The notes beneath the pieces were generated by a model. It saw nothing but the letters and a program-made list of their open reading frames with translations. It was not told the origin of the DNA and made no database searches. Positions 1-64,000 of a stretch of DNA of 64,000 nt are shown here, piece by piece; position 1 is the stretch's first letter; every line of letters starts with the position of its first letter. Origin of the DNA: an uncultured SAR86 cluster bacterium (GTDB lineage Bacteria > Pseudomonadota > Gammaproteobacteria > Magnimaribacterales > AG-339-G14); the NCBI GenBank assembly GCA_902562135.1, contig CACESE010000004.1, positions 1 to 64,000 on the forward strand, written 5' to 3'. The translations under genes and the position numbers were made by a program.

Positions 1-1
1 A

Positions 2-106
2 GTTTATGATCGCGGCAATCTTCCCTGTTTAACTTGCAAAACAAATTTAAAGTTGATTAGACAAGCAAACAGGCAGACAGTTTATTGCCCTAGTTGTCAA
101 AAATAA
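2..106 (+). CDS. mutM: Formamidopyrimidine-DNA glycosylase, C-terminal fragment (5' end outside window)
   Basis: Reading frame from base 2 gives VYDRGNLPCLTCKTNLKLIRQANRQTVYCPSCQK*, the C-terminal CxxC...CxxC zinc finger of Fpg/MutM; next to coaD. Confidence 0.85.
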   Translation, partial: VYDRGNLPCLTCKTNLKLIRQANRQTVYCPSCQK

Positions 107-112
107 AAGAAA

Positions 113-610
<498 letters not shown>

Positions 611-652
611 TTACTTAAGTAATTTAGAATAAATACCCCAGAGCTATGAAGC

Positions 653-2800
<2,148 letters not shown>

Positions 2801-2896
2801 TTATTTATAAGTAAAACTATTTTATAATTTACCTTTATTTTATATATTGTTAAATATATATTTTTCTAATAAATAATTCGATAAAATCGAACATAA

Positions 2897-3799
2897 ATGA
2901 TTTCTATTAAACAAATTAATTACGCGATCGCTGTAGCTGAGACACTTCACTTTAAAAAGGCAGCTGAGAAATGCTTTGTCTCACCTTCTACGTTGAGTAA
3001 TGCAATTACTGAAATGGAAAGCCAACTTGGAATTAAACTATTTGAACGAAATAACAAAAAAGTAATTATAACTTCACTAGGCGCTGTGATAATTGAAAAA
3101 GCTCAAAACATTAAAAATGAGGTTGATAACATTAACAAATTAAGCGAGCTTAATTCAGAACCATTATCTAATTCTATTTCACTTGGAATAATTCCAACTA
3201 TAGGTCCTTTTTTATTACCCGTGCTTCTTCCTAAAATAAAGGATGATTTCCCAAATTTAAAATTAAACATTGTAGAAGCCCAGACGGATGTTCTTTTAAG
3301 GAAAATATCTTCGGGTGAAATTGAAATGGCAATTATGGCATTACCCTTTGAGACCTCTGGATTTAATGTAAACAAATTTTGGAAAGAAAATTTTTTTTGG
3401 ATTACAAAAAAAGATGACCCAAGAGCAAAAAAAAATTCAATTAAGGCAAAAGATCTTGATCTTTCTGAGCTAATTATGCTGGAAGAAGGTAATTGTCTAA
3501 AAGATCATATTTTAAATGCTTGTAAAATTAAAAATACTTCAAAAATTACGTTCAACGCATCTACTTTGAGCACCTCAATTGAATTGGTAAAAGGCGGTAT
3601 TGGCACGACACTTGTTCCTGAAATGGCCGTTAATAAATTAATTGCTAACAATCCAGAATTAACAAAAATTAAACTTGATGAGAAAGGACCTCACAGAGAA
3701 ATAGCTTTAATTTCCAGACAAAATTATGCTGGAGTAAGGGACCTAGAAAAATTAATTCAATTATTTTCTTTTGAACTGAATAAAAAAATTAAAAAATAA
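2897..3799 (+). CDS. oxyR: LysR-family hydrogen peroxide sensor/regulator OxyR
   Basis: LysR HTH at N-terminus; EEGNCLKDHILNAC preserves the two redox cysteines nine residues apart (E. coli C199/C208 spacing); divergent from katG. Confidence 0.92.
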   Translation: MISIKQINYAIAVAETLHFKKAAEKCFVSPSTLSNAITEMESQLGIKLFERNNKKVIITSLGAVIIEKAQNIKNEVDNINKLSELNSEPLSNSISLGIIPTIGPFLLPVLLPKIKDDFPNLKLNIVEAQTDVLLRKISSGEIEMAIMALPFETSGFNVNKFWKENFFWITKKDDPRAKKNSIKAKDLDLSELIMLEEGNCLKDHILNACKIKNTSKITFNASTLSTSIELVKGGIGTTLVPEMAVNKLIANNPELTKIKLDEKGPHREIALISRQNYAGVRDLEKLIQLFSFELNKKIKK

Positions 3800-4687
3800 T
3801 TAATTTTTTATTTCTACCTTTAATTTTTTTATTTGTCTTTTATTAGAAGATAAAATACTGAATTTTAAATTTTCAATTTTTATCGACTCTCCTGTCTTAG
3901 GGAATCTTCCAAACTTATTTGAAACTATTCCCCCAATAGTATCGAAATCTTCATCGGAAAAACTAGTTGAAAAACGTTCATTAAATTCTTCAATTTCAGT
4001 GATGGCATTCACCACGTATTCAATCTCAGATTTTTGAATTATTTTTGTTTCCTCTCCGATATCAGTTTCATCCTCTATTTCGCCAACAATTTCTTCAAGG
4101 ACATCTTCAATTGTAACCAGCCCGCTAACTTCCCCAAATTCATCAACTACAAGAGCCATATGACTTCTGTTGGATTTGAATTCATCTAATAAAACATTAA
4201 TTTTTTTGCTTTCAGGAATGTGATTTACCGGTCTAACAATTTCTTGGATATTTAAAGCAGAAATATCTAAGCCTTCTTTAATTAAACCTGGCGCAAACTT
4301 AAGCAAGTCTTTTGCAAGAAAAATTCCAATTATTTTCGACTCGTCTTCATTAAATACTGGGAATCTAGAGTGAGATGATTTAACCACCTTGTCAATGAGT
4401 TCGTCTATGCTGTCAACTTCATTTATAGAAATCATTTGAGATCTTGGGACCATCACATCCCTAACTGGTATAGAAGCGAATTCTATTGTCTCCTCCATCA
4501 TTTCTAAGACATCCTTGTCAATGATGTTGTTCTCTTCAGCTTCTTTCAAAACTGATGCTAGTTCATTTTGATTAACGGGTTTGAAAGAAATTTTTCTATA
4601 AATTTCTCTTAAATTATTTCTGATTCTTTTAAATATGCTCAGTTTTGAATCTAACTGAGCCTCAGTACTTGGAGGTTCTTCTTTCAT
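3800..4687 (-). CDS. corC: CBS-domain protein, CorC/YbeX family
   Basis: [34 protein letters not shown], CorC_HlyC C-terminal domain; in ybeY-phoH-miaB context. Confidence 0.95.
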
Positions 4688-4688
4688 C

Positions 4689-5150
4689 CTAATAAGGATC
4701 TCCTGCAGATAGCTTATTCATTATTTCCTTTTCTAGTCTCTCCATTTTTGACGTTTCTTCTTCATCTTGATGATCATAACCAATTAAATGAAGGAGGCCG
4801 TGGATTATCATATGTTTTAATCTATTTTCAAAGATTTTTTTATACTTTTTGGATTCTTTTAAAATTACCTCTTCACACAAAGCTATCTCTCCTATTAATG
4901 TTTTATTCTCTCCAGTAGGAAAATTCTGAGGAATTTCAAAAGACAAAACGTTGGTTGGTTTGTTTGAATTTCTATAAGTTTTATTCAACAATTGCATTTC
5001 CTTAGAGCTTACAAAGCTTACATTTAAATGATGGTTGTTAGTGAATTCATATTTAGCTATTTTGAGAGCTTCTATGACGATGTCTAAGATTTCAGGCTCA
5101 GATAAATCTACAAGTTTTGAGGATCTTATGTTGTTTAGATTTAATTGCAT
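4689..5150 (-). CDS. ybeY: Endoribonuclease YbeY (rRNA maturation)
   Basis: [20 protein letters not shown] metal-binding H-x3-H-x5-H motif; overlaps phoH. Confidence 0.96.
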
Positions 5151-6121
5151 TAATCTTTTTTTCGCTCGTATGCTTCTATGATCTTTTGGACTAAATTATG
5201 TCTAACGACGTCATCTGCATGAAAATAGTGAAATGCAATATCTTTTTGAGAATCAAGAATTTTTATAGCGTCTGACAATCCTGATGGAGTTCCTTTTGGT
5301 AAATCGGTTTGAGTGATATCCCCTGTCACAACTGCAGTAGATCCAAAACCGATCCTAGTCAGAAACATTTTCATCTGGGCTGGAGTGCAGTTTTGCGCTT
5401 CATCCAGTATCAAAAAGGCATCATTTAGAGTTCGGCCTCTCATGTAAGCTAAGGGAGCAACCTCTATTTTTCCATTCTCGATTAATCTTCCTACTTTTTC
5501 TGGCCCCATCATATCAAAGAGCGCGTCATACAAAGGTCTTAAATAAGGATCAACTTTTTGGGAAAGATCTCCAGGTAAGAATCCTAAATGTTCACCTGCT
5601 TCCACAGCGGGTCTCGTCAAAATTATCTTGTTTACTTTTTCTTCAACAAACATATTTACTGCAGCAGCAACTGCAATATAGGTCTTTCCTGTTCCAGCAG
5701 GTCCGATCCCAAAAGCAATATCATGATCCATGATTGCTTGAACAAAGTTTTTTTGAGACTTATTTCTAGGAGTTACGTACAACTTAGGAGTTTGAATAGT
5801 TAAATCTTTTTCTTTTTCTAACTCAAAAATGGTGCCATCTGAGTCTGATGCTGTTCCGTTAAGTGCCCTGCAAATAGAAAAATGGACTTCGTCGGGAGAG
5901 ACTGATTCACTGGTTTGAGCAAGAGCAGCTAAATCTTCAAGAATCATTCTCGCTTTCACCACATTATTTTTTTCTCCGGATATAGAAAAACTATTACCCC
6001 TGCTTTTAATTTTAATTGCTAATGAATTCTCTATCTGTTCCAGATTTGCGTTTACAGGACCGCAAATCAAGGAAAGATTTTGTGTTTCTATTTCAGGTAA
6101 CTTAAATTTTAATTTTGGCAT
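5150..6121 (-). CDS. ybeZ: PhoH-like ATPase (YbeZ)
   Basis: GIGPAGTGKTYIAVAAAV Walker A, LILDEAQNCTPAQMKMFLTRIG, VTGDITQTDLP. Confidence 0.95.
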   Translation of the reverse strand: MPKLKFKLPEIETQNLSLICGPVNANLEQIENSLAIKIKSRGNSFSISGEKNNVVKARMILEDLAALAQTSESVSPDEVHFSICRALNGTASDSDGTIFELEKEKDLTIQTPKLYVTPRNKSQKNFVQAIMDHDIAFGIGPAGTGKTYIAVAAAVNMFVEEKVNKIILTRPAVEAGEHLGFLPGDLSQKVDPYLRPLYDALFDMMGPEKVGRLIENGKIEVAPLAYMRGRTLNDAFLILDEAQNCTPAQMKMFLTRIGFGSTAVVTGDITQTDLPKGTPSGLSDAIKILDSQKDIAFHYFHADDVVRHNLVQKIIEAYERKKD

Positions 6122-6124
6122 ATA

Positions 6125-7447
6125 TTAGAATCTTTCTAACTCACCCCTTAAAGAATTTGTTAATTGGTCAACAATTTTAATGTTTTCAAAATTTCCCACT
6201 ACATCTTTATATGAAGGAAAATTAACAACTCTGTTATTTTCAGTTCTTGCCTGAAGTTCTCCAGGATTTTTTTTGGACACACCGATTACTAAACAATTTT
6301 CTATAGTTCCAACCATCTTTCTTGATATTTTAGACGAAAGTTCATTAAGTTTATGCTGCAAAATAGAAAGTCTTTCTTTTTTTATTTCAATACTAACATT
6401 GTCTTCCATTTCTGATGCGGGTGTATTTGGTCTCGGGCTATAAATGAAACTGAAAGATTCATCAAATCCCACTTCATCAACTATGTCCATAGTGTCTTGA
6501 AAGTCTTTGTCTGTTTCTCCTGGAAATCCAACAATGAAGTCAGATGAAAAACTTATATTAGGCCTGCTTTCTCTTATTCTCGCGATTAAATCTAAATAAA
6601 AGGAAGAGGTATATCTCCTTCTCATTAATTTTAGAATTCTATTTGAACCACTTTGCACTGGCAAATGGACATGGCTCACAAGTTCGGGAACAAATTTATA
6701 GAGTTCCACTAAGTCTTCCTTAAATTCATATGGATGACTAGTGGTAAATCTAATTCTATCAATTCCGGTGATTTGAGAAGTTTTTTCAATTAAAAATGCT
6801 AAAGATTTTTTTTCATTCTTGTAAGTACCTTTAAAGTTATTAACATTTTGCCCTAAAAGATTTACCTCACGCACTCCTCTCAAGGCTAAAGAATTTATTT
6901 CATTCAAAATATCTTCTACAGGACGACTGACTTCATGGCCTCTTGTATGAGGGACAACGCAAAATGAACAATATTTATTACACCCCTCAGCTACGGAAAC
7001 AAATGCTGTGACTTCGTCAGTTTTTGATTGAGGAAGATGATCAAATTTTTCAATTTTTGGAAAACTTACGTCAAGTTGTCTACTCAAGTTTTGAGCAGCA
7101 TCAGAATACATCTTTGGAAGTCTATGAAGTGTTTGTGGTCCAAATACAATGTCAACTGCTGGAGCTCTTTGTGTTATTTTTTTGCCTTCTTGGCTAGCTA
7201 CACATCCTCCGATTGCTATTTTTATATTGGGATTTTTATCTTTCAGTTTTTTCCATCTTCCAATTTGGTGAAATACTTTCTCTTGAGCTTTTTCTCTAAT
7301 TGAACATGTATTTAGAACCAGTAAATCTGCTTCTTCTGGGTTATTTGTAGATTCAAATTCTTCTTTTTCAGACAAAAGATCCAGCATTTTTTCTGAATCA
7401 TACTCATTCATTTGACATCCATGAGTTTTTATAAAAACCTTTCTCAT
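6125..7447 (-). CDS. miaB: tRNA-2-methylthio-N6-dimethylallyladenosine synthase
   Basis: [34 protein letters not shown] radical SAM CxxxCxxC; TRAM at C-terminus. Confidence 0.98.
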
Positions 7448-7998
7448 TTCGATTCTAGTGATTTTGCAAAAATTGTATCTCTATAAAAACGTAGTTCATT
7501 TATTGATTCATAGACATCGGCCTGAGCTCTATGAGCAGCTGTCTTATTTGAATGTTGTATTGAAATTTCTGGCCTCCATCGTTTAGTGAGTTCTTTAACA
7601 GAGCTGACATCTATACATCTATAATGAAAAAAATCTTCTAATTCAGGCATATATAAAGTCAAAAACTTTCTATCATGCCAAACAGTATTACCGCAAAGAG
7701 GAGAAGAATTCTTTTTTACATGTTCTCTAAGAAATCTTAAAGTTTCTTGTTCTGCCTCTTTTTGAGTAACCTTGCTCTTTAGCACGTCTTCGATCAATCC
7801 GGAATCTCCATGATGGGTTTGATTCCAATCGTCCATAGCGTCTATATATTCTTGCGGTTGAGAAATCACAATATTTGGCCCGTCAATTATCTCAGTAAGA
7901 TCTTCATTAGTGACTGCTGTAAAGATTTCAATTATCCTTTCAGCATTAGGATCTAATCCTGTCATTTCTAAATCCAACCAGATTAATTTTTTTTCCAT
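7444..7998 (-). CDS. orn: Oligoribonuclease
   Basis: [25 protein letters not shown] exonuclease motif; [19 protein letters not shown]. Confidence 0.97.
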
Positions 7999-8035
7999 AC
8001 GATTACTCTACAATAGTAACAAAATAAGCGAATTT

Positions 8036-8791
8036 ATGACTAAAGAGAATAAAAACGAAACTCATTTCGGTTACAAAAAAGTTAACTCTAAAGAAAAACC
8101 TGATTTGGTTAAAGAGGTTTTTGATTCAGTATCAAATAAATATGATCTTATGAATGATTTGATGTCATTAGGTATTCATAGACTTTGGAAGAAGGCCACA
8201 GTTCAAATGAGTAATCTAAGAAATGGAAACTCTGTTTTAGACGTAGCAGGCGGAACTGGAGATTTAGCTATTTTATTTTCAGATATAGTTGGAAAGTCTG
8301 GTGAAGTCTTTTTGTCAGATATTAACGAAAAAATGCTTAAAGTTGGGAGAGATAGAATTATCGATTCTGGTTGCAACAATATTCAAAATTTAGTTGCTGA
8401 CGCGGAAGATTTGCCATTTGAAAAAGAAAAATTTCACTGTATTTCAATTGCCTTTGGAATCAGAAACGTAACAAATAAAGAAAAAGCATTAAAAGAGTTT
8501 TATAGATGCCTAAAGCCTGGAGGAAGACTTTTGGTATTAGAATTCTCAAATCCTGAATACAACTGGCTCTCTGACTTGTATGACCTTTATTCTTTCAATC
8601 TTTTGCCTAAATTAGGAGAGTGGATTGTTGGCGACAGCAAAAGTTACGAATACCTCGCAGAGTCTATAAGAATGCATCCAAGCCAAGACGAATTTCTCAA
8701 AATGCTTAATCACGCGGGATTTAATAATACTAATTATCAAAATATGACAGGTGGCATTGTTGCCTTGCACACTGGTGAAAAAAATAAATGA
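8036..8791 (+). CDS. ubiE: Ubiquinone/menaquinone biosynthesis C-methyltransferase
   Basis: Start placed at MTKENKNETHFGYKKV; VLDVAGGTGDLAILFS, AFGIRNVTNKEKAL. The ORF-track start at 7910 is an upstream extension across orn. Confidence 0.96.
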   Translation: MTKENKNETHFGYKKVNSKEKPDLVKEVFDSVSNKYDLMNDLMSLGIHRLWKKATVQMSNLRNGNSVLDVAGGTGDLAILFSDIVGKSGEVFLSDINEKMLKVGRDRIIDSGCNNIQNLVADAEDLPFEKEKFHCISIAFGIRNVTNKEKALKEFYRCLKPGGRLLVLEFSNPEYNWLSDLYDLYSFNLLPKLGEWIVGDSKSYEYLAESIRMHPSQDEFLKMLNHAGFNNTNYQNMTGGIVALHTGEKNK

Positions 8792-10335
8792 CTGCATTAT
8801 TACGTTTTTTTAAGATCACCTACTTATTTTTTAGCTATCGTATTAATGAATTAATTCCAAAAAGCGTTTTGCCTAGATGGTTAGTATTTTTATTCATCTT
8901 AAATCCTTTTCAATTTTCAAAGAAGAATAAAAATTCTGGTCAACGACTTGCTGAAGCTATAGAAAAAGCTGGACCGGTTTTTATAAAGTTTGGACAAATC
9001 CTATCCACCAGGCCTGATTTTTTAGAAAAAGAAATAGTTGAAGAATTAAAAAAATTCCAAAATAACTTAAAGCCATTTGATTCAAATATTGCAAAAACAA
9101 TAATTGAATCCGATTTGGGCAAGCCGGTAGATGAATTATTTGCAAATTTTAACTCGGAACCTCTCGCTGCAGCTTCGATAGCCCAAGTCCACGAAGCTGA
9201 ATTGCACTCAGGTGAAAAAGTCGTGATAAAAGTTGTTAGGCCGGGCCTTGAGAAAAAAATCAAAAATGATTTAGCTTTGTTAAAAGCCCTTGGCTATGTA
9301 ACTTCTAAACTTAAATCTGATGCAAAAAGACTAAAGTTAGAAGAGATGATCAATGAATATGAATATGTGATAACTTCGGAAATTGATTTAAAAAAAGAAG
9401 CTGGAAACACAATTCAAACAAAAAACTTTTTTCAAAATAACGATCTATTGTATGTTCCGAATACATACCTTGAGTTTTCTGGTCTTCGAACGCTCACCCT
9501 TGAAAAAATTGATGGAATTCCAGTATCTGATATAGAAACCTTAAAAGAAAAAAATGTAAATCTAAAATTACTCTCGGAACGTGGGGTAAGTATTTTTTTT
9601 AAACAATTATTTGAAGATAATTTTTTTCATGCTGATATGCATCCAGGCAACATATTTGTTAACGCTTCAAATCCTGATGCACCATCCTATGTTGCAGTAG
9701 ATTATGCAATCTGTGGAAGCCTTAGTGAAACAGAACAATTATTAATAGGTAAAATGCTAGCCGACATGTTTAGTAGAAACTACGCAGGGGTTGCAAAAAC
9801 GATGATTACTGCAGAGTGGGTAGATTCAGAAACTAAACCAATAGAACTTGAAGTTACTATCAGAACCGCATTAGACCCAATTTTTGAAAAGCCGTTTAGT
9901 GAAATAAAATTTGGAGAAATGCTTTTGTATCTTTTTGAAGAAACAAGAATTTATAACTTATCACTTCCTCCATCTTTACTACTTTTGCATAAAACACTTC
10001 TCAATATTGAAGGTTTAGGACGTCAGATTTATCCAGATCTTGATTTATGGAGCACAGCAAAACCTTTCATTCAACAATGGGTAAATAAAAAATACAATCC
10101 CGCAAATTTATTAAAAAAATTAAAAAAAGATGCGCCTTCCTTGCTTGAAAAAGCTTATGAATTTCCAGAAAAACTTGAGTCAATTTTTGAAAATATTTCC
10201 AACTTACATGAATTTAATGACGAAGTTAAAGGTCTAAGAAAAGAAATAGAAACCCAAAAAAATTCTTTAAAATATTTATTAATTACTTCTGCCGTAATTA
10301 TTATTTCGGTAGTATCAATTGCATTAAGCCTATGA
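8788..10335 (+). CDS. ubiB: Ubiquinone biosynthesis atypical kinase/ATPase UbiB
   Basis: KAGPVFIKFGQILSTRPD (KxGQ motif), AAASIAQVHEAEL, HADMHPGNIFV; C-terminal TM segment. Confidence 0.96.
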   Translation: MTALLRFFKITYLFFSYRINELIPKSVLPRWLVFLFILNPFQFSKKNKNSGQRLAEAIEKAGPVFIKFGQILSTRPDFLEKEIVEELKKFQNNLKPFDSNIAKTIIESDLGKPVDELFANFNSEPLAAASIAQVHEAELHSGEKVVIKVVRPGLEKKIKNDLALLKALGYVTSKLKSDAKRLKLEEMINEYEYVITSEIDLKKEAGNTIQTKNFFQNNDLLYVPNTYLEFSGLRTLTLEKIDGIPVSDIETLKEKNVNLKLLSERGVSIFFKQLFEDNFFHADMHPGNIFVNASNPDAPSYVAVDYAICGSLSETEQLLIGKMLADMFSRNYAGVAKTMITAEWVDSETKPIELEVTIRTALDPIFEKPFSEIKFGEMLLYLFEETRIYNLSLPPSLLLLHKTLLNIEGLGRQIYPDLDLWSTAKPFIQQWVNKKYNPANLLKKLKKDAPSLLEKAYEFPEKLESIFENISNLHEFNDEVKGLRKEIETQKNSLKYLLITSAVIIISVVSIALSL

Positions 10336-10658
10336 ATGATAAAAACAACGTTATAGAGAGGCTCTCTGATATTCTCAAAGACAGAAAAGAATCCTCTGAT
10401 TCGAGCTCTTACACCTCGATGCTTTATTCGGAAGGAATACAAAAAATAATTTCAAAAATTAAAGAAGAATCAAATGAATTAATTGAGGCTGCCTTAGACG
10501 ATGTCAAAAAAGATGACGCATTAATTCATGAAGCTGCAGACCTCTTGTTTCACGTCATGGTATTATTAGCTTATATGGGAATAGATCCTTCTGAAATTCT
10601 CAGAGAGTTAGAAAAAAGGGAAGGTATTTCTGGAATAGAAGAAAAATCTAAGAGGTAA
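10332..10658 (+). CDS. hisE: Phosphoribosyl-ATP pyrophosphohydrolase
   Basis: [29 protein letters not shown]...[14 protein letters not shown]; position between ubiB and tatA. Confidence 0.92.
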
Positions 10659-10660
10659 TA

Positions 10661-10840
10661 ATGGGTTTAGGTGGAATAAGTATTTGGCAACTTCTAATTA
10701 TTTTAGCAATCATAATTCTTATTTTTGGTACTAGAAGATTTAGAAATATGGGCGGTGATCTAGGCTCAGCCTTTAAAAATTTTAGAAAGGCAGTAAAAGA
10801 AGAGCCCGAAGAGGAAAAAAAGGAAGACGATCCTCAATAA
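10661..10840 (+). CDS. tatA: Sec-independent translocase subunit TatA (not in supplied ORF track, 59 aa)
   Basis: Own translation: [61 protein letters not shown] plus amphipathic helix; immediately before tatB/tatC. Confidence 0.95.
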
Positions 10841-11041
10841 ATGTTCGATATTGGTTTCTTTGAGATTTTAATAATCTGTTTTATCTCCTTAATAATTTTA
10901 GGACCCAAAAGACTGCCTGCCTTCATTACTTCAGTTGAAGAAATTTACCTAAAATTCAAAAGCGGGTTTAGAAAACTGAAACAGGAACTTTATACTGAAG
11001 GTTTTGAGGATAAAAAAAACAAAGATGACTCAGGACAATAG
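10841..11041 (+). CDS. tatB: Sec-independent translocase subunit TatB
   Basis: MFDIGFFEILIICFISLIILGPKRLPAF typical TatB N-terminus; between tatA and tatC. Confidence 0.93.
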   Translation: MFDIGFFEILIICFISLIILGPKRLPAFITSVEEIYLKFKSGFRKLKQELYTEGFEDKKNKDDSGQ

Positions 11042-11738
11042 CTCGATTCTTTTTCAATTAGGTTTAGTAAGAAATTTACTCTTAAGAACTTTTGGTGTAT
11101 TGATCTTTTTTTTTGCTGTATTAACTTTTTATCAAGAGTCAATTTACATATTTGTAGCTAACCCACTGATGCAATTTTTACCAGATAATTCTTCTATGAT
11201 AGCTACTGGCGTTGCTTCTCCATTTTTGACTCCATTAAAATTAAGTTTCTACATAGCTTTGTTTTTAGCGGTTCCGTACTTAGTTATTGAATTTTTAAAT
11301 TTTATTTCGCCTGGACTTTATCGCCGAGAAAAATTGTTTTCTATTTCTATTAGCGTTTGTAGTGTAATTTTATTTTATGCAGGCATGGCATTCGCTTTTT
11401 ACCTTGTATTTCCGTTAATTTTTTCGTTTTTCATAACATCTGCACCTTCAGAAATAAGTGTCATGACTGACATATCTCAATACCTAGATTTTGTTATCAC
11501 AATTCTATTAGCTTTCGGCTTTGCCTTTGAAATGCCGATATTAATCCTTGCAATAATCTGGAGTGATCTGGCCTCAAGAGAAAGTTTATCGAGAGCTAGA
11601 CCGTATGTGATTATTGGCTGTTTTGTAGTTGGAATGTTGCTCACTCCGCCGGATGTGATAAGTCAAACTTTATTAGCAGTCCCAACTTGGATTTTATTTG
11701 AGCTAGGATTATTTGTTTCAAGATTCATAAAGAAATGA
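11025..11738 (+). CDS. tatC: Sec-independent translocase subunit TatC
   Basis: Polytopic protein; ASPFLTPLKLSFYIALFLAVPYLVIEFLNFISPGLYRREK; start taken at MTQDN (11025), ORF track gives 11004. Confidence 0.95.
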   Translation: MTQDNSSILFQLGLVRNLLLRTFGVLIFFFAVLTFYQESIYIFVANPLMQFLPDNSSMIATGVASPFLTPLKLSFYIALFLAVPYLVIEFLNFISPGLYRREKLFSISISVCSVILFYAGMAFAFYLVFPLIFSFFITSAPSEISVMTDISQYLDFVITILLAFGFAFEMPILILAIIWSDLASRESLSRARPYVIIGCFVVGMLLTPPDVISQTLLAVPTWILFELGLFVSRFIKK

Positions 11739-12154
11739 ATAATAATTTAAGAATGATGCTCGGTTATTTAGGCTTTCTACCGTTTGGATTTCTTACAATC
11801 TTACCTTGGATCATTGGCGAAGAGTTTACCTCTCAATCTTACTTCTTATTAACAGTTTATGGAGCAATCATTTTGTCATTCTTGGCTGGAATGAGTTGGG
11901 GCTGGAATATTTCTAATAAAAAAAATCTATTCATTGGAATTTCATTTTCTTTGATTAGTTTTTTTTTAATAATTATTGGTTATTTTTATTTAGAAATAGC
12001 ATTAGTTATTTTTGCAATAACTTTTCCGTTATTTTATATTTTTGAAAAAGAAGCAAATGAGTTTATGCAGAACGAGAACTATTTGAAATTGAGAAGAAAT
12101 CTTTCTTCAGCAGTTTCTGGATGTTTTATGCTAAGTTTTTTGACAACTTTATAA
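11735..12154 (+). CDS. DUF3429-like membrane protein
   Basis: 139 aa with several TM segments; LGYLGFLPFGFLTILPWIIG...YGAIILSFLAGMSWG resembles DUF3429 family. Confidence 0.7.
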   Translation: MNNNLRMMLGYLGFLPFGFLTILPWIIGEEFTSQSYFLLTVYGAIILSFLAGMSWGWNISNKKNLFIGISFSLISFFLIIIGYFYLEIALVIFAITFPLFYIFEKEANEFMQNENYLKLRRNLSSAVSGCFMLSFLTTL

Positions 12155-12156
12155 AA

Positions 12157-12399
12157 ATGATAAGAATCATATTAATAGCAGCCTTTGTTTTAGTAGCAGT
12201 TTTAATAATTGGAAATCTTTTAGCCAATAGAAATCAAAATAGTCCGAGAATCTTCAGTTACTTATTAGCTATTGTGATAGTGGCTTTGATTGCTGGCTTC
12301 GCAATTTGGTTATTGCCTCGCTTGGGGATTAATCTGTCTGGATTCTTTCAAAGAATTTTACCTTTAGTCAATTCACTAAGAGGGTTTTTACCCTTCTAA
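12157..12399 (+). CDS. Small two-TM membrane protein, unknown
   Basis: Start chosen at MIRIILIAAFVLVAVLIIGNLL; hydrophobic, ends LVNSLRGFLPF; 3' end overlaps convergent aldolase gene. Confidence 0.6.
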   Translation: MIRIILIAAFVLVAVLIIGNLLANRNQNSPRIFSYLLAIVIVALIAGFAIWLLPRLGINLSGFFQRILPLVNSLRGFLPF

Positions 12400-13398
12400 T
12401 CGCTTATCCCATTGTCCAAGAGCCGCGAGTTTATTCATCTCAGCTCTATGTGAGAAAGCGTCTTGAGCAGATTGAGTGTTTCCTTCATCTCCCATCCAAG
12501 CTTTGAGAGCAGCTTGCTGGAGTGCTCGGCCATACGAAAAAGTAAGTTTCCAAGGATTGCCGCCCTTTTTATTCAGAGCATCTAAATTGGCTGTGGCGTC
12601 TAAATCAGATTGCCCGCCAGATAAAAAAGCAATGCCGGGTAACTCAGCGGGAACATTTTCTTTCAAACACTTCATAGTTAAGTCGGCAACTTCATCATGA
12701 GAAAGTTGGGAAATTGAGCTTTGTCCAGCTAGAACCATATTAGGTTTTAAAATTGTTCCTTTAATGTTTACACCTTTAGCCTCTAAATTTTTAAACAAAG
12801 AATCCAAACATCTAGAAGTAACATCATAGCAAGTCTCTGCAGAATGATTTCCATCCATCAATACTTCAGGCTCTACAATTGGAACCATATTGTGTTCTTG
12901 TACGATTTTTGCGTAATCAGATAACGCTTGCATATTTCCTTCTATGCACTCATTACTAGGCAAGCCCGATCCAATTTTTATCACTGCACGCCACTTAGTA
13001 AATTTTGCTCCAAGAGTCTCGTATTCTAGACAGCGATCTTCTAACCCTTCCAGTCCGCCTGTAAGTACTTCTTCTGTGTCGTTAATTGGCGTTACTCCTT
13101 TGTCAACTTTTATTCCAGGAAGTGCGCCAGTCGAAGAAATTACTTCTTTCAAAGGAGTGTCATCTGCAGCAGATTGTCTCAGTGTTTCATCAAATAAAAT
13201 AACTCCACTGATATTATCCTTCATACCTTTTGCACGAAATAATAATTCTCTATAGTCTCTTCTCGATGTTTCAGTCGATTCGGTATTAATTGCATCAAAC
13301 CTCTTGCCGATGGTAGGAGTGCTCTCATCGGCTGCTAAAAACCCTTTACCATCAGCAACCAGATATTGAGCAATCTCTTCTATATTTTCGAAATTCAT
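12388..13398 (-). CDS. Fructose-bisphosphate aldolase, class I (eukaryotic-type)
   Basis: KGFLAADESTPTIGKRF, TILKPNMVLAG (Schiff-base lysine context), FLSGGQSDLDATANLDALN. Start taken at MNFENIEE. Confidence 0.95.
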   Translation of the reverse strand: MNFENIEEIAQYLVADGKGFLAADESTPTIGKRFDAINTESTETSRRDYRELLFRAKGMKDNISGVILFDETLRQSAADDTPLKEVISSTGALPGIKVDKGVTPINDTEEVLTGGLEGLEDRCLEYETLGAKFTKWRAVIKIGSGLPSNECIEGNMQALSDYAKIVQEHNMVPIVEPEVLMDGNHSAETCYDVTSRCLDSLFKNLEAKGVNIKGTILKPNMVLAGQSSISQLSHDEVADLTMKCLKENVPAELPGIAFLSGGQSDLDATANLDALNKKGGNPWKLTFSYGRALQQAALKAWMGDEGNTQSAQDAFSHRAEMNKLAALGQWDKRLEG

Positions 13399-13400
13399 TT

Positions 13401-14558
13401 TTAACCTCCCAAGTTTTTTTGATTTATTAATTCTAAGCACGGAAGAGAGCCAAGTTCTATATATTCAAGAAATGCTCCTCCTCCAGTAGAAGCATAGTCA
13501 ACCGAATTCATCATCTCAATTTTTGCAAAAGCTGCAAGGGTCTCTCCTCCACCAATTATTGTCATTGCATTAGATTCTGCAATTTTTTCTGCAATCCCTT
13601 CGGTTCCCTTTGAAAATTCATCTTCTTCGAATTTTCCAAGTGGACCATTCCAAACAATTGTATTTGCTTCGTCTATGTATTGACTAAAAGCTTCGACCGA
13701 TTGTTGACCAACATCAAAAATAATATCTTCATCGGATAATTCATTCACACTTTTTTCAACTATGCTCGATCCATTACTCACTACAACGAAAGTAGGGATA
13801 ACTATTTGCGGATGCTCAATTATTTTTTTTGCAACATCAAGATAACTTGGCTCAAATAAGGATTTACCAATATTTTTTCCTTGAGCAGCATAACAAGTAT
13901 TGGCCAATGCTCCTCCAACAATTAACCAATCACAATGATTAGTTAGAGACTCGATGACGTTTATTTTTGTTGAAATTTTTGACCCTCCAATTATGCCTAG
14001 CAAGGGTTTAGCAGGATTAAGTACAATTTTCTCAAGCGCATCCATCTCTTCTTCAATCAATAACCCAAAACACGCCTCTTTTATAAAGTTTACAATTCCA
14101 TATGTCGATGCTTGTTTTCGATGAGCAGTACCAAATGCATCCATGACAAAGATTTCACCTAACTGCCCTAATTTTTTTGAAAATTCTTCATTATTATTTT
14201 TTTCGCCTTCAAAAGATCTTATATTTTCAAGCATTGTAAGCGACTTGCTATTTTTCAACTCATCTAAAGATTTTACTAATTTGACTTCCTTTCCAAGCAA
14301 TTCACTCAATCTTTTTGCTACTGGAGCTAATGAGAATTCATCTGATATTGGATCATTTTCTGAAGGCCTTCCGAGATGAGTAAGAATTTTCAAGTTATCT
14401 GTTTGAGATAAAATTAATTCAATCGTTGGAATTGATCTCAGCAACCTTTCATCGTCCAGAAGAACACCGTTTTCTATTGGAACATTGTAGTCTACTCTTA
14501 GTACGACCGATTTTTTTTCAAAATTCTTCTTAGAGATAAAGCTTTTTTCAAAACTCAT
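13401..14558 (-). CDS. pgk: Phosphoglycerate kinase
   Basis: VVLRVDYNVPIENG, LGIIGGSKISTKINVIESL, IIGGGETLAAFAK, STGGGAFLEYIEL. Confidence 0.97.
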   Translation of the reverse strand: MSFEKSFISKKNFEKKSVVLRVDYNVPIENGVLLDDERLLRSIPTIELILSQTDNLKILTHLGRPSENDPISDEFSLAPVAKRLSELLGKEVKLVKSLDELKNSKSLTMLENIRSFEGEKNNNEEFSKKLGQLGEIFVMDAFGTAHRKQASTYGIVNFIKEACFGLLIEEEMDALEKIVLNPAKPLLGIIGGSKISTKINVIESLTNHCDWLIVGGALANTCYAAQGKNIGKSLFEPSYLDVAKKIIEHPQIVIPTFVVVSNGSSIVEKSVNELSDEDIIFDVGQQSVEAFSQYIDEANTIVWNGPLGKFEEDEFSKGTEGIAEKIAESNAMTIIGGGETLAAFAKIEMMNSVDYASTGGGAFLEYIELGSLPCLELINQKNLGG

Positions 14559-16534
14559 CTGTTTAAAAGCTGTCTTGATAAAGTCAAAACATTTTCGATA
14601 GTGAACCCAAAATGTTCCAGAAGATCGTCTAAAGGAGCAGACTCTCCGTAAGAATTAATCCCCAAAACAAGATCTCCTTGATTTAAGTATTTATGCCAAA
14701 AATCTGGTTGGCCTGCTTCGATGACTAATTTTGGTGCGTCGCCCAAAACCTCGTACTTATAATCTTCGCTTTGCAAATCAAACAACTCAGTACATGGCAT
14801 TGAGACAACTTTGATATTTAAATTATCTTCTTGCAGAATTTCTGCAGCATCCACGGCGAGACCAACTTCAGAACCTGTGGCGATGATGGTTAAATCCTCC
14901 TGATCAGCAGCTTTTAAAACATAGCCGCCTTTTGAGATGTTTCCTAAATCATCTCTTACTTGAGGAGTTAAATTTTGTCTTGAAAGAACTAACGCGTGAG
15001 GGTTTTGTTCTGACTTGAGAGCGTGTTTCCATGCGAAAGTTGTTTCTATCCCATCACAAGGTCTCCAGGTAAAAACTCCTGGAGTTGCTCTTAACATGCT
15101 TACGTGTTCGACCGGCTGATGAGTAGGTCCATCTTCGCCAACTCCAATTGAATCATGAGTGTAAATATAAATAACTGGGAGCTTCATGAGAGCAGACATT
15201 CGTAAAGCATTTCTTGCATAATCAAGAAAAGTTAAAAAAGTTCCGCCGTAGGGTCTTATTCCACCATGTAAGTACATGCCATTCATAATTGCAGACATGC
15301 CGAATTCTCGAACGCCATAATTTAAATAGTTTCCTCCAGAATCCGGCTTCAAGACCTCAGAGCCCTTCCATTCAGTATTATTGGATGGAGATAGATCTGC
15401 TGAGCCTCCAATTAATTCTGGCAAAATAGGACCTAATGCATCTAAACACATGCCAGAACATTTTCTACTGGCATGACTAGTTTCGTCATCTTCGAAACTT
15501 TTGACCAAGCCTTCAATCGTCGAATCTAATTCAGAAGGTAACTCGCCCTTTGTAAGACGATCAAATAGTTGAAATTCTTCAGGGTATTTTTCTTTATATT
15601 TTTTTACTGATAGTTCCCAAGCATTTTCCTTCTCTGCGCCCTTTTTTTCTTGATTCCATCCAGAATAAACTTCATCTGGAATTTCAAAAGTATCAAAACT
15701 CCAATTGAGATTTTTTCTTGTAAGCAAAACTTCTTCTTCTCCTAATGCAGCGCCGTGAACACCTGCGGTTCCGGCTTTGTTTGGTGAACCCTTGCCGATT
15801 ATAGTTTTGCAGCAAATTAGAGTGGGTTTATCTGATAATTTTGCTTCGGTAATTGCTGCATCTACTGCTGCTTCGTTATGACCATCTATTTTCGGAATAA
15901 CATGCCAGCCATAACTCTCAAATCTTTTTGCCGTATCATCTGTAAACCACCCAGCTACTTCGCCGTCAATGCTAATATCGTTGTCATCGTATAAAACGAT
16001 CAATTTATTTAGTTTATGGGTTCCAGCGTATGAGCAAGCTTCGTGCGAAATTCCTTCCATTAAATCTCCATCCCCACAAAAAACGTAAGTGTGGTGATCA
16101 ATTAATTCCAGATCAAATTTATTAAATTTATGGGCTAATATTTTTTCTGCTAACGCCATCCCTACCGCATTCGCCAGTCCCTGTCCTAAAGGACCAGTAG
16201 TAGTCTCAACTCCTGGAGTTACGTCGCATTCTGGGTGGCCAGGAGTTTTAGAGCCTAGTTTTCTAAAATTTTTTAATTCCTCAATAGGTAAATCATAGCC
16301 AGTGAGATGTAAAAGAGAATAAAGTAACATCGACCCGTGCCCGTTAGATAAAACAAATCTATCTCTATTAAACCATTCAGGATTTTTAGGGTTATGGTTC
16401 AAATGTTTTGTCCATAAGACCAAAGCAATTTCTGCCATTCCCATAGGCATTCCCGGATGACCGCATTTTGCTGCTTGCACAGCATCCATGGATAGCGCCC
16501 TGACGGCGTCTGCTAAATTTACTTTATCGGACAT
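14555..16534 (-). CDS. tkt: Transketolase
   Basis: GHPGMPMGMAEIALVLW, FVLSNGHGSMLLYSLLHLTGY, CGDGDLMEGISHEA; 659 aa. Confidence 0.98.
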   Translation of the reverse strand: MSDKVNLADAVRALSMDAVQAAKCGHPGMPMGMAEIALVLWTKHLNHNPKNPEWFNRDRFVLSNGHGSMLLYSLLHLTGYDLPIEELKNFRKLGSKTPGHPECDVTPGVETTTGPLGQGLANAVGMALAEKILAHKFNKFDLELIDHHTYVFCGDGDLMEGISHEACSYAGTHKLNKLIVLYDDNDISIDGEVAGWFTDDTAKRFESYGWHVIPKIDGHNEAAVDAAITEAKLSDKPTLICCKTIIGKGSPNKAGTAGVHGAALGEEEVLLTRKNLNWSFDTFEIPDEVYSGWNQEKKGAEKENAWELSVKKYKEKYPEEFQLFDRLTKGELPSELDSTIEGLVKSFEDDETSHASRKCSGMCLDALGPILPELIGGSADLSPSNNTEWKGSEVLKPDSGGNYLNYGVREFGMSAIMNGMYLHGGIRPYGGTFLTFLDYARNALRMSALMKLPVIYIYTHDSIGVGEDGPTHQPVEHVSMLRATPGVFTWRPCDGIETTFAWKHALKSEQNPHALVLSRQNLTPQVRDDLGNISKGGYVLKAADQEDLTIIATGSEVGLAVDAAEILQEDNLNIKVVSMPCTELFDLQSEDYKYEVLGDAPKLVIEAGQPDFWHKYLNQGDLVLGINSYGESAPLDDLLEHFGFTIENVLTLSRQLLNR

Positions 16535-16602
16535 TAATCAAATGATATTTTCTATTAAAAGGAGAGAATATCATAGTAGAATTCTCTCTCGTTTTTAAAT
16601 TT

Positions 16603-17760
16603 ATGTCCGAATACAAAACTTTCACATCTGAATCAGTTTCTGAAGGTCATCCAGATAAACTGGCAGACCAAATTTCAGACGCCATACTCGATGCTTTTTT
16701 GAAAGATGATCCAGATTCTAGGGTCGCTTGTGAAACATTAGTTAAAACTGATTTAGTTGTCATTGCTGGTGAAATTTCTTCCAATGCAAAACCAGACTTG
16801 GAAAGCGTGGTGAGATCAGTGATCAATGAGGTGGGATATGACAACGATGAAGTTGGGTTTAACGGATCAAAGGTTGAAATTGTTAACGCAATTGGAATGC
16901 AGTCTAATGACATTGCTCAAGGAGTAAACGAAGGTACTGGAACTGACACTGACCAAGGCGCAGGAGATCAAGGCTTGATGTTTGGCTACGCTACTAATGA
17001 AACAAGTGTTTTAATGCCAGCGCCAATTACTTTTTCGCACCTGTTGGTGAAAAAACAAGCGGAAGTCAGAAAAAATAAGGTGCTTCCTTGGTTGAGGCCT
17101 GATGCAAAAAGTCAGTTGAGTTTCGTTTACGATGAAGCTGGGAAACCTTCTTATATTTCTGCTGTAGTTCTATCAACTCAACACGATGAAAATGTAAGTT
17201 TTTCTGATTTGGAGGAAGGTGTCAGAAAAGAAATAATAGAAAAAGTACTGCCTTCTGAATGGCTGACGTCAGACACAAAGGTGTATATCAACCCAACCGG
17301 AAGATTTGTCATTGGAGGGCCTGTTGGTGATTGTGGTCTAACAGGACGAAAAATAATTGTTGATACTTATGGTGGAATGGCAAGACATGGAGGCGGAGCA
17401 TTTTCTGGCAAAGATCCATCAAAAGTTGACCGTTCTGCAGCTTATGCTGGAAGATATGTTGCTAAAAATGTGGTCGCTGCTGGACTTGCAGAAAAATGTG
17501 AGATTCAAGTTTCTTATGCTATTGGAATTGCAGAACCAACTTCAATTAGTATTAACACTTTTGGAACCAATGCTATTCCTGAAGAAGAAATTGCGAACTT
17601 AGTTTCAGAGAATTTTGAACTTAAACCGAAAGAATTAATCCAAATGTTAGATTTAAAAAAACCAATTTATCAAAAGACGGCTGCCTATGGTCATTTCGGT
17701 CGAGATGATAAAGAATTTTCTTGGGAAATGACTAATAAAACTGACAAAATAAAAAAATAA
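16603..17760 (+). CDS. metK: S-adenosylmethionine synthase
   Basis: [56 protein letters not shown]. Confidence 0.98.
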
Positions 17761-17762
17761 AT

Positions 17763-19139
17763 ATGAAATTTGAAGATTATAAAGTAGCAGACATCAACCT
17801 TGCTGAGTTTGGCCGCAAAGAGATAGCCCTTGCAGAAGCTGAAATGCCTGCGCTCATGAAGTTGCGACAAAAGTATGGAGACAGCAAACCCCTGACTGGA
17901 GCAAAAATAATGGGCTGTATACATATGACCATTCAAACAGCAGTTTTGATAGAAACTCTAGTAGCTCTTGGAGCTTCGGTAAGATGGTCTTCTTGTAATA
18001 TTTTTTCAACACAAGATCATGCCGCTGCAGCTATTGCAGCCTCTGAGATTCCTGTCTTTGCATGGAAAGGCATGAATGAAGAAGAATTCAACTGGTGTAT
18101 TGAACAAACCATTCTTGAAGACGGTTCGCCATGGAACGCCAACATGATTTTAGATGATGGCGGTGATTTGACCGCAATGGTTCATGAAAAGTATCCAGAC
18201 ATGCTTAACAATATTCATGGCATATCTGAAGAAACTACCACTGGAGTTCATCGCCTCTGGGAGATGTTAGAGAAAGGCGAATTGAAAGTACCTGCTATAA
18301 ATGTAAACGATTCTGTCACTAAGTCTAAAAATGACAATAAATACGGTTGCCGCCATAGTTTAAATGATGCAATTAAAAGAGGGACCGATATGTTATTGGC
18401 TGGAAGAAAAGCTTTAGTCTTTGGTTATGGAGATGTTGGTAAAGGATCAGCAATGAGTCTTAGACAAGAAGGCATGGTAGTTAGAATTTCTGAAATAGAT
18501 CCTATCTGTGCCATGCAAGCTTGTATGGATGGCTATGAAGTTGTCTCGCCTTACGTCGATGGAATTAACACAAAGAAAGATGAATGCATTAATAAAAGTC
18601 TTTTAGCAGACACCGACGTTGTCGTAACAGCAACTGGAAATGTCAATGTTTGCGATAGATTAATTTTAGATAACTTAAAGTCTGGAACAATGGTTTGTAA
18701 CATCGGTCATTTCGATAACGAAATTGACACTCAATTCATGCGTGATAATTGGCACTGGGAAGAAATAAAACCTCAAGTACATAAAGTCTCCAAGACGAAA
18801 GGCGATTCTGACAATTACATTATCCTGTTAGCAGAAGGCAGATTAGTTAATCTAGGAAATGCGACCGGTCATCCTTCGCGAATAATGGATGGATCCTTTG
18901 CAAATCAGGTACTCGCTCAGATGTTTCTTTACAAACAAGCCTTTGCTTCTCTCAATGACGAAGAAAAAAAGAAAGAGCTGCTAAAAGTAGAAGTTTTACC
19001 CATGGAACTTGATGAAGAGGTTGCTCAGTACATGGTTGAAGGATTTGGCGGAGTTGTCACCAAACTTACTAAAGATCAAGCCAATTACATAAACGTTGAT
19101 GTTAAAGGCCCTTACAAACCAAAATCTTATAAGTACTAA
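17763..19139 (+). CDS. ahcY: Adenosylhomocysteinase
   Basis: Strong family similarity: GARIMGC-like start, [29 protein letters not shown]; ends KPKSYKY. Confidence 0.98.
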
Positions 19140-20524
19140 TGGTTAAAAAAAATCGAAGTTGGGGCGGCCGATTTAAACAAGAGACAGCCAAAAATGCTTT
19201 GGCATTTTCTAATTCCATCGAAATTGATAAAACTTTTTACTTAGAAGATATTCAAGGATCAATTGCCTATGCTGAAGCTTTAGTCAAAGCAAAAGTTTTG
19301 AAATCTTCGGAATTCAAAAAAATTAAGTCTGGCCTCAATCAAATACAAAAAAAAATCAATTCGAATAAATTTAACTGGAACAAAAGCCTTGAGGATGTGC
19401 ACATGAACATCGAAGCTGCTTTAGAAAAAAATATTGGCGACGTTGCAAAAAAACTTCACACAGGTAGATCTAGAAACGATCAAGTGATAACCGACTTAAA
19501 ACTTTACATGCTGAAAAAGTCTGAGGAAATTAAAACTTCGCTCAGAGAGTTAATGAAGTCATTGGTCCAAAAAGCTGAACCTGAGACTGAAACCTTAATA
19601 CCTGGCTTCACGCACTTACAAATCGCTCAACCTGTTTCGTTAGGTCATCACTTAATGGCTTATTATGAAATGTTTAAAAGAGATCTAAACCGTTTTGAAT
19701 TCTCTGATGCATCGCTTAGCACCTTGCCTTTAGGTTCAGGGGCTCTTGCCGGAAACCGATTTAAAATAGATCGAAAAAAAATAGCCAAAAGCTTAGGCTT
19801 TAAAGCGATTACTCAAAATTCTATTGACGCAGTTAGCGACAGAGACTTCATTGCGGAGATGCTTTTTAATATAAGTTTAACTTCTATTCACTTATCAAGA
19901 ATCGCTGAAGAATTTATCATTTGGTCGTCTTCGCAATTTAATTATCTTCAATTACCTGAAGAACTTTGTACTGGCTCTTCTATCATGCCGCAGAAAAAAA
20001 ATCCGGACATGGCAGAATTGGTTCGCGGAGGAGCAGCAAAAACAATTGGAAATTTAGTCGCCCTATTAAGTTTGTTGAAAAATCAACCTTTGGCTTACAA
20101 CCGCGACAACCAAGAAGACAAAGCTCCACTTTTTGCCTCCATAGATTACGTCTTAAGCGCAATTGATATCACTTCTGCAATGGTAGCAGGAGCTCAATTT
20201 AATATTGATGAAATGTTAAATGACGTATTCGATGGGCATATATGCGCCACTGATTTTGCTGAGTATTTAGTTCTCAAAGGGCTGCCATTTAGAGAAGCTC
20301 ATAACATCACTGGAAAAGCAGTTCAGCTGGCTGAAAAAAAAGATGCTTTATTAATTGAACTACCATTGATCGAATTAAAAAAATTATCCAAAAAAATTGA
20401 GGAAGATGTTTATAAATACTTAGATCCCATGGCATCAATTTCAGCTAAAACAAGTATCGGTGGAACCGCTCCGTCCCAGGTGAAAAAGCAAATTATTAAA
20501 GCTAAAATAGATTTAAATTTATAA
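19139..20524 (+). CDS. argH: Argininosuccinate lyase
   Basis: WGGRFKQETA, LHTGRSRNDQV, TGSSIMPQKKNPDMAELVRG signature. Confidence 0.98.
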   Translation: MVKKNRSWGGRFKQETAKNALAFSNSIEIDKTFYLEDIQGSIAYAEALVKAKVLKSSEFKKIKSGLNQIQKKINSNKFNWNKSLEDVHMNIEAALEKNIGDVAKKLHTGRSRNDQVITDLKLYMLKKSEEIKTSLRELMKSLVQKAEPETETLIPGFTHLQIAQPVSLGHHLMAYYEMFKRDLNRFEFSDASLSTLPLGSGALAGNRFKIDRKKIAKSLGFKAITQNSIDAVSDRDFIAEMLFNISLTSIHLSRIAEEFIIWSSSQFNYLQLPEELCTGSSIMPQKKNPDMAELVRGGAAKTIGNLVALLSLLKNQPLAYNRDNQEDKAPLFASIDYVLSAIDITSAMVAGAQFNIDEMLNDVFDGHICATDFAEYLVLKGLPFREAHNITGKAVQLAEKKDALLIELPLIELKKLSKKIEEDVYKYLDPMASISAKTSIGGTAPSQVKKQIIKAKIDLNL

Positions 20525-20528
20525 ATCT

Positions 20529-21623
20529 ATGGAAGTATTTTTTAAACCAATAACAGTCAACAAACTCACTATTCCTAATCGCTTTGCGATGGCACCAATG
20601 ACACGAAGCAGATCGCCTGACGGTGTACCCGGTGAAAACGTAAGGGATTATTATCAGCGCAGAGCAGCTGGTGAGGTTGGTTTAATTATCACTGAAGGAG
20701 TTGAAGTAAGTCACCCTTCTTCCAGCGGTTATCCAGACGTTCCGGGTTTTAGAGACAAAGCCGATGAGGGATGGAAGCAAGTGATAGATGCCGTGCATAG
20801 TGAAGGCTCCAAGATATTTCCTCAACTTTGGCACGTAGGAGCTTTTCGAAAACCTGGCATGGCTCCAGACCCAGAAGTGCCTGGCTACACTCCTTCTGGA
20901 CTAGTCAATGCAAATAAAAAAGCAGCACACGAAATGACAGCGGAAGATGTGGAAATGTTAATCGATTGCTTTGTCGGTGACATCGTAAAGATTAAGGATC
21001 TTGGTTTTGATGGCGTAGAGTTACATGGCGCGCACGGTTATTTGATAGATAATTTTTTTTGGGAAGGCACTAATCAAAGAGCTGACGGCTTTGGTGGTTC
21101 TATTGATAAACGAACAGCATTTGCTTGTGAAATTGTGAAACGAGCCAGAGCTAAAGTTGGTGAAGACTTTCCTATCGCCATAAGATTTTCTCAGTGGAAA
21201 CAACAAGACTTTGAGGCCAAGCTGGCTTATACCGAAGAAGATCTTAAAACTTTCTTGATGCCATTGGTTGACGCTGGCATTGATATGTTCCATGCAAGCA
21301 ATAGAAGATATTGGGAGCCTGAATTTGAAGGTTCAAATCTTAATCTCGCCGGTTGGACGAAAAAGCTTACTGGAATCCCTACGATTACCGTTGGTAGTGT
21401 AGGATTAAAATCAGATTTTATTGGTTTATACGCTGGAGATGATGCTGTGGAGTCTCAATCCATTGATGACTTAATAAAAAGAATGGAGAGCGACGAATTT
21501 GATATGGTTGCCATCGGTAGAGCTTTACTTTCAGACCCAGAATGGGTGAAGAAAGTTAAAACCGGTGATTTCGAAGCAATTATTCCTTTCGAAAAAAAAT
21601 ACGCATCTGAAGTATATTTTTAA
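20529..21623 (+). CDS. Old Yellow Enzyme family alkene reductase (FMN)
   Basis: RFAMAPMTRSRSPDGVPGENVRDYYQRRA, GVELHGAHGYLIDNFFWEGTNQRADGFGGS. Confidence 0.92.
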   Translation: MEVFFKPITVNKLTIPNRFAMAPMTRSRSPDGVPGENVRDYYQRRAAGEVGLIITEGVEVSHPSSSGYPDVPGFRDKADEGWKQVIDAVHSEGSKIFPQLWHVGAFRKPGMAPDPEVPGYTPSGLVNANKKAAHEMTAEDVEMLIDCFVGDIVKIKDLGFDGVELHGAHGYLIDNFFWEGTNQRADGFGGSIDKRTAFACEIVKRARAKVGEDFPIAIRFSQWKQQDFEAKLAYTEEDLKTFLMPLVDAGIDMFHASNRRYWEPEFEGSNLNLAGWTKKLTGIPTITVGSVGLKSDFIGLYAGDDAVESQSIDDLIKRMESDEFDMVAIGRALLSDPEWVKKVKTGDFEAIIPFEKKYASEVYF

Positions 21624-21691
21624 TTTTTTAAAAACCTATCTTCTTCTTTTCTGTCTAAAATTCTTTAACGTTAGTGCAGTATAATGTGAAG

Positions 21692-21805
21692 ATGAAAAGG
21701 GTTTGTTTAATCTTAATTTGTTTGTCAGCAGTGACTTTTGTCTCATGCGGGATTAAAGGACCTTTAACTTTGCCGACCAACAACGAAACTGAATATGCGT
21801 CCTGA
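21692..21805 (+). CDS. lptM: Small lipoprotein LptM/YifL (37 aa, not in ORF track)
   Basis: Own translation: MKRVCLILICLSAVTFVSCGIKGPLTLPTNNETEYAS*; lipobox VSC and CGIKGPLTLP motif; overlaps lysA start. Confidence 0.88.
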   Translation: MKRVCLILICLSAVTFVSCGIKGPLTLPTNNETEYAS

Positions 21806-23015
21806 TTACTTTTCAAAAAATTCAGAATGCTTATGCATTGAGAATCTAGAGTTATCTGAAATCTGTAAAGATGTACAAACTCCTTTTTATATCTACTCGC
21901 AAGCAAGTATCGAAGCAGCTGCAAACTCTTATCTTAAAAACGCTGGTAATACAGATCTAATTTGTTACTCAGTTAAAGCCAATAGTAATATCAATTTATT
22001 AAAGATTCTCGCGCAATTGGGCATGGGTTTCGATGTGGTTTCAGTTGGTGAATTAAAAAGAGCGCTAAAAGCAGGAGCTACAGCAAACAAAATTGTATTT
22101 TCGGGTGTAGGAAAATCAGCCGCCGATTTAGCGTTTGCTGCTGAGCAAAAAATCTATTCGATCAATATCGAATCTCATCAAGAGATTGAGTTATTAAAAA
22201 ATTTACCAAACAATCCAAGAATTTCTCTCAGGATTAATCCAGACATGGCCGCAAATACCCATCCATACATTGAAACCGGAAAATCAGATTGTAAATTTGG
22301 TATCTCTGAAACAGAGGCATTGGAAATAGCGAAAACTTATTCGCCTAAAGAAATAAATCTAGTTGGCATATCGGCACATATTGGATCACAAATTACCGAT
22401 GTAAGTTTATTTCTTGAGTTAGCAGAAAAATTAAAAAACTTAGCAACGCATCTTAAAAATTTAGGTCACAAAATTGATCACTTAGACGTTGGTGGCGGCC
22501 TAGCAATAGATTATCAACTGGAGAAGCAATACGACCCTGCTCAACTAGTTAAAGATTTAAAATCTTCAATCACTGATTATGATTTGTTAATGGAACCAGG
22601 GCGTTCAATTGTCGCTCAATCCGGAGCGGTAGTGACAAGCGTTATTACTAAGAAAACAAACGGTCAAAGAGATTTTCTTGTAGTGGATGTAGGTATGAAC
22701 GACTTGATGCGACCTGCTCTTTATAATGCTAGACACGTCATTGAAGAAATTAAAAACAGTGACAATGCTTCAAAGGAATATGAGGTCGTTGGTCCCGTCT
22801 GTGAGACAGCAGACAGTTTTGGTGCGGGACATTTATTAAATGCCGACGCTGGTGATCAACTCATCATTTACTCGACTGGCGCTTATGGCTCTAGTATGGG
22901 CTCGAATTACAATTCAAGGCCTAAGCCTGCTGAAATTTTAGTATCTAAAGATAAATCCACTGTAATTAGAAAGGCGGAATCTTTTGAAGACCTTATAAAA
23001 CTTGAGGAAATTTAA
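21795..23015 (+). CDS. lysA: Diaminopimelate decarboxylase
   Basis: CYSVKANSNINLLKIL (PLP lysine), DVGGGLAIDY, GPVCETADSFG. Confidence 0.97.
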   Translation: MRPDYFSKNSECLCIENLELSEICKDVQTPFYIYSQASIEAAANSYLKNAGNTDLICYSVKANSNINLLKILAQLGMGFDVVSVGELKRALKAGATANKIVFSGVGKSAADLAFAAEQKIYSINIESHQEIELLKNLPNNPRISLRINPDMAANTHPYIETGKSDCKFGISETEALEIAKTYSPKEINLVGISAHIGSQITDVSLFLELAEKLKNLATHLKNLGHKIDHLDVGGGLAIDYQLEKQYDPAQLVKDLKSSITDYDLLMEPGRSIVAQSGAVVTSVITKKTNGQRDFLVVDVGMNDLMRPALYNARHVIEEIKNSDNASKEYEVVGPVCETADSFGAGHLLNADAGDQLIIYSTGAYGSSMGSNYNSRPKPAEILVSKDKSTVIRKAESFEDLIKLEEI

Positions 23016-23831
23016 GTGACTACTGTTCATTCCATGGAGGCTTTGGGAAATAAGTTCGTCTTGATAGACGCGATTTCACAAAGAGTTGATCCCAAAGAGG
23101 AATCAAAACTTGTAAAAAATTGTGCAAATAAATTTCAGTTTGATCAATTATTAATATTGGAACCCCCCACACAAAAATATGTCGACGCGAAACTGAAAAT
23201 TTATAATTTGGACGGTAGTCTGGCCGAAAACTGCGTGAATGGAATTCGCGCCACCGCCCTTTATGCTTTCGACGAAAATTTAGTGTCTGGTGAAAGCTTT
23301 ATATTACAAATTGAAAACAACGAAGCTCACATTGCTAAATTGGGAGCCGATACATTCTCTGTAAAAATGACTAGTTTTGATTTCTCAAAATCTAGTTGCG
23401 CTGTTGAAGAGAGTGAAAAATTACAATTCATTTTTGAAGGTCTTGATATTGCCTTTGAACCTGTGTCAGTTGGAAATCCACATGCTGTTATTTTTCAAAA
23501 TAATTTGCCAGATAAAATTCCTGATATGGGCGCAACTTTACAAAACAGTAATATTTTTAAAAATGGCGTAAATGTCGGATTTGTAGAAATTGTTGATCGC
23601 CAAATAATTAATTTACGTGTTGTTGAACGAGGAGTTGGGGAAACCTTGGCTTGTGGAAGTGGAGCTTGTGCCGCTGTCTTGAGTGGTGTAAAAAATAATC
23701 TTTTGAAATCTCCTGTATTAGTAAATTTTAAAAAAGGCAGCTTATCTGTTGAGGTGAATCTAGAGGAACAATGGTTTAACTTGACGGGTGAAGCTAAATT
23801 TATCGAAAAAGGCATTAAAATAAATCAATGA
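23016..23831 (+). CDS. dapF: Diaminopimelate epimerase (GTG start)
   Basis: MEALGNKFVLIDA, LAENCVNGIRATALYA, ETLACGSGACAAVLSG (two catalytic Cys). Confidence 0.96.
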   Translation: MTTVHSMEALGNKFVLIDAISQRVDPKEESKLVKNCANKFQFDQLLILEPPTQKYVDAKLKIYNLDGSLAENCVNGIRATALYAFDENLVSGESFILQIENNEAHIAKLGADTFSVKMTSFDFSKSSCAVEESEKLQFIFEGLDIAFEPVSVGNPHAVIFQNNLPDKIPDMGATLQNSNIFKNGVNVGFVEIVDRQIINLRVVERGVGETLACGSGACAAVLSGVKNNLLKSPVLVNFKKGSLSVEVNLEEQWFNLTGEAKFIEKGIKINQ

Positions 23832-24514
23832 GCATTTTCAATAAAAAAATTTCAGAAACTGATGTCTTAAATTATTTAAAAGAAAATCCTAATTTTTTTA
23901 TAAAACATCCTGAAATCTTAGAGATTCTAGAGATTGAACATGCTTCTGGTGAAGCAACCTCTTTAATAGAGAAGCAAGTTGAAATCATTAAGAAAAAGAA
24001 CCTTGATGTAACAAACAAATTGAGTGAATTTTTAGAAAATGCTGAACACAATCAAAACTTATTCTTAAAAATCCAAAATTTGATCTTAAAAATTCTTTCA
24101 CAAACTAATCTCAACGACTTAGCTTATTTTGTAGAATCTTTTTTTCAGGAAGAATTAAAAACTGAAATTTGTAAAATTTATTTCTTTACTCCTGAAAATT
24201 CATTCAATTTAGAAACAAAAAGAGTTATCACTCCAGAAATAGCTACCTCAATCTTCTCAGATCTTTTTAAAACGGCCGAAATTTCTTTAGGCGGTTTAAA
24301 CGACGAAACTTCTTCGTTGGTTTTTGGAGCGCAGGCCAATATAGTTGAAGGCGCCATTGGAAAATTGAAATCAAGCAAAATTGCTGGAACTCTGGCCTTA
24401 GGTAGCAGTGAAATAGGAAAATTCCCAAAAGATAGCGAAACACTTTTTTTAGAATTTGTTATAGCTGTTTTTAGTAATCAAATAGATAAGATTTTGCCAT
24501 CAACCAATGAATAA
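23828..24514 (+). CDS. DUF484 family protein (YigA-like)
   Basis: VLNYLKENPNFFIKHPEILEIL N-terminus plus GAF-like C-terminus; between dapF and xerC. Confidence 0.9.
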   Translation: MSIFNKKISETDVLNYLKENPNFFIKHPEILEILEIEHASGEATSLIEKQVEIIKKKNLDVTNKLSEFLENAEHNQNLFLKIQNLILKILSQTNLNDLAYFVESFFQEELKTEICKIYFFTPENSFNLETKRVITPEIATSIFSDLFKTAEISLGGLNDETSSLVFGAQANIVEGAIGKLKSSKIAGTLALGSSEIGKFPKDSETLFLEFVIAVFSNQIDKILPSTNE

Positions 24515-25391
24515 CGAAATTGGACTCTTTTTAGATTACCTAGGAAATGTTAGAAACTATTCCGAGCATACTTTAAAAAATTATTCTGCTGACTTAAAAA
24601 AGTTTGAAATTTTTAGAAGTCAAAAGGGCTTCAAAAGTTGGTCTGACTTAACACAACATGACGTTCGTGACTTTATTAGTAGGATCAGAAGAAATGGCGC
24701 TAGTCCGAGAAGCCTCGCAAGATTACTCTCATCGTTAAGGAGTTTTTATAAATTTTTAAACAATGAAAGTCTTGTTTTAAATAATCCCACGTCAGGAATA
24801 AATGCGCCAAAACTGAATTCCTTGCTTCCGAAAGCTATGGACACAGATATGGTCAATAGATTGTTAGATTTCCAACCGACGACTTGGGGAGATTTCAGGG
24901 ATAAAGCAATTGCTGAACTATTATATTCTTCAGGGTTGAGACTTTCTGAGTTGTGCCAATTGAATACTTCTGATATTTCTTTAGAGAGTAGAATTTGCAG
25001 AGTATTAGGAAAAGGGAAAAAAGAAAGAGAAGTCCCAATCGGGAATCTCGCTATTAAAGCTCTTCACGCTTGGTATGATCACAGAGAGTTAAAATTAGAA
25101 AAAAATGAGCGAGCAGTTTTCATCAACAAAAATGGTAAGCGAATTAGCTCTAGGTCTGTTCAAAATATTTTAAAAAAAATGAGTATGAAAATGGGTTTGC
25201 CCTATGTAAATCCACACATGTTAAGACATTCCTTTGCGTCACATATTTTAGAATCGAGCGGAGATTTAAGAGCAGTACAAGAGTTGCTAGGGCATGCTAA
25301 CTTATCGACTACCCAAATCTATACTAAGTTAGATTTTCAACATTTGGCAAAAGTTTATGACAAGAGTCATCCACATGCTAAGGGAGATTAA
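24507..25391 (+). CDS. xerC: Tyrosine recombinase XerC
   Basis: AELLYSSGLRLSEL, GKGKKEREVPI, HMLRHSFASHILESSGDLRAVQELLGHANLSTTQIYT. Confidence 0.96.
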   Translation: MNNEIGLFLDYLGNVRNYSEHTLKNYSADLKKFEIFRSQKGFKSWSDLTQHDVRDFISRIRRNGASPRSLARLLSSLRSFYKFLNNESLVLNNPTSGINAPKLNSLLPKAMDTDMVNRLLDFQPTTWGDFRDKAIAELLYSSGLRLSELCQLNTSDISLESRICRVLGKGKKEREVPIGNLAIKALHAWYDHRELKLEKNERAVFINKNGKRISSRSVQNILKKMSMKMGLPYVNPHMLRHSFASHILESSGDLRAVQELLGHANLSTTQIYTKLDFQHLAKVYDKSHPHAKGD

Positions 25392-25394
25392 AGC

Positions 25395-26084
25395 ATGAAT
25401 ATAAAAGCCATTACTTTTGATTTAGACGATACTCTTTGGCCTCTCTTTGATGTCATCATGCATGCACATAAAACTGCTAATGACTTCTTAATAAAAAAAC
25501 ATCCGCAAATGCAGGGAATTTTATTTTCCGCTGAGGAAAGAAAAAAATGGAAAGAACTCGTGAGTCAAGAACCTAATCTTGCAAATCGTCTTTCAGAACT
25601 TAGGCAAAAAGTTATTTATGAATTGTTGATAGAAAATAACGTGCCCTCAGAAGAAGCAAATTTATTATCCAAAGAATCATTCAAAATTTTTATAGAGGAG
25701 AGGCATAAAGTTGTCTATTTCGATGACGTACTTGAAACTTTGAAGTCACTAAAAGAAAAATATATTTTAGGAGTCATAACTAATGGAAATGCCGACATAA
25801 AAACATTGAAAATAGACCACCTCTTTGATTTCTACTTGAATGCTGAAATGGTAAACGAAAGTAAACCTGATAAAAAAATCTTTGACGAAGCTGCTAAATT
25901 AGCAGGTGTGTTACCTGAAGAAATTTGTCACATTGGAGATCACCCAGTCAATGATGTCGAAGGTGCATTGCAAGCTGGGTTTCAAGCGATGTGGATGAAC
26001 GCGCTGAATAAAAATTGGGAGCACCCCACAGCACTGGCAGTGCCAGAAATTAAAAACTGGAAAGAATTGGAATCTAAATTTTAA
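25395..26084 (+). CDS. HAD-superfamily hydrolase (YigB-like)
   Basis: ITFDLDDTLWPL, LGVITNGNADI, CHIGDHPVNDVEGALQAGFQAMWMN; follows xerC. Confidence 0.9.
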   Translation: MNIKAITFDLDDTLWPLFDVIMHAHKTANDFLIKKHPQMQGILFSAEERKKWKELVSQEPNLANRLSELRQKVIYELLIENNVPSEEANLLSKESFKIFIEERHKVVYFDDVLETLKSLKEKYILGVITNGNADIKTLKIDHLFDFYLNAEMVNESKPDKKIFDEAAKLAGVLPEEICHIGDHPVNDVEGALQAGFQAMWMNALNKNWEHPTALAVPEIKNWKELESKF

Positions 26085-26087
26085 GAA

Positions 26088-26696
26088 TTACAGACTTTCT
26101 AATTGAGAGAAGTACTTGTCTAGCCTGTCTTGATTCAAAGCAATCAAAGATTGAAAAGGTCCTAAATTAGATTTTATATCGGCAAGGTTGGTTGCCTCGC
26201 CTACTTGTATAAGTCCGATCATTGCCATGACCAAATGCGGAGTGCATTGGTAAACGTAAACTCCTTCCGTATCAAAAGTGACAGAAAAATCTTGACCTTG
26301 AATACTCTCCCAAGGAGTGGCCCCACTTGGAATTAAATTCGGCGCCGAGACACTGTTGTGACCGGGATCTACAGATTTGAAAATTACTGTGTCACCCTTT
26401 TTAATTTTTAAAGCCGCTGGTTCAAAAACCATCACTCCATCAGCTCCAGCATTTAACATTTTTACAATGTGCTCGTTTTCTGATCCGCTAGCAGCGGGTT
26501 CCGATGCAGAAGCTGTTTTAACTAAGGAAACCTTATAGCCTGGACCAGAAGTTGAAATACCACAGTCTTCGCCCTGCATGCATGCATTTCCTAAAGGCAT
26601 GATTCTTGCCTCAATGGCTTCGTCGCGCATGTCTATGTTATTGGAAAAAATTACCATGCTAAAAAATAAAAATGGTAAGAGTTTTAAATATTTCAT
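26088..26696 (-). CDS. Secreted cupredoxin (pseudoazurin/plastocyanin-like) with extra Cys-containing N-terminal segment
   Basis: GADGVMVFEPAALKIKKGDTVIFKSVDPGHNSV...GVYVYQCTPHLVMAMIGLIQVG type I Cu ligands; signal peptide; N-terminal EARIMPLGNACMQGEDCG. Confidence 0.88.
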   Translation of the reverse strand: MKYLKLLPFLFFSMVIFSNNIDMRDEAIEARIMPLGNACMQGEDCGISTSGPGYKVSLVKTASASEPAASGSENEHIVKMLNAGADGVMVFEPAALKIKKGDTVIFKSVDPGHNSVSAPNLIPSGATPWESIQGQDFSVTFDTEGVYVYQCTPHLVMAMIGLIQVGEATNLADIKSNLGPFQSLIALNQDRLDKYFSQLESL

Positions 26697-26712
26697 AAAT
26701 TTGTGAAATGAG

Positions 26713-26761
26713 TATATCTAAAACCATTTGAAATAAAAACTTTTCAAATGGCTTAGATATA
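26713..26761. repeat. Long imperfect inverted repeat (hairpin-forming)
   Basis: TATATCTAA-aa-CCATTTGAAA / TTTCAAATGG-c-TTAGATATA; arms read directly from the sequence. Confidence 0.8.
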
Positions 26762-26795
26762 AAGGATATTTAGATATGCAAAAGCTTTTTTGCTT

Positions 26796-27869
26796 TTAAC
26801 CTCTGGCTTGAAGAACTAAGTTATTTGTTGTTTCTGCAGCCAAATTTACATTGCCGAAACCCGCTTCACTGAGGAGTTCCATCAGCTTACTTGGTCCCGC
26901 TTGTGGTCCTAATCCCAATCCAACCGATTGAGCTTTAGAAGCTGGCACACATACCAAAGTTCCAAAGCCATACATCATTGCTGACGCGGGATTGTTTGCT
27001 ATGTTGTTTGCATAACCGTCTAATGCCATTGGCTCAACCACCATAAAAGTACCGTCTTTTGAAAGAGTCTCTTTTATACTTGCTGCGATACCCACTGGAT
27101 CTCCCATGTCATGCCATGCATCAAATATACAAGCTAAATCATAATCGTTTTTTGGAATTTCACCTGCATCAGACACGAAAAATTCTAAATTGGTTAATCC
27201 TTTTTCATTTGCTCTTTTTTTAGCTTCTTCAATTGAAGGACCGTGAAAATCAAAGGCGTGTATTGTTGAATTAGGAAATTGCTCAGCCATTAAAATCGAA
27301 GACGTTCCCAAACCACATCCGATGTCAGCAACTTTAGCTCCAAGTTTTAGTTTATCTTCAACTCCATCAAGCGCAGGAATCCATTCGTCAAGCAAATGTC
27401 CAGCATACGCAGGTCTAAAAAATCTCTCAGTTCCACAAAAACAGCATTCATGATGTTCTCCCCAAGGACGTCCACGTCCCGTCTTGAATACATCAATTGC
27501 TACATCTTCTTTGACAAATTGACCCACAACTCCTTGAATTAAACCCTGAATACAAGTTGGTTCACTTTCTCTAGCAAAAACAGAAGCTTGCTCAGGAGTT
27601 AAGCTAAATTTGTCTGCTTCGGCATCATAACTGACATAACCCCTTGCCGCATTTGAAGCCAACCATTCTTTTAAATAACGTTCATCAACTTTAGCTTCCG
27701 CTGCTATAGCAGATACCCCAGCCGAACCGAGTTTATCCATTGCTCTATAAACTCCCGTTTGATCTCCTAAATAAGACATCATAATTGCAACTGATCCGGC
27801 TACGTCGTTGAAAACGCTTCCAAAAAGTTGCATAACTTTTTCGTGATTTACACTAGTTTGTTCACTCAT
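26796..27869 (-). CDS. Class I SAM-dependent methyltransferase with N-terminal winged-helix-like domain
   Basis: GAKVADIGCGLGTSSILMAEQFPNSTIHAFDFH motif I; DLACIFDAWHDMGDPVG; KDGTFMVVEP. Confidence 0.85.
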   Translation of the reverse strand: MSEQTSVNHEKVMQLFGSVFNDVAGSVAIMMSYLGDQTGVYRAMDKLGSAGVSAIAAEAKVDERYLKEWLASNAARGYVSYDAEADKFSLTPEQASVFARESEPTCIQGLIQGVVGQFVKEDVAIDVFKTGRGRPWGEHHECCFCGTERFFRPAYAGHLLDEWIPALDGVEDKLKLGAKVADIGCGLGTSSILMAEQFPNSTIHAFDFHGPSIEEAKKRANEKGLTNLEFFVSDAGEIPKNDYDLACIFDAWHDMGDPVGIAASIKETLSKDGTFMVVEPMALDGYANNIANNPASAMMYGFGTLVCVPASKAQSVGLGLGPQAGPSKLMELLSEAGFGNVNLAAETTNNLVLQARG

Positions 27870-27964
27870 AAGACTCTCCTTAGTTTTTATTAATATTTAA
27901 AAATACAGTAAAACAAATTAAACGAAATTTAAAGAAGCAAATAAGAAATTTTTTTAAGAATAAA

Positions 27965-29155
27965 TTAAATAATTTTTTCTTCCTTAAGAGTTTGAAGCTC
28001 GCTAGAGTCTAGACCTAGATATTCTTGTAAAATTTCTTCCGTGTGTTGTCCTAACTCCGGCGCCGGAGAATAACTTTCTTCAAAATTATCAAATTTTATT
28101 GGATTGCCAGGCATCTCTGCAGTTGAACCAGAAGGTTGTTCTAACTCCACGACCATATTTCTTTTTTTGACTAACGGATCTTCAAGGGCGTCGCGAACTG
28201 AATTGATAGGACCGGAAGGAACTCTGTGCTTAGCTAGCAAATCTAACCAATAAGCACTTGGCTTATCTTTTAATTTTTCAGAAATGACTTGATCAATACT
28301 ATCCCTTTCGGCAAGACGACCCTGAACAGTTTTGTATTTATCATCTTTAAATTCGATTAGATCTAAAGCATTGATTAAGTTTGGCCAAAAATCTTCATGA
28401 ACTACGGCAATAATTATAAAACCATCAGAAGTTTTATATGAATTGTATGGGACGTGAAGGAAATGTTGATTGCCAATAGGCTTAGGATCTATACCAGAAA
28501 TTTTATTCATAGTTGCCATGTAAGTTAAAAGGCTAACTTGGCAATCTAACATTGAAATATCAACGTGATCACCTACCCCGTCTCGATCTCTTTTTTGCAA
28601 AGCACTTAAAATTCCAATGATACTAAACATGCCAGAAGATAAATCTGCGATTGGAATGCCGGCACGTACCGGATGATTTTCATCTTCGCCTGTAATAGAC
28701 ATGCCGCCTCCGTAGGCTTGAAGAATCTGATCGTAAGCCGGTCTATCAGCCTCGCCTTTTCCGAATCCACTTATCGAGCATGTGATAATCTTCGAGTTGT
28801 GCTTTTTTAAGGTATCAAAATCTATTCCTAATCTTTCAGTTACTCCCGAACTGAAATTATCTAATACAACATCAAATTTTTTCACCAGCTCGTAAAAAAT
28901 CTGCTTACCTTTCTCTTGCTTCAAATCTAAAGCTAAGCTTTTTTTATTTCTTGCCAAAGTGATGTGATAAGGGCTCACACCATCTAAAGAGTAGTCTGGA
29001 TGATCTTTGTAAAGCCCTCTAGTAATTTCTCCTTTGCCGGGTGGTTCTACTTTTACAACTTCCGCACCCAAGTCTGCAATCAACATGCTGGCATAAGGTC
29101 CAGCCAACATATGGGTTAAATCCAAAACCCTAATATTTTTTAATGGCGCTGACAT
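27965..29155 (-). CDS. CaiB/BaiF family (class III) CoA-transferase
   Basis: VLDLTHMLAGPYASMLIADLGAEVVKVEPPGKGE...RNKKSLALDLKQEKGKQIF. Confidence 0.93.
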   Translation of the reverse strand: MSAPLKNIRVLDLTHMLAGPYASMLIADLGAEVVKVEPPGKGEITRGLYKDHPDYSLDGVSPYHITLARNKKSLALDLKQEKGKQIFYELVKKFDVVLDNFSSGVTERLGIDFDTLKKHNSKIITCSISGFGKGEADRPAYDQILQAYGGGMSITGEDENHPVRAGIPIADLSSGMFSIIGILSALQKRDRDGVGDHVDISMLDCQVSLLTYMATMNKISGIDPKPIGNQHFLHVPYNSYKTSDGFIIIAVVHEDFWPNLINALDLIEFKDDKYKTVQGRLAERDSIDQVISEKLKDKPSAYWLDLLAKHRVPSGPINSVRDALEDPLVKKRNMVVELEQPSGSTAEMPGNPIKFDNFEESYSPAPELGQHTEEILQEYLGLDSSELQTLKEEKII

Positions 29156-29158
29156 AAA

Positions 29159-29674
29159 TTAATAGTTAATTTTGTCGTCTACTGCATGTCCTCGGGTTGG
29201 AATTAAAGCAGACCTTAGATAGGAAGCCACAATTTCACCTTTTTGGTTTTTACCAATAGTTTTCACTGTAACAATTCCACAATTATCTCGAGATTTAGAT
29301 AATCTTTTTTCAATAACTTCTGATTCAGCGTAAAGGGTGTCGCCAACGAATAGAGGTTTTGGCAAAACAATATCTGTCCATCCTAAGTTTGCGATGGCTT
29401 TTTGACTGACATCACTCACGCTCATGCCAACCATTGTTGCAACGGTGAAAGTACTGTTGACTAAGGTTTTGCCAAATTCTGTTGCTTTCCCATACTCTTC
29501 ATCAAAATGAAGTGGATGCGTATTCATGGTTAATAAAGTAAACCATGTATTGTCGGCTTCATTAATGGTTCGTCCTGGTCTGTGCTCGTAGATGTGACCA
29601 ACTTCAAAATCTTCATAATAACGACCATGGGATTCTCTAAACCTTCCATCGCCTAAATCTTTTATTCCAGCCAT
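29159..29674 (-). CDS. MaoC-like (hot-dog) enoyl-CoA hydratase
   Basis: RYYEDFEVGHIYEHRPGRTINEADNTWFTLLTMNTHPLHFDEEYG; mesaconyl/itaconyl-CoA-hydratase-like. Confidence 0.88.
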   Translation of the reverse strand: MAGIKDLGDGRFRESHGRYYEDFEVGHIYEHRPGRTINEADNTWFTLLTMNTHPLHFDEEYGKATEFGKTLVNSTFTVATMVGMSVSDVSQKAIANLGWTDIVLPKPLFVGDTLYAESEVIEKRLSKSRDNCGIVTVKTIGKNQKGEIVASYLRSALIPTRGHAVDDKINY

Positions 29675-29675
29675 A

Positions 29676-30500
29676 TTATTTTTTCTCTTCTTCCCCTAAA
29701 GTAATTTTTAAACGCATTGCTTCGGCAATAGGCTCATCAATCATTTGGCCGTCGACTTTTATAGCACCGCCGCCAGATTTCTGATATTCCTCTAATACTT
29801 TTTTGGCTTCTGCTTTTTCTTCAGCAGAAGGCGAAAAGGCTTCGTTGATATAATCAATTTGATCTGGGTGAATTGCAGCTTTGCCGGTGAATCCTAAATT
29901 TTTCACAGCTTCGGCTTCTTCTTTTAAGCCAGCCATTTTATCAATGTAAAAGTAAGGTGCGTCAATTGTAAATAAATTGAACATTGAAGCAGCTAAAACT
30001 ACTCTATGTCTCGCGTAAAGTAATGGCTCCCAAGCTAATTTACAACCCAAGCTTGCAGACGCGTCGGCAGCTCCAAAAAAAAGTCCAACCACGTCTTTAA
30101 AAGCTGCAATTTGCGTCACAGTTTCTATTGCCCTAGAGGTTTCTATAAGAGGTACCAGTTTATTTTTAAAATCAATCATTGGGGCTAAAGTAGCCAAGAA
30201 GTCAAAGCTTTGAGTCTTTGGTAAAATTATTGCTTCAATCTGATCTTGAAAAGGAGATATTGAATCAATGTCCTCTCTACCCAGAGCTTCCATTGCATCA
30301 TTGACTCTTACAAATAAAGGTTTTGAAAAAGCGTTTTCTTTCAATAGATTAATGAGAGTTTCTCTTGCAGCTAATTTTTCTGAATCTGGACAACCATCTT
30401 CTAAATCAACAATGATTGCATCGGCATTGCTGCCCTGAGCTTTTTCTAGTCGATCTAGAGTGTGTCCTGGGATAAATAAATTAGATCTGTATTTACTCAT
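29676..30500 (-). CDS. HpcH/HpaI (CitE-like) CoA-ester lyase
   Basis: RSNLFIPGHTLDRLEKAQGSNADAIIVDLEDGCPDSEK, LVPLIETSRAI, GFTGKAAIHPDQI. Start taken at MSKYRS. Confidence 0.9.
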   Translation of the reverse strand: MSKYRSNLFIPGHTLDRLEKAQGSNADAIIVDLEDGCPDSEKLAARETLINLLKENAFSKPLFVRVNDAMEALGREDIDSISPFQDQIEAIILPKTQSFDFLATLAPMIDFKNKLVPLIETSRAIETVTQIAAFKDVVGLFFGAADASASLGCKLAWEPLLYARHRVVLAASMFNLFTIDAPYFYIDKMAGLKEEAEAVKNLGFTGKAAIHPDQIDYINEAFSPSAEEKAEAKKVLEEYQKSGGGAIKVDGQMIDEPIAEAMRLKITLGEEEKK

Positions 30501-30501
30501 G

Positions 30502-31125
30502 TTAACTTTGTTCTTTTTCAATTAAGTAATTCACAACATCTAAGAGATCTTCAGTTCCAATTTCTCTAGTAGCAGAAACTTTATACTTTCCATTCACAAT
30601 AAATGCTGGGACGCCCTTTATACCGTATTTGAAAGCAAATAACTCAGCTTTTCTCAAATTATTTTTTAATCCGAAAGAGTTAGTAGCTGCAAGATATTTA
30701 TTTTCTTGAATTCCATACCCCTGAAAAAAAGGAATGATTTCTTTGTCAGAAAGCATCATTTTTCTATTGTAATGAATAGCGCTAAAAATCCCTTGAATAG
30801 CTTCTGGTACCTGCAAAGTTTCTGTCGCAAAAAAAAGTTTAGCGTGAGTCTTTGTCTGTGCATTCCAAACAACAGGTAACCTGAAAAAATCTACCTCTGA
30901 ACTAACTTCACTCTTCCAGTCTTTAATTAATTGTTCCAAGCTAAAACAATGTCCACAGCCAAACCAAAAAAATTCAATGACTTCTATTTTTTCTGGATTT
31001 CTAGTAGGTAACGGCTCTATTAATTCGTAATGTCTGCCTTCTTGGTAATCTTTAGAGAAAGCGGAAGAAAAAAATAGGCTTAAAAATAAAACTATTAAAG
31101 CGTTTTTAATACAATCCTGAAACAT
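30502..31125 (-). CDS. dsbA: Thiol:disulfide interchange protein DsbA
   Basis: Signal peptide; EFFWFGCGHCFSLE (CGHC active site); GVPAFIVNGKY cis-Pro. Confidence 0.9.
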   Translation of the reverse strand: MFQDCIKNALIVLFLSLFFSSAFSKDYQEGRHYELIEPLPTRNPEKIEVIEFFWFGCGHCFSLEQLIKDWKSEVSSEVDFFRLPVVWNAQTKTHAKLFFATETLQVPEAIQGIFSAIHYNRKMMLSDKEIIPFFQGYGIQENKYLAATNSFGLKNNLRKAELFAFKYGIKGVPAFIVNGKYKVSATREIGTEDLLDVVNYLIEKEQS

Positions 31126-31744
31126 AATTTGCCACCGCTCTGATTTCTTCAGTAGTCAATCGGGCAGCTATTCCCTGCATAATCTTTGCATTGCCACTAT
31201 GCACTCGCTCCCCATTTTTATAAGCCACTAAACTGGTAACGACGTACTCAGCTTTTTGACCACTCAACATGGGATAACCAGCAGACTCAACACCTTTCCC
31301 TTGTGGGCCATGACATCCTGTACAAGCGGGTACACCGTTCGATAAATTTCCCGCTCTATAAATTCTTTGCCCCAATTCAAAATTTATACTGTCGGCTTGT
31401 CCAACTTTCACTTCCTGAGCAGCATAGAATGCAGCAATATCTCTCAGCTGATCTTCGGAATAGTTGTCTAATAAACCCATCATAGACTCAATCATGCGTT
31501 CACCTTTTTGCACGTGAATTAGTTGAGCTAAAGTGTAGCTTTCTCTTTGTCCGGCTAAAGTTGGCCACTGCCCAACTACGCTATTACCATCTGCCCCATG
31601 ACAACCTGCGCAAGTTGCCACTAATTCAGAGCCCACTTGCGGGTCACCTCTCTTAACTGCCTTTATTTCAGCTTTATCACTGGCTGCATAAATTGAACCA
31701 GACAATAAAATAATAAGGCTGAGCAACAATGAATTTCTATACAT
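31106..31744 (-). CDS. Di-haem cytochrome c4
   Basis: Signal peptide and two haem motifs: ATCAGCHGADGNS and PACTGCHGPQGKG. Confidence 0.94.
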   Translation of the reverse strand: MYRNSLLLSLIILLSGSIYAASDKAEIKAVKRGDPQVGSELVATCAGCHGADGNSVVGQWPTLAGQRESYTLAQLIHVQKGERMIESMMGLLDNYSEDQLRDIAAFYAAQEVKVGQADSINFELGQRIYRAGNLSNGVPACTGCHGPQGKGVESAGYPMLSGQKAEYVVTSLVAYKNGERVHSGNAKIMQGIAARLTTEEIRAVANYVSGLY

Positions 31745-31814
31745 TATTTATTCTTTTGTGGGCTAAGTGAGCAGAATTATATACTATTGAAGATAAATTT
31801 TCCTTCATAACCAT

Positions 31815-32426
31815 ATGTCTGAAAAAAGTATGTTGTTAAAGATAAATTTCGAAAAATCTTGTCCTAGTGAGAAGTTTTTCCCACCTGATGAGGGTGTAGA
31901 ATTAGCCATTTGCGGTCGTTCCAATTCTGGAAAATCCAGTATTTTAAATATGCTAGCCAATCAGAAAAAACTCGCAAAAACCTCAAATACGCCTGGTAGA
32001 ACACAGTCCATTAACTTTTTCAACGTCAATGAAGATACTTTAAAAAAATTAGTAGACCTCCCTGGTTATGGCTATGCCAAAGCCTCAAAAAAAATGCAAA
32101 AGGAATGGGGTCAACAAATCACTAAATATATGGCCTCCCGTAAAAGCCTCAGAGGCATTATTTTAATAATGGATGTCAGGCGTCCACTGCAAGAAAGCGA
32201 TCTGAATTTCATAGCTTGGTGCGAACAATACAATTTACCAATGCAGATTCTCTTGAATAAATCCGATAAGCTTTCAAAGAATAAAGCGTCTCAAGAGCTT
32301 ATGAAATGTGTAGAAAAGACTGCTCATAATTTATTGTTAGATAGCCCTATGTTGTTGTCTGCAAAAACAGCTTCTGGGGCTGAGGAACTTTCGAAAAAGA
32401 TTCTAGATTGGATGGAAATAATATGA
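31815..32426 (+). CDS. engB: Ribosome biogenesis GTP-binding protein EngB/YihA
   Basis: CGRSNSGKSSILNML, TSNTPGRTQSINFF, LVDLPGYGYAKASK. Confidence 0.96.
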   Translation: MSEKSMLLKINFEKSCPSEKFFPPDEGVELAICGRSNSGKSSILNMLANQKKLAKTSNTPGRTQSINFFNVNEDTLKKLVDLPGYGYAKASKKMQKEWGQQITKYMASRKSLRGIILIMDVRRPLQESDLNFIAWCEQYNLPMQILLNKSDKLSKNKASQELMKCVEKTAHNLLLDSPMLLSAKTASGAEELSKKILDWMEII

Positions 32427-32644
32427 AAAAAAATAAAACAATTTCACTTATTCCTGTGAAAAAAACATTCATTGCTTCAACCTTCATTCTGTTGTCTATA
32501 AGTATTTGTGGAGCAAAAATGGAGTCTGAAGAGGAAGCTGCTTATAACGATGCTGTTGCAGATTGCATTTATAGAAATGGAAATCCATCATATCCTTCAT
32601 CTGAATATAATAGGGTCGAGGCCTATTGTGATAGCATAAATTGA
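32423..32644 (+). CDS. Small secreted protein, unknown
   Basis: MKKNKTISLIPVKKTFIASTFILLSISICGAKM signal-like N-terminus; two Cys in mature part; overlaps engB stop. Confidence 0.5.
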   Translation: MKKNKTISLIPVKKTFIASTFILLSISICGAKMESEEEAAYNDAVADCIYRNGNPSYPSSEYNRVEAYCDSIN

Positions 32645-32680
32645 AGATAACTGATTTTGAATTTATAGGGCATAAATCAA

Positions 32681-33070
32681 ATGGGCAAATTACTTAACGC
32701 AACAGAAGGTCAAAAACTCAATAAATTTGAGGCAAGTTACATTGGTAAAATGGTTGCAATTGGAATCTATAAATTAGGTTTTAATGGCGATGATTTTGCT
32801 TTTCAAGAGAAAATGATTTTGGAATATATGCAAGAAACACATCCCGATAAAAAAATAGATAAATTTCAGACAAAACAAATTATTGATTATGCTAAGAGGA
32901 TGATAGAAATTGATGATTTTTTTGTAGAAGAAGTTATTAATAGAATATTGTATGTCTTTGAAAAAGCAAATAATCGCTTCAAGACTTCATTAACTGCTGA
33001 AGAAATAGAGTTTGTAAACTTCAAAAATAGACACCTGCCGAATTTGGATTTGTTTGATGAAAGAAATTAA
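32681..33070 (+). CDS. Hypothetical protein, 129 aa, predicted helical
   Basis: Open frame preceded by engB-direction genes and followed by a terminator-like hairpin. Confidence 0.6.
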   Translation: MGKLLNATEGQKLNKFEASYIGKMVAIGIYKLGFNGDDFAFQEKMILEYMQETHPDKKIDKFQTKQIIDYAKRMIEIDDFFVEEVINRILYVFEKANNRFKTSLTAEEIEFVNFKNRHLPNLDLFDERN

Positions 33071-33073
33071 AAC

Positions 33074-33112
33074 CCTTAAATTAGAAGGTTTAAATTTTTT
33101 TGAGTTGAAAAT
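33074..33112 (+). terminator. Candidate intrinsic terminator for the upstream + strand gene (weak stem)
   Basis: AAACC...GGTTT followed by AAATTTTTTT in 33070-33112; short stem. Confidence 0.4.
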
Positions 33113-33131
33113 ATATTTATTTATTCTAAGT

Positions 33132-33164
33132 GCCCATTGATTTATAAAGGGGAGATCAATGGGC
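33132..33164. other. Perfect 10-bp stem-loop in polA/engB-side intergenic region
   Basis: GCCCATTGAT (33132-33141) and ATCAATGGGC (33155-33164), loop 13 nt. Confidence 0.7.
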
Positions 33165-33235
33165 TTAAGGAGAGAGTTTCCTTATTTCTTAGGAGAATGC
33201 TTTTTAGACAGAAGAGGTTTTAAAAAGTTCGTAAT

Positions 33236-35980
33236 TTAATGGGCTTCGCCCCAATTATCTGCAATGCCGCTTTCTACTTCTAACGGTACCTTTAGTGAAG
33301 CTGCGTTTTGCATCAATTGAGAAATTTCTTTTTCCACCATCGACACATCTTTTTCCGGCACTTCTAAAATTACTTCGTCGTGTACTTGCAGAATCATTTT
33401 GGCTTTCACATTTTCTCGTTGCAACCATTCGTGAATAGAAATCATCGCCAACTTCATAATGTCTGCAGCCGTGCCTTGCATAGGTGCATTAATTGCCGCT
33501 CTTTCTGCACCTTGGCGTGTTCGACCACTGTAGATTCCTGGCAAATACAAACGCCTACCAAAAATTGTTTCGACAAAGCCTTTTTCTCTAGCTCTTTCTT
33601 TTGTTTGTTCCATATAAAGTTTTACGCCAGGGTATTTTGCAAAGTACGAGTCAATGTAATCTTGGGCAACCGTTCTTGGCAGTCCTAGTGCCTTTCCCAA
33701 ACCAAAAGCCGACATGCCATAAATTAACCCAAAATTTATAGCCTTGGCACTTCGCCTATCTTCATCGCTGGCCTCTTTCCCGGGCGCTGCAAAAACTTCT
33801 GAGGCTGTTGCTGTATGGATATCCTCACCGTTCTCAAAAGCTGAGATCATATTTTTATCCCCTGATAGATGCGCCATGATTCGCAACTCAATTTGCGAGT
33901 AATCGATCGCTAACAATTTATGCCCTTTGGGAGCAACAAAAGCTTTACGAATCATTCGACCTTCTTCAGTTTTAATTGGAATATTTTGTAAATTGGGATC
34001 AGCAGAAGACAATCTTCCAGTGGTGGTAACCGCCTGATGATAAGAAGTGTGAACTCTGCCAGTCGCTGGAGAAATTTGTTCTGGCAGTGAATCAGTATAA
34101 GTACTTTTTAGTTTTGCTAGAGTTCTATGCTCCAATAATATTTTAGGCAGCTCATAATCTCTCGCCAAGTCCTGCAACACCGACTCATCAGTGGAAGGTT
34201 GTCCGCCAGGAGTTTTCTTAATTACTGGCAAATCCATTTCATCAAAGAAGATAGCTCTTAGATCTTTGGTGGAAGCTAAATTGAATTCTTTGCCGGCTTC
34301 TTTGAAAGCTTTTTCTTCAAGACCATTGATGCGCTGACCTAAATTATTTGACTGAATTTTTAACTCATCAGCATTTACTAAAGCTCCGTTTTGCTCAACA
34401 TCTGATAACACAGGAATTAAAGGTAAATCTATGTCGGTTAAAACTTTTTCCAGTGATTTGGTTTTACTCAATTTCTCTTTTAAGACGTTATGACATCTTA
34501 ATGTAATGTCTGCATCTTCGGCAGCGTAATGTGTAGCTGTATCCAACTCAACATTGTCAAATGTAATTTGTTTTACGCCCTTCCCAGCGACGTCTTCGTA
34601 ACTTGTGGCGTCATAATTTAAATAGAATTTCGCAATTGCATCTAAATTATGTCTGGTTGCAGTGGAATCTAGAACGTAAGACATCAACATGCTGTCGCTT
34701 CCAATGTTGTCTAAATTTAAGCCATGTTGAGCTAAAACATTTCGATCAAACTTAATATGTTGGCCTACTACTGGCACTTTTTGCAGTAAGGGTTCAAGTT
34801 TTTTTAACACCAATTCTTTTTTTAACTGTTTTGGTGCATTCTCATAATTATGCCCCAGAGGAATATAAGCGCCTTCTCCTTCTTTTGCCGACAGTGAAAT
34901 GCCAACTAATTCTGCCGTTGTAAAATCCAACCCATCGGTTTCAGTATCTATCGCAATCAATTTAGCCTTGGTCAAACGCTTTATTAAAGAATCCAAATCT
35001 TTTTCGTTCAAAATACATTCGTAGTTAGCGTTAATGTTTTTTAGTTTGGGCGGTTCTTTCTTCAATACCTCTGGAGGTTCAATTGCTTTTCTCTTAGAAG
35101 CAGTCTTTTCAACTTTACTTTTTATAAGGGTCTTAAATTCAAGCTCAGTAAATAGATCATGGATTTTCTCCTCATCTCTTGGCGCCACCTGTAAATCTTC
35201 AATTCCAAAATCTAGAGCAACATCTTTTTTGATGGTAGTTAATTGTTTAGAAAGCTTTAATTGTTCAATTCCTTCTCTTAAGTATTCGCCTACTTTGCCT
35301 GAAATCTCATCAGCCGATTCAATTATGGCTTCCACCGTTTGATATTTTGTAAGCCAATTGACCGCTGTCTTTGGACCAACTTTATTGACGCCGGGAATAT
35401 TATCTGAAGTGTCGCCAACCAAAGCTAAGTAATCAATAATTTGATCTGGTCTCACTCCAAATTTTTTCATCACCCTGTCCTCATCGAGTAGTTCATTAGT
35501 CATGGTATTGACCAAGGTGATATTTTTAGTGACTAATTGAGCTAAATCTTTATCGCCTGTCGAAACAACTGTTTTAATACCTTTGCTCTCAGCTTCAGTC
35601 GCCAAGGTGCCAATTACATCATCCGCTTCCACCCCATCAACAATGAAAAGTTTCAAGCCAAGCGCTCTACAGATGTCATGAATGGGTTGAATTTGTGGAC
35701 GTAAATCGTCTGGCATTGGAGGCCGATTGGCTTTGTATTCGCTGTACATTTCATTACGGAACGTTTCGCCTTTCGCGTCAAATATCATCCCGACCGGGCT
35801 GTTGGGATGATCCTCTAGAATTCTCATGACCATGGTTGTCACTCCGCGAACAGCGCCCGTGGGTTGACCAGAAGAGGTGGTTAGAGGCGGCAACGCATGA
35901 TATGCACGATAAATATATGATGAGCCATCCACTAAAATGACGGAATCGTTGTCAGTGATACTTTCTGGTTTAGCCATCAA
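33236..35980 (-). CDS. polA: DNA polymerase I (5' nuclease, 3'-5' exo and polymerase domains)
   Basis: 914 aa; VDGSSYIYRAYHALP, IAIDTETDGLD, AIDYSQIELRIMAHLSGD, LQVHDEVILEVP. Confidence 0.98.
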   Translation of the reverse strand: MMAKPESITDNDSVILVDGSSYIYRAYHALPPLTTSSGQPTGAVRGVTTMVMRILEDHPNSPVGMIFDAKGETFRNEMYSEYKANRPPMPDDLRPQIQPIHDICRALGLKLFIVDGVEADDVIGTLATEAESKGIKTVVSTGDKDLAQLVTKNITLVNTMTNELLDEDRVMKKFGVRPDQIIDYLALVGDTSDNIPGVNKVGPKTAVNWLTKYQTVEAIIESADEISGKVGEYLREGIEQLKLSKQLTTIKKDVALDFGIEDLQVAPRDEEKIHDLFTELEFKTLIKSKVEKTASKRKAIEPPEVLKKEPPKLKNINANYECILNEKDLDSLIKRLTKAKLIAIDTETDGLDFTTAELVGISLSAKEGEGAYIPLGHNYENAPKQLKKELVLKKLEPLLQKVPVVGQHIKFDRNVLAQHGLNLDNIGSDSMLMSYVLDSTATRHNLDAIAKFYLNYDATSYEDVAGKGVKQITFDNVELDTATHYAAEDADITLRCHNVLKEKLSKTKSLEKVLTDIDLPLIPVLSDVEQNGALVNADELKIQSNNLGQRINGLEEKAFKEAGKEFNLASTKDLRAIFFDEMDLPVIKKTPGGQPSTDESVLQDLARDYELPKILLEHRTLAKLKSTYTDSLPEQISPATGRVHTSYHQAVTTTGRLSSADPNLQNIPIKTEEGRMIRKAFVAPKGHKLLAIDYSQIELRIMAHLSGDKNMISAFENGEDIHTATASEVFAAPGKEASDEDRRSAKAINFGLIYGMSAFGLGKALGLPRTVAQDYIDSYFAKYPGVKLYMEQTKERAREKGFVETIFGRRLYLPGIYSGRTRQGAERAAINAPMQGTAADIMKLAMISIHEWLQRENVKAKMILQVHDEVILEVPEKDVSMVEKEISQLMQNAASLKVPLEVESGIADNWGEAH

Positions 35981-36028
35981 TACATTTAATAAGTGATTCG
36001 TTATAATTTAATTAAGTTTATTAGACCT

Positions 36029-36541
36029 ATGCCAAAAGTTCTAACTCAGATTGCATTTTTTTTCTTCGGCACTCGCAAAAGAATCCTTGGGTCAATTTTC
36101 TCGGCTTGCATCTACTTATTAGCGTTTGCTTTTTACATGGAGTATCAATTAGGACTTGAACCTTGTCCTATGTGTATTGTCCAAAGAATAGCTATTGCAT
36201 TTGTAGCTTTAATCGCCTTGATCGCAATCATTCATCATAAAAGGCTTAACTGGTATTTCAGCTTAATTACGTTTTTCACACTTGCTGCAGCAACTTCGGC
36301 GACGAGACATCTTTACATTCAATCTTTACCATTAGATCAAATTCCATCCTGTGGGCCCGACTTAGAGTACCTGATTAGATTTTCTTATTTTGGCGATGCA
36401 CTCAGAATGCTATTCATCGGTGATGGCAACTGTGCTGAAGTAGTGTGGAGTCTCTTAGGAATTTCTATTCCAGGCTGGGTGCTGATCGCTTGTATACAAA
36501 TATTATTAATGTCTGCTTTGTTTTTTAAAGTGAAAGTTTAG
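36029..36541 (+). CDS. dsbB: Disulfide bond formation protein DsbB
   Basis: LEPCPMCIVQRIA (CxxC) and second Cys pair (SCGPD / NCAEV); four TM segments. Start at MPKVLTQ. Confidence 0.92.
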   Translation: MPKVLTQIAFFFFGTRKRILGSIFSACIYLLAFAFYMEYQLGLEPCPMCIVQRIAIAFVALIALIAIIHHKRLNWYFSLITFFTLAAATSATRHLYIQSLPLDQIPSCGPDLEYLIRFSYFGDALRMLFIGDGNCAEVVWSLLGISIPGWVLIACIQILLMSALFFKVKV

Positions 36542-36543
36542 GA

Positions 36544-37110
36544 CTATTGAATTAAATTTAAACATTCCAATTGAGCTTTTTGCAGAGCTTCTTCAAAACC
36601 ATCCAAGTCCCAAGTATTTTTCGGAATGTCGTAATACTCAGTAATTTCAGTTCTTATCTTTTTATTATTTTCATAATCATAGAAAGCCAAAAGCTCTAAA
36701 TAAATTTTATCGTTGTCTTTATGAAAATCTATTAAATCTTGTACTCTATTCGCGCTGACACCAAATATTGTGCTTTTTCCAAGTAAAAAATTACTCGTGT
36801 ATTCTATAGTCATAAGAAAATTTATTTGTTCATCCCCTTTTTTTGTTTTGGTCAGCACATATTTTGAAGGAAGATTACGATATTTTTCTTTTGCATTGTC
36901 CACAACTGCATAATTCGATATGTACTGTCTGGCGATATTACATGACTCTTTTGATTTGGCGTCAAAAATAATTCTGTAGCTGTCACCGTGCATTATATTT
37001 CCTGGACTTGACAGCAGAACAGATCCGCTAGAAACGTCAATTTCCCATTTACTGGCTAATAAAGACGAAGAAATTATTAATAAAGAAATAATAGATAATT
37101 TTAATTTCAT
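36544..37110 (-). CDS. Secreted hypothetical protein
   Basis: MKLKLSIISLLIISSSLLASK signal peptide; two Cys; start chosen at MKLKLS. Confidence 0.65.
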   Translation of the reverse strand: MKLKLSIISLLIISSSLLASKWEIDVSSGSVLLSSPGNIMHGDSYRIIFDAKSKESCNIARQYISNYAVVDNAKEKYRNLPSKYVLTKTKKGDEQINFLMTIEYTSNFLLGKSTIFGVSANRVQDLIDFHKDNDKIYLELLAFYDYENNKKIRTEITEYYDIPKNTWDLDGFEEALQKAQLECLNLIQ

Positions 37111-37214
37111 AAACTTACAGGAATATTGACTCAACTGTAGCTCTAAAAGTTTTATATTTTTTTCTTTTAAGGAAATTTAAACAAAAAATCACTAAAATGT
37201 GTCCCACTTAATAA

Positions 37215-38102
37215 ATGAATGCTTCAATTTTTGTATTAATTATTTCTTTTTTAACGCTTTGTTCGGTCATTTTCCTTTTATATAAACTTAAAGATAAAAA
37301 TATTCAAAAAGAAAATGAGCCGTCTTTATTAGAAACAAAGATAAATAGTTTCTCGGAAGAGATAAAAAAGATAAACGATGAACTAATCTCCGTAACGACT
37401 CCAATCAATGAATTGAATCGTTTTTTAGGCGGTAACGTCACCACCGGAAGATTAGGAGAGTGGAACTTAGAATCAATCGTTAAAGAAATTCTTCCTGATG
37501 GAAGTTACGAATTCCAAGCAAATATCAATCCAGAGAATCAAGATAGAGTGGATTGTGCAATCAAGACAGCAGATGGAATTATTATTCCAATCGATTCAAA
37601 ATTCTATGCCGGTCAGTACAAGCAATATCAAGAGGCTGGACAAGCAAACTTAAGAGCTAACATTTTAAGGGACTTAAGAACAACGATCTTAAGAGATGCG
37701 GACGACATCGCAACAAAATATCTTCGTCAAAATTCTACTTCAAATTATGCAGTGCTATATATCGCTTCTGAAAAATTAATAGATCTTGTTGATGAAATAG
37801 AGAATTTAAGACAAGACTGTCTTTCAGAAAAGAAAATACTAATTCAAGGACCCAATACTCTAGCTGCTTTTTTAGATACTATAAGAATTGGCCATCATTA
37901 TTTACAACTTAATGAGACAGCATCAAAAGTAGCCGAAGTTGTCAGAAGAATTAAATCTCAATTTGATAGCTTCGATAAAAGTACAGATGGAGTGTTAAAA
38001 AAATTAGATGCATCTGTGAAAGAAGTATCAGCTCTTCAAACAAGAATTAATGTTTTAGGAAGAGAGTTAAATAAAGGCAGTGAAGAGTTAAAGGACGAAT
38101 AA
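37215..38102 (+). CDS. rmuC: RmuC family DNA recombination protein (short form, 295 aa)
   Basis: N-terminal TM; GRLGEWNLESIVKEILPDGSYEFQANI, VDCAIKTADGIIIPIDSKF, ILIQGPNTLAAFLDTIRIG. Confidence 0.9.
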   Translation: MNASIFVLIISFLTLCSVIFLLYKLKDKNIQKENEPSLLETKINSFSEEIKKINDELISVTTPINELNRFLGGNVTTGRLGEWNLESIVKEILPDGSYEFQANINPENQDRVDCAIKTADGIIIPIDSKFYAGQYKQYQEAGQANLRANILRDLRTTILRDADDIATKYLRQNSTSNYAVLYIASEKLIDLVDEIENLRQDCLSEKKILIQGPNTLAAFLDTIRIGHHYLQLNETASKVAEVVRRIKSQFDSFDKSTDGVLKKLDASVKEVSALQTRINVLGRELNKGSEELKDE

Positions 38103-38107
38103 AAAAA

Positions 38108-38132
38108 GGGAGCAGATTGCTCCCTTTTTTTC
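38108..38132. terminator. Bidirectional intrinsic terminator between rmuC and convergent gene
   Basis: AAAAAAA-GGGAGCA-GAT-TGCTCCC-TTTTTTTCT. Confidence 0.92.
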
Positions 38133-38142
38133 TTTCAATATA

Positions 38143-38841
38143 TTAATCCCAAGCTTTAATTGGAGTAACTATCCCTCGTCTAACAATGGATCTATTTCTT
38201 CTCACCGAATTTTGGAATTCAGCAAAGTCGGCATTGTCCATATTCAATAGGTCTATAGTTGCCATTAAATTAGCCATATCGGTTCCGCCAATAAAAGCAA
38301 AGTGAGTGTACTCATCGCCTGCAACCACTCTTTCGACTCCGAAAGAGCTCGTCAACTGGCCGTTGGCCACCGCTGCATCAGTGAACTTCTTGTAAGCTTC
38401 TATATAAGAGGCCTCGTTTCTAACATTGATTTCAAATACAGCAAAGGCGGTGTCTTGAGTCCAGTCTCCAGCTTCGTAAACTGATTTCGCTAAAGTTTGT
38501 TCAGTAGGTACTGAAACCGCAGCAAGCTCAGTTAAGAAAGTTGCGTATTCAGGACAAGTGCTTAAGTTAGCAAATGTATCATTAAGCGCTTGCGCCCCTT
38601 GATAGGTGACAACAAATGTATGCGTTTGGGGCTCGTGTCCATTGAAGGCTTCGCCCATCAACGCAACCGAAAATGGAGCAGTTTGTCCACATTCAGATGC
38701 CATAAATTTATCCATCGCAGCGACTACCGCGGGAGGATTGCTAACAGTCATTCCAAAATAAGCATAGTAAAGATCATTGCCGTGATCGTCAGCAAAAGTA
38801 AAGCCGCTGAAAGCTAATAAAATTATTAATATTTTTTTCAT
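38143..38841 (-). CDS. Secreted two-domain protein (predicted tandem dimeric alpha/beta-barrel-like halves), paralog array member 1
   Basis: Signal peptide; halves each begin with YYAYFGMTVSNPPAVV / AFAVFEINVRNEASYIEAYKKF and end with F..F......R/V pattern. Confidence 0.65.
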   Translation of the reverse strand: MKKILIILLAFSGFTFADDHGNDLYYAYFGMTVSNPPAVVAAMDKFMASECGQTAPFSVALMGEAFNGHEPQTHTFVVTYQGAQALNDTFANLSTCPEYATFLTELAAVSVPTEQTLAKSVYEAGDWTQDTAFAVFEINVRNEASYIEAYKKFTDAAVANGQLTSSFGVERVVAGDEYTHFAFIGGTDMANLMATIDLLNMDNADFAEFQNSVRRNRSIVRRGIVTPIKAWD

Positions 38842-38859
38842 TGTGTTTTCCTTTAAAGA

Positions 38860-39561
38860 TTAATCAGCTGTGTAAATTTGCTCACAAACTTCGTAAGCAT
38901 CGTTAGCGACAGAGTCTTGTAATGCCACAAATGCATCATAAGCTCTGCCCCATTCAGCCCCTGCAAAATACTCGTCTACAAGTTTTCCAACAGCAGCTCC
39001 GTCTCTAGAGATTCCTCTAACCATCAACGTACCTACTTCATTAGGCCCACTTCCGATTGATTGCAGAATGCCAAGTTTAAAGTCGTGACCTGCAGCTTGA
39101 ATAGCCGACTCCAATGCAGTACCTGCAGCTAGATAAGCTGGCACATTTTCTGGAGAAACAACAACTCGAGTTGCTCTTTCGTACCCAGGATCTAGTTCAA
39201 ATCCTTTGATCGGTTTCCAATTAGCGCTATAAACAAGATCTCTTAAAGACTCGAGTCTTTTTGGCACATTATATGGGTCATATCCTTCTGATCCAGAGAG
39301 TTGTGCTTCAAAACTTGTGAATGCACTCCACACAAACATTTCACCAGGATAATTATGCCCTGAAGCGGTCACACATACACCGGCAGCAGTTGAACCTTGT
39401 GGTCCAAAAATTGCCTCAGCATTTGCTCTTAAAAACTCTGTGTACTCCGCAGGATTTTTTGCTTTCACATGAAATGAAGTGAAACTTCCCTCAGGTGCTT
39501 GTTGGGCAATCGCGCCAAAAGAAATGCCTAAGGTAGTGATTAAGATTAATATTTTTTTCAT
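38860..39561 (-). CDS. Secreted two-domain protein, paralog array member 2
   Basis: MKKILILITTLGISFGAIAQ signal; FTSFHVKAKNPAEYTEFLRANAEA...ATRVVVSPENVPAYLAAGTALESAIQAAG. Confidence 0.65.
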   Translation of the reverse strand: MKKILILITTLGISFGAIAQQAPEGSFTSFHVKAKNPAEYTEFLRANAEAIFGPQGSTAAGVCVTASGHNYPGEMFVWSAFTSFEAQLSGSEGYDPYNVPKRLESLRDLVYSANWKPIKGFELDPGYERATRVVVSPENVPAYLAAGTALESAIQAAGHDFKLGILQSIGSGPNEVGTLMVRGISRDGAAVGKLVDEYFAGAEWGRAYDAFVALQDSVANDAYEVCEQIYTAD

Positions 39562-39575
39562 ACTGCCTCCTTTCA

Positions 39576-40262
39576 TTATCTTACATAGACGACTTCACAG
39601 GTCATCATAAAACCTCTTTTGAGTTTTCTTAATTTAGGGAACTTCTCGCTTGCATCTATGTTCCAAGCTTCGTTTCTAGCATCAAGAAATTCTCCTAACC
39701 TAACAGATGTAGGCGCTTGAATGACTGCCATGACTTGGCCTGTGTAATCGCCAGTATTGATTAAAAACGCACCAAGCGTTACATCTTCGAAACCGTTAGC
39801 TTGAGCAGTTGCTTGATATGCTGCAATCTCTTGAATGTATCTTTGCGGATTCTTGGTGTAGACATTTATGTTGTAATTTGCGTAAGTCATGCCTACTTCA
39901 ACCCCTTCAGCTACTGGCGTTAACGCCGAGTAATGATCTATTGAAGAAACTGTTCTTTTGTCAGCAATTTTTGCTATTTCAGCAGCAACTTCAGGATCAT
40001 AATAATTTCCACTCAGTGAGTCTGCATGACTGTCATACAAACTGTAAAAATACATGTCGCCAAACTCCTCTGAACCACCACTAGGCAGGCAGACGCCAGC
40101 GCTAGCAGTATTAGAAGGAGGATTTGTAATTGGAGCGCTTGCTCTAGCCCACTCCATGTATCCCATTGGGTCAGCAGTATTTATTGTAAAAACATTCATA
40201 GCTGGAGCTGCAAATGCAGAACTGACTAAAAATGTAGATATAATTAATAGAATTTTTTTCAT
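39576..40262 (-). CDS. Secreted two-domain protein, paralog array member 3
   Basis: MKKILLIISTFLVSSAFA signal; MNVFTINTADPMGYMEWARA...ANYNINVYTKNPQRYIQEIAAYQATAQANG. Confidence 0.65.
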   Translation of the reverse strand: MKKILLIISTFLVSSAFAAPAMNVFTINTADPMGYMEWARASAPITNPPSNTASAGVCLPSGGSEEFGDMYFYSLYDSHADSLSGNYYDPEVAAEIAKIADKRTVSSIDHYSALTPVAEGVEVGMTYANYNINVYTKNPQRYIQEIAAYQATAQANGFEDVTLGAFLINTGDYTGQVMAVIQAPTSVRLGEFLDARNEAWNIDASEKFPKLRKLKRGFMMTCEVVYVR

Positions 40263-40348
40263 TTTTGTTCTCTCCTTAAAAAAATAAAAACGGACATCCA
40301 TTATCCACTAAAATAAGAAAAATTAAATGACTTACTTACATAGTTTCA

Positions 40349-40807
40349 ATGAATAAATTCTTAATATTTTTGTTTTTATTTTGCGCCTCAACCTTTTCCG
40401 TCTCGGAAGAGATCAAAATCTTAGAAGTCATAGATGGAGACACAGTATTAGCAGAATTTAAGGGCGAAAAGGTTAGAATCAGACTGTCAGAAATTGATGC
40501 TCCAGAATTAAATCAACCCTTCGGGAAAAGTGCAAAGTTGTGTTTAGCCGAATTAATCGATAACAATGAATATCTAGAATTCAATTTTGCAAACTTTGAC
40601 CGATACGGTCGTTCATTAGGATGGATCATGAAAAATGAGGAAAACTTAAATTATGAAATGATTAAAGAAGGATGTGCTTGGGTGTATGACCGTTATGTGG
40701 TTAACAAATCCATTTATAGTTTTCAAAAAAGTGCGCAATTAAAAAAACTTGGGCTTTGGAAACAGGATGATCCAATAAAACCTTGGGTGTGGAGAAGAAA
40801 TAATTAA
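40349..40807 (+). CDS. Secreted thermonuclease-like (SNase fold) nuclease
   Basis: VIDGDTVLAEFKGEKVRIRLSEIDAPELNQPFG, FDRYGRSLGWIM, GCAWVYDRYV; signal peptide. Confidence 0.92.
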   Translation: MNKFLIFLFLFCASTFSVSEEIKILEVIDGDTVLAEFKGEKVRIRLSEIDAPELNQPFGKSAKLCLAELIDNNEYLEFNFANFDRYGRSLGWIMKNEENLNYEMIKEGCAWVYDRYVVNKSIYSFQKSAQLKKLGLWKQDDPIKPWVWRRNN

Positions 40808-40810
40808 CAT

Positions 40811-42223
40811 ATGTCTAATTTAGATAACATTAACTTTAAAAACTCCTTTGGCGCTCTTTCTAATGAGTTTTATACCAAACAGAATTGGAGTCCTCTGCCC
40901 AAGGCGAAGTTAGTGAATTTTAACTATGACCTGGCAGAAGAATTGGGTTTGAAGAACGTTGACCCAAAAGCTTTAGTAAAAATTTTTAACGGTGAGATTT
41001 CTCTTGAAAATACCGATCCGCTCGCCATGGTCTATGCAGGACATCAATTTGGAAATTGGGTGCCACAATTAGGTGATGGTCGGGGAATATTGTTTGGACA
41101 AATAGAAACATCCAGCGGGTTAAAGGATTTACATATCAAAGGAGCAGGTAAAACACCTTATTCAAGATTTGGAGATGGTCGAGCCGTTCTCCGATCATCC
41201 ATTAGAGAGTATTTATGTGGCGAAGCAATGCACGGTTTAAAAATACCGTCGTCAAGATCATTAATAATATTTACTGGAGAAGAACCCGTCTTCCGAGAAA
41301 CTACTGAGCCAGGCGCCATGATAGTGAGATCGGCAAGTACGCACGTACGTTTTGGAAATTTTGAATACTTATGTCACAACGACAAAAAAGAACTTCTGCC
41401 TGAATTAATGACTCATGTAATTGAGGAATATTTTCCGGAATATAACGAACTAGCAAATAAATTTGAGTTATTTTTTGAATCGGTGGTGCGTAAAACTGCG
41501 GAACTTATAGCACATTGGCAAACTGTTGGCTTTGCTCACGGGGTTATGAATACCGATAATATGTCTATTCTGGGAGAAACCTTTGATTTTGGCCCTTTTG
41601 GTTTCTTGGAAAACTACCAACCAGATTACATTTGCAATCATTCAGATTATCAAGGGCGTTATGCTTTTAATAATCAACCAAACATTGGTCTTTGGAACTG
41701 CCAAGCTTTAGCAGCAGCCTTATCACCAATTATTGAAGAGACTGCTTTGAAAAAAGCTTTAGAAAGTTATCAAATCTATTTTTACAATCATTTCATTCAA
41801 TTATTTAGAAAAAAAATGGGTCTATTGAAAAAAGATCCCAAGGATTTCGAGCTCATTGAAGAAATTTTGGATTGGCTGATGAAAGAAAAAATTGATTACA
41901 CAAATTTCTTCAGAAATTTTAGTGATTTTATCCATGGCGATAATTTGTTTAGTTGGAAAGAAAAATTTCTTAATAGATTAGAGTTAGAAAAAATCTCTCG
42001 AAATCAACATGAAGATATAGTGAAGGCTAATAATCCAAAATTTATACTTAGAAATTATCTGGCCCAAGTCGCCATTGAAAAAGCAGAAAAAGATGACTTT
42101 TCAGAAGTAGATAATCTTTTAAAAATTTTAAAAGATCCTTTTTCTGAGCATGATGATTTTGAAGATTACGCTAGTGAATCACCTGAGTGGGGGAAAAATT
42201 TAGAGATTTCCTGCTCCTCTTAA
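40811..42223 (+). CDS. selO: SelO/YdiU pseudokinase-fold protein AMPylase
   Basis: YAGHQFGNWVPQLGDGRGILFG, HIKGAGKTPYSRFGDGRAVLRSSIREYLCGEAMHGL, FAHGVMNTDNMSILGETFDFGPFGF. Confidence 0.95.
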   Translation: MSNLDNINFKNSFGALSNEFYTKQNWSPLPKAKLVNFNYDLAEELGLKNVDPKALVKIFNGEISLENTDPLAMVYAGHQFGNWVPQLGDGRGILFGQIETSSGLKDLHIKGAGKTPYSRFGDGRAVLRSSIREYLCGEAMHGLKIPSSRSLIIFTGEEPVFRETTEPGAMIVRSASTHVRFGNFEYLCHNDKKELLPELMTHVIEEYFPEYNELANKFELFFESVVRKTAELIAHWQTVGFAHGVMNTDNMSILGETFDFGPFGFLENYQPDYICNHSDYQGRYAFNNQPNIGLWNCQALAAALSPIIEETALKKALESYQIYFYNHFIQLFRKKMGLLKKDPKDFELIEEILDWLMKEKIDYTNFFRNFSDFIHGDNLFSWKEKFLNRLELEKISRNQHEDIVKANNPKFILRNYLAQVAIEKAEKDDFSEVDNLLKILKDPFSEHDDFEDYASESPEWGKNLEISCSS

Positions 42224-42342
42224 GTTTTTCTAACACAATTACGACAAACTTTTTTTAAGCCCATCAGCCCATAACGATCTTTATCGAAAAAATAAAAAGG
42301 CAGCTCTTTTTTGCAATTCAAGCATTCTTTCTTATCTTTCAT
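42220..42342 (-). CDS. 40-aa zinc-ribbon-like microprotein (not in ORF track)
   Basis: Own translation: MKDKKECLNCKKELPFYFFDKDRYGLMGLKKVCRNCVRKT*; CxxC-x22-CxxC-like pair; convergent with selO, 4-nt overlap. Confidence 0.6.
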   Translation of the reverse strand: MKDKKECLNCKKELPFYFFDKDRYGLMGLKKVCRNCVRKT

Positions 42343-42403
42343 TCATTGAATTTAACAGATAATCAAAAAAAGAAATACAGCCTCGAGCTGGTATAAAACT
42401 TGT

Positions 42404-42439
42404 CAAAAAAAAGTTGCCCCAGTTAAAAACCGGGGCAAC
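42404..42439 (-). terminator. Strong intrinsic terminator reading on the minus strand
   Basis: Minus strand: GTTGCCCC-ggtttttaact-GGGGCAAC-TTTTTTTT (plus coordinates 42413-42420 pair with 42432-42439). Confidence 0.85.
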
Positions 42440-42476
42440 GTGGGGGAGAAGAAACTTTTTTGTTACTCCTTTAACG

Positions 42477-42578
42477 TCAGGAAGCGAAGGTTAATATTCC
42501 TAAGCTGCCTACATATACAACTGCAGAGAGACATATGACATAACCTAACGTACCTAACAGTGTTTTTGTATAGTTCAT
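42477..42578 (-). CDS. 33-aa single-TM microprotein
   Basis: MNYTKTLLGTLGYVICLSAVVYVGSLGILTFAS*; GGAG upstream on minus strand at suitable distance; own terminator about 40 nt downstream. ORF track extends the start to 42665. Confidence 0.55.
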   Translation of the reverse strand: MNYTKTLLGTLGYVICLSAVVYVGSLGILTFAS

Positions 42579-42908
42579 TAAAACAACTCCGTTTATTAAA
42601 CTTGGGCATATTATAGTAAGCAACAACTTTCCCAAAAATTGGTTAAGAATCATGTTTAAAATCATTAAATGTTCTAAAAGTTATCAAAAAAGCTATTTTT
42701 ATTACCAATTCTGCCCAAACCGGCTGAAAGTATACTTAAATAAGGATTTGAAGCTAGGTCAATTTGTCTAATTTCTTCATTTTTTTAAACAAAAATATAT
42801 AGTTTTTATAAAAAGTTATAAAAAATCTATTTTTTTATGCCTTTTTTTGAATTTATTTCGTATTTAAATTGCTGCTAAGATTATTTTTTAAAAAACAAAA
42901 GGAGAAAA

Positions 42909-43916
42909 ATGAAACAGATACAACTATCTAAGCCTGGAGGCCTTGAGAATCTTAAACTTACCGATACTGAAAACCCTTCGCTAAAAGATAATGAAGTTCT
43001 TTTAAAAGTCCACGCAAGCAGTTTAAATTATCACGACCTTATGGTTGCTCTAGGCTTGATCCCAACAGAGGATAAAAGAGTGCCATTGTCCGACGCGGCT
43101 GGTGAAATTTTAGAAGTAGGTAAAGACGTTTCTAAGTGGACTGTTGGAGACAAAGTTATGAGTATGTGCTTTCCAAACTGGGTCAGTGGTCCGCCAAAAT
43201 ATGATTTATTAAGTTTTATTGGCGACAATCAAGACGGCTATGCCACAGAGCTTATCTCGATACCAGAATCAGCGATCACCAAAATTCCTAATAATTTAAA
43301 TTTTAAGGAGGCTGCTACTTTGCCATGTGCTGGGCTCACTGCATGGAGGGCTTTGGTAGATGAAGGTAGATTAAAGTCTGGAGAAACTGTTTTAGTTCAA
43401 GGCACGGGTGGAGTATCGGTGTTTGCTTTACAACTTGCTAAAACTTTTGGGGCTACTGTAATTGCCACTTCATCAAGTGAGGAGAAACTGGAAAAATTAA
43501 AATCACTGGGAGCAGATCATTTAATTAATTACAAAGCTCATCCTGAATGGGGAAAAGAGGTTTTAAAAATAACCAATAATGAGGGCGTGGACCACGTTGT
43601 TGAAGTGGGAGGCGCAGGAACCTTTAGTGAATCTGTTCGTTGCACAAAGCTTGCAGGCCATATCGCATTGATAGGTGTTCTGAGCGGACCTTCGGTTAGC
43701 GAGATTATTTTACCAAGAATATTTTTGAAGCAAATTAGATTGAGTGGAATTGCGATGGCTAACCAAGATTCTCAAATTGCCATGATCGACTATTTAGAGA
43801 AAAATGAAATCAAACCTGAAATTAGCGACAGTTTTGATCTTAAGGATTTAGGTGCTGCCTTTCAACATCAAATAGATAATAAACATTTCGGCAAAATATC
43901 AATTGATATAGGCTAA
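42909..43916 (+). CDS. Zinc-type alcohol dehydrogenase / quinone oxidoreductase family (MDR)
   Basis: VLVQGTGGVSVFALQLAKTFGATVIATSSSEEKLEKLKSLGADHLINY. Confidence 0.9.
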   Translation: MKQIQLSKPGGLENLKLTDTENPSLKDNEVLLKVHASSLNYHDLMVALGLIPTEDKRVPLSDAAGEILEVGKDVSKWTVGDKVMSMCFPNWVSGPPKYDLLSFIGDNQDGYATELISIPESAITKIPNNLNFKEAATLPCAGLTAWRALVDEGRLKSGETVLVQGTGGVSVFALQLAKTFGATVIATSSSEEKLEKLKSLGADHLINYKAHPEWGKEVLKITNNEGVDHVVEVGGAGTFSESVRCTKLAGHIALIGVLSGPSVSEIILPRIFLKQIRLSGIAMANQDSQIAMIDYLEKNEIKPEISDSFDLKDLGAAFQHQIDNKHFGKISIDIG

Positions 43917-43977
43917 TCCCTATGACAGTATTAGTCGCAAAGAAATTGCTACAATAATCGAGGTTTTGGGGGGTGAT

Positions 43978-46023
43978 ATGAAAAAACTTATTCTGTTAGT
44001 TGCTGTTATTTTTTTAGCGAGTTGTTCTGATGAATCATTGGACGTCGTTATCACGCCTGTCGATAAGGTCAAAGATCCAAATTCGGACTTTAATGAATTG
44101 AGAAACGCCTATTTTGGGGATACGCACGTCCATACAAAACATTCTTTTGATGCTTATCTCTTTGGTACTACTGGTTCTCCAGCTGATGCTTATAGGTATG
44201 CTAGAGGTGAAACCGTGAAACATCCTGCAGGCTTTGATATGAAACTGGTTGAGCCACTTGATTTTTATATGGTCTCAGATCACGGTTTTTTTATGGGCAT
44301 GATGGAAGCTTATGCTGATACTTCTACAGATATCTCTAACGCTCCAGGTGCGGAAATATTTCATAACATGAACGCGCCAGAAAATTTAACTATCGAAAAT
44401 GGTGCTACTAGGTTAAATACTTTTGCCTCAACGATAGCAAATTTTTTCTTAAATCCGAGATCTTATTTTGACCCTGAACTTTGGCGAGCTGTTTTAACAC
44501 AAAACCTAGCAAGAGGCTTAGAAATTTATGATCATGAAGTTCACCTATCTGCTTGGGCAGATGTCGTAAAAGCAGCGAATGATGCTTATGATCCAGGAAA
44601 CTTCACTACTTTTATAGGTTATGAATTCACTACTTCTACTGACGTCGCAAATGAAAACCTACACAGAAATGTGATGTTCAAATCATCAAATGCTCCTAAA
44701 AGACCTTACACTAGAATTGATTCCATTAATCCAGAAGATCTTTGGAACTGGATGGATAAACTTCGAGAACAAGGTGTAGATAGTATTGCTTTTCCACACA
44801 ATAGTAATGGTTCCAATGGACAAATGTTTGAAATGGAAACTTTCCATGGCGAACCTTTGTCGAAGGAATATGCTGCCTTGAGAATGAGAAACGAGCCCAT
44901 AGTAGAAATGACTCAGGTCAAAGGTACTTCTGATACTCACCCATTATTGTCACCTAATGATGAATGGGCTGATTTCGAGATCATGGAGGCAAGAATAGGT
45001 AGTATCCCTCCAGCTTTTAGTTTTCCTGCGGGAGGTTATGTTAGAGATGCTTACATTAGAGGTTTAATGTCGAATCAATTTGGTACGGGTAATCCCTACA
45101 AATTTGGTTTGATCGGAGCAAGTGACACGCATGTACTTGGTGGCGGTTTTAGAGAAGATAATTATTGGTCAAAAATTGGCTTAGTTGATGCAGATCCAAG
45201 AGCAAGAGGCAGTGTCCCCGTTGCTGAAGAAGATCGTAATCTCGTACCTAACAGAGGCGGAGTTTCTTTCGCAGAATATGAACAAGGTGACTATGTCATT
45301 GGTGGTTTAGAAAATTGGGGCGCATCTGGTCTCGCTGGAGCTTGGGCAGAAGAAAATACAAGAGAATCTATTTTTAATGCTTTTAGAAGAAAAGAAACAT
45401 TTGCTACTTCAGGGCCAAGAATTTTAGTTAGATTTTTTGGCGGATATGATTTGGACGAATTAACATTTGAAAACGAAAATATAATAAAAGATGCTTATGA
45501 TTCAGGTGTGCCAATGGGAGGAGATATTTTTGAGGAAGAAACCGATAAAGCTCCTAGCTTTTTAATCTGGGCGCAAAGAGACGTCAATGGCGCGCCTTTA
45601 CAAAGAATACAGGTAATTAAAGGGTCAATTAGTAGAGCAGATTCCCGTCCAACTGAGAAAGTTTATGACGTGGCTTGTTCGGATGGTCTTGAAGTAGATT
45701 CTCAAACTAACCGATGTCCGGATAATGGCGCCCGTGTGGATATAGAAACTTGTGCAATATCAAAAAATGTTGGCGCAGCAGAACTGAAAACGATTTGGAC
45801 CGATCCAGATTTTGATAAAACTGATAGCGCTTTTTATTACGTAAGAGTTTTAGAAAATCCAACGTGTCGATGGTCTACTTGGGATGCAATTCGAGCTGGC
45901 TTTAAGCCTAGAGAAGATTTGCACGACACGATTCAAGACCGAGCATGGAGTTCGCCGATTTGGTACACGCCAAATGATGCTGAAAATCCAACGCCAATTA
46001 GATTAAATTCAGAAAGGCTTTAA
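43978..46023 (+). CDS. DUF3604 family exported lipoprotein with PHP-like metal-binding motifs
   Basis: MKKLILLVAVIFLASCSDES lipobox; FGDTHVHTKHSFDAYL, MVSDHGFFMGMMEA, AFPHNSNGSNGQMF, GASDTHVLGGGF. Confidence 0.9.
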   Translation: MKKLILLVAVIFLASCSDESLDVVITPVDKVKDPNSDFNELRNAYFGDTHVHTKHSFDAYLFGTTGSPADAYRYARGETVKHPAGFDMKLVEPLDFYMVSDHGFFMGMMEAYADTSTDISNAPGAEIFHNMNAPENLTIENGATRLNTFASTIANFFLNPRSYFDPELWRAVLTQNLARGLEIYDHEVHLSAWADVVKAANDAYDPGNFTTFIGYEFTTSTDVANENLHRNVMFKSSNAPKRPYTRIDSINPEDLWNWMDKLREQGVDSIAFPHNSNGSNGQMFEMETFHGEPLSKEYAALRMRNEPIVEMTQVKGTSDTHPLLSPNDEWADFEIMEARIGSIPPAFSFPAGGYVRDAYIRGLMSNQFGTGNPYKFGLIGASDTHVLGGGFREDNYWSKIGLVDADPRARGSVPVAEEDRNLVPNRGGVSFAEYEQGDYVIGGLENWGASGLAGAWAEENTRESIFNAFRRKETFATSGPRILVRFFGGYDLDELTFENENIIKDAYDSGVPMGGDIFEEETDKAPSFLIWAQRDVNGAPLQRIQVIKGSISRADSRPTEKVYDVACSDGLEVDSQTNRCPDNGARVDIETCAISKNVGAAELKTIWTDPDFDKTDSAFYYVRVLENPTCRWSTWDAIRAGFKPREDLHDTIQDRAWSSPIWYTPNDAENPTPIRLNSERL

Positions 46024-46037
46024 TTCATTCCAGAAAA

Positions 46038-46847
46038 ATGGTTCGTAAAGTAGCTATTTTTTTTACAATAGGATTAATCATCTTGGCCTTGGATTTAGTC
46101 TATTCAACTCTTAAAGATGAAAGATTAATTTATATTTCTGAAGAAGAAGTTTATAGCCTTTTAAATACTTGGGCTTTACAAGTAGGAAGAAATCCAAACC
46201 CTGATGAAGCAAAAGCTGTAATAGACAATTTAATTGAAGAAGAAATTCTCTATAGAGAAGCTTTAAGGTTGGGCCTGGATGCAAATGATCAAATAATCAA
46301 AAGAAGATTGGCACAAAAGTTAATGTTCTTAAAACAAGAATCTAGAGGAGAAAAACTTAGGGACGAAGAAGTTTTAAATTTCTACAATGAGAATAAAGAA
46401 AAATACTTAATTGCAAGGCAGTTTGATTTCACTCACCTTTTTTTTGCAAAGGATAGCAATGGCTCCGCCAGAGCAGTAGAAGCAGAGCGTCTTTTAAAAA
46501 AATCTCAAAAAATTCAAAGCGATGTTTTCTTTCTGGGTAAAAATTTTACAAATAAAAGCGTTAAAGAGTTGAAAAAAGATTTCGGAGCCCTCTTTGCCCA
46601 AGCTTTTACAAATCTTGAAATAAATAAATGGTCAGAGCCAATTGAATCTACTTACGGAAGCCACTTGGTGAAAATTATTGGCATACAACCTGAGAGAATG
46701 CCTAGCCTTGAAGAAATAAAACCACGTGTGTTGATCGATCTTGACCTTCAAAAGAAAGACTCAGCTTTGTCCGAATACCTTAATAATTTAAAAGACGAAT
46801 ACGAAATCATAATCAGCAGAAGCTTGGAACAAACCTATAATGAATAA
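46038..46847 (+). CDS. Membrane-anchored parvulin-like peptidylprolyl isomerase (PpiC/SurA type)
   Basis: N-terminal TM; VIDNLIEEEILYREALRLGLD...; FDFTHLFFAKD...WSEPIESTYGSHLVKIIGIQPERMPSLEEIKPRV. Confidence 0.88.
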   Translation: MVRKVAIFFTIGLIILALDLVYSTLKDERLIYISEEEVYSLLNTWALQVGRNPNPDEAKAVIDNLIEEEILYREALRLGLDANDQIIKRRLAQKLMFLKQESRGEKLRDEEVLNFYNENKEKYLIARQFDFTHLFFAKDSNGSARAVEAERLLKKSQKIQSDVFFLGKNFTNKSVKELKKDFGALFAQAFTNLEINKWSEPIESTYGSHLVKIIGIQPERMPSLEEIKPRVLIDLDLQKKDSALSEYLNNLKDEYEIIISRSLEQTYNE

Positions 46848-47784
46848 ATATAGTTTTTATCTTTTCACTTTATTATTTTTTTTACCCTTAAAAGCACACG
46901 AATTTAATCCTGCTCATTTAATTATTGAGGAGAGTGAAGATTTCAAATATGACATTGTTTGGATGTATCCAATCAGGAACCTTGGCCCGGTAGATTTATC
47001 TCTGCCAAAAGATTGTGAATCCAATTCAGTTGAAGTTTTTCAAGAAAGTAAATATTTGTCTGAAAAAATATCCATGCAATGTGAAAGTACTATTAAAGGA
47101 AAGCCCATTTTTATTAATGGTTTATCGATCTTAAATGACGCTTTAGTAACAGTTAAATTTATTGATGGGGAAAGATTTGAAGGATTAGTAAGCGTAAAAG
47201 AGTCTAAATTAGTAATACCAGAAGAAACCCAGGTATTTCCAACCGGTTACTTTATCTTGGGTATAGAACATTTAATCGGTGGTCCGGATCATTTGGTTTT
47301 TGTTTTTGGATTATTATTCATTGTTTTTGGTTGGCGTAATTTAATAAAAACAATCACCGCCTTCACCTTAGCTCACAGTCTTACTCTAGGTCTATCAGTA
47401 ATGGGATTTGTCAGCTTACCGTCTATAACAATTGAGGCTTTAATAGCACTAACTATTATTTATCTTGCACTTGAAATAAACGAAGATAAAAATTCTAACC
47501 AAACGCCTTGGCTAATGGCCTTTGGTTTTGGCTTGCTTCATGGTTTTGGTTTTGCAGGTGCTCTTAGTGAGATTGGCATTGCGAATGAACAATTGTTGCT
47601 CTCTTTGCTTTTTTTTAATATTGGAATTGAAATGGGTCAACTAATTATGATTCCAATTTTTCTAACCATTATTTGGTTTCTTACCAAAATTAAAATTAAT
47701 TTTTCAGTCACGAAATTATCTTCCTATGCCATTGGTGGATTAGGAAGCTTTTGGCTGATTGAAAGAGTGTTAGGAATTTTTTAA
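46840..47784 (+). CDS. HupE/UreJ family membrane protein (putative metal permease)
   Basis: FPTGYFILGIEHLIGGPDHLVFVFGLLFIVFGWRNLIKTITAFTLAHSLTLGLSVMG; GFGLLHGFGFAGALSEIG. Confidence 0.9.
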   Translation: MNKYSFYLFTLLFFLPLKAHEFNPAHLIIEESEDFKYDIVWMYPIRNLGPVDLSLPKDCESNSVEVFQESKYLSEKISMQCESTIKGKPIFINGLSILNDALVTVKFIDGERFEGLVSVKESKLVIPEETQVFPTGYFILGIEHLIGGPDHLVFVFGLLFIVFGWRNLIKTITAFTLAHSLTLGLSVMGFVSLPSITIEALIALTIIYLALEINEDKNSNQTPWLMAFGFGLLHGFGFAGALSEIGIANEQLLLSLLFFNIGIEMGQLIMIPIFLTIIWFLTKIKINFSVTKLSSYAIGGLGSFWLIERVLGIF

Positions 47785-47788
47785 AAAA

Positions 47789-47817
47789 AAGGCTGCTTGA
47801 AAGCAGCCTTTTTTTAT
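47789..47817. terminator. Intrinsic bidirectional terminator
   Basis: AAGGCTGCTT-GA-AAGCAGCCTTTTTTT with A-tract upstream. Confidence 0.92.
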
Positions 47818-47821
47818 TTCG

Positions 47822-48631
47822 CTAAGTTAAAGGTATCTCACCTGAGTTGTAATCAACAGGTGCTTCACAAGTCAAAACTTCGTTAAAAGCGTCTTGAATA
47901 TCAGATCCTGTTTCAGCAAAGTAAGAATTTCCAGCCTCTCTAAGCTCGGCATTTTGATTGAAGTTGCCCCAAAATAAATCGACCTCCTCATCTTCGTAAT
48001 CAGGTGCCAATATTACGTAACCGTATGGAGCATAAATAGAACTATCACTAGCTTCTATCCATTCTTCAAATTGATCTATGACCGCTATCAACTCACTAGC
48101 TCCTTGTCCTTCGTTATAAAGACACTGTTGATAATCAGATGAAAAAGAAGTCAAATCAAATTCACCTAAAGAATTACCAGCTCTTCTTACATACGCGTCA
48201 AAAGAAAAAGTGTCTGCTTTAGAACCACAAGCAAGAATGTCTGCTGTGGATTCTGCCCACTCAGTTGTTTTGTCATAACCTTCCCAGGTCTCCCAACCTG
48301 CCTCTGCGTCAGCTTTCGAATTCCATACTAGCTGCCAAAAGCCATCGCCTGGTGCGTCTTCAGGTTTATCTCCTTCAAAGGTGATACCGTAAGCTGCCAC
48401 AAGAGTTGAGTTAGTTTCAACCAACAAGTCTTGCCATTCGGGAAGCATATCGCTGTTAAAATTTTCTACCGACCAATTTTCGCCGTAAGTACATGGAACA
48501 TACTCCATGTAAAATTTCTGGGGATATTCTTCGGATCCAAGATCTGCATAAGTCATTTCTGGTTCAGAACTGCATGCAGAAAAAATGGCTAGAGTCGTGA
48601 TCAAAGTTAAAATATATAACTTATTTTTCAT
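47822..48631 (-). CDS. Lipoprotein of unknown function, two-repeat architecture, related in layout to the 38-40 kb array
   Basis: LAIFSACSSEPEM lipobox; EYVPCTYGENWSVENFNSDMLPEWQDLLVE... / YQQCLYNEGQGASELIAVIDQFEEWIEAS internal duplication. Confidence 0.7.
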   Translation of the reverse strand: MKNKLYILTLITTLAIFSACSSEPEMTYADLGSEEYPQKFYMEYVPCTYGENWSVENFNSDMLPEWQDLLVETNSTLVAAYGITFEGDKPEDAPGDGFWQLVWNSKADAEAGWETWEGYDKTTEWAESTADILACGSKADTFSFDAYVRRAGNSLGEFDLTSFSSDYQQCLYNEGQGASELIAVIDQFEEWIEASDSSIYAPYGYVILAPDYEDEEVDLFWGNFNQNAELREAGNSYFAETGSDIQDAFNEVLTCEAPVDYNSGEIPLT

Positions 48632-48717
48632 TTTTGTACTCTCCGTTAAATTAAATGAATATTAAGTATCCTCCCAAAAAACTTTATGATCAAGTTAGAG
48701 ATTTTAAATTTCTTTAA

Positions 48718-49578
48718 TTAAGAATTTAATTGTTCGATTATTTTATTTTGAATGATTTCTAAGTGCGGGTTTGGCCCGCTATTGAAAATTTTTTTTAACA
48801 TTTCTTCGTGATCGGAATAATCAAGAAGTCCTTGTTGATAGCTCTTTCTGGATTTAAGATTTTGCCAATATTTAGCTACGTTAGGTAATTCTGGCATCTC
48901 TAATAAGCTTTCCATTTTCATTTCAACCAATCTATTAAAACAACACATCAGATTTATGTCAGCGTGGCTGAAGGCACCCAATAAAAAACTTTTATCGTTT
49001 AAATTATTCTCAAGCGCAATTAATTCTCTTGTAAATCTGTTATAAACAATAGGCCCAATCCTATTCTTCAAAGAGGAAAAATACATTGTCAGAAATGCGA
49101 TTTTCCTTTCTCTTCTTGGGTGTTTGAAAATTATTCTCAAGATAGATTTAAATTTTAGATTTTTAATCAGGTCTTCAATCAAGCCAGTTGAAAAAAGCGG
49201 AACCATTGTTCCTAAACTTCTCCCAAGACCTACCCCTTCAGTAAGAGTTGTATCTTCCACCCACTTTTTTAATTCACTTCTTTTAACTGGATCTTGGGGC
49301 CAAAGGTTTATCTCGTTATCACCTTTCAGATCATCGATTCTCTCAATTATGTAAGCACTATCACGAATTATTTCGTCATTAAGTTTCAAAACCGGTACGA
49401 CCGCCGTGGGGTTGATGTTTTTAAGAAAATCATCAGTCAGGTTACCAGCTTCATCACTTTGATCGCAAAGCTCTATCCTTTCGCTTTTAAATGACAATCC
49501 TTTTTCATAAAGAGCCACTCTGACCATTTGGCTGCATATCGACCAATGGGCATGATAGAGAGTTAGCTCTTGTTTCAT
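48718..49578 (-). CDS. Glutathione S-transferase family protein
   Basis: LTLYHAHWSICSQMVRVALYEKGLSFKSERIEL...NPTAVVPVLKLNDEIIRDSAYIIERID. Confidence 0.88.
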   Translation of the reverse strand: MKQELTLYHAHWSICSQMVRVALYEKGLSFKSERIELCDQSDEAGNLTDDFLKNINPTAVVPVLKLNDEIIRDSAYIIERIDDLKGDNEINLWPQDPVKRSELKKWVEDTTLTEGVGLGRSLGTMVPLFSTGLIEDLIKNLKFKSILRIIFKHPRRERKIAFLTMYFSSLKNRIGPIVYNRFTRELIALENNLNDKSFLLGAFSHADINLMCCFNRLVEMKMESLLEMPELPNVAKYWQNLKSRKSYQQGLLDYSDHEEMLKKIFNSGPNPHLEIIQNKIIEQLNS

Positions 49579-49653
49579 CTATAAGTTTTTAAATTTATTT
49601 CTTCTTCTAGAAAACATTTAACTTATACTATATTTAAGAAAATATTAAGAAAT

Positions 49654-50040
49654 ATGTTAGACAAAATTATTCTCCTTCTAATTGGCCTTGAATGGTTTGG
49701 GTTTGGCGTGCTCGGCCTTTTTTTTCCAGACATCATTGCGGGCCTATTAGGAGTCACGGCTTACTCTGAATCTAATCTTTACCTTAATGAGACAAGGGCT
49801 TTGTACGCATTTTTTACTATCATAGGATTGATGTCATTAATTAGTATCTTAAGGGTTAATTTAAGAAAAAAAGTGTATTTAACATTCACCATTTTAATGG
49901 GAAGTTTTTTGATTGGACGACTTTTCAGTTTTGGATTAGATAATAGTTTTGATGGAACGTCTGCTATGATTTTTCTAAATGAATTTATTGTGTTTGTTAT
50001 AGCTTATTGGCGTTATTCAAAAAGAGAATTCATTTTTTAA
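49654..50040 (+). CDS. Small polytopic membrane protein (DUF4345-like)
   Basis: GLEWFGFGVLGLFFPDIIAGLLGVTAYSESNLYLNETRALYAFF; 4 hydrophobic segments. Confidence 0.55.
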   Translation: MLDKIILLLIGLEWFGFGVLGLFFPDIIAGLLGVTAYSESNLYLNETRALYAFFTIIGLMSLISILRVNLRKKVYLTFTILMGSFLIGRLFSFGLDNSFDGTSAMIFLNEFIVFVIAYWRYSKREFIF

Positions 50041-50979
50041 TCATAAAATTTTAGCAATAAAATCGAATGCATCTTTCTTTGCTTTTCTTCTAATATCCCA
50101 ATTTCCACCTGTCCAAGCTCCCAAAGCTGCAATTTTTTCAAATAAAACGATCCTATCCTCCATTGTATTGCCTGGTAAAATTTCTCCATCGTCAGTTTCG
50201 TAAGTGATGTCGCCTTCCTTGTCAATTCTTGCAAACTTCTCAGTGTTTGGAACGATTGAATCAGGCCAAAAAGTTTTTGGCATTACCGAATCAAATCCGT
50301 GAAGACCCTCCTCGTAAAGAATATAGCTACAATCACCTCCTACATCTTTAATACCTTTGGTTAATTTTTGCGCAAGTGAATAAGGGGTGTAATCATCTTT
50401 TCCTCCCAACAAATTAAGTATTGGCGAGTCGGACCAGCGCATTTCATCTGGCCAGTAAATAGCCAAAGGATAATAATTCAAATGCAATGCAAATCTCTCG
50501 CCATTTGGAGCTAGTTTTTCAGCCAGTGGAAGCCATGCAGAATAAAGAGATGCTGCGCCTCCCAAACTCCAACCACAAATCCCAATTTTTTTATTGTCAA
50601 TATCAGGATGTCTAGATAGAAATTTCAAAGCCTCGTAAGCATCAGCCATTAACATCGCATAAGTAACAGACAACTGATCCTCAGCAGTGCTAGTCACTCC
50701 TCTTGCATCAAAACTATCTACTTGAAAAACAGCGTACCCTGCTTCTAAAAGTTGTATCATCATTTGGTATTGAGCACCGCCCCAGCCTCCACTGTGATGT
50801 ACACAAACCATACAGGACAACTTGCCAGAAAATTTTTCAGGAAATAAAAGCCAACCCTTTGCATCTTGAGAGGGAGATTTTTCATAATCTTTTATGATTT
50901 GATGAAATTCGTATGGATTGGAAGATTTATATTCTATATATCCAAATTGTCCTTTTTTGAAAGTTATATCTTCATTCAT
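50041..50979 (-). CDS. Dienelactone hydrolase family alpha/beta hydrolase
   Basis: [70 protein letters not shown]. Confidence 0.88.
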
Positions 50980-51087
50980 AGGTATCTTCTCATAATAAAT
51001 ATTACTATTTATGAGTATGATATAACATTTAATTTTGGCATAATAAGTTACCTTTTTAGATCAACCCGATCTTATTTTGGGAGAAAT

Positions 51088-52611
51088 ATGAATCACAATT
51101 TACCTTCAGATTCTCTGCTTGAAATCGCCTTAAAAAATGGTGAAGGTACTATTGTTAAAAATGGTGCATTAGTTGTTACTACAGGAAAAAGAACCGGTAG
51201 AAGTCCGGCAGATAAATTTATTGTAAGTGACGCTAAAACAAAAGAAGTTGTAAATTGGGGAGAAGATAATCAGCCTATTGAACCTCAGTTTTTTGAAAAA
51301 CTTTGGGATGAGTCAGAGGAATATTTAAAAAATAAAACTACTTATACTTCCGATCTTCATGTTGGAGCTAGCGAAGAACACTATCAGCCGGTTAGAGTAG
51401 AAAATGAATTAGCTTGGCACAATATGTTTTGCCAGAGTCTTTTCATAAGACCAAACTCCTTTAACCCATTAAATAAACCAGCTTGGCATCTTCGATGTGC
51501 ACCTAATTTTGTTTGTGATCCTAAAAGACATGGCACAAATTCAGATGGAACAGTAATGATTAATTTTTCTTCGAATCAAATTCTGATTTTAGGAATTGCA
51601 TACGCAGGAGAAATGAAAAAATCAATGTTCAGTGTCATGAACTTCATACTCCCTGAAAGCGATGTTCTTTCAATGCATTGTGCTGCAAATGCTGGCTTAA
51701 ACGGAGATGTATCTTTATTTTTTGGACTTTCTGGAACAGGCAAAACGACACTTTCTGCTGATCCCGAGAGATGGCTTATTGGTGACGACGAGCATGGTTG
51801 GGGCGATGGTATTGTGTTCAATATTGAAGGTGGCTGTTATGCGAAAACTATTGATTTGTCACAAAAAAATGAGCCAATAATTTGGAATGCAATCAAGCAT
51901 GGATCGATAATTGAAAATGTAGTTTTTAATCCTCAAACTTTAGAAACTGATTACACCGATACATCACTGACTGAAAACGGTCGTTGTGTTTACCCATTAA
52001 GCCATATCGATCAACATCTAGAAAAAAATTATGGCGGCGAACCAAATTCTATAATATTTCTAACATGTGATTTATCGGGCGTCATGCCTCCTGTATCGAT
52101 ACTTTCTAAAGAGCAAGCGGCTTATCATTTTTTGAGCGGTTATACTGCTAAAGTCGGATCGACCGAGCTCGGCTCAACTTCCGACATTGACTCGACTTTT
52201 TCAAATTGCTATGGCGCTCCATTCTTCCCAAGAAAAGCGCAAGTTTATGCAGATCTATTGATGAAAAGAATTGAAGGTTTCGGAAGCAAAGTTTACATTG
52301 TAAATTCTGGTTGGACTGGAGGTTCTTATGGAGTTGGTTCACGTTTTAAAATACCCACAACCCGAAGCATCATTAAAGCTATTCAGTCTGGAGAAATTGA
52401 AAATAGCTCGAGAGACAAACTCGACATTATGAACGTTGAAATACCTACCGAGTTACCTGGAGTAGAAACAAACCTATTGAACCCAAAAAAGACATGGTCT
52501 AATTCTGATCAGTACAATCAAGCTGCAGAGAAATTAGCATCTAAGTTCAATGAAAACATCTCAAAATTTGAGGTGTCCGAAGAAATAAGGAATTCTGGAC
52601 CTGTTCTGTAA
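51088..52611 (+). CDS. pckA: Phosphoenolpyruvate carboxykinase (ATP)
   Basis: [37 protein letters not shown]. Start at MNHNLPSD preceded by GGGAGAAAT; ORF-track start 50866 is an extension. Confidence 0.97.
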
Positions 52612-52623
52612 TCTCTAAAAAAT

Positions 52624-54177
52624 ATGTCTGAATCTTTTAAAGAGACATTAAATCTATTAAAAGACTCTGACCTTAGTGATTTTTCAAAATTTTCATTGAG
52701 AGGTATCGAAAAAGAATCATTAAGAGTTTTCGATAAAACTATCTCTTTAACTGATCATCCAACTTCTCTTGGTTCAACTTTGACAAATCGATACATTACT
52801 ACTGATTTTTCTGAAGCCTTACTGGAATTAATTACGAATAAAAAAAATTCAATTGACGAATCCTTAAGCGAATTAGAGGATGTTTTAAACTTTGTCTTTA
52901 AAAATTGTTCAGAAACTATCTGGCCAAGTAGCGTCCCTTGCACGATTGAAGATGAAAATAAAATTAGAATCGCAGAATATGGCTCTTCAAATTCAGGCCT
53001 ATTGAAAAACCTTTATAGAAAAGGTCTCAGCGAAAGATATGGCAGCATGATGCAGTGTGTTTCTGGAATTCATTACAATTTCTCTCTAAACGATGAGTTT
53101 TTTTTGAAATTAGCTCCTCAAAATACTTCACTTCAAGAATTCAAGAATGAATCTTACTTAAGTCTAGTTAGAAACTTTAGAAGAAACGCTTGGTTATTAC
53201 TCTACCTTTTTGGCGCCAGTCCAATTGTTCCAAAATCCTTCATAGCTGGTAGAAAAAACTTTCTTCAAAACTTAAATGATCAAGATTTTTATTTAGAGAA
53301 CGCAACTTGTTTAAGAATGAGTGAATTAGGTTATATGTCAAATGCTCAGGACAACCTATTCATTGCGTACAACAATTTAGACGAATATGTTGAAAATCTT
53401 CTTTATGCGCTTAAGGAAAAATTTCCAAGATATGAGCAAATCGGAATTGAAAAAGAAGGAGAATTCATTCAAATAAATGATTCAATTATTCAAATAGAAA
53501 ACGAATACTACAGTTCTATAAGACCAAAACGCATTGTAGGCTCTGGTGAAAGACCAATAAACGCGCTCAAAGAAAAAGGCATTGAATATGTTGAAGTAAG
53601 ATGTATGGACAATAATCCTTTCGAGCCACTTGGTATTTCAGCTGAGACAAGTCATTTCTTAGAAGCTTACTTGATGACATGTTTAGCAGACGAAAATAAA
53701 TTTGCGTCTAAAGAAGAGATAGTTGAAATTCAAACCAACTGGCAAAATGTAGTGAAAGATGGAAGAAATCCAGATCTAAATATTTTGGTAAATGGTAAAG
53801 AAATAAATATCAGAGATGCTGCAAATTCAATTCTCGAAAAAATAAAAATTTTTAATTCTTCAATTACAGATGAAGCTGATAATCTCAAAACTAATATAAC
53901 CAACTCAATTGCACTTCAAGAAAAGAAAATTGAGAATTCTGACCTTACCCCATCTGGCAAAATTATAAAAATCATGAAAGATAACGATATGACTTGGACA
54001 GATTTCAATTTAGAGCTCTACGAAGAGCACAAAAGATATTTTTCAAGCTTAACTAAAAATTTGTCTTATTTGGAAGAAGAAGTAAAAACTTCACTAGTTA
54101 AATTCAATGAATTAGAAAAAGAAGAAGAAATTCCATTTGCAGATTTTTTAAAAAACTATTTAAATGCATTAAATTAA
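52624..54177 (+). CDS. gshA: Glutamate-cysteine ligase
   Basis: LRGIEKESLRVF, SGIHYNFSLND, YVEVRCMDNNPFEPLGI; 517 aa. Confidence 0.95.
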   Translation: MSESFKETLNLLKDSDLSDFSKFSLRGIEKESLRVFDKTISLTDHPTSLGSTLTNRYITTDFSEALLELITNKKNSIDESLSELEDVLNFVFKNCSETIWPSSVPCTIEDENKIRIAEYGSSNSGLLKNLYRKGLSERYGSMMQCVSGIHYNFSLNDEFFLKLAPQNTSLQEFKNESYLSLVRNFRRNAWLLLYLFGASPIVPKSFIAGRKNFLQNLNDQDFYLENATCLRMSELGYMSNAQDNLFIAYNNLDEYVENLLYALKEKFPRYEQIGIEKEGEFIQINDSIIQIENEYYSSIRPKRIVGSGERPINALKEKGIEYVEVRCMDNNPFEPLGISAETSHFLEAYLMTCLADENKFASKEEIVEIQTNWQNVVKDGRNPDLNILVNGKEINIRDAANSILEKIKIFNSSITDEADNLKTNITNSIALQEKKIENSDLTPSGKIIKIMKDNDMTWTDFNLELYEEHKRYFSSLTKNLSYLEEEVKTSLVKFNELEKEEEIPFADFLKNYLNALN

Positions 54178-54189
54178 TTTAGGAGAAAT

Positions 54190-55161
54190 ATGAAAGCGTT
54201 TGTATGTAGAGAATTCGGGCCTGTTGATTCTCATAAAGTTGAAGAAATAGAGGATCCAAGAGCAGAACCAGGGATGGTAATTATTGATGTCAAAGCCGCT
54301 GGAGTGAGTTTTCCAGATGTATTAATTATTCAAGGCAAATATCAATTCCAACCACCCTTTCCATTTTCTCCTGGCGGTGAAGTCGCTGGAGTAATCTCTG
54401 AGGTAGGAGAAGGCGTTACTGAATGGAAAGAAGGCGATCGAGTAATTGCAATGATCGGTAATGGCGGAATTGCGGAGAAAGTTTCTGCTTTTGCAGGAAC
54501 TTTAATGACGTTGCCCGAGACTATGGATTTTAAAGACGGAGCCGCTTTCCCCCTCAACTATGGAACAACTTACTACGCCCTAAAACAAAGAGGTAAATTA
54601 AAGGAAGGCGAAACACTTTTGGTCACTGGCGCTGGAGGAGGCGTTGGAACTACAGCAATAGAAATCGGTAAAGCGATGGGGGCTAGAGTTATTGCCGCTG
54701 CAAGTAATCAAGAAAAATTAGATATAGCAAAAAGGTTGGGTGCCGACGAAGTTATTAACTATGGCGACGGAGAGTTGAAGGAAAAGGTAAAAGCTCTGAC
54801 TGATGGTTTAGGAGCTGATGTTATTTACGACGCCGTTGGTGGTGACATCTTTTTACAATGCATGAGATGTATTAATTGGGACGGCAGAGTCCTTGTCATT
54901 GGTTTTCCTGCAGGAATTCCAAAAGTTCCAACAAACCTTGCTTTATTAAAAGGATGTTCAATTGTTGGTGTTTTTTGGGGAAGTTTTACCGGCAGAGAGC
55001 CAGAAGAAAATACAAAGAATTTTCAGGAACTTTTCGCTCTACATGCAGAAGGTAAAATAAAACCAGAAATCACTAAAAGCTATACGTTAGGCAATGCGGT
55101 TGAGGCAATAAAGTCTTTAGAGGACAGGACCGCTACTGGAAAAGTAGTTATAGAAATATAA
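54190..55161 (+). CDS. NADPH:quinone oxidoreductase family protein (MDR)
   Basis: GVSFPDVLIIQGKYQFQPPFPFSPGGEVAGVI; LLVTGAGGGVGTTAIEIGKAMGARVIAAASNQEKLDIAKRLGADEVINY. Confidence 0.92.
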   Translation: MKAFVCREFGPVDSHKVEEIEDPRAEPGMVIIDVKAAGVSFPDVLIIQGKYQFQPPFPFSPGGEVAGVISEVGEGVTEWKEGDRVIAMIGNGGIAEKVSAFAGTLMTLPETMDFKDGAAFPLNYGTTYYALKQRGKLKEGETLLVTGAGGGVGTTAIEIGKAMGARVIAAASNQEKLDIAKRLGADEVINYGDGELKEKVKALTDGLGADVIYDAVGGDIFLQCMRCINWDGRVLVIGFPAGIPKVPTNLALLKGCSIVGVFWGSFTGREPEENTKNFQELFALHAEGKIKPEITKSYTLGNAVEAIKSLEDRTATGKVVIEI

Positions 55162-55195
55162 AAAATAAGGAGGCAAAAGCCCCCTTATTTTTTAA
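55162..55195. terminator. Bidirectional intrinsic terminator (one stem mismatch)
   Basis: AAAAAATAAGGaGGC-AAAAG-CCCCCTTATTTTTT. Confidence 0.88.
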
Positions 55196-55201
55196 AAGAT
55201 T

Positions 55202-55621
55202 TTAATTTTCTTTCGGAGCTGGCGCAGTCCACATTCCCCCGATCAAGCCGATAAGAATTGCTACGTAAAAGACTATTCCTAAAGGATCTGATGGGATCAT
55301 AGATCCATTTACATAACCTGTGGCTCCAACGTTATCAACGAAATTTTGCATTCCGCCTGTAAGTTCGAGGCCCGATTCTGAAGCTGCATAAGCCCAATTA
55401 TTTACTGCAGAAGTAACATTCCCATAAGTATTTGCATTGAAAGCTACAACACATAAAGAAATTATAGAATGCATAACTTTCCCAAAAGTATTAACTCCAT
55501 ACAAATTCGCATTAGTGACGCCTCTGAACATCATCCATAAAAGAAGGATATTTCCGATAAAAAAGATGGCGTTCATTTGTAAAAATCCAATATATGATGA
55601 ATTTAAAGCCGCTAGTTCCAT
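55202..55621 (-). CDS. Small ~3-TM membrane protein, paralog B of a tandem pair
   Basis: YIGFLQMNAIFFIGNILLLWMMFRGVTNANLYG...MQNFVDNVGATGYVNGSMIPSDPLGIVFYVAILIGLIGGMW. Confidence 0.75.
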   Translation of the reverse strand: MELAALNSSYIGFLQMNAIFFIGNILLLWMMFRGVTNANLYGVNTFGKVMHSIISLCVVAFNANTYGNVTSAVNNWAYAASESGLELTGGMQNFVDNVGATGYVNGSMIPSDPLGIVFYVAILIGLIGGMWTAPAPKEN

Positions 55622-55632
55622 TTTTTCTTCTC

Positions 55633-56049
55633 CTAATTATTTTTAGGGCCCCAAATAAGGCCTAAAATCATTAATAAAACGATAATCAAAAATGCCATAC
55701 CTAAAGGCGTTGGCATTGCCGATCCATCTATATTCCCTACATAATCTATGAAGCCTTGAGCATTTTCTGGATTGCTCATATTGTCAATTCCAAAATCTGT
55801 GATGGCTTCCGAAGCGTTTCGCCAAGGAACAGTCGCTAAAGTAAATTGAATCCAAGAACCTGCAACGACACATAAACCAAATCCTGTGGATAAAAGTTTA
55901 GTGACAATATTTGATTCTGAATTTTCTCTTGTCATATTAGCTACTCTTAAGGCTAGCCAAATTGCAATTATTGTTCCAATAAATGACATTGCGCTGATTA
56001 AGTAACCCATTTGGAAAAAACTCCATATAAGTTGTTCGGTTTCACTCAT
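55633..56049 (-). CDS. Small ~3-TM membrane protein, paralog A of a tandem pair
   Basis: SFFQMGYLISAMSFIGTIIAIWLALRVANMTREN...AQGFIDYVGNIDGSAMPTPLGMAFLIIVLLMILGLIWGP. Confidence 0.75.
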   Translation of the reverse strand: MSETEQLIWSFFQMGYLISAMSFIGTIIAIWLALRVANMTRENSESNIVTKLLSTGFGLCVVAGSWIQFTLATVPWRNASEAITDFGIDNMSNPENAQGFIDYVGNIDGSAMPTPLGMAFLIIVLLMILGLIWGPKNN

Positions 56050-56059
56050 TTTTCTCTCC

Positions 56060-56094
56060 TAAAAAAATTAAAAATATTGAGAATAAATCTCAAT
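56060..56094 (-). terminator. Candidate intrinsic terminator/leader hairpin on minus strand
   Basis: Minus strand ATTGAGA-tttat-TCTCAAT-ATTTTTAATTTTTTT, between sco and the paralog pair. Confidence 0.5.
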
Positions 56095-56147
56095 TCCTAG
56101 AATTAAAATAAAACATCAAACAAGTAATTTCAACAAAAATTAGTCGA

Positions 56148-56798
56148 CTATCTTGCGAACGTTATGAGACTTTTTAGAGCTTTAGCTAGATTATCTGGGT
56201 TGTGTGGACTTTTAAAAAAACCAAAATATTTGCCATCAGGACTGATCAAAGCCAAATTCATGCTGTGATCCATGTCGTAATTATTTTCCTCAGAATTTAA
56301 AACTGGCACGAAAGGCAAAGTCAAGTTAGTAGCCAGTTTATAAATTTCATCTATGCCTCCTGAGACTCCAATGAAATCTGAATTAAAAGCCTTTGCGTAA
56401 TTTAGTATAGATTCTGGAGAGTCTCGATCGGGATCGACAGAGACGATAGTGAAATTAATTTCTGAAAGTAAATCTGGGGCTTCGGATTCTAGGATTTTTG
56501 CAGTTTTTGTCATTTGATTCATAGTCATTGGACACATATCTGGGCAAGAGGCAAACCCCATAAAAATTAAATTCCATTTATCTTGCAAATTCTCATTAGT
56601 GAAAGCTTCCGTACCTGAAGCTAAATTAAAACTACTCAACTCTCTTTTGGTGTTCAATTTGTAAAATTTTAAAAGTTTGTATTGATCTGCTGTCAGTTCT
56701 TTTTCAGTGACCGTGTCATAAACAAACAAACCAATTACCATTGAGATTATGGCCAAACAAGAGATAACAGTGTATTTAATATTGTTACTTTGACTCAT
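56148..56798 (-). CDS. SCO1/SenC family copper chaperone
   Basis: MGFASCPDMCPMTMNQM (CxxxC) and distal His in YDMDHSMNLALISPDG. Confidence 0.93.
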   Translation of the reverse strand: MSQSNNIKYTVISCLAIISMVIGLFVYDTVTEKELTADQYKLLKFYKLNTKRELSSFNLASGTEAFTNENLQDKWNLIFMGFASCPDMCPMTMNQMTKTAKILESEAPDLLSEINFTIVSVDPDRDSPESILNYAKAFNSDFIGVSGGIDEIYKLATNLTLPFVPVLNSEENNYDMDHSMNLALISPDGKYFGFFKSPHNPDNLAKALKSLITFAR

Positions 56799-56800
56799 TT

Positions 56801-57688
56801 TTAAAAAAAGATTCTATCTAAAGGCATCGCAATAAACAAAACTGTTAGATATATTATTGAATAAAGAAAAAATGGAATAGCTTTTTTATTGACTTCGTCA
56901 AACTTCAAAGAAATAGCTAGGTAAATCAAAATTCCTCCTAAAAATGAAGACACAGCCAAATAAAAAACTCCTAAATAGCCAGTTGCAAAAGGCAGCCAAG
57001 ATACAGCTAGTAATAAAAATGAGTAAAGTAAAATTTGAGTCTTAGTGTACGGTATGCCCTTAACGACTGGCATCATAGGGACTCCAGCGTTTTCATAATC
57101 TTCTTTTCTATCTATTGCAAGCGCCCAAAAATGTGGCGGAGTCCAGACGAATACAATCAAGACTAAAAGCAATGGCAAAGAATCAATAGATCCAGTAACG
57201 GAGACCCAACCAAGCAAGGGAGGCATTGCTCCAGCTAAACCGCCAATGACGATGTTTTGTGTTCCTGTGTACTTTAGAATTTTTGTATAAAAGAAAGCAT
57301 AAAAAACCCAAGTCCAAAAAGTTAAAAACCAAGACAAAAAATTATTAAAAGTTAACAAAATTAAAGACCCAACAGTTAAAAGCGAAAATGCAAATACGAT
57401 CGCATTTATCGTAGGAATAGCATTTTGTACTAAAGGACGTCTGCTTGTTCGTTTCATTTTGCTGTCAATCGAGACATCCAAGATTTGATTAGTAGCTGCA
57501 CTAGATGCAGCAATCATGCCAATGCCGATGATGCCAGTCGTCACTTGCATAAGATTTGATGAAAAACCCTCTGCCAAAAACATCGAAGTGGCAGCAGTCA
57601 AAACTAAAAGGTAAATTATGCTGGGCTTAGTTAATTCCAAATAAGCATTAAGATTTGATTTGGAATATTTAAGGCTATCTGTTGACAT
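56801..57688 (-). CDS. ctaB: Protoheme IX farnesyltransferase (haem O synthase)
   Basis: AYLELTKPSIIYLLVLTA, NQILDVSIDSKMKRTSRRPL, VWTPPHFWALAIDRKEDYENAGVPMMPVVKG. Confidence 0.96.
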   Translation of the reverse strand: MSTDSLKYSKSNLNAYLELTKPSIIYLLVLTAATSMFLAEGFSSNLMQVTTGIIGIGMIAASSAATNQILDVSIDSKMKRTSRRPLVQNAIPTINAIVFAFSLLTVGSLILLTFNNFLSWFLTFWTWVFYAFFYTKILKYTGTQNIVIGGLAGAMPPLLGWVSVTGSIDSLPLLLVLIVFVWTPPHFWALAIDRKEDYENAGVPMMPVVKGIPYTKTQILLYSFLLLAVSWLPFATGYLGVFYLAVSSFLGGILIYLAISLKFDEVNKKAIPFFLYSIIYLTVLFIAMPLDRIFF

Positions 57689-58673
57689 TGATCTTTAGTC
57701 TAAAGTAAGAAATTGCTAATAATAAAAATAAAGCTCCTAAATTATGAGCGATTGCTACGTATAAGGGAAGGCGGTAAATTATATTTGAAACGCCTAAGAG
57801 TAATTGTAAGAAAAGGAAAAAGCTTAAAATTCCAGAATATTTTTTTAAATTTTCTTTATAAAATGAAGCTATGAGGGCAATAAAGTAAAAAGTCACTATC
57901 AAAGCGCCTAATCTGTGCACTAAGTGGATAGCAGTCCTGGATTGATGATCAAGCTTACCGCCTAAGTAGTCAGGTCCAATACTTTGCATAAAATTAAATC
58001 CCATTTGAAAATTTGTGTCAGGAAGAATTTGTCCCTGACAAAGCGGAAAGTCTGGACACGCAAAAGCCGCATAATTGGAACTAAGCCATACACCTAAAAT
58101 TATTTGCACTATTAATACGGGAAAAGCAAAGTTCAGTAACCCATAAGTATTTTTATTGACTGAAATAGGTTCACTTGATCCTGTATCTAGATCTTTAAGT
58201 TTCATCCAAGTCAGAAATAGAAGAGTTGTGGTTGCAAAACCTCCAAGCAAGTGCAAAGTGACTACTTGAGGCCAAAGCTTCAAACTAACTGTCAAATAAC
58301 CAAAAGTCGATTGACATAAAACTAAAACTACTAGGGAACCTGTTAGCTTTGTTACTAATGAATTGAAAGGTTTTAGATATAAAGACATCGCGAAAAGCCC
58401 AATAATTAATAACCCTAAAAAACCAGCAAAATATCTATGAACAACTTCAGGTATTGCTTTTTCAATTTCAAATTTTCTTTCAGGATACAATTCATTTGCT
58501 TGCGCGATTTCAGCTTCAGTCATTGGAAAAATTGCAAAACCATAGCAACCAGGCCAATCTGGACAACCTAATCCGGCATCAACTAATCTAGTCCAAGCGC
58601 CTAAACTGACGACTCCAAAAGCTAAGAAAACTCCTAGAAAAGCGACGATCTTTATTTTTTTTAAACTAACCAA
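57675..58673 (-). CDS. ctaA: Haem A synthase (CtaA/Cox15)
   Basis: LGAWTRLVDAGLGCPDWPGCYG, EVVHRYFAGFLGLL, IHLVHRLGALIVTFYF. Confidence 0.95.
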   Translation of the reverse strand: MVSLKKIKIVAFLGVFLAFGVVSLGAWTRLVDAGLGCPDWPGCYGFAIFPMTEAEIAQANELYPERKFEIEKAIPEVVHRYFAGFLGLLIIGLFAMSLYLKPFNSLVTKLTGSLVVLVLCQSTFGYLTVSLKLWPQVVTLHLLGGFATTTLLFLTWMKLKDLDTGSSEPISVNKNTYGLLNFAFPVLIVQIILGVWLSSNYAAFACPDFPLCQGQILPDTNFQMGFNFMQSIGPDYLGGKLDHQSRTAIHLVHRLGALIVTFYFIALIASFYKENLKKYSGILSFFLFLQLLLGVSNIIYRLPLYVAIAHNLGALFLLLAISYFRLKINVNR

Positions 58674-59253
58674 TTTTTGATGCCCTTAGTAATTTTTTTA
58701 AATCTGCTAACAATTTTTTTCCATCTATGTTGCCAGAGTAATAAAGAATCACATTGCCCAGTGGATCGGCCACAAAAATATTAGGCGACTCAAAGAGATC
58801 TACTTGAGATTCTCTAAATTTGTTTTCTAATAAATCAAGATCTTTTATGGTTATAAAATTTAAGTCTTCATAATTAGAAACTAGACCTGGCTGCACAAGA
58901 TTTAAACCAGATGCAGTGGAAGCGACATATCTTTTGAACCTACCTTGTTCCCTCGCTAACAAAATATTTACTTGCCTCGCAATGTAAATTGTTTCAAGAC
59001 AAGCTTCGTCACATTTATCTTTTATGAAAGTAATTAACATCCACTTCCTTTCCATACTGTCGATGTCTAGGTATTGATAATCTAACTCAAGGTCAAGTTC
59101 TCCTAAATAAAGACTGGGCTCAAGGAGATCGCCATAATTGACTTTGGCTTTCGGCCCAAAACCTAAATAATACCAAGCAGTACTAAGCGTGATGACCAAT
59201 ATTGGAGTCATAAATATTGTTAAAGCAATGTAAAAGCCTCGGTTCTGACTCAT
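58666..59253 (-). CDS. Membrane-anchored thioredoxin-fold, SCO-like oxidase-assembly candidate
   Basis: N-terminal TM; WMLITFIKDKCDEACLETIYIARQ carries CxxxC; IFVADPLGNVILYYSG. Confidence 0.65.
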   Translation of the reverse strand: MSQNRGFYIALTIFMTPILVITLSTAWYYLGFGPKAKVNYGDLLEPSLYLGELDLELDYQYLDIDSMERKWMLITFIKDKCDEACLETIYIARQVNILLAREQGRFKRYVASTASGLNLVQPGLVSNYEDLNFITIKDLDLLENKFRESQVDLFESPNIFVADPLGNVILYYSGNIDGKKLLADLKKLLRASKIG

Positions 59254-59945
59254 TTACTTTTTCCTCTAAAAAGATAAACAAATACGCCTAATACTATTAC
59301 CAATGAAAGTCCAAACCATTGAGCGGCGTAACCAAAATGTCTATATGAAGATAAATTAATGGGCTTCCAAATTGACGTGAAAGCAGCTGGAGAAAGATCC
59401 GATAATTCCAAGACAAATGGCTTAAAATTTATTCCTACAATTTCTTCCATCTCTTTTATTGCCAAGGACTGAATAAGAAAAAAGTTATCATCTAACTTTA
59501 GGGTTGTGTCATTACTCAGAGTTAAGCCACTTGAAGCTGGTCTCAAGGTACCTACAATAGACATAATCTCATTCGGCGTTTCTATTTTCATAAAGTTTTG
59601 TCTGTCTTGCATTTCAACCCATCCTCTCGAAACTATAATCGCTGAGCCGTCTTCTAATTCAAACGGACTTAAAACCACCACACCAGGTTTGCCGTCGTAA
59701 ATCTTGTTATCTAAATAAAAAAGATTTTGTAAAAATCTACCTCTAATGGAAATATTACGGTACAGATTAATTTTCGAATCGAGATTATAGGTTATTTCTT
59801 CTACCGGATAGGATTGCTGAAAGGAAAAAGTATTTTCTAATTCCCTTTTTTCATATCCCCTATTTATTTGCCAAATGCCAAGAGATAATGTCAATAAAAA
59901 TAAAGCAAAGAAAGTAGTTAGTGCTGCCGATCTTACTTTACTCAT
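59250..59945 (-). CDS. SURF1 family cytochrome oxidase assembly protein
   Basis: LGIWQINRGYEKRELE; PGVVVLSPFELEDGSAIIVSRGWVEMQDR; C-terminal TM HFGYAAQWFGLSLVIVLG. Confidence 0.93.
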   Translation of the reverse strand: MSKVRSAALTTFFALFLLTLSLGIWQINRGYEKRELENTFSFQQSYPVEEITYNLDSKINLYRNISIRGRFLQNLFYLDNKIYDGKPGVVVLSPFELEDGSAIIVSRGWVEMQDRQNFMKIETPNEIMSIVGTLRPASSGLTLSNDTTLKLDDNFFLIQSLAIKEMEEIVGINFKPFVLELSDLSPAAFTSIWKPINLSSYRHFGYAAQWFGLSLVIVLGVFVYLFRGKSK

Positions 59946-59966
59946 AATTAAACTATACTACCTACC

Positions 59967-60176
59967 ATGATTTTCAAAATAATAATCGTCATCCTTGCAG
60001 CTTCAATGTTGATAAGTCTATTTTCAAGCGCATTTTTTTTATTCAGAGATAAAGGTTCGACATCAAGAGCTTTCTATTCCCTAAGAGTCAGAGTTGCCAT
60101 TGCTTTGCTTTTATTAGCCACGATTGCTGTTGGGATTTCTACAGGGAATTTGGAAGTCGGAGCGCCTTGGGGCTAA
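59967..60176 (+). CDS. DUF2909-like twin-TM protein
   Basis: 69 aa, two TM; SLFSSAFFLFRDKGSTSRAFYSLRVRVAIALLLLATIAVGI; embedded in oxidase locus on opposite strand. Confidence 0.8.
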   Translation: MIFKIIIVILAASMLISLFSSAFFLFRDKGSTSRAFYSLRVRVAIALLLLATIAVGISTGNLEVGAPWG

Positions 60177-61075
60177 AAAACATATACAACGAGCACCAAG
60201 AGTATCCAAACTACATCCACAAAATGCCAGTACCATGACCCTGCTGCTAAGCCAAAGTGGTCATGTTCACTAAAAGCCCCTCTGAAACCTCTTATCGTCA
60301 TAATTGTGAGAATGATCGCTCCCAAGCAGACATGAAATCCATGAAATCCCGTCATCAAAAAGAAAGTCGTGCCATAGATTCCTGCACCTAGAGTTAGTCC
60401 CATGTGAGCATAAGCCTCATAATATTCGACACTTTGTAGAACTACAAAAATATATCCCAGAGTTAAAGTCACAACCATCCAGAGCTTAAAGGCTTTACGA
60501 TTATCTTTCTTTAGAGCAGCCTCAGCTAGAGCAATTGTTCCGCTCGAAGTGACTAAGCACAACGTGTTCCAAAAAGGGAGCCAAGTATGTATTTTTGAAA
60601 TATGGGGAATTGACATGTTGTGGTGTGCTCCTGGAAATCTTTCATTATCAGGAGTTTCCATCAAAGGCCAACTAGCTTCAAAACCAGGCCATAAAATATT
60701 TGTAATTCCTTTTTCTCCTTCGCCCCCAAGCCAAGGAACCGCAAAGATTCTTACATATCCCAATGCCAAAAAGAAGGCAAAGAAAAACATGACTTCAGAA
60801 AATATAAACCAAGACATTCCATGCACAAAAGATGTGTTCAATTGATCACTGTACATTCCAGAATCATTTTCTTTAATTACTTCAGAGAACCAAAAAAACA
60901 TGGTCCCCCACATCATTAAGAAACTTGATATCAAAATCCAATGTGAGTAAGAATCTTCTTTCCCGAGATCATTTATTGTATATCCAGCTCCATATACAAA
61001 GAGTAGTAGTGAAAGAGCCATAAAGATTGGCAATCTACTGCTAGCCGGAACGTAATATGAAGATTCAGAACTCAT
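60173..61075 (-). CDS. ctaE: Cytochrome c oxidase subunit III
   Basis: SEVMFFFAFFLALGYVR, TGFHGFHVCLGAIILTIMTIRGF, YWHFVDVVWILLVLVVYVF. Confidence 0.96.
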   Translation of the reverse strand: MSSESSYYVPASSRLPIFMALSLLLFVYGAGYTINDLGKEDSYSHWILISSFLMMWGTMFFWFSEVIKENDSGMYSDQLNTSFVHGMSWFIFSEVMFFFAFFLALGYVRIFAVPWLGGEGEKGITNILWPGFEASWPLMETPDNERFPGAHHNMSIPHISKIHTWLPFWNTLCLVTSSGTIALAEAALKKDNRKAFKLWMVVTLTLGYIFVVLQSVEYYEAYAHMGLTLGAGIYGTTFFLMTGFHGFHVCLGAIILTIMTIRGFRGAFSEHDHFGLAAGSWYWHFVDVVWILLVLVVYVF

Positions 61076-61599
61076 TATTTATATGCAAATTGTTCAGTAA
61101 CGTCAAACAAAGTATACCCTAAAGCCAAAGAAGAAATGTCGTCTGGAATTTCAGGATCTATTATAAATTTTACTGGAATTGTTATGGATTCTCCTGCAGC
61201 TAAGTACTGTTGCTCGAAACAAAAACATTCTGTTTTATGAAAGTATTTTGCTCCTCTTCCCGGAGAAACACTGGGAATAGCTTGAGCCACCATAGGCTCC
61301 AATGTTGTATTAGTAAAAGTGAAATTCATTAAATAATCTTTACCGGTTTCTATTTGCATTTGAGGGGAGTCAGCTTTGAAACTCCAAGGCATATTTTTAT
61401 TATTTAAAGTAACAAAAGTTACCTTCATGCTTCGAGATTGTAGTTCTTCATCATAAGAGACGAAGGTAGGACCAGATACTTTTCCGTTTAATCCGGTGAT
61501 ATCACAGAAAATATCGTAAAGCGGAACTAAAGCGAAACCAAAGCCAAACATTCCAAATGTAAGAAGCAACAAGCGAAATACATTTTTTGTTTGGCCCAT
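61075..61599 (-). CDS. ctaG: Cytochrome c oxidase assembly protein CtaG/Cox11
   Basis: VPLYDIFCDITGLNGK; FHKTECFCFEQQ (CxC copper motif); DPEIPDDISSLALGYTLFD. Confidence 0.95.
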   Translation of the reverse strand: MGQTKNVFRLLLLTFGMFGFGFALVPLYDIFCDITGLNGKVSGPTFVSYDEELQSRSMKVTFVTLNNKNMPWSFKADSPQMQIETGKDYLMNFTFTNTTLEPMVAQAIPSVSPGRGAKYFHKTECFCFEQQYLAAGESITIPVKFIIDPEIPDDISSLALGYTLFDVTEQFAYK

Positions 61600-61603
61600 C
61601 TTT

Positions 61604-63211
61604 TTAACTATTAGTTTGCGGTTTAGTTAGATCAGGAGAAGTTTCAAATGTGTGATAAGGAGCAGGCGAATCAACAGTCCATTCCAAACCTTTACCTTTG
61701 GCCCCTTCCCATACTTCTGCGGTTGCACTTTTTCCATAGTAAACACATTTTAAAACGTTGAATAAAAAGAGTAATTGCGACAAACCAAACAGAAATGCTC
61801 CTACACTTACAATCATGTTGTAATCAGCAAACTGCATAGCGTAATCAGGTATTCTTCTTGGCATACCTGCAAGACCTACAAAATGCATTGGGAAAAAGGT
61901 CAAATTTACCGAAATGAAAGACAGCCAGAAGTGGGTTTTTCCTAAAACTTCATCATACATGTAACCGGTCCATTTAGGCAGCCAGTAGTAAACTGCAGCT
62001 ACAATTGAAAATAAAGCACCTGGAACTAATACGTAGTGAAAGTGAGCGACCACAAAATAAGTGTCATGATATTGAAAATCTGCAGGTGCTATTGCCAACA
62101 TCAGTCCAGAAAGCCCTCCAATCGTAAACAATGCTACAAAAGCAATGGCAAATAACATTGGCGTCTCAAAAGTTAGAGATCCCCTGAACATAGTCGACAG
62201 CCAGTTAAAGACTTTTACTCCAGTAGGAATTGCAATTAACATCGTCGAGTACATAAAGAAAAGCTCACCCGCGATAGGCATCCCAACAGTAAACATGTGA
62301 TGTGCCCAAACTACAAATGATAAAAGCGCAATTGATGCAATTGCATAAACCATGGAAGAATAGCCAAATATTGGCTTTCTTGAAAAAGTCTCAATGATAT
62401 GTGAAATGATTCCAAATGCAGGCAGGATCATTATGTAAACTTCCGGATGTCCGAAAAACCAAAAGACGTGTTGGAATAAAACTGGATCTCCTCCTCCAGC
62501 TGCATTAAAGAAGGAAGTTCCAAAATGAATATCCATAAGCATCATAGTGACTGCTCCAGCTAAAACAGGCATTACTGCAATCAGTAGATAGGCAGTAATT
62601 AACCAAGACCAGACAAAGAGAGGCATTTTCATCAATGTCATCCCTGGCGCTCTCATATTTAGAATAGTAGTAATAATATTAATAGAACCCATAATTGAAG
62701 AAGCTCCCATTATGTGAACTGAAAAAATAAAAAAAGTGACTGTGGGTGGAGCGTATTCTGTAGATAAAGGAGCATAGAAAGTCCAACCAAAGTTCGGCGC
62801 CCCGCCTTCCATTAAAAAGGTTGAAAGCAAAACACCGAAAGCCGCAGGCAGTATCCAAAAACTTAAGTTATTTAATCTAGGTAAAGCCATATCTGGTGCG
62901 CCAATTTGCATTGGAATCATCCAGTTAGCTAATCCCACAAAAGCGGGCATGATTACTCCAAAGACCATTATCAAGCCATGGTTGGTAACCATTTGATTAT
63001 AAAATTCAGGAGAGACAATTTGACTGCCTGGCTCAAAAAGCTCTGCTCTAATCACCATTGCCATGGCTCCACCTACAAACAGCATAATGAAACTGAACCA
63101 TAAATAAAGCGATCCAATATCTTTATGATTGGTTGTATACAACCATCGAGAGAACCCTTTTGCTGGTCCGTGGTGGTGATCGTCGTGATGTGACTCTATG
63201 ACTGCGCTCAT
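61604..63211 (-). CDS. ctaD: Cytochrome c oxidase subunit I
   Basis: TNHKDIGSLYLWFSF, WFFGHPEVYIMILPAFGIISHI, HDTYFVVAHFHYVLV. Confidence 0.98.
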   Translation of the reverse strand: MSAVIESHHDDHHHGPAKGFSRWLYTTNHKDIGSLYLWFSFIMLFVGGAMAMVIRAELFEPGSQIVSPEFYNQMVTNHGLIMVFGVIMPAFVGLANWMIPMQIGAPDMALPRLNNLSFWILPAAFGVLLSTFLMEGGAPNFGWTFYAPLSTEYAPPTVTFFIFSVHIMGASSIMGSINIITTILNMRAPGMTLMKMPLFVWSWLITAYLLIAVMPVLAGAVTMMLMDIHFGTSFFNAAGGGDPVLFQHVFWFFGHPEVYIMILPAFGIISHIIETFSRKPIFGYSSMVYAIASIALLSFVVWAHHMFTVGMPIAGELFFMYSTMLIAIPTGVKVFNWLSTMFRGSLTFETPMLFAIAFVALFTIGGLSGLMLAIAPADFQYHDTYFVVAHFHYVLVPGALFSIVAAVYYWLPKWTGYMYDEVLGKTHFWLSFISVNLTFFPMHFVGLAGMPRRIPDYAMQFADYNMIVSVGAFLFGLSQLLFLFNVLKCVYYGKSATAEVWEGAKGKGLEWTVDSPAPYHTFETSPDLTKPQTNS

Positions 63212-63221
63212 TTTTTTCCTC

Positions 63222-64000
63222 TTATAATTTATTAGTTTTGTAATCTAAAATTTCTTTAGGAGCTACAATTTCTCCGTTGCCGTTAACGTCATTGCCCCAT
63301 GATCTTTTTGTGTAAGTTATAACTGCCGCGATTTCAACCTCAGTTAGTTGTTCTGCGTAAGATTGCATTGCAGCGCCTTGAACTCCTTCCATTAAAATCT
63401 CTATCTGTCTCGCCTTGTCATTCATGACAATATCGCTTCCAGCCAGAGCTGGAAAGACTGGCGCCAATCCTTCGCCATTAACCTGATGACATGCAACACA
63501 ATTTTTTTGATAAACCCCTTCTCCCATAGCCATTAACTCTTCTGCGGTCCAAAGTTTTTCAGTTAAGGCCGCTTGTTGGAGCTTGGCTTCTTTCTTTTGG
63601 ATAATAAATTCTTTGTATTCTTCGGGTGAAACTGCTTCGACAACAATAGGCATGTATCCGTGGTATTGTCCGCAAAGTTCAGTGCACTGGCCTCTAAATA
63701 TTCCAGGCTCATTAACCTGCGTCCAACCAGTGTTAACAAATCCAGGAATCGCGTCTTGCTTTATAGCAAAATCTGGTACCCACCAAGAGTGGATAACATC
63801 ATTTGCAGTTATTAGAAACCTGATTCTTGCTCCAGTAGGAATGACTAAATGTTCATCTACTTCTAGCAAATAATTTTCTCCTTTTGGTGCGAGATTATTT
63901 CTCTCATCCAAAGAGGTAGAGAGGTTACTAAAGAAACTAACTTCGTCTTCTATGTATTCATATTGCCATTTCCACTGATGACCGGTAATTAAAATATTAA
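63222..64000 (-). CDS. ctaC: Cytochrome c oxidase subunit II with C-terminal cytochrome c domain (5' end beyond window)
   Basis: Frame continues past the ORF-track start (63911) to the window edge (NILITGHQWKWQYEYIEDEVSF...); Cu-A motif FRGQCTELCGQYHGYM; haem motif KNCVACHQVNGEG. Confidence 0.95.
   Translation of the reverse strand, partial: NILITGHQWKWQYEYIEDEVSFFSNLSTSLDERNNLAPKGENYLLEVDEHLVIPTGARIRFLITANDVIHSWWVPDFAIKQDAIPGFVNTGWTQVNEPGIFRGQCTELCGQYHGYMPIVVEAVSPEEYKEFIIQKKEAKLQQAALTEKLWTAEELMAMGEGVYQKNCVACHQVNGEGLAPVFPALAGSDIVMNDKARQIEILMEGVQGAAMQSYAEQLTEVEIAAVITYTKRSWGNDVNGNGEIVAPKEILDYKTNKL

Follow-up and report, generated by a model that had tools for sequence, protein, structure and literature searches.

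The window analysed here, a stretch of 64,000 nucleotides from an uncultured SAR86 cluster bacterium, contains three plus-strand genes encoding an exported DUF3604 protein, a PpiC-type foldase and a HupE-type membrane protein (Table 1). The first two genes are separated by 14 nt and the last two overlap by 8 nt. This compact layout, closed by a terminator, had been given in the preliminary description, and every element of it was confirmed in the sequence.

Table 1. Features of the DUF3604-PpiC-HupE locus (positions in the window)
Feature	Coordinates	Strand	Evidence
Zinc-type dehydrogenase/quinone oxidoreductase upstream of the trio	42909..43916	+	Pfam
DUF3604 (PF12228) exported lipoprotein, predicted PHP/CehA-McbA-like metallohydrolase, 681 aa	43978..46023	+	Pfam, 66-sequence alignment, AlphaFold, hhalign
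PpiC/parvulin-type peptidylprolyl isomerase (PF13145), 269 aa	46038..46847	+	Pfam, profile matches
HupE/UreJ_2 (PF13795) membrane protein, 314 aa	46840..47784	+	Pfam, conserved motifs, Foldseek
Rho-independent terminator hairpin, A-tract/T-tract, symmetric	47784..47815		Stability vs shuffles

The terminator folds into a hairpin with a perfect stem of 14 bp (dG -19 kcal/mol, z -4.9) that none of 200 shuffled sequences equalled in stability; a simple consensus terminator scan did not flag it. Because the hairpin is symmetric, it may be bidirectional and also serve the convergent gene ending at 47822. Upstream, the zinc-type dehydrogenase is co-directional and stops 61 nt before DUF3604. It may share a transcript with the trio, and it is outside the conserved module; a gene of 335-337 aa precedes the trio only at L038, L039, L043 and L044. 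Searches upstream of the trio found no promoter above chance 5′ of DUF3604 and no riboswitch or structured RNA in Rfam. PADLOC returned no match that would assign the trio to anti-phage defence.

DUF3604 matches PF12228 along its full length (E=1e-218, 727.9 bits against a gathering cut-off of 20.4, profile positions 2-591 of 591). The lipobox LASC (residues 13-16, with the cysteine at 16 followed by serine) and the PHP-like motifs GDTHVHTKHSFD, SDHGFF, PHNSNG and ASDTH, both noted previously, are present. In an alignment of 66 sequences, H50, H52, D101, H102, E216, H229, H274, D383 and H385 are invariant, and the metal-ligand motif series HxH, [ST]DH, E..H, PH and DxH follows the PHP/CehA-McbA order. 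A confident AlphaFold model (pLDDT 91.7) places the predicted ligand residues at or beside successive strands. The top 50 Foldseek matches of this model in the PDB include no PHP structure and consist only of look-alikes of the C-terminal beta-sandwich (Kir, UNC119), and querying the PDB with phmmer or with profiles gave no credible match.

The only relatives that could be detected are remote ones of the CehA/McbA type, a family of exported metallohydrolases that includes carbaryl hydrolases. With hhalign, motifs I-II of DUF3604 match CehA/McbA at 74-88% probability, and the blocks GDxHxH, [ST]DH, PHxxxG, SDTH and 'RxETFATSGPR' are collinear if weak columns are allowed. Nonetheless DUF3604 differs from that family by large insertions, a long C-terminal extension and the lack of a known common substrate, and it scores only 12.8 bits against the curated model NF038032, for which the cut-off is 80. 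The best reading, which agrees with the earlier proposal that the enzyme is exported and bears metal motifs of PHP type, is that DUF3604 is a predicted exported metallohydrolase. The phosphoester substrate suggested at the same time found no support. When the Pfam families of 72 and of 95 proteins from the flanks were tallied, acyl-CoA, amidohydrolase, metallo-beta-lactamase, sulfatase, P450 and GST families appeared sporadically, with no consistent pathway. For this reason we claim no substrate and drop the phosphoester.

Export is a near-constant property of DUF3604, with signals in 66 of 67 linked proteins. Unlinked paralogs are also exported (52 of 54), which rules out the idea that DUF3604 is linked to the other genes only if exported. 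It also follows that the module is not required beside every copy, and it may act in trans on the unlinked ones.

PpiC carries an N-terminal hydrophobic membrane anchor (residues 5-23) and a rotamase domain that matches PF13145 (E=7e-16, 59.6 bits, cut-off 27). Its profile matches include H. pylori HP_0175, SurA and PrsA. The protein in the window retains the parvulin catalytic histidines (THLFF, YGSHLV). Across the trio type PpiC is loosely conserved: several members have glutamine in place of the first catalytic histidine or lack it, and neither histidine is retained in L107 or the B clade. Since these active-site residues are lost in some members, PpiC may act as a holdase and not as an isomerase.

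HupE matches PF13795 (E=1e-43, 149 bits) and comprises a signal peptide, a predicted mature N-terminal His20 (AHE, invariant in 39 trio-type sequences), a predicted beta-sandwich ectodomain in which Cys59 and Cys81 are conserved, and a membrane domain with the motifs HX5DH (144-151), FTxAHS and HGxGFA. This predicted layout resembles that of the Ang-1-HupE/UreJ-2 'anglerase' permeases, in which PF13795 is joined to a secreted beta-sandwich whose N-terminal histidine, freed by signal peptide cleavage, forms a mono-histidine brace; the Kd of RbAng-1a is 74 nM for Cu and 220 nM for Ni (PMC12537917). Residues 25-125 of HupE are predicted to be all-beta, and the model resembles the Ang-1 crystal structure 9GCE with a Foldseek probability of 0.93 and a weak E of 0.042. 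Unlike Ang-1, however, the ectodomain is shorter (about 105 aa), has two conserved cysteines and lacks detectable sequence similarity; phmmer and profile searches found no sequence match for it in the PDB. The anglerase paper lists DUF4198, indigoidine-synthase and PfkB neighbours and mentions neither PpiC nor DUF3604 (PMC12537917). The earlier suggestion that HupE handles metal is supported.

The trio recurs, as had been proposed, and its range extends far beyond marine gammaproteobacteria. It turned up in four families of SAR86, other Gammaproteobacteria, one alphaproteobacterial MAG and on plasmids, where nine of the ten annotated loci read carry it, all nine on Rhizobium/Sinorhizobium replicons with differing neighbours. 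Carriers of the plasmid module include Sinorhizobium meliloti USDA1021 (L220, DUF3604 x2-PpiC-HupE on plasmid accessoryA) and Rhizobium leguminosarum WSM1325 (L225). We found no paper that describes the trio. Flanks are unrelated between loci and the gene order varies while the linkage is kept: L107 has the order PpiC-HupE-DUF3604, L140 is divergent, and L152 and L156 are rearranged. In a genome of 3 Mb, chance alone would place about 0.4% of DUF3604/HupE pairs no more than 6 kb apart. The neighbourhoods did not prove random, and the view of the three genes as one module is supported.

Presence and absence follow the same pattern. Among 61 genomes of the SAR86 order, 53 have both DUF3604 and HupE, seven have neither, and the single exception lies at a contig end (Fisher p=1.8e-8, phylogeny uncorrected). 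Joint changes are seen inside genera g6 and g7. In a sample of 185 gammaproteobacteria, HupE occurs in 14 of 18 genomes with DUF3604 compared to 41 of 167 without (p=1e-5); it is undetected in G063, G069, G090 and G157, which have DUF3604. In G070 the DUF3604 N-terminus is fused in frame to the HupE C-terminus, a deletion remnant of such a locus. Within the same sample, PpiC adjoins HupE in seven of the eight loci that neighbour DUF3604 and in none of the 29 others (p=8e-7). In the HupE tree, two supported clades (100/99; 99/96) are PpiC-associated and three other clades never are; outside SAR86, each of the two is tied to its own DUF3604 subtype. Any two of the three genes can also be neighbours with the third not adjacent: DUF3604-PpiC at L088, DUF3604-HupE at L143 and L157, and PpiC-HupE at L045/L046, where DUF3604 lies elsewhere. 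Pairwise distance correlations among the three proteins were 0.82-0.95, uncorrected for species phylogeny, and carry no evidential weight.

On balance, we lean towards reading the trio as a module dedicated to one exported metalloenzyme family, which it would help to fold and load with metal. DUF3604, with its lipobox or N-terminal helix as export signal, would cross the inner membrane unfolded. The membrane-anchored, parvulin-type PpiC would aid its folding on emergence, in line with the earlier view of PpiC as partner of the exported enzyme. HupE, its ectodomain offering the N-terminal histidine and its membrane domain resembling a NiCoT permease, would capture or deliver a transition metal, and metal would be handed over to DUF3604 as it folds at the membrane. 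The product would be a hydrolase anchored in the membrane, its multinuclear metal site of PHP-like type.

A comparable coupling is known from Bacillus subtilis, where the TerC proteins MeeF and MeeY co-purify with PrsA and SecDF at the Sec translocon and metalate exoenzymes: an integral membrane metal handler and a parvulin-family foldase serve exported metalloenzymes, LtaS among them, while these are being translocated or afterwards (PMC10550928). TerC is nevertheless a different transporter family, serves Mn enzymes and is general rather than dedicated (PMC10550928). The membrane protein of the trio belongs to PF13795 and not to the TerC family, so that the two systems would be analogous at most. 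TerC genes are not known to be in operons with their client, whereas the putative client, foldase and transporter of the trio travel as one locus in Gram-negatives.

Against a maturation module stand the export of unlinked DUF3604 paralogs, the loose conservation of PpiC, the weak structural match of HupE to Ang-1, the lack of a PHP structure among the top 50 Foldseek matches of DUF3604, and the four gammaproteobacteria that have DUF3604 but no detected HupE. Nickel import into the cytoplasm, the activity of characterised HupE proteins, would also not obviously serve a periplasmic enzyme. HupE of Rhizobium leguminosarum, the Ni2+ facilitator of a hydrogenase cluster, is of the same superfamily and has the NiCoT-like HX5DH motif in common with HupE of the trio. 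The latter, however, forms a separate PpiC-associated clade, and the neighbourhoods that we read showed neither urease nor hydrogenase genes. Tentatively, one might go further: in a self-contained, horizontally mobile Gram-negative three-gene system, the His1-bearing HupE and the parvulin could work as a complex that inserts metal co-translocationally and is reserved for a single family of exported metallohydrolases. HupE would then not import nickel but transport metal outward or act as a metallochaperone in the periplasm, and the metal may be Ni, Co or Cu, which would be unusual for PHP-like enzymes.

A rather unlikely alternative is a nutrient-scavenging cassette. HupE would then bring scarce Ni, Co or Cu into the cytoplasm, where other enzymes use it, and DUF3604, folded by PpiC, would hydrolyse a substrate of the envelope or in solution that perhaps carries or releases metal; the clustering would reflect a need for all three genes under one condition. 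Known HupE/UreJ proteins are indeed metal importers, the Ang-1 paper suggests that metal is captured in order to be taken up (PMC12537917), and at L088 DUF3604 and PpiC are linked without an adjacent HupE. Yet HupE of the trio type forms a clade of its own that is confined to DUF3604 genomes and lost jointly with DUF3604, and neither urease nor hydrogenase genes turned up in the neighbourhoods read, as mentioned above. As SAR86 genomes without DUF3604 have no HupE at all, a general role in metal nutrition would be odd.

Still less probable, in our view, is that PpiC and HupE are a general envelope helper pair for which DUF3604 is only one of several clients, the linkage reflecting a common client and not a dedicated system. 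Such pairs do occur without adjacent DUF3604 (L045, L046; second pairs at L056, L058, L059, L064, L067 and L068), and amidase or acyl-CoA enzymes are interposed at some SAR86 loci. But the genomes with unaccompanied pairs all encode DUF3604 elsewhere, the clade-B pairs outside SAR86 (L158, L160) adjoin C-type DUF3604, genomes without DUF3604 have no such HupE, and PpiC is absent from all 29 other HupE loci. A neutral, hitch-hiking operon, kept together by inheritance and plasmid spread without functional coupling, is strongly disfavoured: much SAR86 synteny is vertical and modules can move together on plasmids, but the linkage outlasts rearranged orders and scrambled flanks, and is accompanied by co-loss, co-specialised clades and pairwise retention.

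Beyond the buffered cytosol, how exported metalloenzymes obtain the right metal is still an open question, and the main known case worked out so far is that of TerC in Bacillus. The dedicated module would tie DUF3604, an exported family almost unstudied and named in one of 5.39 million papers, to a transporter and a foldase, and would give HupE/UreJ-2 proteins a candidate client. Since the trio is present in genetically tractable rhizobia, the idea is directly testable. The trio is also widespread in SAR86, among the most abundant bacterial lineages of the surface ocean, and its persistence across Gammaproteobacteria and rhizobial plasmids suggests a small undescribed kit that folds one exported enzyme family and loads it with metal.

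We located the DUF3604, PpiC and HupE genes exactly where the preliminary description had placed them, based on gene coordinates and Pfam assignments (table below). DUF3604 and PpiC are separated by 14 nt while PpiC and HupE overlap by 8 nt, and an alternative DUF3604 start is possible at an in-frame TTG (43966). Neither structured RNA families nor defence models matched the trio locus. The source genome (approximately 1 Mb, 76%-complete), whose near relatives within named collections belong to the SAR86 cluster, has three DUF3604 genes, of which the window copy is the only one adjoined by PpiC and HupE.

Features of the trio locus and of other genes in the window
Feature	Position	Strand	Evidence or remark
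DUF3604	43978-46023	+	PF12228, 727.9 bits
PpiC	46038-46847	+	PF13145, 59.6 bits
HupE	46840-47784	+	PF13795, 149 bits
Perfect 14-bp hairpin with A and T tracts	47784-47815		dG -19, z -4.9
Three successive exported proteins, about 235 aa	38143-40301	-	two without Pfam match, one with sub-threshold DUF6854; mutual similarity marginal at best
SelO-like protein near the trio, apparently 470 aa	40811-42223		frame ends ...NLEISCSS; one SelO family member also in the neighbour tally of other DUF3604 loci
Lipoprotein, convergent with the trio	47822-48631		no Pfam match
Two successive hydrophobic proteins, 138-139 aa	55202-56049	-	no confident Pfam match; adjoining genes appear SCO1-like and heme O synthase-like

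The three genes were located independently in 61 genomes of the SAR86 order, and the loci were then read. They are adjacent in four families (f1, genera g1 and g4; f2, g5 and g12; f3, g6, g9 and g10; f4, g7). An amidase is interposed between DUF3604 and PpiC in g2 of f1, an acyl-CoA dehydrogenase and a biotin-dependent carboxylase in g8 of f2, and in g3 of f1 DUF3604 is separate from PpiC-HupE. DUF3604 and HupE are both present in 53 of the 61 genomes and both absent from 7 (Fisher p = 1.8e-8, without phylogenetic correction); the single genome with DUF3604 but not HupE, G002, has a contig end immediately 3' of PpiC. The two genes change jointly within genus g7 and within genus g6. For the seven genomes devoid of both, the PpiC-family matches listed all lie in frames of about 414-640 aa, which are SurA- or PpiD-like sizes. 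Judged by match stretches, DUF3604 shows a marked expansion in family f2 for streamlined genomes: G037, G040, G043, G046, G049, G055 and G058 (1.3-1.8 Mb) have 8-13 stretches each, a number that is not a gene count since one gene can give several stretches.

The linkage extends to other taxa. Among the best 80 DUF3604 loci of a GTDB genome scan, a set picked by DUF3604 and hence uninformative on HupE elsewhere, 30 have both PpiC and HupE no more than 3.5 kb away. Twelve of these 30 are outside the SAR86-like group (L102, from an Alphaproteobacteria MAG, L107, L109, L120, L121, L124, L128, L131, L140, L141, L148 and L151). The order is PpiC-HupE-DUF3604 in L107, and DUF3604 is divergent from HupE-PpiC in L140; thus, the gene order is not frozen. 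Some loci show only two of the genes, either DUF3604-PpiC (L088) or DUF3604-HupE (L143). Relatives of the window protein were also found by tblastn on 78 plasmids, mostly of Rhizobium and Sinorhizobium. Genes annotated 'peptidylprolyl isomerase' and 'HupE/UreJ family protein' adjoin DUF3604 in 9 of the 10 annotated plasmid loci that we read, the exception being Salipiger. The flanks vary (conjugation genes, cyd genes, glpD and caspase-like genes, the last common to L219 and L226), as do the arrangements, with one locus ordered PpiC-HupE-hypothetical-DUF3604 and another carrying three HupE genes, which indicates that the module is portable. Two or three HupE/UreJ genes, some of only about 200-205 aa, stand at the trio on Rhizobium plasmids (loci L217, 10123-12364, and L225, 8950-10701).

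As a control from the HupE side, we used 185 gammaproteobacterial genomes, 18 with DUF3604 and 55 with HupE. HupE is present in 14 of the 18 DUF3604 genomes compared to 41 of the 167 others (p = 1e-5). We read all 8 loci with a recovered HupE near DUF3604 and 31 others drawn from the best HupE matches, 29 of which had a recovered HupE: PpiC adjoins HupE in 7/8 and 0/29, respectively (p = 8e-7). One single 333-aa open frame (G070:C2:46141-46476, L216) carries the lipobox and HxH block of DUF3604 at its N-terminus and ends with the HupE C-terminus; it looks like what an in-frame deletion would leave of a DUF3604-(PpiC)-HupE locus.

Of 67 HupE proteins placed in a maximum-likelihood tree, those associated with PpiC fall into two clades with support, namely A (32 rows, 100/99), which includes the SAR86 trio proteins, and B (7 rows, 99/96), in which some branches are long and exact placement is uncertain. 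The remaining three clades (28 rows) are without PpiC. Clade B holds a second SAR86 PpiC-HupE pair and gammaproteobacterial L158 and L160, where a C-type DUF3604 is divergent from PpiC-HupE. The A/B pairing is not strictly kept in SAR86, where pair B does not adjoin the C-type DUF3604, and where g1 and g4 have the C-type and no HupE-B. The second pair occurs in L056, L058, L059, L064, L067 and L068, with a HupE of about 370-410 aa containing an insertion. It lies near GNAT, aldo/keto reductase and valS-pepA genes in L058, distant from DUF3604, and L056 has a GNAT domain within its PpiC frame.

Most DUF3604 copies carry an export signal or anchor ahead of the domain, 66 of 67 among those adjoining PpiC/HupE and 52 of 54 among those elsewhere, with an N-terminal helix instead of the lipobox in some SAR86 families. 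H50, H52, D101, H102, E216, H229, H274, D383 and H385 are invariant in a 66-sequence alignment, and D48 nearly so. In the confident AlphaFold model (pLDDT 91.7) they lie on or beside successive beta strands, a predicted placement such as a PHP barrel would show, but the Foldseek matches listed were to a beta-sandwich only. The NCBIfam CehA/McbA model matched below threshold, and a profile comparison put the match across motifs I-II at 74-88% probability. Under relaxed alignment settings, the GDxHxH, SDH, PHN, SDTH and 'RxETFATSGPR' blocks lined up collinearly with four CehA/McbA proteins, at a weak score. PpiC has an N-terminal anchor and a rotamase domain with HP_0175 and PrsA as relatives, its active-site histidines missing in some trio-type members. 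HupE starts with a signal peptide, after which the mature protein is predicted to begin with His (H20). It also has two conserved Cys, a predicted beta-sandwich and, in its membrane domain, the motifs HX5DH, FTxAHS and HGxGFA. Its ectodomain has an architecture like that of Ang-1, an 'anglerase' ectodomain whose His1 binds Cu and Ni, with a weakly similar predicted fold (9GCE, probability 0.93, E 0.042); the gene neighbours given for anglerases differ from those of the trio (PMC12537917). H20 is invariant in 39/39 trio-type HupE, with HE(I/V/F)RPA in rhizobia too.

Neighbour-gene tallies around DUF3604 loci indicated no substrate, leaving the phosphoester proposed earlier without support. Folding and metal acquisition of exported metalloenzymes occur outside the cytosol. 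The observed association, co-loss, specificity, export and conserved motifs are best explained by a one-locus system for folding and metal loading of an exported enzyme, an explanation towards which we lean with modest confidence. PpiC would act on DUF3604, HupE would provide the metal and DUF3604 would work as a hydrolase. In the chief alternative, HupE would instead carry metal inward to the cytoplasm.

DUF3604, PpiC and HupE each belong to an already named family, and a search of 5.39 million open-access papers yielded no description of DUF3604 function or of the trio. Exoenzymes of Bacillus receive their metal from TerC proteins, which are co-purified with PrsA and SecDF (PMC10550928). One-locus folding and metal loading would share this logic, but with client enzyme, foldase and putative metal-binding permease in one locus. 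On this reading, the trio would be a case of exoenzyme folding and metalation in which, compared to known cases, the transporter is different and the client dedicated.
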